NCBI RefSeq assembly: GCF_000735355.1
Contig: NZ_JMPI01000063.1
Location: forward strand, 62,001-126,000
DNA from: Buttiauxella agrestis ATCC 33320
Lineage (GTDB): Bacteria; Pseudomonadota; Gammaproteobacteria; Enterobacterales; Enterobacteriaceae
Length of the DNA: 64,000 bases
Direction of reading: 5' to 3'
Part shown: one piece after another, positions 1 through 64,000 of the stretch
Layout of the letters: the number at the start of each line of letters is the position of its first letter
How positions within the stretch are numbered: the first letter of the stretch is position 1
Notes under the pieces: model-generated
Databases searched by the model: none
Told to the model about the DNA's origin: nothing
The model's input: the letters and a program-made list of their open reading frames with translations, nothing else
Made by a program: the position numbers and the translations under genes

Positions 1-822
1 CGTAAATTGCATATCGCTATCAATACGTTTGCGCACCCTGACGGCTATGTGCGCTGGCAACGAGCAGTGGATATGGCAGCGCAACTCGGAGCCGATGCTT
101 TAATTCTCGCCGATCTGGCGATGCTTGAGTACGCAGCAGAACGATATCCGCAGATTGAGCGCCATGTTTCGGTACAGGCCTCCGCCACCAATGAAGAAGC
201 GATTCGTTTTTATCATCGCCATTTCGATGTCGCGCGAGTGGTTCTGCCGCGCGTGTTATCCATTCATCAGGTAAAACAGTTAGCCAGGGTAACTCCAGTG
301 CCGCTGGAAGTCTTTGCTTTTGGCAGCCTGTGCATTATGGCTGAAGGCCGTTGCTACCTTTCTTCTTATCTGACTGGTGAATCGCCAAATACAGTTGGAG
401 CCTGTTCTCCTGCACGGTTTGTGCGCTGGCAGCAAACGCCGCAAGGGCTTGAGTCTCGTCTCAACGATGTACTAATTGACCGTTATCAGGATGGCGAAAA
501 CGCAGGTTATCCGACGCTGTGTAAAGGCCGCTATCTGGTAGATGACCAGAAATATCACGCGCTTGAAGAGCCAACCAGCCTGAACACGCTTGAACTGCTG
601 CCTGAATTACTCGCGGCAAATATTGCTTCGGTGAAAATTGAAGGCCGCCAGCGCAGCCCGGCGTATGTCACCCAGGTCGCCAAAGTCTGGCGTCAGGCTA
701 TCGACCGCTGCATGGCCGATCCGGAAAACTATCGCGCTCAACCCGCATGGATGGAAGCGCTAGGCGAGATGGCCGAAGGCACGCAAACCACACTCGGTGC
801 CTATCACCGTAAATGGCAGTAG
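1..822 (+). CDS. ubiU: UbiU, O2-independent ubiquinone hydroxylation protein (5' end missing)
   Basis: Partial gene: the reading frame is open from the first base, and the first codons (Arg-Lys-Leu-His-Ile-Ala) match an internal stretch of E. coli UbiU (YhbU, 331 aa), so about 60 N-terminal residues lie outside the window. UbiU belongs to the U32 peptidase-like family. With UbiV it forms a 4Fe-4S heterodimer that hydroxylates ubiquinone precursors without oxygen. The family segment GSLCIMAEGRCYLSSY and later cysteines (AGYPTLCKGRYL) are the expected cluster-binding region. The stop is 8 nt before the ubiV start, which implies one transcript. Identity is secure; the apparent start at base 7 is only an internal Leu codon. 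Confidence 0.95.
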   Translation, partial: RKLHIAINTFAHPDGYVRWQRAVDMAAQLGADALILADLAMLEYAAERYPQIERHVSVQASATNEEAIRFYHRHFDVARVVLPRVLSIHQVKQLARVTPVPLEVFAFGSLCIMAEGRCYLSSYLTGESPNTVGACSPARFVRWQQTPQGLESRLNDVLIDRYQDGENAGYPTLCKGRYLVDDQKYHALEEPTSLNTLELLPELLAANIASVKIEGRQRSPAYVTQVAKVWRQAIDRCMADPENYRAQPAWMEALGEMAEGTQTTLGAYHRKWQ

Positions 823-830
823 GAAAACCC

Positions 831-1715
831 ATGAAATATTCATTAGGGCCGGTGCTCTATTACTGGCCAAAAGAGACGCTGGAAAAATTTTATCAGGCTG
901 CCGCAAACAGCAGTGCTGAGACTATTTATCTTGGCGAGTCAGTGTGTAGTAAGCGTCGTGCGACAAAAACTGGCGACTGGTTAGATATGGCGAAAAACCT
1001 CGCAGACCAGGGCAAACAAGTGGTGCTTTCGACCCTCGCACTAGTTCAGGCTCCGTCTGAACTCAACGAGCTAAAACGCTACGTTGAGAATGGCGATTTC
1101 CTGATTGAAGCCAATGACCTGGGTGCCGTGAATATGGCGGCAGAGCGCAAGCTGCCGTTTGTCGCCGGTCATGCGCTTAACTGCTATAATGCGGTGACTC
1201 TGCGTCTGTTACTCAAACAAGGCATGATTCGTTGGTGCATGCCTGTGGAGCTGTCACGCGACTGGCTGGCAAACATGCTGACTCAGTGTGATGAGCTGGG
1301 TATTCGCAACAAGTTTGAAGTGGAAGTCCTGAGCTACGGTCATTTACCGCTGGCCTATTCTGCGCGCTGCTTTACCGCTCGTTCTGAAGATAAGCCAAAA
1401 GATGAATGCGAGACCTGCTGCATTAAATATCCTGTAGGGCGCAATATGCTTTCGCAGGAAAACCAGCAAGTGTTTGTGCTCAACGGCATTCAGACCATGA
1501 GCGGCTATGTGTACAACCTCGGTAATGAACTGGCATCGATGAAAGGACTGGTCGATATGGTACGTTTATCGCCGATGGGGATGGAGACATTGCGCGTACT
1601 GGAAGCCTTCCGCAAAAATGAGAATGGCAATGCGCCTTTGACGCTAGCGCAGCAAAGTGATTGCAATGGTTACTGGCGACGCGTCGCTGGATTAGAACTG
1701 GTGACTCAGAGCTGA
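831..1715 (+). CDS. ubiV: UbiV, O2-independent ubiquinone biosynthesis protein
   Basis: A 294-aa U32-family protein, close to E. coli UbiV (292 aa), partner of UbiU in anaerobic ubiquinone synthesis. The C-terminal half carries the cysteine motif DECETCCIKYP and the ending SDCNGYWRRVAGLEL typical of the family; these cysteines ligate the 4Fe-4S cluster. I chose the ATG at 831 because it gives the conserved start MKYSLGPVLYYWPKE and has an AGGAAA ribosome binding site. The frame is also open from a GTG at 813, but that would add six unconserved residues and overlap ubiU. Confidence 0.96.
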   Translation: MKYSLGPVLYYWPKETLEKFYQAAANSSAETIYLGESVCSKRRATKTGDWLDMAKNLADQGKQVVLSTLALVQAPSELNELKRYVENGDFLIEANDLGAVNMAAERKLPFVAGHALNCYNAVTLRLLLKQGMIRWCMPVELSRDWLANMLTQCDELGIRNKFEVEVLSYGHLPLAYSARCFTARSEDKPKDECETCCIKYPVGRNMLSQENQQVFVLNGIQTMSGYVYNLGNELASMKGLVDMVRLSPMGMETLRVLEAFRKNENGNAPLTLAQQSDCNGYWRRVAGLELVTQS

Positions 1716-1720
1716 GAAAA

Positions 1721-1815
1721 GGCTCACTTTGTTACTTAATTGTTGATGGTTCTGCGCAATACTAAGGCTAATTATCAGCAAACGAAGTTACCCACTTCGT
1801 CTAACAAAGTGAGCC
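1721..1815 (+). repeat. 14-bp inverted repeat with nested hairpin before yhbW
   Basis: The arm GGCTCACTTTGTTA (1721-1734) is the exact reverse complement of TAACAAAGTGAGCC (1802-1815). The second arm ends three bases before the yhbW ATG and contains the only candidate ribosome binding site (AAGTGAG, 1807-1813). A smaller perfect hairpin, ACGAAGT/ACTTCGT (1782-1788 and 1794-1800), lies inside the loop. There is no T-run, so this is not an ordinary terminator. If it forms in RNA it would hide the yhbW start region. Confidence 0.6.
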
Positions 1816-1818
1816 GTT

Positions 1819-2829
1819 ATGTCTGACATCACCCAAGTTCCTTTCTCTCTACTCGATTTAGCCCCGATTCCACAAGGCTCCCAGCCTCGTGATGCGTTCC
1901 ATCGTTCTCTTGATTTAGCCCGCCTTGCCGAAAAGCGCGGCTACCATCGCTATTGGCTGGCTGAACACCACAATATGACCGGTATCGCCAGTGCGGCGAC
2001 ATCCGTGCTGATTGGCTATCTTGCGGCGAATACCGAAACTTTGCGCCTGGGTTCAGGCGGCGTGATGTTGCCAAACCATTCGCCGTTAGTGATTGCTGAG
2101 CAGTTTGGCACGCTTGAGACGCTCTATCCGGGCCGTATCGATCTAGGTCTGGGCCGCGCACCGGGAAGCGACCAGCGCACAATGATGGCGTTGCGCCGCC
2201 ATATGAGCGGCGATATCGACAACTTCCCACGCGATGTCAGTGAGTTGGTTTCGTGGTTTGACGCAACCGACCCCAACCCGGCGGTACGCCCGGTTCCGGG
2301 TTACAACGCGAAAATCCCCGTCTGGCTGTTAGGTTCCAGCTTGTATAGCGCGCAGCTTGCCGCGCAACTTGGGTTGCCGTTTGCCTTTGCTTCGCACTTT
2401 GCTCCAGATATGTTGTTCCAGGCGCTGCAACTTTACCGAGCTCAATTCAAACCGTCTGCGCGTCTGGAAAAACCGTATGCGATGGTGTGTATAAATATCG
2501 TTGCCGCCGACAGCAACCGTGATGCCGAATTCCTGTTTACCTCTATGCAGCAGGCTTTCGCTAAACTCCGTCGCGGTGAGACTGGCCAACTACCACCGCC
2601 AATTGAAAATATGGATAATTTCTGGAGTCCCGCCGAGAAGTATGGCGTTCAGCAAGCGTTGAGCATGTCGCTCGTGGGCGATAAAGCGAAAGTGCGCCAC
2701 GGGCTGATTTCACTGCTGCGGGAAACCCAGGCCGATGAAATCATGGTGAACGGGCAGATTTTTGATACCGAAGCCCGACTACATTCATTTGATTTGGCAA
2801 TGGATGTGCATGAAAGTTTGACGAGTTAA
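1819..2829 (+). CDS. yhbW: YhbW, luciferase-like flavin monooxygenase family protein
   Basis: A 336-aa protein matching E. coli YhbW over its whole length. It belongs to the bacterial luciferase-like (LLM) family of TIM-barrel FMN/F420-dependent monooxygenases. Visible family landmarks are YWLAEHHNM near residue 45 and the [10 protein letters not shown] segment near 112. Its substrate is not known. It follows ubiV by 103 bp, and the intervening inverted repeat covers its ribosome binding site. A strong bidirectional terminator follows at once, separating it from convergent mtr. Confidence 0.93.
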
Positions 2830-2833
2830 TGAT

Positions 2834-2857
2834 GTCGCCCCTCAATGGAGGGGCGAC
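2834..2857. terminator. Bidirectional terminator between yhbW and mtr
   Basis: A perfect 10-bp stem GTCGCCCCTC/GAGGGGCGAC with an AATG loop sits between the convergent yhbW and mtr stop codons, followed on the plus strand by AAATTT. It can serve both transcripts. Confidence 0.8.
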
Positions 2858-2861
2858 AAAT

Positions 2862-4106
2862 TTAATGATAAACCGGTAATAGATCGAAGCTTGAAAGGAT
2901 ATGAATTGCTGCGTTGGTCACGCCAAAGATCAGAATCAGCGCAATCATTTTATTGCCGCCCCACACCCGATAAATTGGGCTGCCAAACTTTTTACGGGAG
3001 GCTTTTGCCAACAGCGCGGGAACGATTGCCGCCCAGATAGTCGCCGCCAGCCCGGCAAAACCAATCGCGTAGATAAACCCATCAGGCCAGATTACACCAC
3101 CTAACATTGGCGGGATAAATGTCACCAACGCGGTTTTCAGGCGCCCGGTCGGTGAGTCATCGAACTTAAATAAATCAGCAAGGTAATCGAATAATCCTAA
3201 CGTCACGCCCAGGAAGGAACTCGCAACGGCAAAGTTAGAGAATACGATCAACAGCAAGTCCAGCGCGCGGCTATTCAACACACCGCTCAATGCCCCAACC
3301 AGCACATCAATATTTCCGCCTTTGTCGGCAATAGCAATAAAATCACTGCGCGGAATATTTCCCATACTGCCCACCAACCAAATGATGTACAGCACCAATG
3401 CCATCAGCGTTCCCCAAATCAGACAGCGCTTAATGGTTTGCGGATCTTTGCCGTAATACTTCATCAGACTCGGCACATTACCGTGATAGCCAAATGAGGC
3501 GAGACAAAATGGCAGTGTCATAAAGAGATACGGCAAATAGCTCGGATTAATCGCTTTGCTATCCAGTAATGTTGCCGGTTCGACGTGCCACATCAAGCCG
3601 CCAAACGTCATAAAGAAAGTGAGTATTTTTGCACCGAGAACGATAGTGGTCATGCGGCTAACGGCGCGCGTGCTCATCCAGACAATAAACGCCACCACCA
3701 GGGCAAAGATCAATCCGGCAAATCTTGCGGGGAAATCGACAGACATTTTGCCAAGCGTGTGATGGATAACTGAACCGCTCGCCGAAATATAGGCGTAGGT
3801 CAGGATATACAGCACAAACGCGATGGACAGGCCGTTAATCAGATTCCAGCCTTTGCCCAATAAGTCTTTAGTCACGGTATCGAAACTCGAGCCGACTCGA
3901 TAATTAAGATTGGCTTCGAGAATCATCAAACCAGAGTGCAGCATACAAAACCACGTCACCAGCAGCGCAGCGAGTGACCAGAAAAACCACGCACCAGACA
4001 TAACCACTGGCAGAGAAAACATCCCCGCACCAATAATTGTGCCGCCAATAATCATGACCCCGCCGAAAATAGACGGCGATGCGTGAGTGGTAGATAAGGT
4101 TGCCAT
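2862..4106 (-). CDS. mtr: Mtr, high-affinity tryptophan permease
   Basis: A 414-residue inner-membrane amino-acid:proton symporter of the aromatic amino acid permease family, the same length as E. coli Mtr. The N-terminal motif [18 protein letters not shown] and about eleven hydrophobic segments are visible. It imports tryptophan. Upstream on the minus strand is a near-palindromic GTAC-rich site at 4161-4182 that resembles a TrpR operator, consistent with the TrpR control known for E. coli mtr. It stands alone between deaD and convergent yhbW, with its own terminator. Confidence 0.97.
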
Positions 4107-4160
4107 ACGAATTCCTGAAACAATGAACGACTGTCGAAGCGACAGGTTTGCTGTGAAACA

Positions 4161-4182
4161 TTGTACCAGTACATGAGTACAA
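4161..4182 (-). promoter_or_regulatory. TrpR-like operator of mtr
   Basis: The site reads TTGTAC...GTACAA on both ends with an internal GTACTGGTAC-like core, an imperfect 22-bp palindrome lying 55-76 bp upstream of the mtr ATG. On the minus strand TACAAT at its inner edge could be the -10 box, so a bound repressor would block the promoter. The match to TrpR operators and the parallel with E. coli mtr are from memory. Downstream, at 4131-4145, lies a small CTGTCG/CGACAG hairpin in the leader. Confidence 0.6.
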
Positions 4183-4189
4183 TTTGGAT

Positions 4190-4219
4190 AAAAAAAATCC
4201 CGGTTACAATAACCAGGAT
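4190..4219 (-). terminator. Terminator of deaD
   Basis: On the minus strand the stem ATCC-TGGTTA/TAACC-GGGAT is followed by a run of eight T, a good Rho-independent terminator downstream of deaD. It is preceded by a second stem, GCCTGCTG/CAGCAGGC, at 4230-4250. Confidence 0.8.
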
Positions 4220-4229
4220 TTTTATCACT

Positions 4230-4250
4230 GCCTGCTGATTAACAGCAGGC
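4230..4250 (-). terminator. Second stem-loop downstream of deaD
   Basis: A perfect 8-bp stem GCCTGCTG/CAGCAGGC with an ATTAA loop sits 16 bp after the deaD stop and just before the T-run terminator. It has no T-run of its own. A protective 3' stem is likely. Confidence 0.5.
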
Positions 4251-4265
4251 ATAAACTTCTGTCAA

Positions 4266-6257
4266 TTAAGCTTCAGTTGTACGACGACGAGTTGGAGCTG
4301 CGCCATCTTCACGACGTGGGCCACGACCGCCTTCACGACGTTCGCCGCTGAAGCTACGTGGAGCACCAGCACCTGCAGGGCCATCACGACGTGGACCGCG
4401 ACCGCCTTCACGACGCTCACCACCACCGAAGCTACGGCCAGCACCTGCACCAGCACCGCCGCCACGACGTTCGCCGCCACGATCGGTACGAGGTTGTGCA
4501 TCACCCATCAACTGCATATTCATTGGTTTGTTCAGAATACGAGTACGGGTAAAGTGCTGCAGGATTTCGCCCGGCATGCCTTTTGGCAGTTCGATAGTAG
4601 AGTGAGTACCGAACAGCTTGATGTTACCGATGTAACGGCTGCTGATATCACCTTCGTTAGCGATAGCGCCAACGATATGACGAACTTCAACACCATCATC
4701 ACGGCCAACTTCAATACGGTACAGTTCCATATCGCCAACATCGCGGCGTTCGCGACGTGGTGCATCGCCATCACGCTGTGGACGATCTGAACGCTCTGGA
4801 CGGTCACCGCGTGGTGCACGATCTGGACGATCGCCACGTGGTGCACGGTCTGAACGCTCGAAACGCTCATCACGTTCACGGAATTCACGACGTGGACGCA
4901 TCGGTGCATCTGGTGGCAGGATCAGAGGACGTTCGCCCTGTGCCATTTTCAGCAGTGCTGCAGCCAGTGTTTCCATATCCAGCGCTTCTTCTGATTCAGC
5001 AGAAGGTTGGATTTTTGCCAGCAGACCACGGTACAGATCCAGATCGCTGCTTTCCAGTTGCTGCTGAACTTTAGCGGCAAACTTAGCCAGGCGACGCTCG
5101 CTCAGCAGTTCACGGTTTGGCAGTTCAACTTCAGGAATAGTCAGCTTCATGGTGCGTTCGATGTTGCGCAGCAGACGACGCTCGCGGTTCTCAACGAACA
5201 GCAGCGCACGGCCAGCACGACCTGCACGACCAGTACGGCCGATACGGTGAACGTAAGACTCTGAGTCCATCGGGATGTCATAGTTAACAACCAGGCTGAT
5301 ACGCTCAACGTCCAGGCCACGAGCCGCAACGTCGGTTGCAATCAGGATGTCCAGACGACCGTCTTTCAGACGCTCCAGGGTTTGCTCACGCAGTGCCTGG
5401 TTCATGTCACCGTTCAGTGCAGCACTGTTATAGCCGCTTTGTTCCAGCGCTTCTGCCACTTCCAGAGTTGCGTTTTTGGTACGTACGAAAATGATCGCCG
5501 CATCAAAATCTTCAGACTCAAGGAAACGAACCAGTGCTTCGTTCTTACGCATGCCGTGCACAGTCCAGTAGCTCTGGCTGATGTCCGGGCGAGTCGTTAC
5601 GCTAGACTGAATGCGAACTTCCTGCGGATCTTTCATGAAGCGACGAGTAATACGACGAATCGCTTCTGGCATAGTTGCAGAGAACAGAGCGGTCTGATGA
5701 CCTTCTGGGATCTGCGCCATGATGGTTTCAACGTCTTCGATGAAGCCCATACGCAACATTTCATCAGCTTCGTCCAGTACCAGACCTTTCAGGTTGGACA
5801 GATTCAGCGTACCGCGTTTTAAGTGGTCAAGCAGACGACCTGGGGTACCAACAACAATTTGTGGTCCCTGACGCAGGGCGCGCAGCTGCACGTCATAACG
5901 CTGGCCACCGTAAAGGGCTACAACGTTTACGCCGTGCATATGTTTAGAGAAATCCGTCATGGCTTCTGCAACCTGAACCGCCAGTTCGCGGGTCGGTGCC
6001 AGCACCAGGATTTGTGGTGCTTTCAGCTCTGGATCAAGGTTGTGCAGCAGTGGTAAAGAGAACGCTGCAGTTTTGCCGCTACCCGTCTGGGCCATACCCA
6101 GTACATCGCGGCCAGCCAGCAGTTGTGGAATACACTCTGCCTGGATTGGAGAAGGTTTTTCATAACCCAGATCGTTCAGGGCTTTAAGGATGGAGTCGTT
6201 AAGACCCAGATCAGAAAAAGTAGTTTCGATAGTAGTAGTCTCGATGATATCAGTCAT
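4266..6257 (-). CDS. deaD: DeaD (CsdA), cold-shock DEAD-box RNA helicase
   Basis: A 663-aa ATP-dependent RNA helicase acting in 50S ribosome assembly, mRNA decay and cold adaptation. The order of motifs is standard: Q motif, Walker [19 protein letters not shown] in [11 protein letters not shown], and [14 protein letters not shown]. An RNA-binding domain (residues about 480-560) follows, then a low-complexity Arg/Gly/Asp tail with repeats of the type DRAPRGDRP and [12 protein letters not shown], longer than in E. coli (629 aa). The ATG at 6255-6257 is chosen by alignment. It lacks a clear ribosome binding site, but the stop codon of yrbN overlaps it by 8 nt, so translation is probably coupled. 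Upstream in-frame codons to 6320 are not conserved protein. Confidence 0.96.
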
Positions 6258-6327
6258 GTAGTACACGTGCCTCGTAGATGGCGGCCAGTCTACATAACTC
6301 ATCGTGAAATTGACCTGCAATTTTCAT
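6250..6327 (-). CDS. yrbN: YrbN, tiny protein upstream of deaD
   Basis: A 25-codon ORF beginning [20 protein letters not shown] and ending in a TGA that overlaps the deaD ATG by 8 nt. E. coli has the 26-aa gene yrbN in the same place, with a very similar start. No function is known to me. No good ribosome binding site is seen before its ATG. Its overlap with deaD, which lacks an evident binding site of its own, suggests that it drives or gates deaD translation. Confidence 0.8.
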
Positions 6328-6372
6328 TGAAAAGTGTGAACCGGCTCAAATTTGGTTGATTAACGAACAAAA

Positions 6373-6399
6373 ACGCCCTCACCCGTTAAGGTGATGACT
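6373..6399 (-). terminator. Possible terminator or attenuator after nlpI
   Basis: On the minus strand ATCACC-TTAAC-GGGTGA is followed by GGGCGTTTTTG in the 110-bp gap between nlpI and yrbN. The stem is short, so partial read-through into deaD is likely. Confidence 0.4.
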
Positions 6400-6437
6400 T
6401 TAATAAAAAAGTTTATGGGCTGATCGATGTTCGTCAG

Positions 6438-7322
6438 CTATTGCTGGTCCGATTCTGCCAGGTCATCTTGCTCCTGGCCCAAGAGCGCTAATTCCAACAA
6501 TGCATAACGATGCTCAACGTAGTTGTGTACGTTGTTAGCGACCGCTAACTTGAACAGTGCCGTGGCGCTGTCCTTTTCCCCCAGACTTAGGTAGTACTTA
6601 CCTAAATAGAAGTTGGTTTCACTGAGATGCTCAGCGAGCGAGGTGTTATCCGTTGCGTCCGCCTCGAGGCGTTCCATTAACGTTTTTTCGTTAATGTTCC
6701 CCAGGTAGAACTCGACAATGTTCCATCCCCATTGCTCTTTATCCGATTTATCGAGGCGTTGTTGTAACGCCACCTTAGCCTGCTTTGCATCTAAATTGCT
6801 TTCAGCAATGTAGAGCCACAGACTACGGAAAGGATCATTGGGATCGTCTTGATAAAACGCTAGCAGATCATCTTGCGCTAAACGATAACGACCACCGTAG
6901 TAGAGGGCGATACCGCGATTTAAATGCGCGTAGTTGTAAGTTGGATCAAGCTCAAGTACAGAATCAAACGCTTCATAGGCAGCATCAAAATTGCCTGCCT
7001 GCGTTAAATATATACCTAAGTAATTGAATACTTCAGGCATATCGGGGCGGATTGCCAACGCTTGTGAAAAATCATTTCGCGCCAGAGCCCGCAAGCCGAG
7101 GCTATCATACAACACTCCGCGCTCATATAAAAGCTGTGCGCGTTCATCATCGGTTAAAGCCCTGCTGGCAAGTATCTGTTCCATGCGTGCAAGAATGACT
7201 TCTTGCTGCAGAGTCGGCTGCAAAGGCACCGCCAGGACTTCACTTTTACGCCAGGCAGAGTTGCTGCATCCTGCCAGCGTGAGAGCTGTCGCAACGAAAC
7301 ACCAGCGCAAAAAAGGCTTCAT
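6438..7322 (-). CDS. nlpI: NlpI, outer-membrane TPR lipoprotein
   Basis: A 294-aa lipoprotein identical in length to E. coli NlpI. The signal peptide ends in the lipobox LAGC (Cys about residue 19). Tetratricopeptide repeats follow, seen in segments such as [20 protein letters not shown] and [14 protein letters not shown]. NlpI is an adaptor for murein hydrolases and for the protease Prc, which degrades MepS. The ATG at 7320-7322 gives the conserved start MKPFLRWCF; earlier in-frame codons are unconserved. It lies 117 bp downstream of pnp in the same direction. Confidence 0.97.
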
Positions 7323-7439
7323 TTCCCACTCCCGAAGACAACAATTGGATGACGTCCTGTCCGCCGGCCCTAAAACGAGACTCCCTGCCCCGTAATAAAC
7401 AGCTCCCCATGTTGCCACGGGGAGCTTAATCGGTATCGC

Positions 7440-9569
7440 TTACTCAGCTTCTGGTGCAGCAGGAGCTGCGCTTTCTGCTGGAGACTGCTCAGTTGCTTCT
7501 TTGATGCTCAGACGTACACGGCCCTGGCGGTCAACTTCCAGAACTTTAACTGGAACTTCTTGACCCATTTGCAGGTAGTCAGTCACTTTCTCTACACGCT
7601 TGTCAGCGATTTGAGAAATGTGCACCAGACCTTCTTTGCCGCCGCCAATCGCAACGAATGCACCGAAATCTACGATACGAGTAACTTTACCCTGGTAGAT
7701 ACGGCCGACTTCGATTTCAGCAGTGATCTCTTCGATACGACGAATTGCGAATTTCGCTTTGTCGCCGTCGGTCGCAGCAATCTTAACTGTGCCGTCATCT
7801 TCGATTTCAATGGTAGTACCGGTTTCTTCGGTCAGCGCACGAATCACAGAACCACCCTTACCGATCACGTCTTTGATCTTGTCTGGGTTGATTTTGATAG
7901 TGTGAATACGTGGAGCGAATTCAGAGATGTCACCACGTGGTGCATTGATAGCTTGTTCCATCACGCCAAGGATATGCAGACGCGCACCTTTAGCCTGGTT
8001 CAGAGCCACCTGCATGATTTCGCGGGTGATACCTTCGATTTTGATATCCATCTGCAGTGCAGAGATACCTTCACGGCTACCAGCAACTTTAAAGTCCATG
8101 TCGCCCAGGTGATCTTCGTCACCCAGAATGTCAGACAGAACAACAAAGTTTTCGCCTTCTTTGACCAGACCCATCGCAATACCGGCTACAGCGGCTTTGA
8201 TTGGCACGCCTGCATCCATCAGTGCCAGAGAAGCACCACATACGGAAGCCATAGAAGAAGAACCGTTAGATTCAGTGATTTCAGACACTACACGTACGGT
8301 ATATGGGAAGCGGTCAGCTTCTGGCATAACAGCCAGTACGCCACGCTTAGCCAGACGACCATGACCAATCTCACGACGCTTCGGTGAACCGACCATGCCG
8401 GTTTCGCCTACGGAGTACGGAGGGAAGTTGTAGTGGAACAGGAAGTTGTCGGTACGTTCGCCCATCAACTCGTCCAGGTTCTGTGCGTCACGTGCGGTAC
8501 CCAGAGTTGCTGTAACCAGCGCCTGAGTTTCACCACGGGTGAACAGTGCAGAACCGTGAGTACGTGGCAGAACGCCAGTACGCACATCCAGACCACGGAT
8601 CATGTCTTTTTCACGGCCATCGATACGCAGCTCGCCAGCCAGAATACGGCTACGAACAACATTTTTCTCGATAGCGTGCAGGATGTCGCTGACTTCGCCA
8701 GCATCAATTGAATCGTCTTCAGCTGACAGTGCAGCGATAACGTCAGATTTGATGATGTCGACTTGTGCGTAACGCTCTTGCTTATCAGTGATACGGTAAG
8801 CATCGCTCAGGCGGGATTCAGCAAGTGCAGCAACGCGCGCATTCAGCGCTTCGTTAGCGGCTTCAGGCTTCCAGTCCCAACGTGGTTTGCCAGCTTCAGC
8901 AACCAGGGAGTTGATGTTCTGGATAACAACTTGTTGTTGTTCGTGGCCAAATACTACCGCGCCCAGCATCTGGTCTTCGCTCAGCAGTTCAGCTTCGGAT
9001 TCAACCATCAGCACAGCACCTTCGGTACCGGCAACAACCAGATCCAGCTTGCTGGTTTTCAGTTCGTCAGCAGTTGGGTTCAGCACGTACTGGTCATTGA
9101 TGTAGCCCACGCGAGCAGAACCAATTGGACCATTGAATGGAATACCAGACAGGCTAAGAGCTGCAGAAGCACCGATCATGGCAACGATGTCTGGGTGAAC
9201 TTGTGGGTTCACAGAAACAACGGTCGCGATAACCTGAACTTCGTTCACGAAACCTTCCGGGAACAGCGGACGCACTGGGCGGTCAATCAGACGCGCAATC
9301 AGTGTTTCGCCTTCGCTTGGACGGCCTTCACGACGGAAGAAGCTGCCAGGGATACGACCAGCAGCATAAGTACGCTCCTGATAGTTAACAGTCAGTGGGA
9401 AGAAGTCTTGACCTGCTTTCGCTTTTTTCTGACCGACTACGGTCACGAATACAGCTGTGTCGTCCATGCTTACCATTACTGCTGCGGTAGCCTGGCGAGC
9501 CATCATACCGGTCTCTATTGTGACCGTATGCTGACCGTATTGAAATTTACGGACAATCGGAGTTAGCAA
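7440..9569 (-). CDS. pnp: Polynucleotide phosphorylase
   Basis: A 709-aa 3'-5' phosphorolytic exoribonuclease of the RNA degradosome. Two RNase PH domains, an alpha-helical linker, a KH domain ([15 protein letters not shown]) and an S1 domain ([18 protein letters not shown]) follow in the usual order, with a short Ala/Glu-rich tail. The start is TTG at 9567-9569, preceded by AAGGAT at a good distance. I recall that E. coli pnp also begins with UUG. The roughly 200-nt leader between the rpsO terminator and this start is where RNase III and PNPase autoregulation act in E. coli. Confidence 0.97.
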
Positions 9570-9624
9570 AATAATATCCTTAATAATCTTTGGTAGCAGG
9601 TGATTGCACTTGCTCCGTTTAACC

Positions 9625-9798
9625 CGACCTTCATCGCATCCTCGCGACTAATGACAACCCTGACCCGCCCATGCGGATAAAGCCTCTCATTAGCCGCGCG
9701 AACCTCTGCAACAAAGATCACACCCTGCAACAATACATTAGTTTCCATAGAATTGCTGCCATATGGTTGAAAAAAGGGGCCTTAAAAGGCCCCTTTTT
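9625..9798 (+). ncRNA. sraG: Candidate sRNA SraG opposite the pnp leader
   Basis: E. coli encodes the sRNA SraG on the strand opposite pnp in the rpsO-pnp gap. Here the same gap exists, and the plus strand carries an excellent terminator (9771-9798) ending in TTTTT, as needed for such an RNA. The 5' end is not resolvable by eye; the start given is a guess based on the E. coli length. The sequence shows the position and the terminator only. Confidence 0.4.
9771..9798. terminator. rpsO terminator (bidirectional)
   Basis: A near-perfect palindrome AAAAAGGGGCCTT/AAGGCCCCTTTTT lies 17 bp after the rpsO stop. It has T-runs on both strands, so it can end rpsO on the minus strand and a plus-strand RNA such as SraG. 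Confidence 0.85.
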
Positions 9799-9814
9799 CT
9801 GAAACTCGCAAGAC

Positions 9815-10132
<318 letters not shown>

Positions 10133-10237
10133 TCAGCAACTCCAGTGCACTTTCACAACAATGTTAAACAAAGGTATGAAAGTTAAGCCGCGCCATTTTA
10201 CCTGTAGCCACCGCTTATCGCAAGGCAACTCCAGGTG

Positions 10238-11182
10238 TCAGAGCGGATACTCAACGACCAGACGACGAGGCGCAACGCGTCCATCATCGTCTATTTCGGC
10301 CATGCCGATAAATTTGCCTTCATCACCTTCGGTGACGCGGACTAGCCCTTCTGCTGGGCTACCCGAGACTTGCACCGGCTGCCCATTCTTGAAGTAACCC
10401 GCAACAGCAGGTAATAAATTCACGATTGGGAAATCCGACGCAGGGCTATCCATTGGCATCAATAACGGATCTAACAGCACGGATGACTCAATTTCTTGCG
10501 CTTGTGCTTGCTCAACCAATGCATGCAATTGCTCAAGCGTTACCATGCGTTCGACGGGATACTTGCTTACTGCAAGGCGACGCAGGAAAGTCACATGGGC
10601 ACCACAACCGAGTTTCTCACCTAAATCATCAGTGATGGTCCGGATGTACGTTCCCTTAGAACAGTGAATTTCCAACTCAAGTTCATTGCCTTCATGGCGA
10701 ATAAACAGAAGTTCGTAAACCGTGATAGACCGCGCTTCACGCGGCACTTCGATACCCTGACGCGCATACTCATAAAGTGGCTTGCCTTGATATTTCAGTG
10801 CAGAGTACATCGATGGAACTTGCTGTGTTTCACCACGAAAGCTTTCTAACGCTTGCGCCAGCTGTTGCTCGGTAAAGGCTACCGGACGCTCCTGAACGAC
10901 TGTGCCATCAGCATCAGAAGTATCAGTGCGCTGCCCAAGGCGGGCAATAACACGGTAACGCTTATCGGAGTCCAGCAGATAGCGCGAGAATTTTGTCGCT
11001 TCACCGAGGCAAATCGGCAGCATTCCAGTTGCAAGCGGGTCAAGCGCTCCGGTATGACCGGCACGGTTAGCGTTATAAATACGCTTAACTTTCTGCAACG
11101 CATCGTTTGAAGATAAGCCCTGAGGTTTATCTAACAACAGTACTCCGTGGATATCACGACCACGACGACGAGGACGACTCAT
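10238..11182 (-). CDS. truB: tRNA pseudouridine-55 synthase TruB
   Basis: A 314-aa enzyme making pseudouridine 55 in the T loop of all elongator tRNAs. The catalytic aspartate lies in [12 protein letters not shown] (Asp48), and the C-terminal PUA-like domain ends in RRLVVEYPL. The ATG overlaps the rbfA stop codon by one base (TAATG), so the two are translated together. It belongs to the metY-rimP-nusA-infB-rbfA-truB operon. Confidence 0.98.
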
Positions 11183-11586
11183 TAATCCTCCTTGCTGTCA
11201 TCCGTATCGTTTACACGGCGCTCATCATCGTTTCTGATGACGTTAGAAACCAGATTCGACATGCGCATACCTTCAACTAACGAGTTATCGTAGAAGAAGG
11301 TCAATTCAGGCACGATGCGCAGGCGCATTGCTTTGCCCAGCAAAGAACGAATGTAACCAGAAGCATCTTGCAGAACTTTGATGCCTTCTTTAACAGCCTG
11401 TTCGTCTTTATCGTTCAGGAAGGTTACAAACACTTTGGCATAGGCCAGGTCACGTGACACTTCGACACCAGAAACGGTGGTCATCATGCCCAGACGCGGG
11501 TCTTTAATTTCGCGTTGCAGGATGATTGCGATTTCTTTCTGCAATTCCTGAGAAACACGCTGCGGGCGACCAAATTCTTTCGCCAT
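11182..11586 (-). CDS. rbfA: Ribosome-binding factor A
   Basis: A 134-aa KH-like-fold protein needed for late 30S maturation and cold growth, about the length of the E. coli protein (133 aa). It starts [20 protein letters not shown], characteristic of the family, with the conserved VFVTFLND segment in the middle and an acidic C-terminal tail. It lies 68 bp downstream of infB and overlaps truB by one base. Confidence 0.98.
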
Positions 11587-11654
11587 AATAAATTCTCCAT
11601 AAAATCAGGGGGCGCTCGGCCCCCTAAAGATATTAGCTATGTACTCGGCTGATA

Positions 11655-14339
11655 TCAGGCGATAGTACGCTGGATTTCGATGATTTCGAATACTTCGATC
11701 ACGTCACCAACACGCACATCGTTGTAGTTCTTCACGCCGATACCACATTCCATACCGTTACGAACTTCGTTCGCGTCATCTTTGAAGCGGCGCAGAGATT
11801 CCAGCTCGCCTTCATAGATAACAACGTTGTCGCGCAGTACACGGATTGGGTTGTGACGTTTGACCACACCTTCGGTAACCATACAACCTGCGATTGCGCC
11901 AAATTTAGGTGATTTGAACACGTCGCGAACTTCGGCCAGGCCGAGGATCTGTTGTTTGAGCTCAGGAGACAGCATACCGCTCATTGCTGCTTTAACTTCG
12001 TCAATCAGATGATAGATGACGGAGTAGTAACGCAGATCCAGGCTTTCAGATTCAATTACGCGGCGAGCAGATGCATCAGCACGTACGTTGAAGCCAACCA
12101 GAATAGCGTTAGAAGCTGCAGCAAGCGTTGCGTCAGTCTCAGTGATACCGCCCACGCCTGAACCGATGATTTTAACTTTAACTTCATCAGTTGACAGTTT
12201 CAGCAGGGAATCGCTGATCGCTTCAACAGAACCCTGAACGTCTGCTTTGAGCACAACGTTCACTTCAGACACTTCGCCTTCGGTCATGTTGGCGAACATG
12301 TTTTCCAGCTTAGATTTCTGCTGGCGAGCCAGTTTAACTTCGCGGAATTTACCCTGACGATACAGAGCAACTTCACGAGCTTTTTTCTCGTCACGAACAA
12401 CTGTTACTTCATCACCCGCTGCCGGAACACCGGACAGACCCAGGATTTCAACAGGAATAGACGGACCCGCTTCAGTCACTTCACGACCCATTTCGTCACG
12501 CATTGCACGAACACGGCCATATTCGAAACCACAAAGAACGATGTCGCCTTTGTTCAGGGAACCTTCACGAACCAGAACAGTTGCTACCGGACCACGACCT
12601 TTATCAAGGAAGGATTCGATAACCACACCGCTCGCCATACCGTCACGCATTGCTTTCAGTTCAAGAACTTCAGCTTGCAGCAGGATTGCGTCCAGCAGTT
12701 CGTCAATACCTGTACCTGCTTTAGCAGACACGTGGATGAACTGGCTTTCGCCGCCCCACTCTTCTGGCATGATGCCGTACTGAGACAGTTCCTGCTTAAC
12801 GCGGTCTGGATCAGCTTCTGGCTTATCGATTTTGTTCACCGCAACAACTACCGGCACCTGCGCCGCTTTCGCGTGCTGGATAGCTTCGATAGTTTGTGGC
12901 ATTACGCCATCGTCTGCAGCAACAACCAGAACAACGATATCCGTCGCCTGAGCACCACGAGCACGCATAGAAGTAAACGCTGCGTGGCCCGGGGTATCCA
13001 GGAAGGTAACCATACCGTTGTCAGTTTCTACGTGGTATGCACCGATGTGCTGGGTAATACCACCCGCTTCGCCAGACGCTACTTTAGTAGAGCGAATGTA
13101 GTCGAGCAGTGAAGTTTTACCGTGGTCAACGTGACCCATGATGGTAACAACCGGCGCACGTGACTCAGCAACTGCGTCAGTGTCACGGTCGCTCATCAGC
13201 GCTTCTTCCAGTTCGTTTTCACGACGCAGGATGACTTTGTGGCCCATCTCTTCGGCAACCAGCTGTGCGGTTTCCTGGTCGATGACCTGGTTGATGGTTG
13301 CCATTGCACCCAGTTTCATCATTGCTTTGATGACCTGAGAGCCTTTAACAGCCATTTTGTTAGCCAGTTCTGCAACAGTAACGGTTTCGCCGATTACGAC
13401 GTCACGGTTAACTGCTTGTGCAGGCTTGTTGAAGCCTTGCTGCAGTGAACTTGGTTTACGCTTGCCTTTACCACCACGAACTGCAGCACGAGCTTCTTCA
13501 CGGTCAGCTTTAGACTCGCCGTGTTTGCCGCCTTTTTTCTGGCGTGGTGCTTTAGTTGTCGCAGTACGAGCGCGAGTACGACCTGCTTCAACTTCACGGT
13601 CGTTTTCGTCTTCAGCCTGGCGAGCATGCTGAGAGGTGGTGACATGGTAATCAGATTTGTCGTCTTCCACTTTCTCTTCTTCCGTCCATACACCTGCGTT
13701 AGCTTCAGCCATTTTACGGGCCTCTTCAGCTACACGGCGGGCGTCTTCTTCTAATTTGCGACGGGCTTCTTCTTCAGCAGCGCGCTTCAGCTCGGCAGCT
13801 TCTGCTTCGCGGCGGGCTTTGTCGGCCTGGGCGCTTTTCGTCATATCGTCTTGTTGATTGCTCACTTTGTCTTTTTCCGCAGCTTCACGTTTCGCTTTAT
13901 CAGCGGCTTCACGCTTAGCTTTATCTTCAGCTTCACGTTTAGCTTTTTCTTGCGCCTGACGATTGGCAGCTTCCTGCGCCTCACGTTGGGCTTGCTCTTC
14001 CGCTTCACGCTGCGCCTGTTCTTCCGCGGCAAGACGTTCAGTCTCTTGCGGATCACGTTTCACAAAGGTGCGCTTCTTGCGGACTTCGATTTGTACCGAT
14101 TTACTTTTCCCACCGGTACCTGGAATGTTTAAAGTACTGCGCGTTTTGCGCTGTAATGTCAACTTATCTGGCGCAGAACCATGTTCACGGTTCAGGTGGG
14201 CCAGTAATGTTTGTTTCTCCTGGGCCGAGACAGAATCATCAGCAGCCTTAGGGATCCCTGCATCAGCAAATTGCTGTACCAGGCGGTCCACGGAGGTCTG
14301 AATCTCTGCGGCCAGCGCTTTTACGGTTACATCTGTCAT
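11655..14339 (-). CDS. infB: Translation initiation factor IF-2
   Basis: An 894-aa GTPase (E. coli 890) that brings initiator tRNA to the 30S subunit. The order is an N-terminal IF2 domain, a long charged Ala/Glu/Lys/Arg coiled region (residues about 95-215), a G domain with [17 protein letters not shown] and NKID, then domains II-IV ending [10 protein letters not shown]. The two internal starts known in E. coli are preserved: a GTG at 13863-13865 (codon 159, V of VSNQQDD) and an ATG at 13842-13844 (codon 166), so IF2-1, IF2-2 and IF2-3 forms are probable. It follows nusA by 24 bp. Confidence 0.98.
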
Positions 14340-14363
14340 GCTGTTCCTTCCTGCTACAGTTTA

Positions 14364-15869
14364 TTACGCTTCGCCGCCAAACCAGCAGATATTGCGAGCA
14401 GCCATAATCAATTCACCGGCCTTCTCGTTAGTTAAACCTTCAATATCTGACAGATCGTCGACACCTTGCTCAGCCAAGTCTTCCAGCGAGCTCACACCGC
14501 GCGAAGCGAGTTTAAAGGCCAGATTGCGATCCATACCTTCGAGGTTCAGCAGATCCTCTTTAGGTTTGTTATCGCCCAGGCTTTCTTCCTGCGCCAATGC
14601 CAGCGTGGTGAGGGCGTTTTTGGCGCGATCACGTAATGCTTCCACTGTATCTTCATCAAGGCCATCAATTTCCAGCAGCTCTTTCATTGGCACGTAGGCC
14701 AGTTCTTCGAGAGTGGAGAAACCTTCTTCTACCAATACAGTGGCGAAGTCCTCGTCGATTTCGAGGTATTTAGTAAAGGTATCAATGGCCGCATGTGCTT
14801 CAGCCTGATGCTTAGCTTGCAGGTCATCAACAGTCATAACGTTGAGTTCCCAGCCGCTCAGTTGAGCAGCCAGACGCACGTTCTGACCATTACGACCGAT
14901 AGCTTGTGCCAGATTGCCTGCCTCTACCGCGATGTCCATTGTATGTTTGTCTTCATCAACAACAATGGAAGCTACGTCTGCTGGAGCCATAGCATTGATA
15001 ACAAATTGTGCTGGGTTATCGTCCCACAACACGATATCAATACGCTCGCCACCCAGTTCAGTAGAAACAGCCTGGACACGCGCACCACGCATGCCAACAC
15101 AAGCCCCTACTGGGTCGATACGCTTATCGTTGGTTTTCACAGCGATTTTCGCACGAGAACCAGGATCACGCGCCGCAGCTTTAATTTCAATAACTTCTTC
15201 GCCGATTTCCGGCACTTCAATGCGGAACAGTTCGATCAGCATTTCAGGCTTAGATCGACTAACAAACAGTTGAGCGCCGCGAGCTTCCGGACGCACAGCA
15301 TAAAGCACACCGCGGATACGGTCACCTGGGCGGAAGTTTTCACGCGGCAACATATCTTCGCGAGGAATTACTGCTTCAGCACTCGTGTTAGAACCATCGA
15401 TCGGGCGAACTTCTAGCGAAATATTATCACGGTTAACTTTCTTAACCACGCCTGTGATGATCTCACCTTCTAGCTCGCGGAACTGATCAACTACCATTGC
15501 GCGTTCAGCTTCACGTACTTTTTGTACGATAACCTGTTTTGCGGTCTGAGTAGTGATACGGTCGAAAGTCACAGATTCGATCTGGTCTTCAACGTATCCG
15601 CCAACATTCAGCTCTGGATCTTCGAATTGAGCTGCATCAAGGGTAATTTCACGCGTAGGTTGGGTCACTTCTTCAACAATAACCCAGCGGCGGAAAGTAT
15701 CGAAGTCACCACTTTTACGATCGATGCTGACACGCACATCAATCTCTTGTTCGTATTTTTTCTTGGTCGCTGTTGCAAGTGCACTTTCCAGCGCTTCGAA
15801 AATCTTCTCGCGCGGCAGTGATTTTTCATTGGAAACTGCTTCTACAACAGCCAAAATTTCTTTGTTCAT
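14364..15869 (-). CDS. nusA: Transcription elongation/termination factor NusA
   Basis: A 501-aa RNA polymerase-binding factor (E. coli 495) controlling pausing, termination and antitermination. It has the N-terminal polymerase-binding domain starting [16 protein letters not shown], an S1 domain with [16 protein letters not shown], two KH domains ([26 protein letters not shown]) and two acidic C-terminal repeats that contact the alpha subunit. It lies 27 bp after rimP and 24 bp before infB, which is the standard operon. Confidence 0.98.
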
Positions 15870-15896
15870 CCTGGGTTTTCACCTCAATCCAAACTA

Positions 15897-16349
15897 TTAA
15901 AAGTGGGGTACCAGGTTCGCTTTCTGGATGTTGCTCAGCGCGAACACTTCATCTTTACCTTCCACCGTGACCGTGATCATCTCACCTTCTACGGCTTTAA
16001 TTATACCCTGCCATTTACGACGGTTTTGCACAGCCATTCGCAACACAATGCTCACTTCTTCGCCGGTAAAGCGAACGTAATGCTCCGCGGTGAACATTGG
16101 TCGATCAAGGCCTGGTGAGGAAACTTCCAGGTTGTAAGCTACAGTGATAGGGTCTTCGACATCCAGAACTGCACTTACCTGGTGACTGACATCAGCACAA
16201 TCATCAACATTGATGCCAGCTTCACTATCAATATAGATGCGCAGCGTAGATTGGCGACCTCGAACGAATTCGATACCGACTAATTCATAGCCCAGCGCCT
16301 CGACCGGTGCTGAAATCATCTCTGTTAATTTTTGCTCTAATGTGGACAA
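15897..16349 (-). CDS. rimP: Ribosome maturation factor RimP
   Basis: A 150-aa 30S maturation factor, equal in length to E. coli RimP if translation starts at the TTG at 16347-16349 ([12 protein letters not shown]). A G-rich ribosome binding site (GGGGGTG) lies 4-5 nt upstream. A GTG two codons earlier would overlap that site, and the frame stays open further upstream without conservation, so TTG is preferred. Conserved segments include [20 protein letters not shown] and VSSPGLDRP. Confidence 0.93.
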
Positions 16350-16411
16350 GCCCACCCCCGAGAAATAAAAAAAGGGCATATAGCCCAGTTATTCTGAAGT
16401 CAGATAACAAA

Positions 16412-16432
16412 AAACCCCGATAAATCGAGGCT
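16412..16432 (-). terminator. Terminator/attenuator between metY and rimP
   Basis: On the minus strand CCTCGAT-TTA-TCGGGG is followed by TTTTTTG. It lies between the metY tRNA and rimP, so it probably ends part of the transcripts while the rest continue into rimP-nusA. Confidence 0.7.
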
Positions 16433-16559
16433 TTATATAACTGAACCCTGTACACCGCGATTGCGGCCCGGACACCATCCAGGAGAATTTTTTTCTAAAT
16501 TCTTCGCGAGGCACCAACTGGTGTTCACACTATATTTGAAAAAGAACTCTCAGGGAAAG

Positions 16560-16636
<77 letters not shown>

Positions 16637-16652
16637 TCCGAAAACGTGGCAA

Positions 16653-16681
16653 ATATTACGCCGATATTGCATAAAATGCAA
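16653..16681 (-). promoter_or_regulatory. Sigma-70 promoter of metY-rimP-nusA operon
   Basis: Minus strand: TTGCAT (16676-16681), a spacer of exactly 17 bp, and TAATAT (16653-16658), ending 16 bp before the metY 5' end. The placement is right for transcription beginning just upstream of the tRNA. Boxes and spacing are seen directly; activity is inferred. Confidence 0.7.
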
Positions 16682-16696
16682 GAAATGCAGATATTT

Positions 16697-16783
16697 TGGT
16701 ACCGAGGACGGGACTTGAACCCGTAAGCCCAATCGGGCACTACCACCTCAAGGTAGCGTGTCTACCAATTCCACCACCTCGGC
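16697..16783 (-). tRNA. leuU: tRNA-Leu (GAG)
   Basis: An 87-nt class II tRNA on the minus strand with acceptor GCCGAGG/CCTCGGT, a long variable arm (GTGCCCGATTGGGCTTAC) and encoded CCA. The anticodon GAG lies in the loop TTGAGGT. Position between secG and metY matches E. coli leuU, although only 60 bp separate it from metY here. Confidence 0.96.
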
Positions 16784-16828
16784 ACTTTGCGTACGGCAAT
16801 CATTTCTTACCGTACAGAAGCTTACTAC

Positions 16829-17158
16829 TTACTGCGGGATATCGCTGCTCGGCTTGGTAGGTGCCGCTGGCTGTGACTCAGTTTTTGTTGGCTGAGTTAA
16901 GTTATCCCACACACTTCCTTTATCGGTTTTGTTGGTATTGAGGTTACCCAGTACCAGGCTGATGATAAAGAACAGCGTTGCTAACACAGCGGTCATACGG
17001 GTCATGAAGTTACCAGAACCGTTAGAACCAAACAGCGTAGCGGAAGCGCCTGCTCCGAAGGAGGCTCCCATATCAGCGCCTTTACCTTGTTGCAGCATAA
17101 TAAGACCTACAAGGCCCAGAGCTACAATAAGGAAAACAACTAAAAGAGCTTCGTACAT
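16829..17158 (-). CDS. secG: SecG, protein translocase subunit
   Basis: A 109-aa inner-membrane subunit of SecYEG. Two transmembrane segments are visible (residues about 2-20 and 54-72), joined by a Gly/Ala-rich loop with the family motif [18 protein letters not shown], and a hydrophilic Pro/Thr-rich tail. The start MYEALLVVF is conserved. It lies downstream of glmM and upstream of leuU on the same strand, as in E. coli. Confidence 0.97.
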
Positions 17159-17346
17159 ATTATCAACCTGTTCCTTGCGGTATTACCGCATACCAAAGCT
17201 TCAAACCAGTCAAGCGGATATGTTTAAGTTTACCCACTGAAGCGGGTGAGAATACTAACCAAAGCCTTCGAACTGCGCAAGGGCAATTTATTCACATTTC
17301 GCTGACTGCGGAAAAAAACAGCAACACACCCACTTTCGCCTGGAAA

Positions 17347-17368
17347 ACAGGCGGCAAGTGCCGCCTTT
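17347..17368 (-). terminator. Possible glmM terminator
   Basis: The stem GGCGGCA/TGCCGCC, flanked on the minus strand by a T-rich tail (TGTTTTCC), lies 25 bp after the glmM stop. The rest of the 233-bp glmM-secG gap shows no other gene and probably holds the secG promoter. Confidence 0.55.
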
Positions 17369-17391
17369 TCACACAATAACCAAGAGTGACT

Positions 17392-18729
17392 TTACACTGC
17401 TTTTACAGCATCAGCGATACGGTTGGCATATTCAATGACCAACGCTTCATCTTCGCCTTCCACCATTACGCGGATGAGAGGCTCTGTGCCGGATTTACGT
17501 AGTAACACGCGGCCACGATTGCCTAGCGCCTCTTCAACTTCAGCAGTCACTTTTTTCACTGAGTCGTGTTCAAGTGGATCACCGCTGCCTGCGGTAAAGC
17601 GTACATTAACCAAAATTTGCGGGAATAACTTCATTCCGCTGCATAAGTCATGCAAGCTCATATGGTTACGCACCATTGCTGTGAGTACTTGCAAACCTGC
17701 AACGATACCGTCGCCAGTAGTGGTTTTATCCAGAAGAATTACGTGACCTGAATTTTCAGCGCCAATTCTCCAGCCTTTTTCCTGAAGTTTTTCCAGAACA
17801 TAACGGTCGCCCACTTTTGCGCGAGCAAACGGAATACCGAGCTGTTTGAGTGCCAGTTCCAGTCCCATATTGCTCATCAGTGTACCGACAGCGCCACCGC
17901 GTAATTGGCCCTGACGCAAACCTTCACGAGCAATGATGTAAAGAATTTGGTCGCCATCAACTTTATGGCCCAGGTTATCCACCATGATGACACGGTCGCC
18001 ATCCCCATCAAGAGCGATACCAATATCAGCTTTTTCAGCCAGCACACGCTCCTGAAGCATACGCACGTCAGTCGCACCGCATTTTTCGTTGATGTTGACG
18101 CCGTTAGGCTCACAGCCCACGGTAATAACCGTTGCACCCAGCTCGCGCAGCACATTCGGTGCAATGTGGTACGTTGCACCGTTAGCACAATCGACAACAA
18201 TTTTCAGGCTGTTGAGGCTTAATTCGTTCGGGAATGTGCCTTTACAGAATTCAATGTAGCGACCTGCAGCGTCAACGATACGGCTGGCTTTGCCCAGCTC
18301 CGCTGAATCCACGCAGGTAATTTCTTTTTCCATTTCCGCTTCGATAGCTTCTTCGACTTCGTCCGGCAATTTAGTACCGTCGATCGAGAAGAATTTAATC
18401 CCGTTATCATAGAACGGGTTATGGGAGGCAGAGATAACTATCCCTGCTTCAGCACGGAATGCACGGGTCAGATAAGCAACGGCAGGCGTTGGCATCGGGC
18501 CAGTGAATGAGGCAGACAGCCCTGCTGCCGCCAGACCAGCTTCCAGAGCAGATTCCAGCATATAACCAGAGATACGGGTGTCTTTACCGATAATAATTTT
18601 ACGCGAGCCGTGGCGCGCTAATACCTTACCTGCGGCCCAGCCGAGTTTGAGCACGAAGTCAGGAGTAATTGGAGAATCGCCTACACGACCGCGGATGCCA
18701 TCTGTGCCAAAATATTTACGGTTACTCAT
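17392..18729 (-). CDS. glmM: Phosphoglucosamine mutase GlmM
   Basis: A 445-aa enzyme interconverting glucosamine-6-phosphate and glucosamine-1-phosphate for UDP-GlcNAc, peptidoglycan and LPS synthesis. The phosphoserine is in [12 protein letters not shown] (about Ser102), the metal loop is DGDGDR, and the sugar loop is GAENSGHV, with a C-terminal phosphate loop [12 protein letters not shown]. Its start overlaps the end of folP by 8 nt, indicating coupled translation. Confidence 0.98.
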
Positions 18730-19570
18730 AGCGTTTTTTTTCCTTCGCTGAAAGTGTGGCTTCCACCACGCGCATCGCTTCGACTGACTCTTTTACATCG
18801 TGAACTCTAATGATATTAGCCCCTTGCATTGCAGATATTACCGCGCAAGCAAGACTGCCGCTCAGACGTTGATCCGGTCCGACGTTCAGCAATTGGCCAA
18901 CCATTGATTTACGCGACATCCCCACCAGCAGCGGTAAGCCAAAGTGGTGGAATTCGGAGAGTCGGGCTAAAAGTTGATAATTATGGGTTAGATTTTTACC
19001 GAAACCAAAGCCCGGGTCGAGCAACAATTTTTCTTTTGAGATTCCGGCCGCTTCGCAGCGAGCTATTTGGTCGATAAAAAAGCGGTTCACATCGGCAAAG
19101 ACATCATCGTAATGAGGTGCTTGCTGCATATTTTTAGGCTCGCCCTGCATATGCATCAGGCAAACAGGTAACCCTGTTTCGGCAGCGGCTTCGAGCGCCC
19201 CTGGCTCTTGTAATGAACGAATATCATTGATGATATGCGCACCGACTCTTGCAGCTTCGCGAATCACTTCCGGTTTCGACGTATCAACAGAAATCCACAC
19301 TTCGAAGCGCTGTGCAATGGCTTCTACAACTGGGATCACACGAGACAACTCTTCCTCGACACTCACTTCAGCCGCGCCCGGGCGCGTTGACTCACCGCCA
19401 ATATCAATAATCGTCGCACCCGCGTTGATCATCGCATTAGCGTGTTTTACGGCCTCAACTAACGAATTGTGCTGCCCACCGTCAGAAAACGAATCAGGTG
19501 TGACATTTAAGATCCCCATAATATGAGGGTGCGAGAGATCGAGCGTAGTGCCCTGTGCGGTGAGTTTCAT
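18722..19570 (-). CDS. folP: Dihydropteroate synthase
   Basis: A 282-aa TIM-barrel enzyme condensing p-aminobenzoate with the pterin diphosphate in folate synthesis; target of sulfonamides. Family motifs [14 protein letters not shown] and [16 protein letters not shown] are present. The ATG at 19568-19570 gives [15 protein letters not shown] as in E. coli; an upstream in-frame ATG at 19585 would add five unconserved residues. It lies downstream of ftsH and overlaps glmM by 8 nt. Confidence 0.97.
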
Positions 19571-19610
19571 CAAAATTCCCTGCATAGACTTTGGTTAAAA
19601 CAAAAAACAA

Positions 19611-19635
19611 AAACCCCGGGACAAGCCCAGGGTTT
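19611..19635 (-). terminator. Terminator/attenuator between ftsH and folP
   Basis: On the minus strand ACCCTGGGCTTGTCCCGGGGT is followed by TTTTTGTTTTTTG, a good intrinsic terminator 36 bp after the ftsH stop. Partial read-through would supply folP-glmM. Confidence 0.8.
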
Positions 19636-19670
19636 TATAGATTACTGCATTAACATCTGGCAGTGACGAC

Positions 19671-21608
19671 TTATTTATCGCCCAACTGCTCTGACATAGT
19701 ATTTCCAGGATTCGGCGTGCGCGGTTCATCGACCGGACGCGGTGCACGTGGTGTACCGTTATTATCAGAATTGTTGTTGCCGTTGTTTGAATCTTCCCAA
19801 CCTGCTGGCGGTCGCACATCGCGACGATTCATCAGGTCATCAATCTGAGGCGCATCTATGGTTTCATACTTCATCAATGCGTCTTTCATGGTGTGGAGAA
19901 TATCCATATTTTCATTCAGGAGCTGGCGCGCGCGAGCATAGTTACGCTCAATCAACAGCTTCACTTCCTGATCGATGATACGCGCAGTTTCATCGGACAT
20001 ATGTTTTGCTTTCGCCACGGAACGACCCAGGAATACTTCGCCTTCCTCTTCCGCATACAGCAACGGACCGAGTTTCTCAGAGAAGCCCCATTGGGTGACC
20101 ATGTTACGGGCAATAGATGTCGCTACTTTGATGTCGTTAGACGCACCGGTAGAAACATGCTCAGCACCGTAAATAATCTCTTCAGCAAGACGGCCACCGT
20201 ACAAAGTAGAAATCTGGCTTTCCAGTTTCTGGCGGCTTGCGCTGATTGCATCACCTTCCGGCAAGAAGAACGTTACACCCAGTGCACGACCGCGCGGAAT
20301 AATCGTTACTTTATGCACAGGATCGTGTTCTGGAACCAGACGACCAATAATCGCATGCCCTGCTTCATGATAGGCAGTGGATTCTTTTTGCGCTTCTGTC
20401 ATCACCATGGAGCGACGTTCCGCACCCATCATGATTTTGTCTTTCGCTTTTTCGAATTCAACCATCGAAACTACGCGCTTGTTGCCACGGGCAGCAAACA
20501 GAGCTGCTTCGTTGACCAGGTTTGCAAGGTCTGCACCGGAGAAGCCTGGCGTACCACGTGCAATAATTGCTGCGTCGATGTCCGGAGACAACGGTACACG
20601 GCGCATATGCACTTTCAGGATTTGCTCACGGCCACGTACATCTGGCAGACCAACCACAACCTGACGGTCGAAACGGCCCGGACGCAGCAATGCTGGGTCA
20701 AGTACGTCTGGACGGTTAGTCGCAGCGATAACGATGATACCTTCGTTACCTTCGAAACCATCCATTTCAACCAGCATCTGGTTCAGTGTTTGTTCACGTT
20801 CATCGTGACCACCACCCAGACCCGCGCCACGCTGACGGCCTACGGCGTCGATTTCATCGATAAAGATGATGCAGGGTGCCGCTTTCTTGGCTTGCTCGAA
20901 CATGTCGCGAACACGGGAAGCACCCACACCGACGAACATTTCTACGAAGTCAGAACCGGAAATAGTAAAGAACGGCACTTTCGCTTCACCTGCAATAGCT
21001 TTCGCCAGCAAGGTTTTACCGGTACCAGGAGGGCCAACCATCAGCACGCCTTTCGGGATTTTACCGCCCAGTTTCTGGAAACGGCTTGGCTCACGAAGGT
21101 ACTCAACCAGTTCAGCAACTTCTTCTTTTGCTTCGTCACAACCAGCAACATCAGCAAAAGTGGTCTTAATTTGGTCTTCGGTGAGCATACGCGCCTTGCT
21201 CTTGCCGAACGACATGGCACCTTTGCCACCCCCGCCCTGCATCTGACGCATAAAGAAGATCCAGACCCCAATTAGCAATAGCATTGGGAACCAGGAGATG
21301 AAAATAGAAGCCAGCAAGCTTGGCTCTTCAGGCGGTTCGCCTACTACTTTCACATTTTTGGTCAGCAGGTTATCAAGCAGTTTAGGATCGTTAACGGGGA
21401 TGTAAGTCGTGTATCGGTTACTATCTTTCTTGGTAACTTTGATTTCACGTCCATTGATACTCGCTTCACGAACCTGATCCTGATTCACTTCAGACAGGAA
21501 AGTGGAGTAATCCACCCTACGGCCGTTTGACTCGCTGGGCCCAAAGCTCTGGAACACAGACATCAGCACAACCGCGATGACCAGCCAGAGTATTAGGTTT
21601 TTCGCCAT
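19671..21608 (-). CDS. ftsH: FtsH, membrane-bound ATP-dependent zinc protease
   Basis: A 645-aa AAA+ metalloprotease of the inner membrane, which degrades LpxC, sigma-32 and misassembled membrane proteins. Two N-terminal transmembrane segments flank a periplasmic domain. The AAA domain has Walker A GPPGTGKT, Walker [10 protein letters not shown] and the SRH. The zinc site is HEAGH, and the tail ends [11 protein letters not shown] use the ATG at 21606-21608 (MAKNLILWL). A TTG three codons upstream (MSDMAKN), with GAGG 8 nt before it, is an equally plausible start. Confidence 0.97.
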
Positions 21609-21664
21609 GTCACTCAAGGGATTAACCTCATATTACAACTGTGTTAACAAACAGCGTCAGGGGA

Positions 21665-22294
21665 CTATAGTTTTCGCCCAGTCGCTACAATGTACACTTC
21701 ACGTGAGCGGGCACGAGAAGAGTCCGGTTTACGAACTTTAACTGTCGTAAACAGGGAGCGAATTTCTCGTAGATACTCATCGAAACCTTCGCCCTGAAAC
21801 ACTTTCACTAAAAAACTACCGCCCGGTGCCAGAACATCACGACACATTTCCAGTGCCAGTTCTACTAAATACATAGACCGAGGAATATCAACTGCCGGTG
21901 TCCCGCTCATATTTGGAGCCATATCTGACATGACAACCTGAACTTTACTGTCACCAACACGATCCAGCAGAGCTTTCACGACTAGTTCATCACGAAAATC
22001 GCCCTGAAGGAAATCAACACCAACGATAGGATCCATTGGTAAAAGATCGCAAGCAATGATTCGCCCCTGGTTCCCGATTTGAGTCACAACATATTGTGAC
22101 CAGCCTCCGGGAGCCGCGCCAAGATCAACAATAGTCATTCCTGGCTTAAAAAGTTTGTCACTTTGCTGTATTTCATCAAGTTTAAACCAGGCACGGGAAC
22201 GCAACCCTTTTTTATGCGCCTGAATTACATATTTATCGCTAAAGTGTTCCTGCAGCCAGCGACCAGAGCTGGCAGAACGCTTTTTACCTGTCAT
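21665..22294 (-). CDS. rlmE: 23S rRNA 2'-O-ribose U2552 methyltransferase
   Basis: A 209-aa SAM-dependent methyltransferase (RrmJ/FtsJ), the same length as in E. coli. The SAM motif [15 protein letters not shown]-type segment is present (here starting TIVDLG), with KDKE-type catalytic residues in the family positions: Lys of WFKLDE, the Asp in SDMAPN and the Lys in [10 protein letters not shown]. The ATG at 22292-22294 gives [10 protein letters not shown]. It lies 56 bp upstream of ftsH on the same strand and is divergent from yhbY. Confidence 0.97.
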
Positions 22295-22420
22295 CTCATT
22301 TTCCAACTTTGTTCATCGTGAGTAGCAGGCTGTAGACTTATCAGCACAGCCGATTTGGCGATACAGTAGAGATGGCGGTAGAATGAACCGTTTTCAATCC
22401 CAACGTAAGCAAAAAATACG

Positions 22421-22714
22421 ATGAATCTGAGTACTAAACAAAAACAGCACCTGAAAGGTCTTGCACATCCGCTCAAGCCTGTAGTCATGCTTGGCAATAA
22501 CGGTTTGACCGAAGGGGTACTGGCCGAGATTGAACAAGCGATCGAACATCATGAGTTAATCAAGGTGAAAATCGCAACTGAAGATCGCGAAACTAAAACC
22601 TTAATCGTGGATGCCATCGTGCGTGAAACCGGCGCCTGTAATGTACAGGTTATCGGTAAAACGCTGGTGCTCTATCGCCCGTCTAAAGAGCGCAAGATTT
22701 CTCTGCCGAAATAA
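22421..22714 (+). CDS. yhbY: YhbY, CRM-domain ribosome assembly protein
   Basis: A 97-aa single CRM (KH-like) domain protein, the same length as in E. coli. It binds pre-50S ribosomes. The GNNG loop of the RNA-binding surface is visible in VVMLGNNGLTEGV. It stands alone, divergent from rlmE across 126 bp, and is followed by a strong terminator. Confidence 0.96.
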   Translation: MNLSTKQKQHLKGLAHPLKPVVMLGNNGLTEGVLAEIEQAIEHHELIKVKIATEDRETKTLIVDAIVRETGACNVQVIGKTLVLYRPSKERKISLPK

Positions 22715-22752
22715 GCAGAGAGTGTGCAAAATGCCACGCTCTGTTAGTTGAT

Positions 22753-22776
22753 AAAAGGCCGCGGTGCGGCCTTTTT
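22753..22776. terminator. Bidirectional terminator of yhbY and greA
   Basis: The stem AAAAGGCCGC/GCGGCCTTTTT with a three-base loop lies between the convergent yhbY and greA genes, with T-runs on both strands. Confidence 0.85.
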
Positions 22777-22820
22777 CCTTTCTTTACAATACTCCACGCC
22801 ATAAAAAAGCGTAGCAGAAA

Positions 22821-23297
22821 TTATAAATATTCCACTTTCACTATCTCAAACTCTACATCGCCACCCGGGGTACGGATAACAACAACATCATCCTGCTCTT
22901 TACCCACAAGGCCACGAGCAATCGGTGAGTTCACCGAAATAAGATTCTGTTTAAAATCAGCTTCATCGTCGCCAACAATGCGATAAGTCTGCTCTTCGTC
23001 GTTGTCCAGGTTCAAAACAGTCACACTCGCACCGAAAATAACGCGGCCATTATTTGGCATTTTTGAGATGTCTATAACCTGAGCGTTGGAGAGCTTAGCT
23101 TCGATGTCCTGGATACGGCCTTCACAAAAACCCTGTTGCTCACGCGCGGCATGATATTCAGCGTTTTCTTTCAAATCGCCGTGTTCGCGGGCGTCAGCAA
23201 TCGCGGCAATAATTTGCGGGCGGCGTACGGACTTCAGGAAATCCAGCTCTTCACGTAATCTTTCTGCGCCACGTAGGGTCATCGGAATAGGTTGCAT
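22821..23297 (-). CDS. greA: Transcription elongation factor GreA
   Basis: A 158-aa factor that rescues backtracked RNA polymerase by stimulating transcript cleavage. The N-terminal coiled coil carries the catalytic acidic tip in [18 protein letters not shown], and the C-terminal FKBP-like domain includes [15 protein letters not shown]. It matches the E. coli protein over its full length. The leader contains an intrinsic terminator at 23409-23432, so expression is likely controlled by early termination. Confidence 0.98.
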
Positions 23298-23408
23298 TGT
23301 TATACCTCTTCAAAACTTTCCTGTTCAGAACTGCCCTGCGGCACTCCTGAATCCAGAGCCGAGTCTGCATTAATAAGGCAAACCCCTGGCACTAAGCAAA
23401 ATAAAACT

Positions 23409-23432
23409 GACCCGGCGCAAAGCGCCAGGTCA
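23409..23432 (-). ncRNA. graL: Terminator in greA leader (GraL-type leader RNA)
   Basis: On the minus strand TGACCTGGCGC-TTT-GCGCCGGGTCA is followed by GTTTTATTTT, a strong intrinsic terminator about 110 bp upstream of the greA ATG and facing greA. In E. coli the greA leader yields short terminated RNAs called GraL. I mark only the visible stem; the RNA 5' end lies further up, in the greA-dacB gap. Confidence 0.65.
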
Positions 23433-23550
23433 GGAACGGTTTCCAAATTGACCTGTATTTTACCCTGGAGTTCCCTGAGGGTCATCGTTTACTTTGCACT
23501 GCGATGCACCGTAGTATGACGGCACGTTTCCAGGTTGTTACCGCGAGATT

Positions 23551-24984
23551 ATGCGATTTTTTAGATTTGTCATTGGATTGACCAGTGCTGTGGTGTTTAC
23601 CGTCCAGGCTGCCAACATTGAAGAATATACTTCCCAGTTGCCTGCTGGTGCGAATTTGGCTTTGATGGTGCAAAAAGTGGGTGCTCCCGCTCCGTCGATT
23701 GACTATCACAGTCAACAGATGGCGCTGCCTGCCAGTACCCAGAAAGTCATTACTGCGCTAGCCGCACTGCTGCAACTCGGTCCAGACTTCAGGTTTACTA
23801 CCACCCTTGAAAGCCGGGCTCAAGTGAGCAACGGTGTTTTACAAGGCGACCTTATTGCACGATTTGGCGGCGATCCGACGCTAAAACGCCAGGATATTCG
23901 CAATATGGTTGCGGTTCTGAAGAAATCGGGCGTTCAGCAAATTCAGGGCAATGTGCTCATCGATACTTCCATTTTTGCCAGTCATGACAAAGCGCCTGGC
24001 TGGCCGTGGAATGACATGACGCAATGCTTTAGCGCCCCACCGGCAGCGGCCATTGTTGACCGAAATTGTTTTTCTGTTTCGCTCTACAGCGCGCCTAAAG
24101 CGGACGATTTAGCCTTTATTCGCATTGCCTCTTACTACCCTGTCGTGATGAATAGCCAGGTTCGTACCCTCGCCAAAGGCTCTCCAGACGCACAATATTG
24201 CGAGCTGGATGTCGTTCCAGGCGATCTGAATCGTTTTACGCTCACCGGGTGTATGACTCAACGCGCCGACCCATTGCCACTCGCATTTGCGATTCAGGAT
24301 GGCGCAAGTTACGCAGGTGCGATTTTAAAAGCCGAGCTTAAAGAGGCGGGAATCAACTATAGCGGAACTCTATTACGTCAGACGCTATCTAATACCCCAG
24401 GAACGGTGATCGCCAGCAAACAATCGGCACCCTTGCACGATTTGCTAAAGGTCATGCTGAAGAAATCAGACAACATGATTGCCGATACCGTTTTTCGTAC
24501 CATCGGCCATAACCGCTTTGGGGTGCCGGGAACCTGGCGTGCCGGCGCGGACGCTGTGCGGCAAATTCTGCGGCAGAAAGCAGGTGTCGATTTAGGTAAC
24601 AGTATTGTTGTGGATGGTTCAGGCTTATCTCGCCACAATCTCATTTCTCCAGCCACGATGATGCAAGTGTTGCAATACATCGCGCAGAATGACACTGAGC
24701 TTAACTTTATCTCAATGTTACCGTTAGCGGGTTATGACGGGTCATTGCAGTACCGCGCAGGTCTTCATCAGGCGGGTGTTGATGGAAAAGTTTCGGCGAA
24801 AACAGGTTCACTGCAAGGGGTCTATAACCTTGCTGGATTTATTACCACTGCCAGCGGCCAGCGCATGGCCTTTGTGCAATATTTGTCAGGTTATGCTGTA
24901 GAGCCTGCCGATCAACGTAACCGTCGTATCCCGTTAGTGCGCTTTGAAAGTCGCCTCTATAAGGATATCTACCAGAATAATTAA
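23551..24984 (+). CDS. dacB: PBP4, D-alanyl-D-alanine carboxypeptidase/endopeptidase
   Basis: A 477-aa periplasmic class C penicillin-binding protein, identical in length to E. coli DacB. A signal peptide ends near VFTVQAAN. The three active-site motifs are visible: SxxK in LPASTQKV, SDN in KKSDNMI and KTG in SAKTGSLQG. It cuts peptide cross-links and trims stem peptides. It is divergent from greA, and the pmrA gene begins 3 bp after its stop, so the three genes dacB-pmrA-pmrB may share a transcript. Confidence 0.98.
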   Translation: MRFFRFVIGLTSAVVFTVQAANIEEYTSQLPAGANLALMVQKVGAPAPSIDYHSQQMALPASTQKVITALAALLQLGPDFRFTTTLESRAQVSNGVLQGDLIARFGGDPTLKRQDIRNMVAVLKKSGVQQIQGNVLIDTSIFASHDKAPGWPWNDMTQCFSAPPAAAIVDRNCFSVSLYSAPKADDLAFIRIASYYPVVMNSQVRTLAKGSPDAQYCELDVVPGDLNRFTLTGCMTQRADPLPLAFAIQDGASYAGAILKAELKEAGINYSGTLLRQTLSNTPGTVIASKQSAPLHDLLKVMLKKSDNMIADTVFRTIGHNRFGVPGTWRAGADAVRQILRQKAGVDLGNSIVVDGSGLSRHNLISPATMMQVLQYIAQNDTELNFISMLPLAGYDGSLQYRAGLHQAGVDGKVSAKTGSLQGVYNLAGFITTASGQRMAFVQYLSGYAVEPADQRNRRIPLVRFESRLYKDIYQNN

Positions 24985-24987
24985 GTT

Positions 24988-25650
24988 ATGAAACTGCTGA
25001 TTGTTGAAGACGATTTACTGTTACGGGAAGGCCTGGTGCTGGCACTGAACAGCGAGGGTTATGCTCTGGATTGCGCAACAACAGCTGCTGAAGCAGATGC
25101 GCTGATTGAAAGCGGTGAATACGGCATGGTAATCCTTGATCTTGGCCTGCCGGACAAAGATGGCGCTACGCTGCTCAGGCAGTGGCGCCGTCGCAGTATT
25201 AGCACGCCAGTGCTAATACTTACAGCACGTGATGCGCTGGAAGACCGTGTTAATGGCCTGGACTCAGGCGCTGATGATTATCTGGTTAAACCCTTTGCTT
25301 TAGCCGAGTTACAAGCCCGCACCCGGGCGCTAATTCGCCGTTATCAAGGCCACAGCGATAACCTTCTCCAGCATGATGACCTGACGCTCAACCTGCAAAC
25401 TCAGCAGGTATTATTGCAAGATAACCCCGTCGAGATCACACCTAAAGAATTCGCATTACTGACACGCTTGATGATGCGTATCGGGCAGACGGTACACCGC
25501 GAGACATTACAGCAAGATATCTACAGCTGGCAGGACGATCCTGGCTCCAATACGCTTGAGGTACATATTCACAATCTCAGGCGTAAATTAGGCAAGGACA
25601 GAATCAAAACCGTACGTGGCGTGGGCTATCGGCTGGAGAGTCGAAAATGA
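24988..25650 (+). CDS. pmrA: PmrA/BasR-type response regulator
   Basis: A 220-aa OmpR-family regulator. The receiver has the acidic pair EDD (residues 7-9), phospho-acceptor Asp51 in ILDLGLPDKDG, and Lys in LVKPFAL; the winged-helix DNA-binding domain ends VRGVGYRLESRK. Sequence resembles E. coli BasR more than QseB, for example in LTARDALEDRVNGLD and the NTLEVHIHNLRRK recognition helix. In Yersinia, as I recall, pmrA also sits next to dacB. It would control lipid A modification genes. It follows dacB by 3 bp and overlaps pmrB by 4 nt. QseB is the less likely alternative. Confidence 0.85.
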   Translation: MKLLIVEDDLLLREGLVLALNSEGYALDCATTAAEADALIESGEYGMVILDLGLPDKDGATLLRQWRRRSISTPVLILTARDALEDRVNGLDSGADDYLVKPFALAELQARTRALIRRYQGHSDNLLQHDDLTLNLQTQQVLLQDNPVEITPKEFALLTRLMMRIGQTVHRETLQQDIYSWQDDPGSNTLEVHIHNLRRKLGKDRIKTVRGVGYRLESRK

Positions 25651-26705
25651 ACAGTATGCGCCAGAGGCTAATGATTCTCCTCGCGCTTATCTTGCTGTTT
25701 TTCCAGTTAATCAGCGTTATTTGGTTGTGGCATGAAAGCCGTGAGCAAATCAGTTTCCTGGTCAGTGAAACGCTATCAGCCAAAGCTCGAAACCAGCATG
25801 TAGAGAAGGAAATCCGGGAGGCGATTGCATCTTTGTTGGTTCCTTCTCTGGTGATGATTGGATTCACGCTATTCTTCTCATTCTGGGCAATCACCTGGAT
25901 TACACGTCCGTTGAATCGCCTGCGCACCAGCCTTGCTAATCGATCGGCCGACAACCTGTCACCTCTGCCTATGTATTCAGACATGGATGAGATGGTGGCT
26001 GTAACTAATTCGCTAAACCAGTTGCTGGCACGTCTGGACAATACTATCCAGCAGGAACGTTTATTTACTGCTGATGCCGCCCACGAATTACGCACGCCAC
26101 TGGCTGGCCTGCGTTTGCACCTGGAGTTAATGGCTAACTCAGGCGTTCAGCAAGCCCCTATGCTGCTGGAGCGCATCGATCAGCTCATGCATACCATTGA
26201 ACAGTTGTTGATGCTCTCGCGTGCCGGGCAAGCGCTGGCAAGCGGTCATTACGATACATTGAACTGGAATCGCGACATCATCGCCCCGCTCAAAATGGAA
26301 ATGGAGGAGATGATTGCCCTGCGTGGGCAAAACATTATCTGGCCAAACGAAAGTGCTGATATGGTGCAAGGAGATGCAGTGCTGCTTCGCCTGATGTTGC
26401 GGAACTTGATGGAAAATGCATCCCGCTATAGCCCAACAGAAAGCACCATCACGGTGTCATTAGTGACTCAGGGAAATGGCGCAGTGCTGGGGGTTTCCGA
26501 CCAGGGACCAGGTATTGAGGAAGAACATCGCCAGACGATAACCGATCCCTTCCGCCGTATGGATCAACGCTATGGTGGCAGCGGGCTGGGACTGAATATT
26601 GTCCAGCGTATTGTTCATCTTCATAACGGGAAATTGACGTTAGATAGCGGAGCGGATGGCATTGGCCTGCAAGCCAACTGCTGGATCCCAGCGCAAAACC
26701 AATAA
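25647..26705 (+). CDS. pmrB: PmrB/BasS-type sensor histidine kinase
   Basis: A 352-aa two-transmembrane histidine kinase (segments about 7-27 and 65-85) with a short periplasmic loop between. The loop and its borders keep the BasS/PmrB pattern WHES..QI at the start and EKEIREAIASLLVP at the end; in PmrB such acidic residues sense Fe3+. A HAMP-like linker, the phospho-acceptor His146 in AAHELRTPLAG, and N, G boxes (LMENASRYSP, DQGPGIEE, GSGLGLNIV) follow. The start overlaps the pmrA stop (ATGA). No pmrC/eptA lies alongside. Confidence 0.85.
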   Translation: MNSMRQRLMILLALILLFFQLISVIWLWHESREQISFLVSETLSAKARNQHVEKEIREAIASLLVPSLVMIGFTLFFSFWAITWITRPLNRLRTSLANRSADNLSPLPMYSDMDEMVAVTNSLNQLLARLDNTIQQERLFTADAAHELRTPLAGLRLHLELMANSGVQQAPMLLERIDQLMHTIEQLLMLSRAGQALASGHYDTLNWNRDIIAPLKMEMEEMIALRGQNIIWPNESADMVQGDAVLLRLMLRNLMENASRYSPTESTITVSLVTQGNGAVLGVSDQGPGIEEEHRQTITDPFRRMDQRYGGSGLGLNIVQRIVHLHNGKLTLDSGADGIGLQANCWIPAQNQ

Positions 26706-26714
26706 TTGAGACAT

Positions 26715-26743
26715 AAAAAAGCCGGGAAATTTCCCGGCTTTTT
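26715..26743. terminator. Bidirectional terminator between pmrB and obgE
   Basis: A perfect palindrome AAAAAGCCGGGAAA/TTTCCCGGCTTTTT lies between the convergent pmrB and obgE stop codons. Confidence 0.88.
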
Positions 26744-26756
26744 ATTAGATAACGTT

Positions 26757-28911
<2,155 letters not shown>

Positions 28912-28975
28912 TTTCTATTCCTGCAACCCGAAATCTGAAGAATATACTTCATTGATTTACCGGTCGCAGAATGTA

Positions 28976-29005
28976 AAAAGCCCCGCAACGTGTTGCGGGG
29001 CTTTT
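28976..29005 (-). terminator. rpmA terminator
   Basis: The 13-bp stem AAAAGCCCCGCAA/TTGCGGGGCTTTT lies 25 bp downstream of the rpmA stop, with T-runs on both sides. Confidence 0.88.
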
Positions 29006-29029
29006 ATCCGTTACCGGGACGCGAAAAAC

Positions 29030-29287
<258 letters not shown>

Positions 29288-29305
29288 TTAATATGCTCCC
29301 CTGTA

Positions 29306-29674
<369 letters not shown>

Positions 29675-29878
29675 TCACAATAGGGCGCGAATATTACGCA
29701 AAACGAGAGCCTTTGACAAGCCCTGTCATGAAACATGGTAGAAAAAAAACGCAACATCACACCAGCCGTTTATCTGCCTCGTTTTTTCAGTACAATCTGT
29801 ACTACATTATTACTCCTCTACCCTCACGTGATTCCGTAAAGACATGTGGTAAACAGGACTTTAAGCCAGACTTTTGCG

Positions 29879-30850
29879 ATGAATTTAGAAAAAATTAATG
29901 AGTTAACCGCGCAAGATATGGCGGGAGTCAATGCGGTCATCCTTGAGCAGTTGAACTCAGATGTCCAATTGATCAATCAATTAGGGTATTACATCGTCAG
30001 TGGCGGTGGTAAACGTATCCGTCCAATGATCGCCGTTCTTGCTGCTCGCGCGCTGGGTTATCAGGGCAACGCGCATGTCAATATTGCTGCGCTCATTGAG
30101 TTTATCCATACCGCAACGCTGCTGCATGATGATGTGGTGGATGAATCAGACATGCGCCGCGGAAAGGCTACAGCCAATGCCGCATTTGGCAACGCTGCCA
30201 GCGTATTGGTGGGTGATTTTATTTATACCCGTGCCTTCCAGATGATGACGCAACTCGGCTCGCTCAAGGTACTTGAGGTCATGTCCGAAGCGGTAAACGT
30301 GATTGCCGAAGGTGAAGTTCTGCAATTGATGAACTGCAATGATCCCGATATTACAGAAGAAAGTTACATGCGGGTGATTTACAGCAAAACGGCACGTTTG
30401 TTTGAAGCAGCCGCGCAATGTTCCGGTATTTTGGCCGATGCCACTGAAGAGCAAGAGAAAGCATTGCAGGACTATGGTCGTTATCTGGGAACCGCTTTCC
30501 AGCTGATTGACGACCTGCTTGACTACAGTGCCGACGGGCAAACGCTGGGCAAGAATGTTGGTGATGACCTGAATGAAGGCAAACCGACTCTTCCGTTGCT
30601 GCACGCAATGCGTAACGGTAATGCAGAGCAAGAAAAAATGATTCGTGAAGCCATTGAGCAAGGCAACGGGCGTCATTTACTTCAACCCGTACTGGATGCG
30701 ATGGCGGCCTGTGGTTCTCTCGAGTGGACTCAATTACGCGCAGAGCAAGAAGCGGATAAAGCGATTGCGGCTTTAGCCGTTCTTCCAGAAAGTGAGCATA
30801 AAGAGGCTTTAATTGCTCTTGCTCATATGGCTGTTCAACGCGACCGTTAA
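29879..30850 (+). CDS. ispB: Octaprenyl diphosphate synthase
   Basis: A 323-aa all-trans polyprenyl synthase making the C40 side chain of ubiquinone and menaquinone. The two aspartate-rich motifs are visible: DDVVDESD (first) and DDLLD (second), with GKRIRP for the diphosphate. The ATG at 29879 gives MNLEKINELTAQDMAG as in E. coli; a GTG at 29846 is in frame but unconserved. It is divergent from rplU. A palindrome AGTACA/TGTACT at 29789-29803 lies in its promoter region. Confidence 0.97.
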   Translation: MNLEKINELTAQDMAGVNAVILEQLNSDVQLINQLGYYIVSGGGKRIRPMIAVLAARALGYQGNAHVNIAALIEFIHTATLLHDDVVDESDMRRGKATANAAFGNAASVLVGDFIYTRAFQMMTQLGSLKVLEVMSEAVNVIAEGEVLQLMNCNDPDITEESYMRVIYSKTARLFEAAAQCSGILADATEEQEKALQDYGRYLGTAFQLIDDLLDYSADGQTLGKNVGDDLNEGKPTLPLLHAMRNGNAEQEKMIREAIEQGNGRHLLQPVLDAMAACGSLEWTQLRAEQEADKAIAALAVLPESEHKEALIALAHMAVQRDR

Positions 30851-30859
30851 ACTTCCTGG

Positions 30860-30879
30860 CGCGCCATTTTAATGGCGCG
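30860..30879 (+). terminator. Hairpin after ispB
   Basis: CGCGCCATT/AATGGCGCG separated by TT, with an outer AACTT/AAGTT pairing, lies 10 bp after the ispB stop. It has only a weak T tract, so it may be a processing or weak termination signal. The remaining 195 bp to sfsB is AT-rich and shows no gene. Confidence 0.5.
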
Positions 30880-31074
30880 TTAAGTTTCCAATAAATTTAT
30901 CCACCACCTCGCTCGCTCACCTCATAGCAATCTGTTTTCATTGATTTTCATTCACTTTGTGTGGGCTCACGCAGATTTAATTTTTTACGTTATTTATTGG
31001 AATCTTTTGGGTGATTGTCATGTTATAAATGCTCTTGAGTAAACCGGTAAAACGAAGCGGTTTCAGGGAGAAAC

Positions 31075-31338
31075 ATGGAAAGTAAAAATTCTGACTGGCA
31101 CCCAGCAGACATCATCGCAGGGTTACGTAAACGGGGAACATCTCTGGCAGCTGAATCAAGGAAAGCAGGCCTGAGTTCATCGACGCTGGCTAACGCGTTG
31201 ACGCGCCCCTGGCCCAAAGGTGAGTTAATCATCGCACAAGCGTTAGATATTTCGCCGTGGGTAATTTGGCCCTCTCGTTATTACGATCCGCAAACCGATC
31301 AGTTTATTGATCGAGCTTGTTTGATGCGTAAACGATAA
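31075..31338 (+). CDS. sfsB: SfsB (Nlp), Ner-like DNA-binding protein
   Basis: An 87-aa helix-turn-helix protein (E. coli SfsB 92 aa) related to phage Mu Ner. The helix-turn-helix is in TSLAAESRKAGLSSSTLANA (residues about 22-41). In E. coli it can stimulate maltose gene expression when overproduced. It stands alone between ispB and convergent murA; its C-terminus is slightly shorter than in E. coli. Confidence 0.94.
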   Translation: MESKNSDWHPADIIAGLRKRGTSLAAESRKAGLSSSTLANALTRPWPKGELIIAQALDISPWVIWPSRYYDPQTDQFIDRACLMRKR

Positions 31339-31340
31339 AA

Positions 31341-31360
31341 AAACCGGGCAAGCCCGGTTT
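31341..31360. terminator. Bidirectional terminator of sfsB and murA
   Basis: AAACCGGG/CCCGGTTT with a CAAG loop lies just after the sfsB stop and before the murA end, with an A-run before and a T-rich tail after. Confidence 0.85.
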
Positions 31361-31387
31361 TCTCTTTTTGAGTATCAGCAGAAAAAT

Positions 31388-32671
<1,284 letters not shown>

Positions 32672-32712
32672 CTATTAAATTCAAATCGTTACAACCCGCC
32701 GTGGCGAATTGC

Positions 32713-32967
32713 TCAAAAACCATTAAGTTTACGATCGCGATCCCACTCTTGCGGAGTATAGGTCTTGATGGAAACCGCATGAATACGGTTATCTGCAATC
32801 AGTTCCATCAATGGCGCATAAACTGTTTGTTGCTTCTTCACGCGACTTAACTCGGCGAATAACTCACCCACCGCAATCACCTGAAAATGGCTGCCATCGC
32901 CTGAGACGTGGACTTCCTGTAGGGGCAGTGCGTTCATCAGCACTGTCTGAATTTCATGATTTTCCAT
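32713..32967 (-). CDS. ibaG: IbaG, BolA-family protein
   Basis: An 84-aa BolA-like protein, the same length as in E. coli, linked to iron-sulfur handling and acid response. The BolA signature [17 protein letters not shown] and the conserved His in [13 protein letters not shown] are visible. The ATG at 32965-32967 gives [14 protein letters not shown]; longer in-frame starts are unconserved. It sits between the mla operon terminator and murA. Confidence 0.95.
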
Positions 32968-33042
32968 GGGATATAATTCGTCGATTAATGAAACAAGCCA
33001 CACATCTTAGAGGAAAGTGGCGCTGGCTTAAATAAGCAAAAA

Positions 33043-33068
33043 GCCCCTGATCTAATTAGATCAGGGGC
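33043..33068 (-). terminator. Terminator of the mla operon
   Basis: A perfect 26-bp palindrome GCCCCTGATCT-AATT-AGATCAGGGGC is followed on the minus strand by TTTTTGCTTATTT, 25 bp after the mlaB stop. Confidence 0.88.
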
Positions 33069-33092
33069 AATGATAGTAACGCTATGAAAACA

Positions 33093-33395
33093 CTAGCCTG
33101 CAAAAGCAGGAAGGATGTCTTCAGGTAGGTTATAAAGTTTGGTCAAAGTCTGAAGGTTATCGCTAGCACCCTGAAGCTCAACCTCCACATTTTGGCGTCG
33201 AGCAAAGGCCACAAGATGAATCAGCAGCGCTAAACCTGAGGTATCTACGCGCGAAAGGCCTGAAAGATTCAAAACCTTGATACCCGCCATGATTTGCTCA
33301 CGCTGACGCCATAACGGCCCCACGGTATCGCTGTCCAACTCACCTGTCAGATGCAAGGTTTCAGATTCACACTGCCAGCTAAGCTCGTCGGCCAT
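33093..33395 (-). CDS. mlaB: MlaB, STAS-domain subunit of the Mla transporter
   Basis: A 100-aa cytoplasmic STAS protein that binds the MlaF ATPase in the MlaFEDB complex. The conserved segment LNLSGLSRVDTSGLALLIHL carries the typical STAS phospho-site Thr/Ser. Its ATG overlaps the mlaC stop (TAATG). Last gene of mlaFEDCB, followed by a strong terminator. Confidence 0.96.
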   Translation of the reverse strand: MADELSWQCESETLHLTGELDSDTVGPLWRQREQIMAGIKVLNLSGLSRVDTSGLALLIHLVAFARRQNVEVELQGASDNLQTLTKLYNLPEDILPAFAG

Positions 33396-34024
33396 TACTT
33401 TTTATTTTCCAGAGTGATTGGCAGTTTAGAGATTGATTGCAGTTGAGCCGTCAAACCTTCAATCCCTTTGGTGCGTAGGATATCGCTCCACTCATTTTGT
33501 TTGGTGGTGATCATACTTACACCTTCAGCAATCATATCGTAAGCCTGCCAGTTGCCTGTCTGGCTGTTCTTACGCCACTGGAAATCAAGACGCACCGGTG
33601 GACGCCCATTCGGGTCAATGATAGTGACGCGAATAGCAATAATGGTGGCATTACCCAGCGGTTGCTCTGGGGCGATTTGATAAGATTGCCCGTTATACAT
33701 AGCAAGTGCCTGGCCGTAAGCCTGTTTCAGATACTCTTCAAATGCTTTGAAATAGGCTTCACGCTGCGCAGGCGTTGCATCTTTATAGTAACGACCTAAT
33801 ACCAGCGCACCTGCGTATTTAACCTGCACATACGGCAGAAGCTCCTGACCCACGATCTCGCGCAGATAGTCAGGATTTTGACGGATTTTAGGTTGTTCGT
33901 TTTTGAGACGATCAAACGTTTTTTGCGCCGCTTCGCCCATCAGCTTGTAAGGATTGCTCTGATCCACGGCATGCGCCAGCGGTGCGATAACCAACATAGC
34001 AATCATAATAAGTCGTTTAAACAT
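33395..34024 (-). CDS. mlaC: MlaC, periplasmic phospholipid-binding protein
   Basis: A 209-aa periplasmic lipid shuttle (E. coli 211) between the outer-membrane MlaA complex and the MlaFEDB transporter. A signal peptide ends near APLAHA. The fold landmarks [15 protein letters not shown] and [20 protein letters not shown] are those of the family. It lies 18 bp after mlaD and overlaps mlaB by one base. Confidence 0.97.
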
Positions 34025-34042
34025 AACACTCGTCCTCTTAGA

Positions 34043-34594
34043 TTAGTGCGTCGTGCCAGGCTGTGGCTCTGCGCTATTATTCTCTGAATTCTGCGAAGGG
34101 GTATCCCCTGAATTCTTATTATCACCATTGCCGCTCTTATACAGGAACTGACCAATCAGGTCCTCCAGTACCAGCGCTGATTTAGTGTCCTGAATCGTAC
34201 CGCCTTCTTTAAGGATAGATGACCCAAGCTCAGGGTCATCAAAACCGAGGTTAAGGGCAAGATATTGCTCACCCAGTAAACCCGAGGTGCGGATCGCCAG
34301 CGAGCTGGTATCCGGGATGCGGTCATAGCGTGTTTCGATATCCATGGTGACGCGAGGTAAGTACGTTTTCGGATCAAGTGTAATATCGTCAACACGACCA
34401 ATCACCACACCACCGAGGCGCAGCGGAGAACCCGTTTTCAGGCTACCGATGTTATCGAAAGTCGCATATACCCGGTATGTTGGCTCACTGCGTAACGAAG
34501 TGACATTTGCCACTTTCAGGCACAAGAAGACGATGGCAGCCAATGCGATAATTAAAAATGCGCCAACCCCAGTTTCAAATTTCTTAGTTTGCAT
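34043..34594 (-). CDS. mlaD: MlaD, MCE-domain subunit of the Mla transporter
   Basis: A 183-aa inner-membrane-anchored protein whose MCE domain forms a periplasmic hexameric ring. One transmembrane helix (residues about 8-27) precedes the MCE domain (YRVYATFDNIGSLKTGSPLR onward), and the C-terminal tail is Asn/Ser-rich and low complexity. The ATG at 34592-34594 gives MQTKKFETGVG. It starts 4 bp after the mlaE stop. Confidence 0.97.
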   Translation of the reverse strand: MQTKKFETGVGAFLIIALAAIVFLCLKVANVTSLRSEPTYRVYATFDNIGSLKTGSPLRLGGVVIGRVDDITLDPKTYLPRVTMDIETRYDRIPDTSSLAIRTSGLLGEQYLALNLGFDDPELGSSILKEGGTIQDTKSALVLEDLIGQFLYKSGNGDNKNSGDTPSQNSENNSAEPQPGTTH

Positions 34595-34598
34595 GAAC

Positions 34599-35381
34599 TT
34601 AATTCCCAAACATCAGTGCTGTGAGCACAAAATCCAGACCTAAAACGGCCAGTGAGGCATGCACAACGGTACGTGTTGTTGCCCGGCTAATCCCTGCGGA
34701 CGTAGGAATGGCATCGTAGCCATTGAATAATGCAATCCAGGTCACTGTTATCGCGAACACCACACTCTTGATGACACAGTTAACCAGATCGGTACGCCAG
34801 TTGACGGCATTTTGCATCGCAGACCAGAAGAACCCTGCATCAATTCCCTTCCAGTTAACGCCAACCAATGCGCCACCCCAGATACCCACAGCGACAAAGA
34901 TAAGCGTCAGCAGTGGCAACGAAATGACACCGGCCCAAAATCGAGGTGAAACGACGCGACGCACCGGGTCAACCGCCATCATCTCCATACTCGAGAGTTG
35001 CTCTGTCGCTTTCATCAGGCCAATTTCCGCAGTCAACGCTGAACCTGCGCGCCCGGCAAATAAAAGAGCTGCAACAACAGGCCCAAGTTCACGCAGTAGC
35101 GACAATGCGACCAACATGCCGAGACTTGATTCCGCACTATAAGTTGTCAGAACTAAATAACCTTGCAGACCAAGAACCATGCCGATGAATAGGCCTGACA
35201 CAATGATGATTAGCAGCGACAAAACGCCTACATTGTAAATCTGGCGAATGAGTAATGGCGCATGTTTGCGGAATTCCGGTTTCCCCACCACCGCATTAAC
35301 AAGCATTATCCCGGCCCGGCCAAATGACGCGCAGGTTTTCAATCCCCGCCGCCCGAACGATGCCAGTGCATTAAAGAGCAT
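34599..35381 (-). CDS. mlaE: MlaE, permease of the Mla phospholipid transporter
   Basis: A 260-aa ABC permease of the Mla/YrbE family with about five to six membrane segments, equal in length to E. coli MlaE. The family coupling motif is in [20 protein letters not shown] with [10 protein letters not shown]. The ATG at 35379-35381 starts [13 protein letters not shown]; the frame is open into mlaF upstream but that extension is not conserved. It lies 7 bp after mlaF. Confidence 0.97.
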
Positions 35382-35388
35382 GAGCAAC

Positions 35389-36204
35389 TTAACTCCCTGT
35401 TTCTGATAATAAGTCATCCCGATAATCCGCTGCCGGATAACGGAACGGTACAGGTCCATCGGCAATACCATCGAGGAATTGACGTACACGTGGATCGCTA
35501 TTTTCACGCAAAGCTGTTGGAGTCCCTTCGGCTACTATGTGCTGATCCGCCGCAATATAGGCATAATCGGCAATGCTAAGCACTTCAGGCACGTCGTGGG
35601 AAACTACAATACAGGTCACACCCAACGCACTGTTTAATTCTGAAATCAGTTTTACCAATACCCCCATAGTAATAGGGTCCTGGCCAACGAATGGCTCATC
35701 AAACATAATCAAATCGGGTTCGAGTGCGATGGCACGGGCAAGTGCTGCCCGTCGGGCCATACCGCCAGACAGCTCGTTAGGCATCAGTTTAGCGGCTCCA
35801 CGTAATCCAACCGCTTCAAGCTTCATCATCACGGTGCTACGCAGCAACTCTTCCGGTAAGCGGCGGTGCTCCCGAAGAGGATATGCAACATTTTCAAAGA
35901 CATTGAGATCGGTAAACAGCGCGCCGGATTGAAACAGCATACTCATGCGTTTGCGAACAGTGTATAAACGTGAGCGCGACATCGCGGGTACATTTTCACC
36001 GTCAAACAGGATTTCACCGCTGTCGGGCTGAATTTGTCCACCGATCAACCGCAGTAGTGTTGTTTTACCAATACCTGAAGGCCCCATGATGGCGGTAATC
36101 TTGCCACGCGGCACGTTCAGTGAAATATTGTCAAAGATGCGCCGACTGCCGCGGGTAAAACTAACACCGCGAATTTCGACCAGATTCGTCTGCGCCTGGC
36201 TCAT
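35389..36204 (-). CDS. mlaF: MlaF, ATPase of the Mla phospholipid transporter
   Basis: A 271-aa ABC ATPase that powers phospholipid movement for outer-membrane asymmetry. Walker A is GPSGIGKTT, signature LSGGMARRA, Walker B LIMFDEPF, and the switch His lies in VVSHDVPE. Two ATGs are adjacent (36207 and 36204); the second has the better spacing from AGGA and aligns with the E. coli start. It heads mlaFEDCB and is divergent from yrbG. Confidence 0.97.
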
Positions 36205-36434
36205 CATCTTTCCTTTTATCAAGTTCACGGACGAGGCATTGAACGGAAACTCAGTTCCAACCCATCATTTTTACAGAATATTACCCGTCCCGATTAGCGA
36301 AAACTGGCATTTGTTTTACTTTTCTGCCGCATAAAGTCAGAATTAAGAATTATGCTCAGCCCTACAGATCTGTACGCTCTGCCGGTACTTTCACAGCACA
36401 AGACCGGCGATTATACCTGAATAAAGGATTTTGA

Positions 36435-37412
36435 ATGCTGTTAGCTACAGCTCTGTTAATCATTGGTTTGCTTTTGGTCGTCTATGGCGCCGACCGGCTG
36501 GTGTTTGCCGCGTCCATTCTTTGCCGTAGTTTTGGGGTTCCACCACTGCTTATCGGTTTAACAGTCGTCAGCATCGGGACTTCGTTGCCTGAACTTCTCG
36601 TCGCAAGCTCTGCCGCCCTTCATGGTCAATTGAATCTGGCGGTGGGGACAGCACTGGGTTCGAATATCACCAATATTCTGCTGATTCTCGGCTTAGCGGC
36701 GCTTTTACACCCATTTACCGTGAATTCCGATATTCTTCGTCGCGAATTGCCCCTAATGTTAGTCGTCAGTGCAATTATTGGCTGGCTGCTTTTTGATAAT
36801 CAGTTAAGCCGCGTCGATGGCTTAATTTTGATTGCTGTAGCGATAGCGTATCTGCTGTTTACCATTAAAATAGCACGCCTCGCCGGACATGAAGGCTCTG
36901 ACAATTTAACGCGCGAGCAACTGGCAGAACTTCCCAGAGAAGGTAATCGCCCTGTTGCGTTTTTATGGCTGGCCGTCGCCCTAATCATTATGCCGATGGC
37001 GACACGCATGGTTATCGATAACGCCAGCGTGCTGGCTCATTACTTTGGTGTGAGCGAATTAGTGATTGGCCTGACGATTATTTCGGTCGGCACGAGCCTG
37101 CCAGAGTTAGCCACGACGATCGCTGGAGCCCGTAAAGGTGAAGATGATATTGCGATTGGTAATATCATTGGCTCGAATATTTTCAATATTGTTCTGGTGC
37201 TGGGCATTCCGGCGTTAATCGCGCCTGGCGAAATAGACCCGCTCGCTTTTGCTCGGGACTATTGGGTCATGTTGATTGTTAGTGCCATTTTCGCCGTACT
37301 TTGCTGGCGTAAGCGTCGCTCTATCGGCAAGACTGCTGGTGCTCTGTTAACATGTAGCTTCTTCGTATGGATTGCGGTGCTGTGGTTACTTGCATCACCG
37401 GTCGTTGGGTAA
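36435..37412 (+). CDS. yrbG: YrbG, inner-membrane Na+/Ca2+ exchanger-family protein
   Basis: A 325-aa cation/Ca2+ antiporter-family protein, the same length as in E. coli. Two inverted alpha repeats are clear: GTSLPELLVASSAA near residue 55 and GTSLPELATTIAGA near 219, each followed by GSNI. About ten hydrophobic segments. Substrate not established. It starts the plus-strand run leading into kdsD (15 bp later). Confidence 0.95.
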   Translation: MLLATALLIIGLLLVVYGADRLVFAASILCRSFGVPPLLIGLTVVSIGTSLPELLVASSAALHGQLNLAVGTALGSNITNILLILGLAALLHPFTVNSDILRRELPLMLVVSAIIGWLLFDNQLSRVDGLILIAVAIAYLLFTIKIARLAGHEGSDNLTREQLAELPREGNRPVAFLWLAVALIIMPMATRMVIDNASVLAHYFGVSELVIGLTIISVGTSLPELATTIAGARKGEDDIAIGNIIGSNIFNIVLVLGIPALIAPGEIDPLAFARDYWVMLIVSAIFAVLCWRKRRSIGKTAGALLTCSFFVWIAVLWLLASPVVG

Positions 37413-37427
37413 AACGGAACGGAAATT

Positions 37428-38414
37428 ATGTCACAGATTAATTTACAACCGGGTTTTGACTTTCAACAAGCAGGCAGAGATGTCCTGAAGATCGAACGTG
37501 AAGGCCTGGATCAGCTTGAGCAATACATCAATTCAGATTTCACGCAAGCCTGTGAAAGAATGTTCTATTGCCAGGGCAAAGTGGTCGTTATGGGCATGGG
37601 CAAGTCAGGGCACATCGGTAAAAAGATGGCCGCGACGTTTGCCAGTACCGGCACACCTTCGTTCTTCGTCCATCCTGGTGAAGCCAGTCACGGCGATCTC
37701 GGCATGGTGAGCGCGCAAGATATTGTCATCGCTATTTCAAACTCTGGCGAGTCGAACGAAATTCTGGCGCTGATCCCCGTTCTCAAACGCTTGCATGTGC
37801 CACTCATTTGCATCACCAGCCGTCCCGAAAGTTCGATGGGGAAAGCGGCGGATATCCATCTGTGCGTGAAAGTGCCACAAGAAGCCTGCCCGCTGGGCCT
37901 GGCTCCGACATCAAGCACCACTGCCACATTGGTCATGGGTGACGCACTTGCTGTTGCGATGCTCAAAGCCCGCGGCTTTACCGCAGAAGATTTTGCACTT
38001 TCTCACCCAGGCGGCGCATTGGGTCGTAAACTGTTATTACGTGTCAGCGACATCATGCACAGCGGCGATGAAATACCGCATGTCAGTAAAGATGCTTCAT
38101 TGCGTGATGCACTGCTGGAAATAACGCGTAAAAATATGGGGATGACCGTAATCTGTGATGACCTGATGAAAATCGAAGGGATCTTCACGGATGGTGACTT
38201 ACGTCGTGTCTTTGATATGGGCGTAGATCTCCACACCCTGAATATCGCAGATGTCATGACCGTCGGCGGAATTCGCGTTCGCCCAACAGTCCTGGCGGTT
38301 GATGCATTGAATTTGATGCAGTCTCGCCATATTACCTCGGTATTGGTTGCAGATGGCGACCAACTACTCGGTGTGGTACATATGCATGACATGCTACGCG
38401 CAGGCGTGGTTTAA
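37428..38414 (+). CDS. kdsD: Arabinose-5-phosphate isomerase KdsD
   Basis: A 328-aa enzyme converting ribulose-5-phosphate to arabinose-5-phosphate, the first step of Kdo synthesis for LPS. It has an N-terminal SIS sugar-isomerase domain (GMGKSGHIGKKMAATFASTG; SNSGESNEIL) and a C-terminal pair of CBS domains (from ISDIMHSGDE-type segment near 205). It lies between yrbG and kdsC with short gaps. Confidence 0.98.
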   Translation: MSQINLQPGFDFQQAGRDVLKIEREGLDQLEQYINSDFTQACERMFYCQGKVVVMGMGKSGHIGKKMAATFASTGTPSFFVHPGEASHGDLGMVSAQDIVIAISNSGESNEILALIPVLKRLHVPLICITSRPESSMGKAADIHLCVKVPQEACPLGLAPTSSTTATLVMGDALAVAMLKARGFTAEDFALSHPGGALGRKLLLRVSDIMHSGDEIPHVSKDASLRDALLEITRKNMGMTVICDDLMKIEGIFTDGDLRRVFDMGVDLHTLNIADVMTVGGIRVRPTVLAVDALNLMQSRHITSVLVADGDQLLGVVHMHDMLRAGVV

Positions 38415-38430
38415 CAAAGGATTAGCCTTA

Positions 38431-38997
38431 ATGAGTAACCATGAAGCGTCTCTTGCCACTTGTTATGGGCCGGTAAGTGCGCGCGTTATGGAGCGGGCCG
38501 CTAATGTGCGCCTGCTCATTTTAGACGTTGACGGTGTGATGTCTGATGGCCTGATTTATATGGGCAACAGTGGCGAAGAGCTGAAAGCATTCAATGTGCG
38601 TGATGGCTATGGTATTCGCTGTGCGCTGACATCAAATATAAACGTCGCGATTATTACCGGTCGTAAAGCAAAATTGCTTGAAGACCGCTGTGAAACGCTG
38701 GGTATCAAGCATCTCTATCAAGGTCAGTCCGATAAGCTTGTGGCTTTTCAGGATCTTTTAGATAAGCTCGCAATCCCAGCTGAACACGTGGCTTATGTGG
38801 GTGATGATTTAATCGACTGGCCTGTGATGGCAAAAGTCGGTTTGAGCGTTGCGGTATCGGATGCACATCCTTTACTCATTCCTCGTGCCGACTACGTGAC
38901 GCGTATTGCTGGCGGCCGTGGAGCAGTGCGTGAAGTCTGCGACTTGCTGTTACTGGCACAAGGTAAGCTTGATGAGGCCAAAGGGCTATCTATATGA
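38431..38997 (+). CDS. kdsC: Kdo-8-phosphate phosphatase KdsC
   Basis: A 188-aa HAD-superfamily phosphatase, same length as E. coli KdsC. The nucleophile aspartates are in LILDVDGVMSDG; GDDLIDWPVM carries the Mg-binding acidic residues. The ATG at 38431 starts MSNHEASLATCYGP, 16 bp after kdsD. It overlaps lptC by 4 nt. Confidence 0.97.
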   Translation: MSNHEASLATCYGPVSARVMERAANVRLLILDVDGVMSDGLIYMGNSGEELKAFNVRDGYGIRCALTSNINVAIITGRKAKLLEDRCETLGIKHLYQGQSDKLVAFQDLLDKLAIPAEHVAYVGDDLIDWPVMAKVGLSVAVSDAHPLLIPRADYVTRIAGGRGAVREVCDLLLLAQGKLDEAKGLSI

Positions 38998-39569
38998 GTA
39001 AGACCAGACGTTGGGTTATCATCCTGCTTTCATTGCTGGTGCTGATTTTGATCGGTGTGAATCTGGTCGACAAAGACGCCGTTGCGCCTCCAACAGTGAA
39101 CACGAATGAACCAACCTATAAAAGTGAACATTCCACGACTCTCGCCTACAGTCCTGAAGGGGCTTTAAATTACCGACTGGTTGCTGAGCACGTTGAATAT
39201 TTTTCCGAAACCGCCGTTTCGTGGTTCACCAATCCGGTGATGACGCAATACGACGAAAACAAAGTCGCCACCTGGTCATTACGAGCAGATCGCGCCAAAC
39301 TTACTAACGATCGGATGCTGTATCTGTATGGGAATGTGGTGCTTACAGCTCTGACGCCAGATTCGCAGCTACGCAAAATTACCACGGATAATGCGCAGGT
39401 TAATTTAGTCACTCAGGATGTTGCCTCTGATGACCAGGTAACCTTGTACGGAACCAGCTTTAACTCCACCGGCCTCAAAATGCGTGGTAATTTACGCAGC
39501 AAAAATGCCGAGCTGATTGAAAAGGTTAGAACATCCTATGAAATCCAGAATAAACAAACTCAGCCGTAA
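38994..39569 (+). CDS. lptC: LptC, LPS export bridge protein
   Basis: A 191-aa bitopic inner-membrane protein with one N-terminal helix (residues about 7-25) and a periplasmic beta-jellyroll that passes LPS from LptB2FG to LptA. Length equals the E. coli protein. It overlaps kdsC by 4 nt and lptA by 32 nt, the same tight arrangement as in E. coli. Confidence 0.97.
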   Translation: MSKTRRWVIILLSLLVLILIGVNLVDKDAVAPPTVNTNEPTYKSEHSTTLAYSPEGALNYRLVAEHVEYFSETAVSWFTNPVMTQYDENKVATWSLRADRAKLTNDRMLYLYGNVVLTALTPDSQLRKITTDNAQVNLVTQDVASDDQVTLYGTSFNSTGLKMRGNLRSKNAELIEKVRTSYEIQNKQTQP

Positions 39570-40101
39570 TTTAGTACTGACCAGTACGCTTTTAGCCGCC
39601 AGTTTTTCGGCATTTGCGCTGACCGGTGATACCGATCAGCCGATTCACATTGAATCTGACCAACAGTCGCTGGATATGCAAGGCAACGTCGTCACCTTCA
39701 CCGGCAATGTGGTTGTGACGCAAGGTAGTATCAAGATTAATGCCGATAAAGTCGTTGTCACACGCCCCGGCGGCGAGCAAGGTAAAGAAGTGATTGATGG
39801 CTACGGTAATCCAGCCACTTTCTATCAGATGCAAGATAGCGGCAAACCCGTTAGCGGCCACTCATCGACTATGCACTATGAGCTGCAAAACGATTTTGTC
39901 GTGCTGACCGGCAATGCCTATCTGGAGCAGGTCGATAGCAATATCAAAGGCGACAAAATTACTTACCTCGTTAAAGAGCAGAAAATGCAGGCCTTTAGCG
40001 AAAAAGGTAAACGCGTTACGACCGTTCTGGTTCCTTCTCAGTTGCAGAAAAAAGACGGCAAGGCTCCGGCACCCGCCCCTGCGCAGAAAAAGAGTAACTA
40101 A
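39538..40101 (+). CDS. lptA: LptA, periplasmic LPS transport protein
   Basis: A 187-aa protein (E. coli 185) forming the periplasmic bridge for LPS. A signal peptide ends near FSAFA before LTGDTDQPIHIESDQQSLD. The jellyroll segments VVTFTGNVVVTQGSIKINADK are conserved. The ATG at 39538 aligns with the family start, inside the lptC 3' end. The C-terminal tail is Pro/Ala/Lys-rich. It precedes lptB by 6 bp. Confidence 0.97.
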   Translation: MKSRINKLSRNLVLTSTLLAASFSAFALTGDTDQPIHIESDQQSLDMQGNVVTFTGNVVVTQGSIKINADKVVVTRPGGEQGKEVIDGYGNPATFYQMQDSGKPVSGHSSTMHYELQNDFVVLTGNAYLEQVDSNIKGDKITYLVKEQKMQAFSEKGKRVTTVLVPSQLQKKDGKAPAPAPAQKKSN

Positions 40102-40107
40102 TTCGTT

Positions 40108-40833
40108 ATGGCTACTTTAATTGCAAAAAATCTCGCGAAAGCCTACAAAGGCCGCCGCGTTGTAGAAGACGTCAGTCTGACCGTTAAATCAGGTGAGATT
40201 GTCGGTTTGCTCGGCCCTAACGGTGCAGGGAAAACCACCACTTTTTATATGGTGGTCGGTATTGTTCCGCGTGATGCGGGCAACATTATTATTGATGATG
40301 AAGACATCAGCCTGCTGCCGCTTCATGCACGTGCACGACGTGGCATTGGGTACTTGCCTCAAGAAGCGTCTATTTTCCGCCGTTTAAGCGTGTTCGATAA
40401 CTTAATGGCCGTGCTGCAAATCCGCGATGATCTTTCTACCGAGCAGCGTGAAGACCGCGCTAATGAGCTAATGGAAGAGTTCCACATTGAGCATTTGCGT
40501 AATAGCCTCGGGCAATCTTTGTCCGGTGGTGAGCGTCGCCGTGTTGAAATTGCTCGCGCATTGGCTGCAAATCCAAAATTTATTCTTTTGGATGAACCTT
40601 TTGCAGGTGTTGACCCAATTTCCGTTATCGACATCAAGCGAATCATCGAGCATTTACGCGACAGCGGGCTTGGGGTGCTGATAACTGACCATAACGTACG
40701 CGAAACGTTAGCCGTATGTGAACGCGCTTACATCGTAAGCCAGGGCCATTTAATCGCCCATGGCACTCCAGCTGAGATCCTGGAAGACGAGCATGTTAAA
40801 CGCGTGTATCTGGGCGAAGAGTTCAGACTCTGA
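40108..40833 (+). CDS. lptB: LptB, ATPase of the LPS exporter
   Basis: A 241-aa ABC ATPase driving LPS extraction from the inner membrane with LptFG. Walker [11 protein letters not shown]-loop [11 protein letters not shown], signature [15 protein letters not shown], Walker [14 protein letters not shown] and H-loop TDHNVRET are all visible. It is followed by rpoN after 48 bp. Confidence 0.98.
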
Positions 40834-40881
40834 TAGGGTAGGAATAATTAACGATTACACCTGAGGAAGTTCGCTCTGAAT

Positions 40882-42315
40882 ATGAAGCAAGGTTTGCAAT
40901 TACGGCTCAGCCAACAACTTGCTATGACGCCACAGTTACAGCAGGCAATTCGTCTGTTGCAGCTGTCGACGTTAGAATTACAGCAGGAACTTCAGCAAGC
41001 ACTGGAAAGTAACCCGCTGCTTGAGCAAACCGATCTGCATGAAGAAATTGAAACTCAGGAAGTTCGTGAAAATGAAGCGTTAGATACTCGTGAGGCACTC
41101 GAACAAAAAGAGATGCCCGACGAGTTACCGTTGGACACCAGCTGGGACGAAATTTACACCGCAGGTACGCCATCGGGAACCGGAACTGACTATATAGACG
41201 ACGAGTTACCGGTTTATCAGGGAGAAACCACCCAGTCACTCCAGGATTACCTGATGTGGCAGGTCGATCTCACCCCGTTTTCTGATACCGACACCGCGAT
41301 TGCAACGTCTATTGTTGATGCCGTTGACGAAATGGGCTATCTGACCGTTTCGCTGGATGAAATTCTCGAAAGCATGGGTGATGAAGAAATCACCCTCGAC
41401 GAAGTGGAAGCGGTGCTCAAACGCGTGCAACGCTTCGATCCTGTCGGCGTCGCCGCACGCGACCTTCGTGATTGCCTCCTGATACAGCTTTCACAATTCG
41501 CGCGGGAAACACCTTGGCTAGCCGAAGCTCGCCTTATTGTTAGCGAACATCTCGACTTGCTCGCCAACCATGATTTCCGCAGCCTGATGCGCGTCACGCG
41601 TCTGAAAGAAGAAGTACTGAAAGAGGCGATGTGCCTGATTCAGTCGCTTGATCCTCGTCCGGGCCAGTCCATTCAGACCAGCGAACCAGAGTATGTAATC
41701 CCTGATGTGTTGGTCAAAAAAACTCAGGGCCGCTGGACGGTAGAACTCAACGCCGACAGCATCCCACGTCTAAAAATAAATCAACAGTACGCTGCTATGG
41801 GCACCAATGCCCGCAATGACAGCGACTCACAATTTATTCGTAGTAACCTGCAAGAAGCGAAGTGGCTGATCAAAAGCCTTGAAAGCCGCAATGATACCTT
41901 GCTGCGGGTTAGCCGCTGCATCGTTGAACAGCAACAAGGCTTTTTTGAGTTCGGTGCAGAGCATATGAAACCGATGGTTCTTGCTGATATCGCCCAAGTG
42001 GTCGAAATGCACGAATCCACTATTTCCCGCGTGACCACGCAAAAGTATTTGCACAGTCCGCGAGGCATTTTTGAATTGAAGTATTTCTTCTCAAGTCATG
42101 TCAATACCGAGGGCGGCGGTGAAGCCTCCTCCACGGCTATTCGGGCTTTGGTGAAGAAATTAATTGCTGCGGAAAACCCTGCGAAACCGCTGAGTGATAG
42201 CAAGTTAACGACTATGCTATCGGATCAGGGGATCATGGTGGCACGCCGCACTGTTGCGAAGTACCGAGAGTCTTTATCCATACCACCGTCAAACCAGCGT
42301 AAACAACTGGTGTGA
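40882..42315 (+). CDS. rpoN: RNA polymerase sigma-54 factor
   Basis: A 477-aa sigma factor for nitrogen and other stress-regulated promoters, same length as in E. coli. Region I is Gln-rich ([21 protein letters not shown]), region II is acidic, and region III ends with the helix-turn-helix and the RpoN box [12 protein letters not shown]. It leads the hpf-ptsN-rapZ-npr genes. Confidence 0.98.
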
Positions 42316-42337
42316 CTTAACCGATAAGGAAGACACT

Positions 42338-42625
42338 ATGCAGCTCAACATTACAGGACAAAACGTCGAAATCACTGACGCACTGCGCGATTTTGTGAGC
42401 ACGAAGTTTGCCAAACTGGAGCAGTACTTCGATAGGATTAACCAAGTCTATATTGTGTTAAAAGTGGAAAAAGTCACGCATATTGCCGACGCAACACTTC
42501 ATATCAATGGTGGTGAAATACATGCCAGCGCTGAAGGGCAGGATATGTATGCAGCGATTGACGGTCTGATTGATAAACTGGCGCGCCAGTTAACCAAACA
42601 TAAAGATAAACTAAAACAACACTGA
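42338..42625 (+). CDS. hpf: Ribosome hibernation promoting factor
   Basis: A 95-aa short-form HPF (same length as in E. coli) that converts 90S dimers to 100S hibernating ribosomes in stationary phase. Starts MQLNITGQNVEITDALRDFV at the ATG 42338, with AAGGAAG upstream. It follows rpoN by 22 bp. Confidence 0.97.
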   Translation: MQLNITGQNVEITDALRDFVSTKFAKLEQYFDRINQVYIVLKVEKVTHIADATLHINGGEIHASAEGQDMYAAIDGLIDKLARQLTKHKDKLKQH

Positions 42626-42651
42626 TAATCCAGGCAACGGTTTTGGCATTC

Positions 42652-42679
42652 ACGGCTCGTTACGGAAGTAACGAGCCGT
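42652..42679 (+). other. 12-bp intercistronic stem-loop between hpf and ptsN
   Basis: ACGGCTCGTTAC/GTAACGAGCCGT is a perfect 12-bp stem with a GGAA (GNRA-type) loop. There is no T-run, so it is not a terminator. An alternative 8-bp pairing, GGCAACGG (42633-42640) with CCGTTGCC (42676-42683), would compete with its 3' arm. It lies in the 82-bp hpf-ptsN gap and may stabilise or process the mRNA. Confidence 0.65.
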
Positions 42680-42707
42680 TGCCACAACAGAGTGCTTAGG
42701 TGAACTT

Positions 42708-43199
42708 ATGATGAACAACGATTCTGCTCTACAACTTAGTAATGTCCTGAACAAAGAATGTACCCGTAGCAATGTACATTGCCAAAGTAAGAAGCGTGCG
42801 CTGGAAATTATCAGTGAACTCGCGGCGAAACAGCTCGGTCTGCCACCTCAAGTCGTTTTTGAGGCGGTACTGACGCGTGAGCGAATGGGTAGTACCGGTA
42901 TCGGCAATGGTATCGCCATTCCTCACGGAAAACTGGAAGAAGATACCACCCGCGCCGTAGGGGTGTTTATTAAACTGGAAACCCCTATCGCGTTTGATGC
43001 TATTGATAATCAGCCGGTCGACCTGATGTTTGCGCTACTTGTTCCGGCCGATCAGACAAAAACACATTTGCACACTTTGTCTTTGGTAGCAAAACGTCTC
43101 GCGGACAAAACGATTTGCCGACGCCTGCGTTCAGCGCAGAGCGATGAAGAGCTTTATCAGATCATTACCGAAACCGAACATGGTAGTGAAAGTGAATAA
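42708..43199 (+). CDS. ptsN: PtsN, nitrogen PTS enzyme IIA
   Basis: A 163-aa EIIA-Ntr protein, same length as in E. coli. The phosphorylated His73 is in [13 protein letters not shown]. It regulates potassium transport and other targets according to its phosphorylation by PtsP and NPr. Two ATGs are adjacent (42708 and 42711); alignment favours the first. Confidence 0.97.
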
Positions 43200-43252
43200 T
43201 CTGGCTGCGGTCATGTGCGTGCCACAGCAAGAGAAGTTGGGGGAGTGATAAA

Positions 43253-44107
43253 ATGGTGCTGATGATTGTCAGCGGCCGCTCTGGTTCAGGGAAGTCTGTA
43301 GCCTTGCGTGCACTAGAAGATATGGGATTCTACTGTGTAGATAACCTGCCAGTGGTGCTGTTGCCTGATCTTGCCAAAACTCTCGCAGAGCGACAGATTT
43401 CTGCGGCAGTCAGCATCGACGTGCGTAACATGCCGGAAAACCCGGAAATTTTTGAACAGGCGATGACCAATCTACCTGATTCATTTTCTCCACAATTGCT
43501 GTTCCTCGATGCCGATCGCAACACGCTGATTCGTCGTTATAGCGACACACGTCGTTTACACCCGCTTTCCAGTAAAAACTTGTCGCTGGAGAGTGCGATT
43601 GATGAAGAAAGCGATCTGCTGGAACCGTTGAAATCCAGAGCCGATTTAATCATCGACACCTCTGAAATGTCGGTGCATGAACTCGCGGAAATGCTGCGGA
43701 CTCGTCTGCTCGGCAAGCGTGAACGTGAATTGACGATGGTCTTCGAATCCTTCGGCTTTAAGCACGGCATTCCGATTGATGCAGATTACGTATTTGACGT
43801 GCGCTTCCTGCCAAACCCGCACTGGGATCCAAAACTGCGTCCAATGACGGGTCTCGACAGGCCTGTTGCAGCGTTCCTTGATCGTCATACCGAAGTACAC
43901 AACTTTATCTACCAGACGCGTAGCTATCTTGAGCTTTGGTTACCGATGCTGGAAACCAACAACCGCAGCTATTTGACTGTAGCGATTGGTTGTACTGGCG
44001 GTAAACACCGTTCGGTTTATATTGCAGAGCAGTTGGCAGACTATTTCCGCTCACGTGGGAAAAACGTGCAGTCCCGTCACCGTACGCTGGAAAAACGCAA
44101 ACCATGA
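43253..44107 (+). CDS. rapZ: RapZ, RNase adapter protein
   Basis: A 284-aa protein that binds sRNA GlmZ and hands it to RNase E, controlling glmS and so glucosamine-6-phosphate supply. Walker A is SGRSGSGKS near the N-terminus; the C-terminal domain with [17 protein letters not shown] binds RNA and metabolite. It overlaps npr by 4 nt. Confidence 0.98.
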
Positions 44108-44376
44108 CCGTAAAACAAACCGTTGAGATCACCAATAAGCTGGGCATGCATGCGCGCCCGGCTATGAAACTATTCGAACTTGTGCAAAGTTTTGATGCCG
44201 AAGTGATATTGCGTAACGAGGCTGGCACCGAAGCCGAAGCTAATAGTGTCATTGCACTACTGATGCTGGATTCAGCCAAAGGTGGCCACATTGAAATTGA
44301 AGTCACCGGGCCTGAAGAAGAACAAGCATTGAACGCTGTTATCGCGCTGTTCAATGCAGGTTTTGACGAAGATTAA
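44104..44376 (+). CDS. npr: NPr, nitrogen PTS phosphocarrier
   Basis: A 90-aa HPr-like protein; the phospho-acceptor is His16 in [12 protein letters not shown]. It carries phosphate from PtsP to PtsN. It is the last gene of the rpoN group; the sequence turns AT-rich directly after its stop, where the accessory region begins. Confidence 0.97.
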
Positions 44377-44690
44377 CTTATTACGTATTTTGATATTTAT
44401 CCTTAGAAATACTTAAATGTTTATACAGCCACGCTAATTAACACAATCAACTTATTATATTTAATAGGTTGATTGTCAGCCTCCTCCTTTAATTTTACAT
44501 ATAAAAACTATCAATCCTATAGTTTATATTCACCTCCCAAATACCCCGCAAATTAATCTTATTACAAACATATCTTATCGTTGCTTAAATTTAAAAGCCT
44601 ATCAATACTCAGCGCACCAATATACTTGCATCTATTTTTATTCCGATAAAAACGATGTATCAATGGTGTGATGATAAAAGGATTTATATT
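44377..44690 (+). other. AT-rich gap upstream of vgrG (left edge of accessory island)
   Basis: This 314-bp stretch contains no credible gene and is much richer in A and T than the flanking core genes. It has a hairpin CAATCAACTTATTA/TAATAGGTTGATTG (44444-44457 and 44462-44475, one mismatch), which might end npr transcripts, although no T-run follows directly. A weak promoter-like pair TTGCTT-17 bp-AATACT lies at 44581-44609. No tRNA, integrase or direct repeats are seen. Such composition usually attracts H-NS. Confidence 0.6.
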
Positions 44691-46712
44691 ATGGCCTCAG
44701 ACGGCACCCGCTTTACCTTCATCGCGGGGCGCACTCCTGCGGACACCTTCGCGGTGGTGGGCTTTAAATTAAAGCAGTCTCTCTCTTCCCTGTTCAGCCT
44801 GGAGATCACCGTCGCCTGCAATGACCCGGCGATTGGCTTTAAAGCTATTCTCGATGAATTCGCGCTGCTCACCATCTGGCAGGGCGATGTGATCAAGCGC
44901 CGGGTGCGCGGTATCGTCACCTTCTGCGAGCAGGGCGATTCCGGCAAACACCAGACGCTCTACCGCATGACGGTACGCCCCGAGTTCTGGCGCAGTTCAC
45001 AACGGCAGAACTGCCGCAGTTTTCAGAACTACGACATCCAGTACATCTTCGCAAAGCTGCTCAAAGAAATGCGTATCCGCACGCATGACGCCCTGTTGCG
45101 TCGTCCGCATCCGGCGCGGGAATTCTGCGTGCAGTTTATGGAATCGGATTACGATTTCATCGCCCGCCTCGCCGCCGAAGAAGGCATTTTTTTCTTCGAG
45201 GATGAATATCTCGATGACAGCGACCAGAAACTGACCTTCACCGATGACCGCTGCAACCTGCGCGGCCTCGGGGCTTTCCCGTACAACCCGAATGCCGCCT
45301 CGGAATCGTCCACCTACTGCATCAACACCTTTCGCCGCAGCGCGCAAATCCGCCCGGCAAAAGTCACCACAAAGGATTACACCTTCACCGCCCCCGGCTG
45401 GCAGGCGCAGTACCAGGAAGAAGGGGCAGACCTGTCTTATCAGCGTCCGGACTATGAAATTTTTGACTATCCGGGGCGTTTTAAGGATGAACAGCACGGT
45501 GCGGACTTTGCGAAATATCAGATGGACGGCTGGCGTAATAACGTCGATTTTGCCAGCGGCACCAGCAACTCCCCGCAGCTCCAGCCGGGGCGCTGGTTCA
45601 CCCTCACCGACCATCCGCGTGAGGATTTAAACAGCCCGTGGCAGGTGGTGTCGAGCGAAATTTCCGGCAACCAGCCGCAGGCGCAAATCGGCAGTTCAGG
45701 CCAGGGCACCACGCTCACCAACCGCTTTTATGTTATTCCGGCCACCCAGACCTGGCGCCCGACACCGTTGCCGAAACCGCTGGTGGACGGCCCGCAAATC
45801 GGCATTGTCACCGGTCCGGCCGGGGAAGAAATCTACTGCGACGAGCACGGACGTGTGACGGTGAAATTTGCCTGGGACCGCTATAACAAAAGCAACGAAG
45901 AAAGCTCGTGCTGGGTGCGCGTCTCCCAAGCGTGGGCAGGCACCGGCTTCGGCAACATCGCCATTCCGCGCGTCGGCCAGGAAGTGATTGTCGATTTCCT
46001 CAACGGCGACCCGGACCAGCCCATCATTACCGGGCGAACCTATCACGCCGCTAACCGCTCCCCGGGCGACCTGCCGGGGACTAAAACCCAGATGGCGATA
46101 CGCTCGCAGACGTATAAGGGTAATGGCTACAACGAATTAATGTTTGACGACCAGACCGGCCAGGAACTGCTGTCGATGCATGCCCAGAAGGACATGAGTC
46201 GGATAGTCAATAATCGAGATGCTTTCTGGGTAGGTGAAAATCAGCTGATGCATATCAAAGGCGAAAATCATTTACGAGTTGAAAGCGAAAAACGTGATTT
46301 AGTTAAAGAAGATTACTCACTCACTGTTTCACAGACTCTTCATATTAAAACTGAAGAAAATATGCTGATAGTAAATGGCAGTGAATATCACGTCAAAGCA
46401 GGCAGTAAAGTCACACTTGATGCAGGATGCGAGTTAACACTACAAGCCGGTGGTAACTTTATAAAAATTGACGCCAGCGGCATCCAAACCAGTGCAATTG
46501 TAAATATGGGGATGGGTTCTCCGGGTAAGGGTACTGAATGGAATGGGCAACTCCCGGATGAACTCACGCCTTCTCAGGGAAAATTAACATTGGGAAAAAA
46601 TAAGGCCGAATCGTCTGATATGACGGTTCGGCCTGAACTCGAAGAAGATATATGCCTGGAATGCATGATGAATTCAATGCGTGAAGATTCGGCAATAGTG
46701 GGTGGAAACTAA
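44691..46712 (+). CDS. vgrG: VgrG, type VI secretion spike protein
   Basis: A 673-aa tip protein of the T6SS tail. The N-terminal two-thirds is the gp27-like region; the gp5-like OB fold follows around 365-470 (GPAGEEIYCDEHGRVTVKFAWD, then QAWAGTGFGNIAIPRVGQEV), and a short beta-helix region with repeated polar segments ends the protein (residues about 500-640). The ATG at 44691 has AAAAGGA before it and gives MASDGTRFTFIAG. There is no large C-terminal toxin domain; the tail ICLECMMNSMRED is probably the adaptor-docking end. Base use changes sharply near 46,196 (codon about 502) from GC-rich to AT-rich. It has no T6SS structural genes beside it. Confidence 0.95.
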   Translation: MASDGTRFTFIAGRTPADTFAVVGFKLKQSLSSLFSLEITVACNDPAIGFKAILDEFALLTIWQGDVIKRRVRGIVTFCEQGDSGKHQTLYRMTVRPEFWRSSQRQNCRSFQNYDIQYIFAKLLKEMRIRTHDALLRRPHPAREFCVQFMESDYDFIARLAAEEGIFFFEDEYLDDSDQKLTFTDDRCNLRGLGAFPYNPNAASESSTYCINTFRRSAQIRPAKVTTKDYTFTAPGWQAQYQEEGADLSYQRPDYEIFDYPGRFKDEQHGADFAKYQMDGWRNNVDFASGTSNSPQLQPGRWFTLTDHPREDLNSPWQVVSSEISGNQPQAQIGSSGQGTTLTNRFYVIPATQTWRPTPLPKPLVDGPQIGIVTGPAGEEIYCDEHGRVTVKFAWDRYNKSNEESSCWVRVSQAWAGTGFGNIAIPRVGQEVIVDFLNGDPDQPIITGRTYHAANRSPGDLPGTKTQMAIRSQTYKGNGYNELMFDDQTGQELLSMHAQKDMSRIVNNRDAFWVGENQLMHIKGENHLRVESEKRDLVKEDYSLTVSQTLHIKTEENMLIVNGSEYHVKAGSKVTLDAGCELTLQAGGNFIKIDASGIQTSAIVNMGMGSPGKGTEWNGQLPDELTPSQGKLTLGKNKAESSDMTVRPELEEDICLECMMNSMREDSAIVGGN

Positions 46713-46716
46713 CATA

Positions 46717-47550
46717 ATGATACTGTCTGAATTACTCATTGTCAGCCATATGGCTAAAGAGGCTACTGCTTCATCGTATGCATTATTTGAAGCTGGATTA
46801 GTTGAAAATAAAGTGCTGCGAGAAATATGCGCATCTGCGAGTGACCGAATGAGATCTCTCTTTATTCACCCACAACTTGAATCATTAGTGTCCGTTGGTC
46901 CATGGCTTATAAAGATTACTGACCTGAATGACACTATTCCAGACGTTCTGGATAAACAAGGTGCGCTGAGAGGGATCATCATTTCCAGCCTTGCGTTACC
47001 ACAACTGGCAGAGCAATTATCCTGGGGATGTATCGTAAAATCTCCTGATGATAAAGGTCTGTTGTTGCGATTCTATACGCCTTATGTATTACAGCATTTA
47101 TCGCAACGTAACGATTTAAATGGATATTCGGCTCTTTTTAACGGGATCGATAAATGGTTTGTTCCCAATATGGATCAACAATGGTGGCCATTATCTTTAA
47201 CACCAGCTTTAAACACCGAATATGATAAGACCCACAAAACCATTGAACTCGATCAAGCTCTTTGGGAATTATTAAACGGTGACACCGACGTCAGCGCCTT
47301 GTTAAGAATCTGGATACAACAACCACAGAGTAAACATTTCCCAGCATGTATTCAGCGTGCAATGGTTCATAAGGCGCTCAATAAAGCTCAACAAGCGGGG
47401 TTATCACGACCCATTGATAAAAAAATATACGCCCTGCATTACTTGAGCGGCGGAAATAAAGAAATTCAATCATCTGATATGACTCGAGCACTCGAAAAAG
47501 TTACAGCGGGAAATATCACTCTCACCGAAGCACTGCTTCAGGAGACTTAA
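46717..47550 (+). CDS. DUF4123-type T6SS adaptor/chaperone
   Basis: A 277-aa protein lying 4 bp after vgrG. Its architecture (PWLIKITDLNDTIPDVL, then GCIVKSPDDKGLLLRFYTPYVLQ with FNGIDKWFVPN) is that of DUF4123 adaptors (Tap/Tec), which load a specific effector on its cognate VgrG. The ATG at 46717 has a GGTGGA 10 nt upstream; a GTG at 46702 inside vgrG is in frame but less likely. Position between vgrG and cargo genes supports the role. The family call is by pattern, not by a search. Confidence 0.8.
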   Translation: MILSELLIVSHMAKEATASSYALFEAGLVENKVLREICASASDRMRSLFIHPQLESLVSVGPWLIKITDLNDTIPDVLDKQGALRGIIISSLALPQLAEQLSWGCIVKSPDDKGLLLRFYTPYVLQHLSQRNDLNGYSALFNGIDKWFVPNMDQQWWPLSLTPALNTEYDKTHKTIELDQALWELLNGDTDVSALLRIWIQQPQSKHFPACIQRAMVHKALNKAQQAGLSRPIDKKIYALHYLSGGNKEIQSSDMTRALEKVTAGNITLTEALLQET

Positions 47551-47552
47551 CT

Positions 47553-48056
47553 ATGAGTCTACTTTCTCGACTGGAAAAAATAGATGCTTCATTAAATCGT
47601 TTCTGGGCTCGCTGGAGTCGCTGGTTACGCAGAGGGTTAATTCTTCTGGTTGTCATCTGGGGGGGTAATCTTGCCTGGGCGGTATTTTTTGGTCCACCGA
47701 CTGGAGGTGTTGCACTGATCATTCATAGTGAGATAGATCGTCCTATTCTTGGTTTTAGCGTTAATGGTGTCGCGGGGGGAAATGCTTTTGCACATGGGGG
47801 AGGTGCTCTTACATGCTGCGGAACAATTGAAGGTGATACTGCTGAAGTTATATGGACACTGGATATAACTCATTCTCAATATTTACAAGGAATGCGACTG
47901 GAAAAACGCCTTAAAACTCTGCCATTGCCGGAAAGAAAATGGGGAGAAGACAATTTGCATGTTCATTTCCTGCCAAATGATCAGGTCAAACTGGGGTGGA
48001 GTCGTGATGCATGGTCACCCTTTGAAATACGGCCCGAAATAAAGACTAAGAAATAA
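47553..48056 (+). CDS. DUF3304-like membrane protein, copy 1
   Basis: A 167-aa protein starting 2 bp after the adaptor stop. Residues about 28-46 form one transmembrane helix after a basic N-terminus (RWSRWLRRG), so the rest should be periplasmic. The body has IDRPILGFSVNGVAGGNAFAHGGGALTCCG, resembling DUF3304 proteins found in T6SS effector loci. Copy 2 follows 35 bp later and is nearly identical from residue 48 on, except for a short segment around 110-127 (THSQYLQGMRLEKRL here). Immunity or membrane-anchored accessory function is inferred, not shown. Confidence 0.75.
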   Translation: MSLLSRLEKIDASLNRFWARWSRWLRRGLILLVVIWGGNLAWAVFFGPPTGGVALIIHSEIDRPILGFSVNGVAGGNAFAHGGGALTCCGTIEGDTAEVIWTLDITHSQYLQGMRLEKRLKTLPLPERKWGEDNLHVHFLPNDQVKLGWSRDAWSPFEIRPEIKTKK

Positions 48057-48091
48057 ATAAAGGACAGAGTGATATTAAGGATCTCAAAAAT

Positions 48092-48610
48092 ATGAATTTA
48101 CTTTCCCGACTAGAAAAAATAGATGCGGCGCTGCATCGCTTTTGGGCACGCTGGAGCCGCTGGATGTGCAGAGGGTTAATTCTACTGATAATAATCTGGG
48201 GTCTGAACCTTGCCTGGGATGTCTTTTTTGGGCCACCGACTGGAGGTGTTGCACTGATCATTCATAGTGAGATAGATCGTCCTATTCTTGGTTTTAGCGT
48301 TAATGGTGTCGCGGGTGGAAATGCTTTTGCACATGGGGGAGGTGCTCTTACATGCTGCGGAACAATTGAAGGGGATACAGCTGAAGTTATATGGACACTA
48401 AGTACTACACGCACACAATATGATGCTGGTTTGCGTAAAGAAACCCGCCACAAAACTCTGCCATTGCCAGAAAGAAAATGGGGGGAAGACAATTTGCATG
48501 TTCATTTCCTGCCAAATAATCAGGTCAAACTGGGGTGGAGTAGTGATGCGTGGTCACCCTTTGAAAAGCGGCCAGAAAACAGGAATAAAAAAGGGAATAA
48601 TACTAAATGA
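48092..48610 (+). CDS. DUF3304-like membrane protein, copy 2
   Basis: A 172-aa paralogue of the preceding gene. The N-terminal 47 residues, including the transmembrane helix, differ at many positions, the central block (DNA 48233-48399) matches copy 1 at all but about three bases, and the segment around residues 108-125 (TTRTQYDAGLRKETRH) is different, followed by another nearly identical block up to the C-terminus. This pattern suggests duplication with gene conversion and diversification of one surface. It ends in an ATGA overlap with the large cargo gene, so the two are probably translated together. Confidence 0.75.
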   Translation: MNLLSRLEKIDAALHRFWARWSRWMCRGLILLIIIWGLNLAWDVFFGPPTGGVALIIHSEIDRPILGFSVNGVAGGNAFAHGGGALTCCGTIEGDTAEVIWTLSTTRTQYDAGLRKETRHKTLPLPERKWGEDNLHVHFLPNNQVKLGWSSDAWSPFEKRPENRNKKGNNTK

Positions 48611-50445
48611 ACAAGGAACAAATGATTGCGAGTGCCAACCGGGCGCAACAGAATGAAGATAGCCATTCAAACTCTTGTGGCCGTACCTGGCACCTGGGGT
48701 TATTTTTTGATGGTGTGGAACGTAATATTGAACAAGATGCAATAGAACATCGACTCAGTAATGTTGCACGTCTTTTTCGGGCATACCCGGATAGCAGCTC
48801 AAATACGAACAATTCCTGCTTTGATAAATTTTATTTTTCAGGTCTGGGTACTCCTTTCAAAGAGGAACTTTCTGCAAAACTACATGCAGCAATGGATGTT
48901 AGTATTGATAAATTTATTGATGAAGTTAAAAGCATTCCAAAAGATGCTATTGAGGACTCAGCCAAAGAAGTATTAAGCAAATCCTGGTATGAAATCCTGG
49001 ATAATCAATTTAAGAAACTTTGTAACCCTTTCGAATGGAAAAAGGTCACTACCGCTGCAATGGGTAAGATCATGACTAAAGTTAGCATTGAGTCAACACC
49101 ATGGTTACGAGATAGCAAAATTATGTCAACTATGTTTCTAACAGGTGTTGACACCAGAGTTTCATCAGCGAAAACTCGTTTTGAAAATTTCTTTAAAAAA
49201 ATCAACAGTAATAGCGCACTCCCTATAAAAAACATTTCCATTTCCATTTTTGGTTTTGATCTTGGTGCTACCCTCGCGCGAAAATTCATCGATGATCTAC
49301 TTAAAGATATTTGCCAAAAAGAAGTGACAAAAGATGTACCAGTAAAATATTTATATAACAAAGTTCCAGTAGATATAATATTTGCTGGTTTTTTTGATTG
49401 CTCACGCCATAGCCCTGCTAGTAGCAATAATGGGTTGGATTATTATGTCGCTTTGCTGGGTACTCCAGGAAAAAGCGTAAGTCTTTTTATGGGAGATAAA
49501 TCTATCGACCAGGATACTCCCTTACCTTCGATGGTGCGCAATGCTCTACATTTGGTTGCTGCGCATGAGCGTCGCCCATGGCGTGGAATCTATTCTTTGG
49601 GTAAGGGGAACTGGCAAGAAATATTGCTACCCGGAAGTAGTGAAGATATTGGTGGCGGATTACTGCCTGATGAACAAAAACCCAGTGCTGAATTATGCAG
49701 GGTGGCCCTGCATCAAATGTACCGTACCGCATATATGGCTGGCGTACCTTTCCCTGATTATCAAACTTTGCCCGAGCTATCAGCGACGGTTGCAAATTAT
49801 TTTTATATGAACGACACCATTGAAGGCCGTTCGGCACAATACTGGGCAAAACGCTATCAGTCTATCATCGGCTACCAAACACTCAGTACTCATGCCCAAA
49901 ATGCTCATCTTGACAGCTATTTTAACTGGCTTAGTCAACAGTACTATTTGTATTGCACAGAGCTGCAAAGAATAGATGCGGAAAAAGCAGACATTATGAG
50001 CACCATAACATTATCGACAGAAGACCCCGAATTACGGAAAAAAATAGCAGACAATCATCTTGCCAGAGAAACGCTGAAAAACAATTGGGGTTGGCTGGAT
50101 GATGTTAAAGATCAGGCGCGCTGGTTTATTAATAGTGTGATGACAAACCCTAATGAGACACGAATGCGAGTGGCCCCAAAGATTTATATTCCTGCATTCA
50201 GGCGGGCAAAAAAATTTCTGGAATACAGCGTTTGTGCTTATCAGCAAAAACCTATGCCTGCCTCAACAGATAACGCCCCAGAGGAAATTTTTACTTGGCT
50301 GGTTCACGATATTCAAAAAGTTGATCCGGCCTCCTCAATTAGTGTGGATTTCCTGGCTATTCGCTCATTCGAAGTACCTGAAGCAGAAGAAGACGAACCA
50401 GAAGCCGAGTCTCCAGCTGAAAACTCAACACCCGCCAATGCCTAA
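48607..50445 (+). CDS. Tle1/DUF2235-like T6SS cargo protein
   Basis: A 612-aa protein with DUF2235 (Tle1 phospholipase-like) features: an N-terminal WHLGLFFDGVERN segment, a nucleophile-elbow-like ISIFGFDLGATLARKF, then HERRPWRGIYS, PGSSEDIGGGL (Asp347) and, near the C-terminus, TWLVHDIQK (His567). The elbow in active Tle1 enzymes is GFSRG; here Asp218 replaces Ser (codon GAT at 49258). The family motif G-H-S-D-x-GGG also lacks its His. It may be an altered hydrolase, a non-catalytic carrier or a pore-type toxin. The tail is Glu/Pro-rich. It overlaps the previous gene and precedes PAAR by 22 bp. No signal peptide. Confidence 0.78.
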   Translation: MNKEQMIASANRAQQNEDSHSNSCGRTWHLGLFFDGVERNIEQDAIEHRLSNVARLFRAYPDSSSNTNNSCFDKFYFSGLGTPFKEELSAKLHAAMDVSIDKFIDEVKSIPKDAIEDSAKEVLSKSWYEILDNQFKKLCNPFEWKKVTTAAMGKIMTKVSIESTPWLRDSKIMSTMFLTGVDTRVSSAKTRFENFFKKINSNSALPIKNISISIFGFDLGATLARKFIDDLLKDICQKEVTKDVPVKYLYNKVPVDIIFAGFFDCSRHSPASSNNGLDYYVALLGTPGKSVSLFMGDKSIDQDTPLPSMVRNALHLVAAHERRPWRGIYSLGKGNWQEILLPGSSEDIGGGLLPDEQKPSAELCRVALHQMYRTAYMAGVPFPDYQTLPELSATVANYFYMNDTIEGRSAQYWAKRYQSIIGYQTLSTHAQNAHLDSYFNWLSQQYYLYCTELQRIDAEKADIMSTITLSTEDPELRKKIADNHLARETLKNNWGWLDDVKDQARWFINSVMTNPNETRMRVAPKIYIPAFRRAKKFLEYSVCAYQQKPMPASTDNAPEEIFTWLVHDIQKVDPASSISVDFLAIRSFEVPEAEEDEPEAESPAENSTPANA

Positions 50446-50467
50446 GAAAATAATTCAGGAATAAACA

Positions 50468-50746
50468 ATGAGAGCAATGATGACTCAAACCTGCCCAACA
50501 ACAACGGGCGGGAAAATACTTGAAGGTGTTCCGACGATCACCATCGCAGGATTACCGGTTGCACTGATCGGAATGAAAGCTTCCTGCCAGGTTTGTAAAG
50601 GAGTCGGGGCAATCACCCCCTTGGGTCCGCATCTGCAGACATTCAACGATATCCCCGTAGCTCTTCAGGGGGATATCGTTACTTGTGCTTGTCCTAAAGG
50701 GAGTAATACTCTTTTGCCACTGGTGCCAACGGTAACGGTTTTATAG
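50468..50746 (+). CDS. PAAR-domain T6SS tip protein
   Basis: A 92-aa protein starting MRAMMTQTCPTTTGGKILEG and containing repeated short glycine and proline turns (GVPTITIAGLPVALIG; LGPHLQTFNDIPVALQGD) with paired cysteines (CQVC, CAC), as in small PAAR/PAAR-like proteins that sharpen the VgrG spike. AGGA lies 8 nt before the ATG. It is the last gene of the accessory run and ends 9 bp before the convergent mtgA stop. Confidence 0.82.
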   Translation: MRAMMTQTCPTTTGGKILEGVPTITIAGLPVALIGMKASCQVCKGVGAITPLGPHLQTFNDIPVALQGDIVTCACPKGSNTLLPLVPTVTVL

Positions 50747-50755
50747 TTGTCTAAC

Positions 50756-51484
50756 TCACTTCAATTCATGCTGCGCCATAAACGATTCGCCACCTAGCTG
50801 GCGCATCTGGCGCAAAATCCATTGCTGGCGCTGCCGAACATAACCTGAAGGTGCATTCGCTTTAAAGCGAATGGGATTAGGTAATACTGCGGCAAGCAAA
50901 GCAGCTTCCGAGGCCGTCAGGCGACTTGCTGGTTTATGGAAGTAACGCTGCGAAGCTTCTTCCACGCCAAAAATTCCGTCACCAAATTCTGCGATATTCA
51001 GATACACCGTGAGAATGCGGCGTTTCGTCCACACCACTTCCATACCGAGCGTTATTCCCGCCTCCAGGCCTTTGCGAACATAGCTCCGTCCATCCCATAA
51101 AAACAAGTTTTTCGCCGTTTGCTGGGAAAGCGTTGACGCACCGCGAACGCGATTTTCATTGCGTTCATTGTGTGCAATGGCTTTTTCAATCGCGGAAACA
51201 TCAAACCCCCAATGGTCCGGGAATTTCTGATCTTCTGCCGCAATAACTGCAAGCCCCATCCACGGTGAGATTTCGTCCATGCTGACCCAATCTGAATGCG
51301 CCACGTAACCAAAATCACCTGAGAACCAGGCGCTGAATTGCCGTTCGACCATGACTGCCGAAAACGGTACCGGCATAAAGCTGAACAGGATTATCCCTAC
51401 CAACCAAACTCCCACCAGCGCCAGCGCAAAGCGTAATAGCCAACGCTTGAGGGTGGATAAGAGCGCAACACGCCCTTTCTTCAT
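50756..51484 (-). CDS. mtgA: Monofunctional peptidoglycan glycosyltransferase
   Basis: A 242-aa family GT51 enzyme polymerising glycan strands from lipid II. One N-terminal membrane helix (residues about 13-33) precedes the catalytic domain. Motif 1 with the catalytic Glu is [14 protein letters not shown], motif 2 [15 protein letters not shown], and motif 3 [15 protein letters not shown]. Its start overlaps elbB by 4 nt. Its 3' end abuts the accessory module with no terminator visible between. Confidence 0.97.
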
Positions 51485-52134
51485 GCAATCATACTCACAA
51501 CGCGAGCCACCAGTTTTTCTATACCTAATGCCGCTTCATCAATGCGTGTGGCCAACATATAAGCAGGCGTCGTCACCACTTTGTGTTCTTCATCAACCAC
51601 GATGTCGTCAACCGGACATGGAACATGTTCAGCCCCCATCTCTTCAACAATTTCTGCCGTATCAATATCAGTGCCGATGGTCAAACGCACCGGAACATCG
51701 AGAATTTTTGGCAGCATCACCGGGGCAATACAGATAAAGCCAAGCGGTTTACCCTGTGCATGGCAATCGCGAGCCAGACGACGTAAATCAATATCCACCA
51801 CGCACTCGCTGCCGAGACTTGCAAAATTGCACAGGTTTTTCGCTGCCCCAAAACCACCAGGAACGATCAGCGCATCCAATTCGCTGGCATCGGCCTGAAC
51901 CAATGGCGTCACCACTCCACGGGTGATTCGAGCCGCCTCAACAAGCACATTTCGATGCTCTAAAGACTCATTATTAGCGAGGTGATTAATAACATCTGCT
52001 TGAGGTTTGTCGGGTGCAAAGCAAACAGCTTCAGCGCCAGAGCGAGCGATTGCTAACAGGGTAATAACAGCTTCCTGAATTTCGCTTCCGTCGTAGACCC
52101 CGCAACCACTGAGCACCACACCAATCTTCTTCAT
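51481..52134 (-). CDS. elbB: ElbB, DJ-1/PfpI-family glyoxalase-like protein
   Basis: A 217-aa member of the DJ-1/PfpI superfamily, close to E. coli ElbB (217 aa). The start [20 protein letters not shown] and the nucleophile-elbow cysteine region [12 protein letters not shown] are typical. Weak glyoxalase activity is reported for the family; its physiological role is unclear. It is upstream of mtgA with a 4-nt overlap. Confidence 0.95.
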
Positions 52135-52250
52135 TCAGCTATTCCTTTTCATCACGCGACTTCCATCATTAGTTATGACGATTTGATCGCTATGCTTCAC
52201 ACATTTTACTGTTTCATGTAACAAACTATTTAAGATTTGCTATCTTAATG

Positions 52251-52378
52251 CCTGAGCAGCACACGAGATTATCGGCTGCGCCATTTGGATAAAGACTTAT
52301 AACTCAACGGCGCAGCCTACTTTTTCCCTGGTGTTGGCGCAGAATTCGCGCACCCCGGTTTATCCGGGGTCATTTTTT
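52251..52378 (+). ncRNA. arcZ: Hfq-dependent small RNA ArcZ
   Basis: The plus strand here ends with the segment CCCTGGTGTTGGCGCAGAAT and a terminator ACCCCGG-TTTAT-CCGGGGT followed by CATTTTTT, matching the processed 3' part of E. coli ArcZ (RyhA) from memory. A -10 like TATCTT lies at 52240-52245, so transcription probably starts near 52,251. The processed form, which activates rpoS and represses flagellar and other mRNAs, uses GGTGTTGGCGCA for pairing. The 3' end overlaps the arcB stop codon in antisense, as in E. coli. Confidence 0.88.
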
Positions 52379-54718
52379 GGGAGCGTTTGCAACCCAAGCT
52401 TTCAGAACGTCAACATCGTGCTGCCATTCTTGTTTCAACTCTTCAATCCATTCACCCACGTTTTCCGACCAGGCAGGTAAATCCGGTGACTGAATTTGCT
52501 GGGCAACTTGCTGCAAATGGCGCAACCCTACAGAACCCGCAGCGCCTTTAATCTTATGCCCCTCTTCCACAACCCCTTTCTGGTCGCGAGCCGTCATGTT
52601 GGAGTCCAGCACACTCAGGTAGCCCGGCATCATTTTTTCAAACATCGCCAGCCCATCAGTAATCAGTTTTGGCCCGACAAGCTCCATATACTGCTCAAGC
52701 ATCGGGATATCGAGCAATGCTTGCTGTTTTTCGCTATTAACTTGAGGCACTTGAGACTCCTTCTTAGACTCTGACTGTTGGTTGTCCCAGAATTTTTGGA
52801 TCATCGCCATTAACGCCGGAACCGAGAGGGGTTTGCTCAGCACATCGTCCATGCCGGCATCCAGATACTCTTTTTTATCTTTCAATACGTTAGCAGTCAA
52901 TGCCACCAGCGGTGGTAAATCTTCACGCGCATAACGCGTGGTCAGTTGCCGGGAAATATCCAGCCCAGTCATATCAGGTAACTGAATGTCTAAAAGCACC
53001 AGGTCATACTCACCTGGGGTGAATTTTTCCAGCGCCTCTTTACCTGTCATCGCAACATCTACGCTGTTGCCAAGTTTCTCGAGCACCGAACGCGCAACAA
53101 TCACGTTGAGTTCAATATCTTCCACCAGCAGAACGTGCAATGCAGGCAGAGGCATTTCGTCATCGTCGAGCGTGTCTTCGATTTCATCCGCCACGCGAGG
53201 AGCCTGGATGGTCAAAGTAAATAGCGAGCCTTCACCCGGCTTACTGCTGACGGTAATATCACCGCCCATACTCTTCGCCAGGCGGCGCGACACCGCCAAA
53301 CCAATCCCGGTACCCGTTGCCGGTTTACCACCGTGGCTATCTTTCACCTGATAGTACATGGCGAAGATTTTGTCCTGCTCATCCTGCGGGATGCCAATGC
53401 CAGAATCCTGGACTTCAAAGCGTAAGGTATTTTCTTCTTCATAACGCACGCGCACCGAAACCAGGCCGCCTTTTGGCGTAAATTTCACGGCGTTGCTGAT
53501 GAGATTCCAGAGGATCTGGCGCAGGCGCGTACCGTCCGTCACCACTTTATGTGGCAGCGGCAATGTCGGGTTCATTTCCAGCTTCAGTCCTTTTTGCTGC
53601 GCCTGCAAACCAGAAAGGTTTTCCAGGTCAGCAAGGAAACTGGTGAAATCGATTGGCTGGTTATCAAGCTGAACCTTGCGGCGTTCAAGCTTATCCATAT
53701 CAATGATATCGTTGAAAATATTACCCAGAGTTATCGCTGAAATATGAATCGTTTTGAGGTAATTGGTCTGTTCCGGGTTAAGCTCAGTATCAAGCAATAT
53801 GCGGCTTAAGCCGACGATACCGTTTAGCGGTGTACGCAGTTCATGGCTGATCGTCGAAATGAATGTGGTTTTATCACGGCTGGCGCGTTCAAGCGCATCC
53901 TGGTAACGCTTACGCTCGGTAATGTCGCGGCCAAAGCCCATTAAACCATGGCGTTTGCCGACCCGGTCGTAGTAGGGAACTTTACGGATTTCAAAACACG
54001 CCTTACGGCCATCCGGATAATCCAGCCATTGTTCGTAGGTTAGCGACACATTATGACGGAACACTTTCTCGTCGGTTTCGATAACCTTCTGCGCCGCTTC
54101 TGGCGAATAGACATCTTCCGGTTTCAGGCTTATCAGCTGCTTCTCACTCTTACCGGTCAACAGTTCCATCGCACGGTTACAGCCTGAGAACTCTTTGTCT
54201 TCGTTACGATAGAAAACCAAATCTGGAGAGGCATCGAGGAATGAACGTAAAAATGAAGATTGTTGCTCAAGCTGGATTTGCGTCTCTTCGCGTTCCTGCA
54301 TCTCAACTTTGAGCTGCTCAAGCATCGTCTGACGTTCGTCTTCCGCTTTCACACGGTCAGCAATTTCCTGGTTCAATTGCGCGATATTGTCTTTGAGCTG
54401 CACATTGAGTTTCAGATCTCGCTCGCGCATCTCTTCGAGTTTTTGCACCAGTTTTGACAGCCGCTGCCTCGACTCTTCAAGTTGTTCAACGACCACAGAA
54501 AGGAAATAGACGGCCCATGGCGTAATTAACAGGCCAAAAAAGATGGAGCGCACAACATCAATGCTTTCAACCTGGCCGCGCAACAGCATCGTCACGGCCA
54601 TTTGCACCACAATAGCCAGCACCACCAGGGCGGAGGCCAGCAACAAAGAGAAGCGCACTAATCCGAGCTTCACCATCAAATCAACGTAATATTGTGCCAG
54701 TAACCGGATTTGCTTCAT
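52370..54718 (-). CDS. arcB: ArcB, anaerobic sensor hybrid histidine kinase
   Basis: A 782-aa tripartite kinase (E. coli 778) for respiratory redox control through ArcA. Two membrane helices (residues about 22-48 and 58-77), a leucine-rich coiled linker, a PAS domain (SFLRSFLDASPDLVFYRNED), the kinase core with phospho-His in TISHELRTPLNGI (about 292), a receiver with Asp in LVLLDIQLPDMTG (about 576), and a C-terminal HPt domain with His in EEGHKIKGAAGSVGL. Its stop codon lies under the ArcZ terminator. Confidence 0.98.
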   Translation of the reverse strand: MKQIRLLAQYYVDLMVKLGLVRFSLLLASALVVLAIVVQMAVTMLLRGQVESIDVVRSIFFGLLITPWAVYFLSVVVEQLEESRQRLSKLVQKLEEMRERDLKLNVQLKDNIAQLNQEIADRVKAEDERQTMLEQLKVEMQEREETQIQLEQQSSFLRSFLDASPDLVFYRNEDKEFSGCNRAMELLTGKSEKQLISLKPEDVYSPEAAQKVIETDEKVFRHNVSLTYEQWLDYPDGRKACFEIRKVPYYDRVGKRHGLMGFGRDITERKRYQDALERASRDKTTFISTISHELRTPLNGIVGLSRILLDTELNPEQTNYLKTIHISAITLGNIFNDIIDMDKLERRKVQLDNQPIDFTSFLADLENLSGLQAQQKGLKLEMNPTLPLPHKVVTDGTRLRQILWNLISNAVKFTPKGGLVSVRVRYEEENTLRFEVQDSGIGIPQDEQDKIFAMYYQVKDSHGGKPATGTGIGLAVSRRLAKSMGGDITVSSKPGEGSLFTLTIQAPRVADEIEDTLDDDEMPLPALHVLLVEDIELNVIVARSVLEKLGNSVDVAMTGKEALEKFTPGEYDLVLLDIQLPDMTGLDISRQLTTRYAREDLPPLVALTANVLKDKKEYLDAGMDDVLSKPLSVPALMAMIQKFWDNQQSESKKESQVPQVNSEKQQALLDIPMLEQYMELVGPKLITDGLAMFEKMMPGYLSVLDSNMTARDQKGVVEEGHKIKGAAGSVGLRHLQQVAQQIQSPDLPAWSENVGEWIEELKQEWQHDVDVLKAWVANAPKK

Positions 54719-54779
54719 GGAACGTTTCCCTCGCCTTCAATCTGCTAAATATACCGCAAAAAGATCTCACGCTCAGGAT

Positions 54780-55712
54780 TTACAACAGAATTGTCGGGTT
54801 CCACGGGGTACCGAGTGCCGAGCCTTGCGTACCGTGCTCATTCAGATAGCTGTCAATCGCCCCCATTCCGCTCCAGCGGTTCTCACACCACAGCGGTGCC
54901 AGCAACGTGGGTCGGCGGGCATTAGCCGAAATACGATGGAAGACGACATCAAGCGGAGTATGGCGAATCATCTCACCGGCAGTTGTCGCATACTCTTCTA
55001 ATTCAATCGCCTGTAAGCGCCCTACCTGCCAGCTTTTAGCCATCGTGCTGCCACTCACTATGTGCAGAGGGTGGAGCTTGATGCCATCAACGCCGGTTTC
55101 GACCACTTTCTCCAGCGTCTCCATGCAGTGCTCCTGCCCTTCACCCGGCAGGCCGACAATCAGATGGCTACAGACTTTCAGGCCACGTGCACGAGCACGG
55201 CGAGTGGTTTCCTGGTAACAGGCAAAATCATGCCCGCGATTGATACGATGCAGCGTTTTATCATGTGCCGTTTGCAGTCCCAGTTCTAACCAAACCTCAT
55301 AGCCTTTTTCATGATATTCACTGAGCAAATCCAGCACGCTATCCGGTACGCAATCCGGGCGCGTCCCGACGCATAACCCCACAATGCTCGCCTGGCTGAC
55401 AGCCTGTTGATACATCGAGCGCAGCACCTGCACTTCGGCCCATGTGCTGGTGTATGCCTGGAAATAGGCAAGGTAGTGTTGAGCGCGATTGACGAGTTGC
55501 GACTGGCGCTCGAGTTGGTCGGCGATAGAGTGGTTTTGTTGGGCTTCATCGGCAAATGACGCAACATTGCAGAACGTACAACCGCCACGACCAATTGTGC
55601 CATCACGATTTGGGCAGCTAAAACCGCCGTGCAGCGTGAGTTTATGGACTTTATGACCATACCGACGCTGAAGATCGCCACCAAACATATTGACTAATTT
55701 TTGTAACTGCAT
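54780..55712 (-). CDS. yhcC: YhcC, radical SAM family protein
   Basis: A 310-aa member of the TIGR01212 radical SAM family (E. coli 309 aa). The 4Fe-4S binding cysteines are in GGFSCPNRDGTIGRGGCTFC. Later family segments VGLCVGTRPDCVPD and HLIVGLPGEGQEH fit the SAM TIM-barrel. Substrate is not known. It is divergent from gltB over a 680-bp gap. Confidence 0.95.
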   Translation of the reverse strand: MQLQKLVNMFGGDLQRRYGHKVHKLTLHGGFSCPNRDGTIGRGGCTFCNVASFADEAQQNHSIADQLERQSQLVNRAQHYLAYFQAYTSTWAEVQVLRSMYQQAVSQASIVGLCVGTRPDCVPDSVLDLLSEYHEKGYEVWLELGLQTAHDKTLHRINRGHDFACYQETTRRARARGLKVCSHLIVGLPGEGQEHCMETLEKVVETGVDGIKLHPLHIVSGSTMAKSWQVGRLQAIELEEYATTAGEMIRHTPLDVVFHRISANARRPTLLAPLWCENRWSGMGAIDSYLNEHGTQGSALGTPWNPTILL

Positions 55713-56006
55713 AATCTGATGGGCCGCCCTGTAAAAGGGACGTAGCCTGCCATTATCTGCCCAATTTAGCGATGACCTGGATCAATCGCTCTGGCGCAGC
55801 TTTATCCATTGAATATAAATTCACAATTAGTGCAATTTTACGCATCTAAAAGATGATTACTTTTCCTTATGTTGACCCGCTATTTTTAAAGAATATGTGC
55901 CCTTGTGAAAAACAGTGTCATACAACACGCGAAACCGCGTTGTTAGCATAAGATCCTGCCAATAACATCATTGCCAGCATGGTCTGGAATTTTGCAGCCT
56001 CTCATA

Positions 56007-56024
56007 CAGTGAGAGAGATCACAT
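56007..56024. promoter_or_regulatory. CRP-like site upstream of gltB
   Basis: The sequence CAGTGAGAGAGATCACAT contains GTGA and TCAC separated by six bases, the core CRP (or Fnr-like half) symmetry. It lies about 110 bp upstream of the likely gltB promoter. Binding is inferred from the pattern only. Confidence 0.45.
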
Positions 56025-56134
56025 AACCCAAGCGATTCCCTTGCCGTTTAAATACGATAAAAATGATAATAAAATGTTTAATTTCATAACGTTAAATGTC
56101 ATTTAGCACATATTTGTATAAATAAGAATGCCAT

Positions 56135-56163
56135 TTGACCTGTGTGCGCTTTCCCGATAACTT
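56135..56163 (+). promoter_or_regulatory. Probable gltB promoter
   Basis: TTGACC (56135-56140), a 17-bp spacer, and TAACTT (56158-56163). Transcription from here would give a leader of about 220 nt that includes the leader ORF at 56307. Confidence 0.5.
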
Positions 56164-56306
56164 GGAAATCCGCTGGAAGCTTTCTGGATGGGTTCTGTGC
56201 CCATCATATTTATGCAGTAATTAAGATTCCCTCTAAAGCAAGTCCTCAATACTTGTGCAACCGGATGCGTTAGACATAAAGAGGGCGACACGCGAGGTAA
56301 GCGTAG

Positions 56307-56441
56307 ATGCGCAAACCCCGTCGCCATGCCCTTGCTGCGTCTGGACGCAAACGGTATCGGGAATCACGTAGAGCCTGGGGAGGTTCACTGATATGTTGTA
56401 CGATAAATCCCTTGAGAAGGATAACTGTGGTTTCGGCCTGA
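56307..56441 (+). CDS. Arg-rich leader ORF overlapping the gltB start
   Basis: A 44-codon ORF with an excellent ribosome binding site, GAGGTAA at 56294-56300, six bases before its ATG. It begins [18 protein letters not shown] and has ten Arg in 44 residues, most of them in the first half. It runs past the gltB ATG in another frame and stops at 56441, 49 nt inside gltB. As I recall, E. coli gltB was once annotated with an in-frame N-terminal extension beginning [10 protein letters not shown], which matches this start, so the coding sequence is probably conserved. Here a TAG in the gltB frame just upstream shows that it is not fused. Confidence 0.6.
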
Positions 56442-59400
56442 TCGCCCACATAGAAGGCGAACCTAGCCACAAGGTAGTGCGTACTGCTATTCACGCACTG
56501 GCCCGAATGCAACACCGTGGAGCAATCCTCGCCGATGGTAAAACCGGTGATGGTTGTGGCCTGCTGTTGCAAAAGCCTGACCGTTTCTTCCGAATCGTTG
56601 CGGAAGAGCGTGGCTGGCGTTTGGCAAAAAATTATGCCGTCGGCATGATTTTCTTAAATAAAGACGACGCTCTGGCGAGCGCAAGCCGCCGCATCGTTGA
56701 AGAAGAGTTGCAAAACGAAACCCTGTCGATTGTTGGCTGGCGCGAAGTGCCAACCAATGAAGACGTACTCGGTGAAATCGCCCTCTCCTCAAAGCCTCGC
56801 ATCGAACAAATTTTTGTTAATGCCCCGGCTGGCTGGCGTCCACGTGATATGGAACGTCGCCTGTTCATTGCTCGCCGTCGCATTGAGAAACGTATTCAGG
56901 ACAAAGACTTCTACGTATGTAGTCTTTCAAACCTGGTCAATATCTATAAAGGTCTGTGTATGCCGGCAGATTTGCCGCGCTTTTACCTGGACCTGGCGGA
57001 CTTACGTCTGGAATCAGCAATTTGCCTGTTCCACCAGCGTTTCTCCACCAACACCGTGCCACGCTGGCCGCTGGCTCAACCGTTCCGCTATCTGGCACAC
57101 AACGGTGAAATTAACACCATCACCGGTAACCGCCAGTGGGCGCGTGCGCGTACCTATAAATTCCAGACTCCACTGATCCCGGATTTGCATGACGCAGCGC
57201 CATTCGTGAACGAAACGGGTTCCGACTCAAGCTCCATGGACAACATGCTGGAACTGCTGCTAGCAGGCGGTATGGATATCGTTCGTGCGATGCGTTTGCT
57301 GGTGCCGCCAGCCTGGCAGAACAACCCGAACATGGACCCAGAACTGCGTGCGTTCTTTGACTTTAACTCCATGCACATGGAGCCATGGGATGGTCCGGCC
57401 GGTATCGTTATGTCCGATGGGCGCTACGCCGCCTGTAACCTGGACCGTAACGGCCTGCGTCCGGCGCGCTACGTCATCACTAAAGACAAGCTGATTACTT
57501 GTGCTTCTGAAGTTGGGATCTGGGATTACCAGCCTGATGAAGTGGTGGAAAAAGGCCGCGTCGGCCCTGGCGAGTTGATGGTTATCGACACGCGTATTGG
57601 TCGCATCCTGCATTCAGCTGAAACCGATGCCGATTTAAAAAGCCGCCACCCGTATAAAGAGTGGATGGAGAACAACGTTCGCCGCCTGGTGCCGTTTGAA
57701 GATTTGCCAGACGAAGAAGTTGGCTCGCGCGAAATGGATGACGATACACTCGCAAGCTACCAAAAACAGTTTAACTACAGCAGCGAAGAGCTGGATTCTG
57801 TCATTCGCGTGTTGGGTGAAAATGGCCAGGAAGCGGTCGGTTCAATGGGTGATGATACCCCATTTGCCGTGCTCTCCAGCCAGCCACGTATTATTTACGA
57901 CTACTTCCGCCAGCAGTTTGCGCAGGTGACAAACCCGCCAATCGATCCGCTGCGTGAAGCACACGTAATGTCTCTGGCGACAAGCATTGGCCGTGAAATG
58001 AACGTCTTCTGTGAAGCAGAAGGCCAGGCCCACCGCCTGAGCTTCAAATCGCCAATTCTGCTGTGGTCTGATTTCCAACAGCTGACCTCCCTTGAAGAAC
58101 AGCACTATCGCGCAGACACGCTGGACATCACTTACGATGCTTCTGCTCAATCACTGCACGAAACAGTTTCCGCACTGTGCGATGAAGCTGAGCGTATGGT
58201 ACGCAACGGCACGGTTCTGTTGGTGCTGTCTGACCGTAATATCGCGAAAGATCGCCTGCCGGTTCCAGCGCCAATGGCGGTAGGTGCGATTCAGACTCGC
58301 CTGGTCGAGAAGAATCTGCGTTGCGATGCCAACATCATCGTTGAAACCGCAAGTGCACGTGACCCGCACCACTTCGCTGTTCTGCTTGGCTTTGGCGCGA
58401 CGGCAATCTACCCGTACCTCGCCTACGAAACGCTGGCGAAACTGGTTGATAACGGCGCGATTGAAAAATCTTACCGCGCAGTGATGCAGAACTACCGCAA
58501 CGGCATCAACAAAGGGCTGTACAAGATCATGTCCAAAATGGGCATCTCGACTATCGCCTCTTATCGTTGCTCGAAGCTGTTTGAAGCGGTTGGCCTGCAT
58601 AAAGAAGTTTCTGAGCTGTGCTTCCAGGGCGTTGTTAGCCGTATTGGTGGTGCAGGCTTCAACGACTTCCAACAAGATTTGCTGAACCTGTCTAAACGCG
58701 CATGGCTCGCACGCAAGCCGTTGGATCAGGGTGGTCAGCTGAAATACGTTCACGGTGGCGAATATCACGCTTACAACCCTGACGTGGTTCAGACGCTGCA
58801 AAAAGCAGTGAACAGCGGCGAGTACAAAGATTATCAGGAGTACGCGAAGCTGGTGAACGAGCGCCCGGTGGCAACACTGCGCGATATGCTCGCACTCGAT
58901 CCGCAAGGTGAAACAGTCAGAATCGAAGACGTGGAGCCAGCCACTGAGCTGTACAAGCGCTTTGACACTGCGGCGATGTCTATCGGCGCATTAAGCCCGG
59001 AAGCACACGAATCCCTGGCAGAAGCAATGAACAGCATTGGCGGGAATTCTAACTCCGGCGAAGGCGGTGAAGATCCTGCGCGTTACGGCACCAATAAGGT
59101 GTCCCGTATCAAACAGGTCGCGTCTGGTCGTTTCGGCGTCACCCCGGCTTACCTGGTGAATGCTGATGTCATCCAGATTAAAGTCGCGCAAGGTGCAAAA
59201 CCAGGCGAAGGCGGCCAGCTACCGGGTGATAAAGTCACGCCGTATATCGCGAAACTGCGTTATTCCGTGCCTGGCGTTACGCTGATTTCACCACCGCCGC
59301 ATCACGATATTTACTCTATCGAGGATTTGGCGCAGCTGATTTTCGACCTTAAGCAGGTCAACCCGAAAGCGATGATTTCCGTCAAACTGGTTTCCGAACC

Positions 59401-60850
59401 AGGCGTTGGCACCATCGCGACCGGCGTGGCTAAAGCTTATGCCGACCTGATTACTATCGCCGGGTACGACGGTGGTACAGGTGCAAGCCCGCTGTCATCC
59501 GTGAAATATGCCGGCTGCCCGTGGGAACTGGGTCTGGTGGAAACACAGCAGGCACTGGTGGCGAATGGCCTGCGTCACAAGATTCGTCTGCAAGTTGATG
59601 GCGGTCTGAAAACGGGCTTAGACATCATCAAAGCCGCGATTCTTGGTGCAGAAAGCTTCGGTTTTGGTACCGGACCAATGGTCGCATTAGGTTGTAAATA
59701 TCTGCGTATTTGCCACCTGAACAACTGCGCAACCGGTGTTGCAACTCAGGATGAAAAACTGCGTAAGAACCACTATCACGGCCTGCCGTTCAAAGTGACT
59801 AACTACTTTGAATTCATTGCTCGTGAAACCCGTGAGTTGATGGCGCAGTTAGGCGTGAAGCGCCTGGTCGACCTGATTGGCCGTACCGATCTGCTCAAAG
59901 AGTTGGATGGTTTCACTGCGAAACAGCAAAACCTTGATCTGTCGAACCTGTTAAAAACAGCCGAACCTATGCCGGGCAAAGCGGTGTTCTGCACCGAGAA
60001 TAACCCGCCATTTGATAAAGGCGACCTGAACGCGCAACTGCTCGCTCAAGCGAAACAGTATGTCGACGACAAACAGAGCAAAACGTTCTGGTTTGATATC
60101 CGCAACACTGACCGTTCAGTGGGTGCCACGCTGTCAGGTTATATCGCGACGCATAATGGCGATCAGGGTCTGGCAGCCGATCCGATTAAAGCGCATTTCA
60201 GCGGCACCGCCGGGCAAAGCTTCGGTGTGTGGAACGCAGGTGGTGTTGAATTGCATCTGACTGGCGATGCTAACGACTATGTTGGCAAAGGTATGGCAGG
60301 CGGTCTGATTTCCTTGCGTCCTCCGGTTGGCTCGGCCTTCCGTAGCCATGAAGCGACCATCATCGGTAACACCTGTTTGTACGGTGCAACCGGCGGCAAA
60401 CTTTATGCTGCTGGCCGCGCGGGTGAGCGTTTCGCCGTGCGTAACTCCGGAGCCATTACCGTGGTTGAAGGCATTGGCGATAACGGTTGTGAATACATGA
60501 CTGGCGGTATTGTCTGCATCATCGGCAAAACAGGCGTGAACTTCGGTGCAGGTATGACCGGTGGTTTCGCTTATGTGCTCGATGAGGACGGCGATTTCCG
60601 TAAGCGTGTTAACCCTGAGCTGGTTGAGCTTATCAATGTTGAAGAACTGGCCATCCACGAAGAACATCTGCGCGGTATGATTACCGAGCATGTGCAACTG
60701 ACGGGTTCCCAGCGCGGTGAAGAAATTCTGGCAAACTGGCCGGCATTTGCCTCTAAATTCACGTTGGTTAAACCGAAGTCCAGTGATGTCAAAGCATTGT
60801 TGGGTCACCGTAGTCGTTCCGCAGCTGAGCTGCGGGTGCAGGCGCAGTAA
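56393..60850 (+). CDS. gltB: Glutamate synthase (NADPH) large chain
   Basis: A 1485-aa enzyme (E. coli 1486) that transfers the amide nitrogen of glutamine to 2-oxoglutarate. It is made with an 11-residue propeptide; Cys12 in [10 protein letters not shown] becomes the N-terminal nucleophile of the class II amidotransferase domain. A central domain, an FMN-binding synthase domain ([36 protein letters not shown]), a 3Fe-4S cysteine cluster ([20 protein letters not shown]), and a C-terminal beta-helix GXGXG domain ([15 protein letters not shown] onward) follow. SD GGGGAGG lies 7 nt before the ATG. gltD starts 9 bp after the stop. Confidence 0.98.
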
Positions 60851-62278
<1,428 letters not shown>

Positions 62279-62291
62279 CGAAGTGAAATGC

Positions 62292-62328
62292 AAAAAAGCC
62301 CGGCGATAGTAAAGTCACCGGGCTTTTT
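62292..62328. terminator. Bidirectional terminator between gltD and nanT
   Basis: AAAAAGCCCGG...CCGGGCTTTTT with an eight-base loop lies between the convergent stop codons, with long A and T runs on the two sides. Confidence 0.87.
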
Positions 62329-62337
62329 TATGCTCTG

Positions 62338-63831
62338 TTATTTGACCGCTTTTTGCATGACCCGACTTTTAGCCGCGCCCATCTTTACGGCCCCACTAAA
62401 TGGTTTACCATCAATGGCATCGTGCGTTCGCACCGCATTTGGATGAATCCAGCGCTGAACGCGCGATGGCATATCCAGACCAATCAACAAAATAACCACA
62501 AATGTCAGGCTAAACGAAAGCGATGCCAGTGCAGTCCCTAAATCAAGACGTTGCGCAATAGTGGCCCCAATAATCGGAGCGAGTGCCCCGCCTAATGCAC
62601 CAACGTTATAGGTAAAACCAAGTCCCGCAGCACGCTGTTCAGTATCAAAGTAACCGCCAATCAACTTAGGCAAAATCCCTGAAATTCCCTGGCCTAACAT
62701 CTGTTGGAAGAACAGCAGTAAACCCAGAACCCAGATATTTCCGCCGCCGATGGCGAAGACAGGAATGATCAGTAGTTGAGACACCAGCAGGCTACAGACA
62801 TAGGCTTTACGTGTGCCTAACCAATCCCCCAGGAATCCTCCCACGCAACAGCCGACAGCGGCACCAAATCCGCTAAAGAACAGAACATGCGCCACGGTTG
62901 TTGGGTTGTAGGCCAGTTCCGTTTTCAGATAGGTGGGTAGCAACGCCTGAATCGGCCAGGAGTAGAGGAAGGCAAAGAAAACGACGACCATTAAGGTCAC
63001 ACCGGTCGGCCAGCGTTTGCCGCTGCTTTGCACCATGAAGCTAATGAATATGGCGGCGCAGATTAAACCCAATACTGCGACAAGTACCGCATTGCCCAGA
63101 TTACCGGCAAAGCAGAAATACAGCGCTGTTGCGACGACAATCGTCAGGCCAATGTTAATAAACCGATGTTCGCCACGGTACAAAATGTCCACCATGGTTT
63201 TGGTCGGTTTTGTATCAGCAAACTTCTCTTTCCAGTCCTCAGCCTCAGGGATGTTTTTACGCAGCCATAACGCGAAAATAATGGGCAAAATACCGATGAA
63301 AAACAGCGCGCGCCAACCCCATGCTGGAACCACAACGCTATAGACCTGAGCGGCAATCACTGCGCCGACAGAAAAGCCAGATATCAAAAAGCCACTCGCT
63401 TTATTACGCAGATGTTTCGGCCAGCTTTCAATCACATAGGTCGCGCTGGAACCGTATTCACCCGCCATCCCCATGCCAATCAGTAGCCGGGCCAGGAACA
63501 TAGTGGTAAAACCAGGTGCAAAACCACACGCTAACGTCCCGAAAGAAAACAACACGATACTGGTTATCATGGCGAGTTTGCGGCCATAACGATCGCCCAT
63601 CGCGCCTAATACCAGCCCACCAAACCAGCGCGAAATAAACGCCGCTGAGATAAGACTCGCCGCCTGAACAGTCGTCAGGCCAAATTCACTTTGAATTTCA
63701 GTCAGTACTAACGCTATCAAGACAAAATCAAAACCATCCAATAAGTAGCCAATCCATGCTGCTGAAAATGCTTTCCATTGCGGCTTAGTTAAATGGCGGT
63801 ACCACGGGATCTGTTGGGCAGTGTTATTCAT
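62338..63831 (-). CDS. nanT: NanT, sialic acid:proton symporter
   Basis: A 497-aa major facilitator importing N-acetylneuraminate, almost colinear with E. coli NanT (496 aa). About fourteen hydrophobic segments are present. Family MFS motif [14 protein letters not shown] and [18 protein letters not shown] are visible. GGGAGTG lies just before the ATG. It follows nanA by 90 bp on the same strand. In E. coli nanE and nanK come next; here the terminator and gltD follow directly. Confidence 0.97.
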
Positions 63832-63921
63832 AAAGCACTCCCGGTGCGAGTTCGCAAAAACCCGCCCTCTGGTTAGGTCTGATTAGGTATGGTCTACGGC
63901 ACCACGGTTTGCATATGCCAT

Positions 63922-64000
63922 TCAGAGCGCGGCGCGTTCTTTCTGAAGCTGCGCCGCGAGTGCTTTAAGTTCAGGCAGATATTGCTCCTCAACCGATGCA
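63922..64000 (-). CDS. nanA: NanA, N-acetylneuraminate lyase (3' end only)
   Basis: Only the last 25 codons and the TGA are inside the window. The residues EEQYLPELKALAAQLQKER resemble the C-terminus of E. coli NanA, and the position just upstream of nanT in the same direction fits nanA-nanT order. The enzyme cleaves sialic acid to N-acetylmannosamine and pyruvate. The rest lies beyond the window end. Confidence 0.82.
   Translation of the reverse strand, partial: ASVEEQYLPELKALAAQLQKERAAL

Follow-up and report, generated by a model that had tools for sequence, protein, structure and literature searches.

The closest described system to the locus reported here appears, from the likeness to its published description, to be the Aux 5 cluster of Vibrio cholerae with its effector TleV1. 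As described in PMC6691524, Aux 5 contains hcp, vgrG, tap, two DUF3304 genes and the gene for TleV1, a protein in which GXSXG is missing and GXDLG is present. The same description states that TleV1 is toxic in Escherichia coli, more so in the periplasm, that it kills in a manner dependent on the type VI secretion system (T6SS) and that one of the two V. cholerae DUF3304 proteins protected; its account of Aux 5a reports no phage or integrase gene nearby. Two other descriptions are relevant, one of a Pseudomonas aeruginosa island with the gene order vgrG4a-tla1-tli1b-tli1a-tle1 (PMC13133936) and one of orphan hcp, vgrG and PAAR islands (PMC13098142).

The locus described here is in the window, i.e., the whole 64,000-nucleotide stretch of DNA that was analysed, and it fills exactly the interval between npr and mtgA (44377-50755): the last base of npr is 44376, and the stop codon of mtgA, on the minus strand, begins at 50756. 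Six plus-strand open reading frames (ORFs) occupy the interval, and with the two border genes they are as follows.

44104..44376, plus strand: npr, left border of the insertion site
44691..46712, plus strand: vgrG (TssI), spike, assigned by Pfam/NCBIfam and paralogue comparison; frame open from 44655
46717..47550, plus strand: DUF4123 effector adaptor of the Tap/Tla1 type (PF13503, 59.9 bits, cut-off 25.8); GTG start possible at 46702
47553..48056, plus strand: DUF3304 immunity-like protein 1, assigned by HMM, with one hydrophobic segment at residues 29-47
48092..48610, plus strand: DUF3304 immunity-like protein 2, assigned by HMM, a tandem copy of immunity-like protein 1
48607..50445, plus strand: TleV-type effector with a predicted Tle1 fold, GxDxG for GxSxG and Ser for the catalytic His
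50468..50746, plus strand: PAAR spike-tip protein (PF05488, 52.9 bits, cut-off 27)
50756..51484, minus strand: mtgA, right border of the insertion site

From the adaptor onward the genes are spaced by 2, 35, -4 and 22 bases, and 9 bases separate the end of the PAAR gene from the mtgA stop codon. The ATG at 44691 is the more likely vgrG start, rather than 44655, because the paralogues open with MASDGTRF. The GC content is 0.55-0.61 in the vgrG core versus 0.35-0.48 across the rest of the module. Outside the cassette, the gene pairs rapZ-npr and mtgA-elbB have the same order as in E. coli K-12. The original prediction had placed these six genes between npr and mtgA and had named yrbL as the gene in the same interval of K-12; the ORFs and HMMs bear out the location and the gene list, and yrbL is indeed there in K-12. 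The absence of a flanking tRNA also holds, as the only tRNAs that ARAGORN found in the window are at 16560-16783. The counts from promoter and terminator scans lay within some 1.5 standard deviations of the mean for shuffled sequence and carry no weight here. A reading of the locus as a defence system was rejected; the PADLOC models had no match for four proteins.

The domain assignments are those of a T6SS cargo module. VgrG matches PF05954 (E 1.1e-73), PF22178 and PF04717 in Pfam and TIGR03361 in NCBIfam (590.3 bits). Both DUF3304 proteins match PF11745 (27.0 and 28.1 bits, cut-off 22), and both score below the cut-off of 110 for the Tli1a immunity family NF053804 (29.7 and 29.6 bits). The effector is barely above the cut-off for the Pfam T6SS_Tle1-like_cat domain (30.6 bits vs. 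27), and NCBIfam has no match for either the adaptor or the Tle1-like protein. The HMM check of the products other than VgrG gave DUF4123 for the adaptor and PAAR for the tip, i.e., T6SS-type domains. The gp27/gp5 domains of VgrG are thus accompanied by linked adaptor, effector, immunity and PAAR genes, and the module is a T6SS cargo (auxiliary, orphan VgrG) cassette of a known kind with a variant effector. The proposed order of spike, loader, immunity pair, effector and tip agrees with the HMMs, with the gene order and with the recurrence of that order elsewhere.

Like Aux 5 as described in PMC6691524, the window cassette has vgrG and a tap adaptor, and its DUF2235/Tle1-like effector, which contains GXDLG, is preceded by two DUF3304 genes. 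The replacement of GXSXG by GXDLG and the two upstream DUF3304 genes would place this effector in the TleV (Aux 5) group. However, the Aux 5 cluster includes hcp, whereas neither the ORFs nor Pfam indicate an hcp between npr and mtgA. In that description nothing directly follows the Aux 5 effector, whereas a PAAR gene follows the window effector, and the strains there have a T6SS, whereas its core was not seen in the contigs of this genome. Because no hcp lies between npr and mtgA, the window cassette is not an Aux 5 cluster and only has the same kind of effector. The P. aeruginosa island, as PMC13133936 describes it, has a spike, a DUF4123 adaptor, two DUF3304 proteins and a Tle1-fold effector in the same order, but the Tle1 there needs a Ser-Asp-His triad, two members of which are replaced in the window effector. 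In addition, Tli1a is described there as an outer membrane lipoprotein, whereas each DUF3304 protein of the window has a single hydrophobic segment, beginning at residue 29. This segment suggests that the DUF3304 domain would be periplasmic.

The effector is predicted by structure prediction to have the Tle1 fold. As to the catalytic residues, it has GFDLG at residues 216-220 where Tle1 has GxSxG, and in the effector clade search 55 of the 56 loci that cover the position of the catalytic Ser have Asp there. Where Tle1 has the catalytic His of HSDxGGG, the window effector has SED, and of the 58 loci that cover this position 57 have Ser or Ala. The clade is a widespread branch of the known Tle1 lipase family with substitutions at two of the three catalytic residues; it is present at least in Enterobacterales, Aeromonas, Halomonadaceae, Pseudomonas and Marinobacter. 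One related effector (L111) is filed under a Candidatus Paceibacterota bin, probably on a contaminating contig. The label "Tle1/DUF2235-like" in the original prediction fits the predicted fold and the Pfam domain, but not the triad, the Ser and His of which are replaced. With these two residues gone, the name Tle1 phospholipase should await a test of the effector. The replacement of the His is not mentioned in the passages on TleV1 in PMC6691524, and a literature search, mostly of non-subscription papers, found no wider survey of the GXDLG effector group.

Three explanations of the altered active site were considered. In the first, the effector has remained a Tle1-type phospholipase, with Asp as its nucleophile. 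The Asp is exactly at the Ser of GxSxG in a predicted Tle1 fold, and Asp nucleophiles are known in alpha/beta hydrolases elsewhere. However, a His is still needed by the Asp-nucleophile enzymes known for this fold, whereas all but one of the covering loci have Ser or Ala at the place of the catalytic His, so that we consider this explanation improbable. In the second, the effector is a pseudoenzyme whose binding to membranes or insertion into them does the damage, and the old active site is kept for folding or for binding the immunity protein. The clade-wide replacement of both Ser and His excludes triad chemistry if the alignment is right; against a pseudoenzyme, 20 of the 47 invariant columns in a 45-sequence alignment cluster about the old active site, in five segments that comprise about 44 of the 612 residues, although this proportion is inflated, as two of the five segments also served as search patterns. 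We regard the pseudoenzyme as possible, though doubtful. The third explanation is that the clade is a re-tooled Tle1 antibacterial effector, which would have kept the phospholipase fold and the pocket residues and exchanged the triad for an acid-rich site with another chemistry, perhaps a metal-dependent one. His320 is invariant among the effector loci found, and there are acidic residues at Asp218, Asp264 and Asp347. This suggestion is tentative, and we give it about the same weight as the pseudoenzyme.

Related effectors occur in similar surroundings. A single-protein query of genome contigs found no relative, and an alignment query did find relatives. Among 61 effector loci examined, DUF3304 is nearby in 56, DUF4123 in 47 and vgrG in 43, with PAAR labelled in four; these labels come from iterated profiles seeded from the window module, and several of the loci are cut by contig ends. 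Where DUF3304 genes were seen, there are one to five copies per effector locus, and the two in the window are tandem copies (pS 0.34). Neither npr nor mtgA was seen within the stretch examined around a related effector in any of 59 named loci, several of which are cut by contig ends.

The presence or absence of the cassette within the genus displays a mixed pattern. The panel consisted of 12 genomes, our own (G000) and 11 congeners; in every one of them mtgA was found and the side with npr could be read. Only two of the 12, G000 and G004, have the cargo cassette between npr and mtgA, and in eight the two stop codons are 1-5 bases apart. G008 has a 143-base element with inverted ends at the junction (L068 14337-14479), and G011 has an unrelated insert of 3,832 bases (L076 1649-5480), in which genes for a regulator and a transporter and a glycerate-kinase-like gene can be read in place of T6SS genes. 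Since the G011 insert, the G008 element and the G000/G004 cassette are all at one junction, these results support the view that the junction of the convergent npr and mtgA genes takes unrelated inserts. Variable content of the site is one of two observations, the other being a T6SS main cluster, that the original prediction had named as support for a cargo hotspot. A megablast of npr-mtgA against E. coli genomes had no match, nor was there a match in phages. Plasmids gave 25 records, all below 60% identity and none reaching 80% query cover, and a megablast of the vgrG core against plasmids gave none. Near kin on a mobile element were thus not found in the phage and plasmid searches.

The two cassettes at this junction differ more than their surroundings. 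Between G000 and G004, 41-60% of the synonymous sites differ in the flanking genes (rapZ, npr, mtgA and elbB), versus 68-80% in the module genes outside the vgrG core, where pN is 0.10-0.28. From this higher synonymous divergence, the module is older or more foreign than its surroundings, and it has evolved under purifying selection. The pattern fits either separate acquisition in the two genomes or replacement at one site. The vgrG core shows a different relationship. It has a pS of 0.24 to the vgrG between treC and nrdD of the same genome and of 0.28 to the same-genome vgrG beside a GntR-type regulator and mngAB-like genes, and it is farther from its G004 counterpart (pS 0.50). Past about residue 524, the VgrG ends match poorly among the paralogues, and the C-terminal part is cassette-specific. 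Gene conversion of the vgrG core together with a swap of the cargo-binding end would explain these values.

This genome has several other cargo loci; the flanking-gene names at the other vgrG, hcp and core sites given in this text were read from translations. Like the orphan islands described in PMC13098142, these have their cargo genes apart from a T6SS core, but this genome has 13 such loci, five with vgrG (three intact and two broken or truncated) and eight with hcp, and no core in its contigs. The eight hcp loci are scattered (L192, L193, L194, L195, L196, L197, L198 and L199), and each hcp is followed by an effector-sized ORF; seven of these ORFs were scanned, with two matching Tlde1, three matching DUF4225 and two having no match. 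The hcp gene is of usual length in seven of the eight, and L198 has no usual start codon at the expected place. In L199 (2273-3825, contig C31) the hcp cassette is on the opposite strand between fliI- and fliJ-like genes, which are about a dozen bases apart in G010, so the flagellar operon of our genome is interrupted. The vgrG cassette between treC and nrdD (L007 8364-11976) carries a predicted M35-type zinc peptidase (PF14521) followed by a likely immunity gene. Sister species have vgrG cassettes at sites shared with this genome: G004 has one at treC-nrdD, as does G005, though there it is divided between contig ends, and G005 has others at the mngAB-like site and, again divided between contig ends, at mak-sbcC. 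In the allantoin gene region (L011 8873-14481), a truncated vgrG of about 130 residues precedes the gene for a Tle3 effector that has a PAAR-like domain, and several similar lipoprotein-like genes come next.

The T6SS that would fire these spikes is more difficult to place. TssC, TssM and TssK (PF05943, PF06761 and PF05936) have no match in the contigs of this genome; TssM and TssK were searched in this genome only, and each core search matched one of 14 control-panel genomes. With rapZ-npr and mtgA-elbB as its neighbours, the cassette is outside a T6SS core cluster, as had been predicted. Within the genus, 10 of 12 genomes gave a TssC match. One explanation would be that the core was lost in this lineage and that the cassettes persist as remnants or solely on account of their immunity genes, to which the three missing families and the two broken or truncated vgrG loci would point. 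However, three vgrG genes and seven of the eight hcp genes are open at usual length, and G011, the second genome that lacks TssC, gave no match to vgrG at E 1e-20, as a clean loss would be expected to look. Moreover, in G003 and G005 the T6SS core is beside hydantoin racemase and allantoinase-like genes, and in G005 the core cluster comes after dnaQ and tRNA-Asp. In G000 the dnaQ contig stops 23 bases past tRNA-Asp, and the contig with the other flank starts at the far border. The interval that matches the core site of the sister genomes thus falls between two contig ends, and for this reason it is not seen in G000. One small contig of this genome entered the analysis as N only. As the contigs end at the core site, the three missing core families are no proof of T6SS loss. 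Loss of the core is therefore an uncertain suggestion, a core in sequence outside the contigs analysed is at least as likely, and we are equally hesitant about the cassettes being left-overs.

We consider it very probable that the locus is a self-contained T6SS cargo cassette set at the junction of two convergent genes, in which a spike and tip carry a TleV-type effector and a DUF3304 pair protects the producer. From the observed genes, their order, domains, insertion site and conservation, and from the predicted fold and residue replacements, we infer how loading, delivery, periplasmic action and immunity would proceed. VgrG and PAAR would form the spike and its tip, and the DUF4123 protein would pass the effector, with its Tle1 fold, to the C-terminal part of VgrG that is particular to this cassette. 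Firing of the spike would fall to a T6SS of the class that has its core next to a tRNA-Asp gene in sister species. The effector, being of the TleV type, would kill from the periplasm in a manner that could not use the Ser-Asp-His triad of Tle1, and the membrane-anchored DUF3304 proteins would guard the producer's own periplasm against it. One or both of the window DUF3304 proteins may not work as immunity genes, because only one of the two V. cholerae proteins protected in the account of PMC6691524.

In conclusion, once its assembly gap is closed, this genome is a case for asking whether cargo cassettes outlast the machine that fires them. As to the Tle1 family, its effectors are classed as phospholipases by fold and domain score, and a large branch has neither the catalytic Ser nor the catalytic His. 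Immunity genes, an adaptor and a spike have nevertheless been retained in this branch, and TleV1, which has the same motif, is reported to kill. Domain-based annotation may therefore misstate the chemistry of the GxDxG branch.
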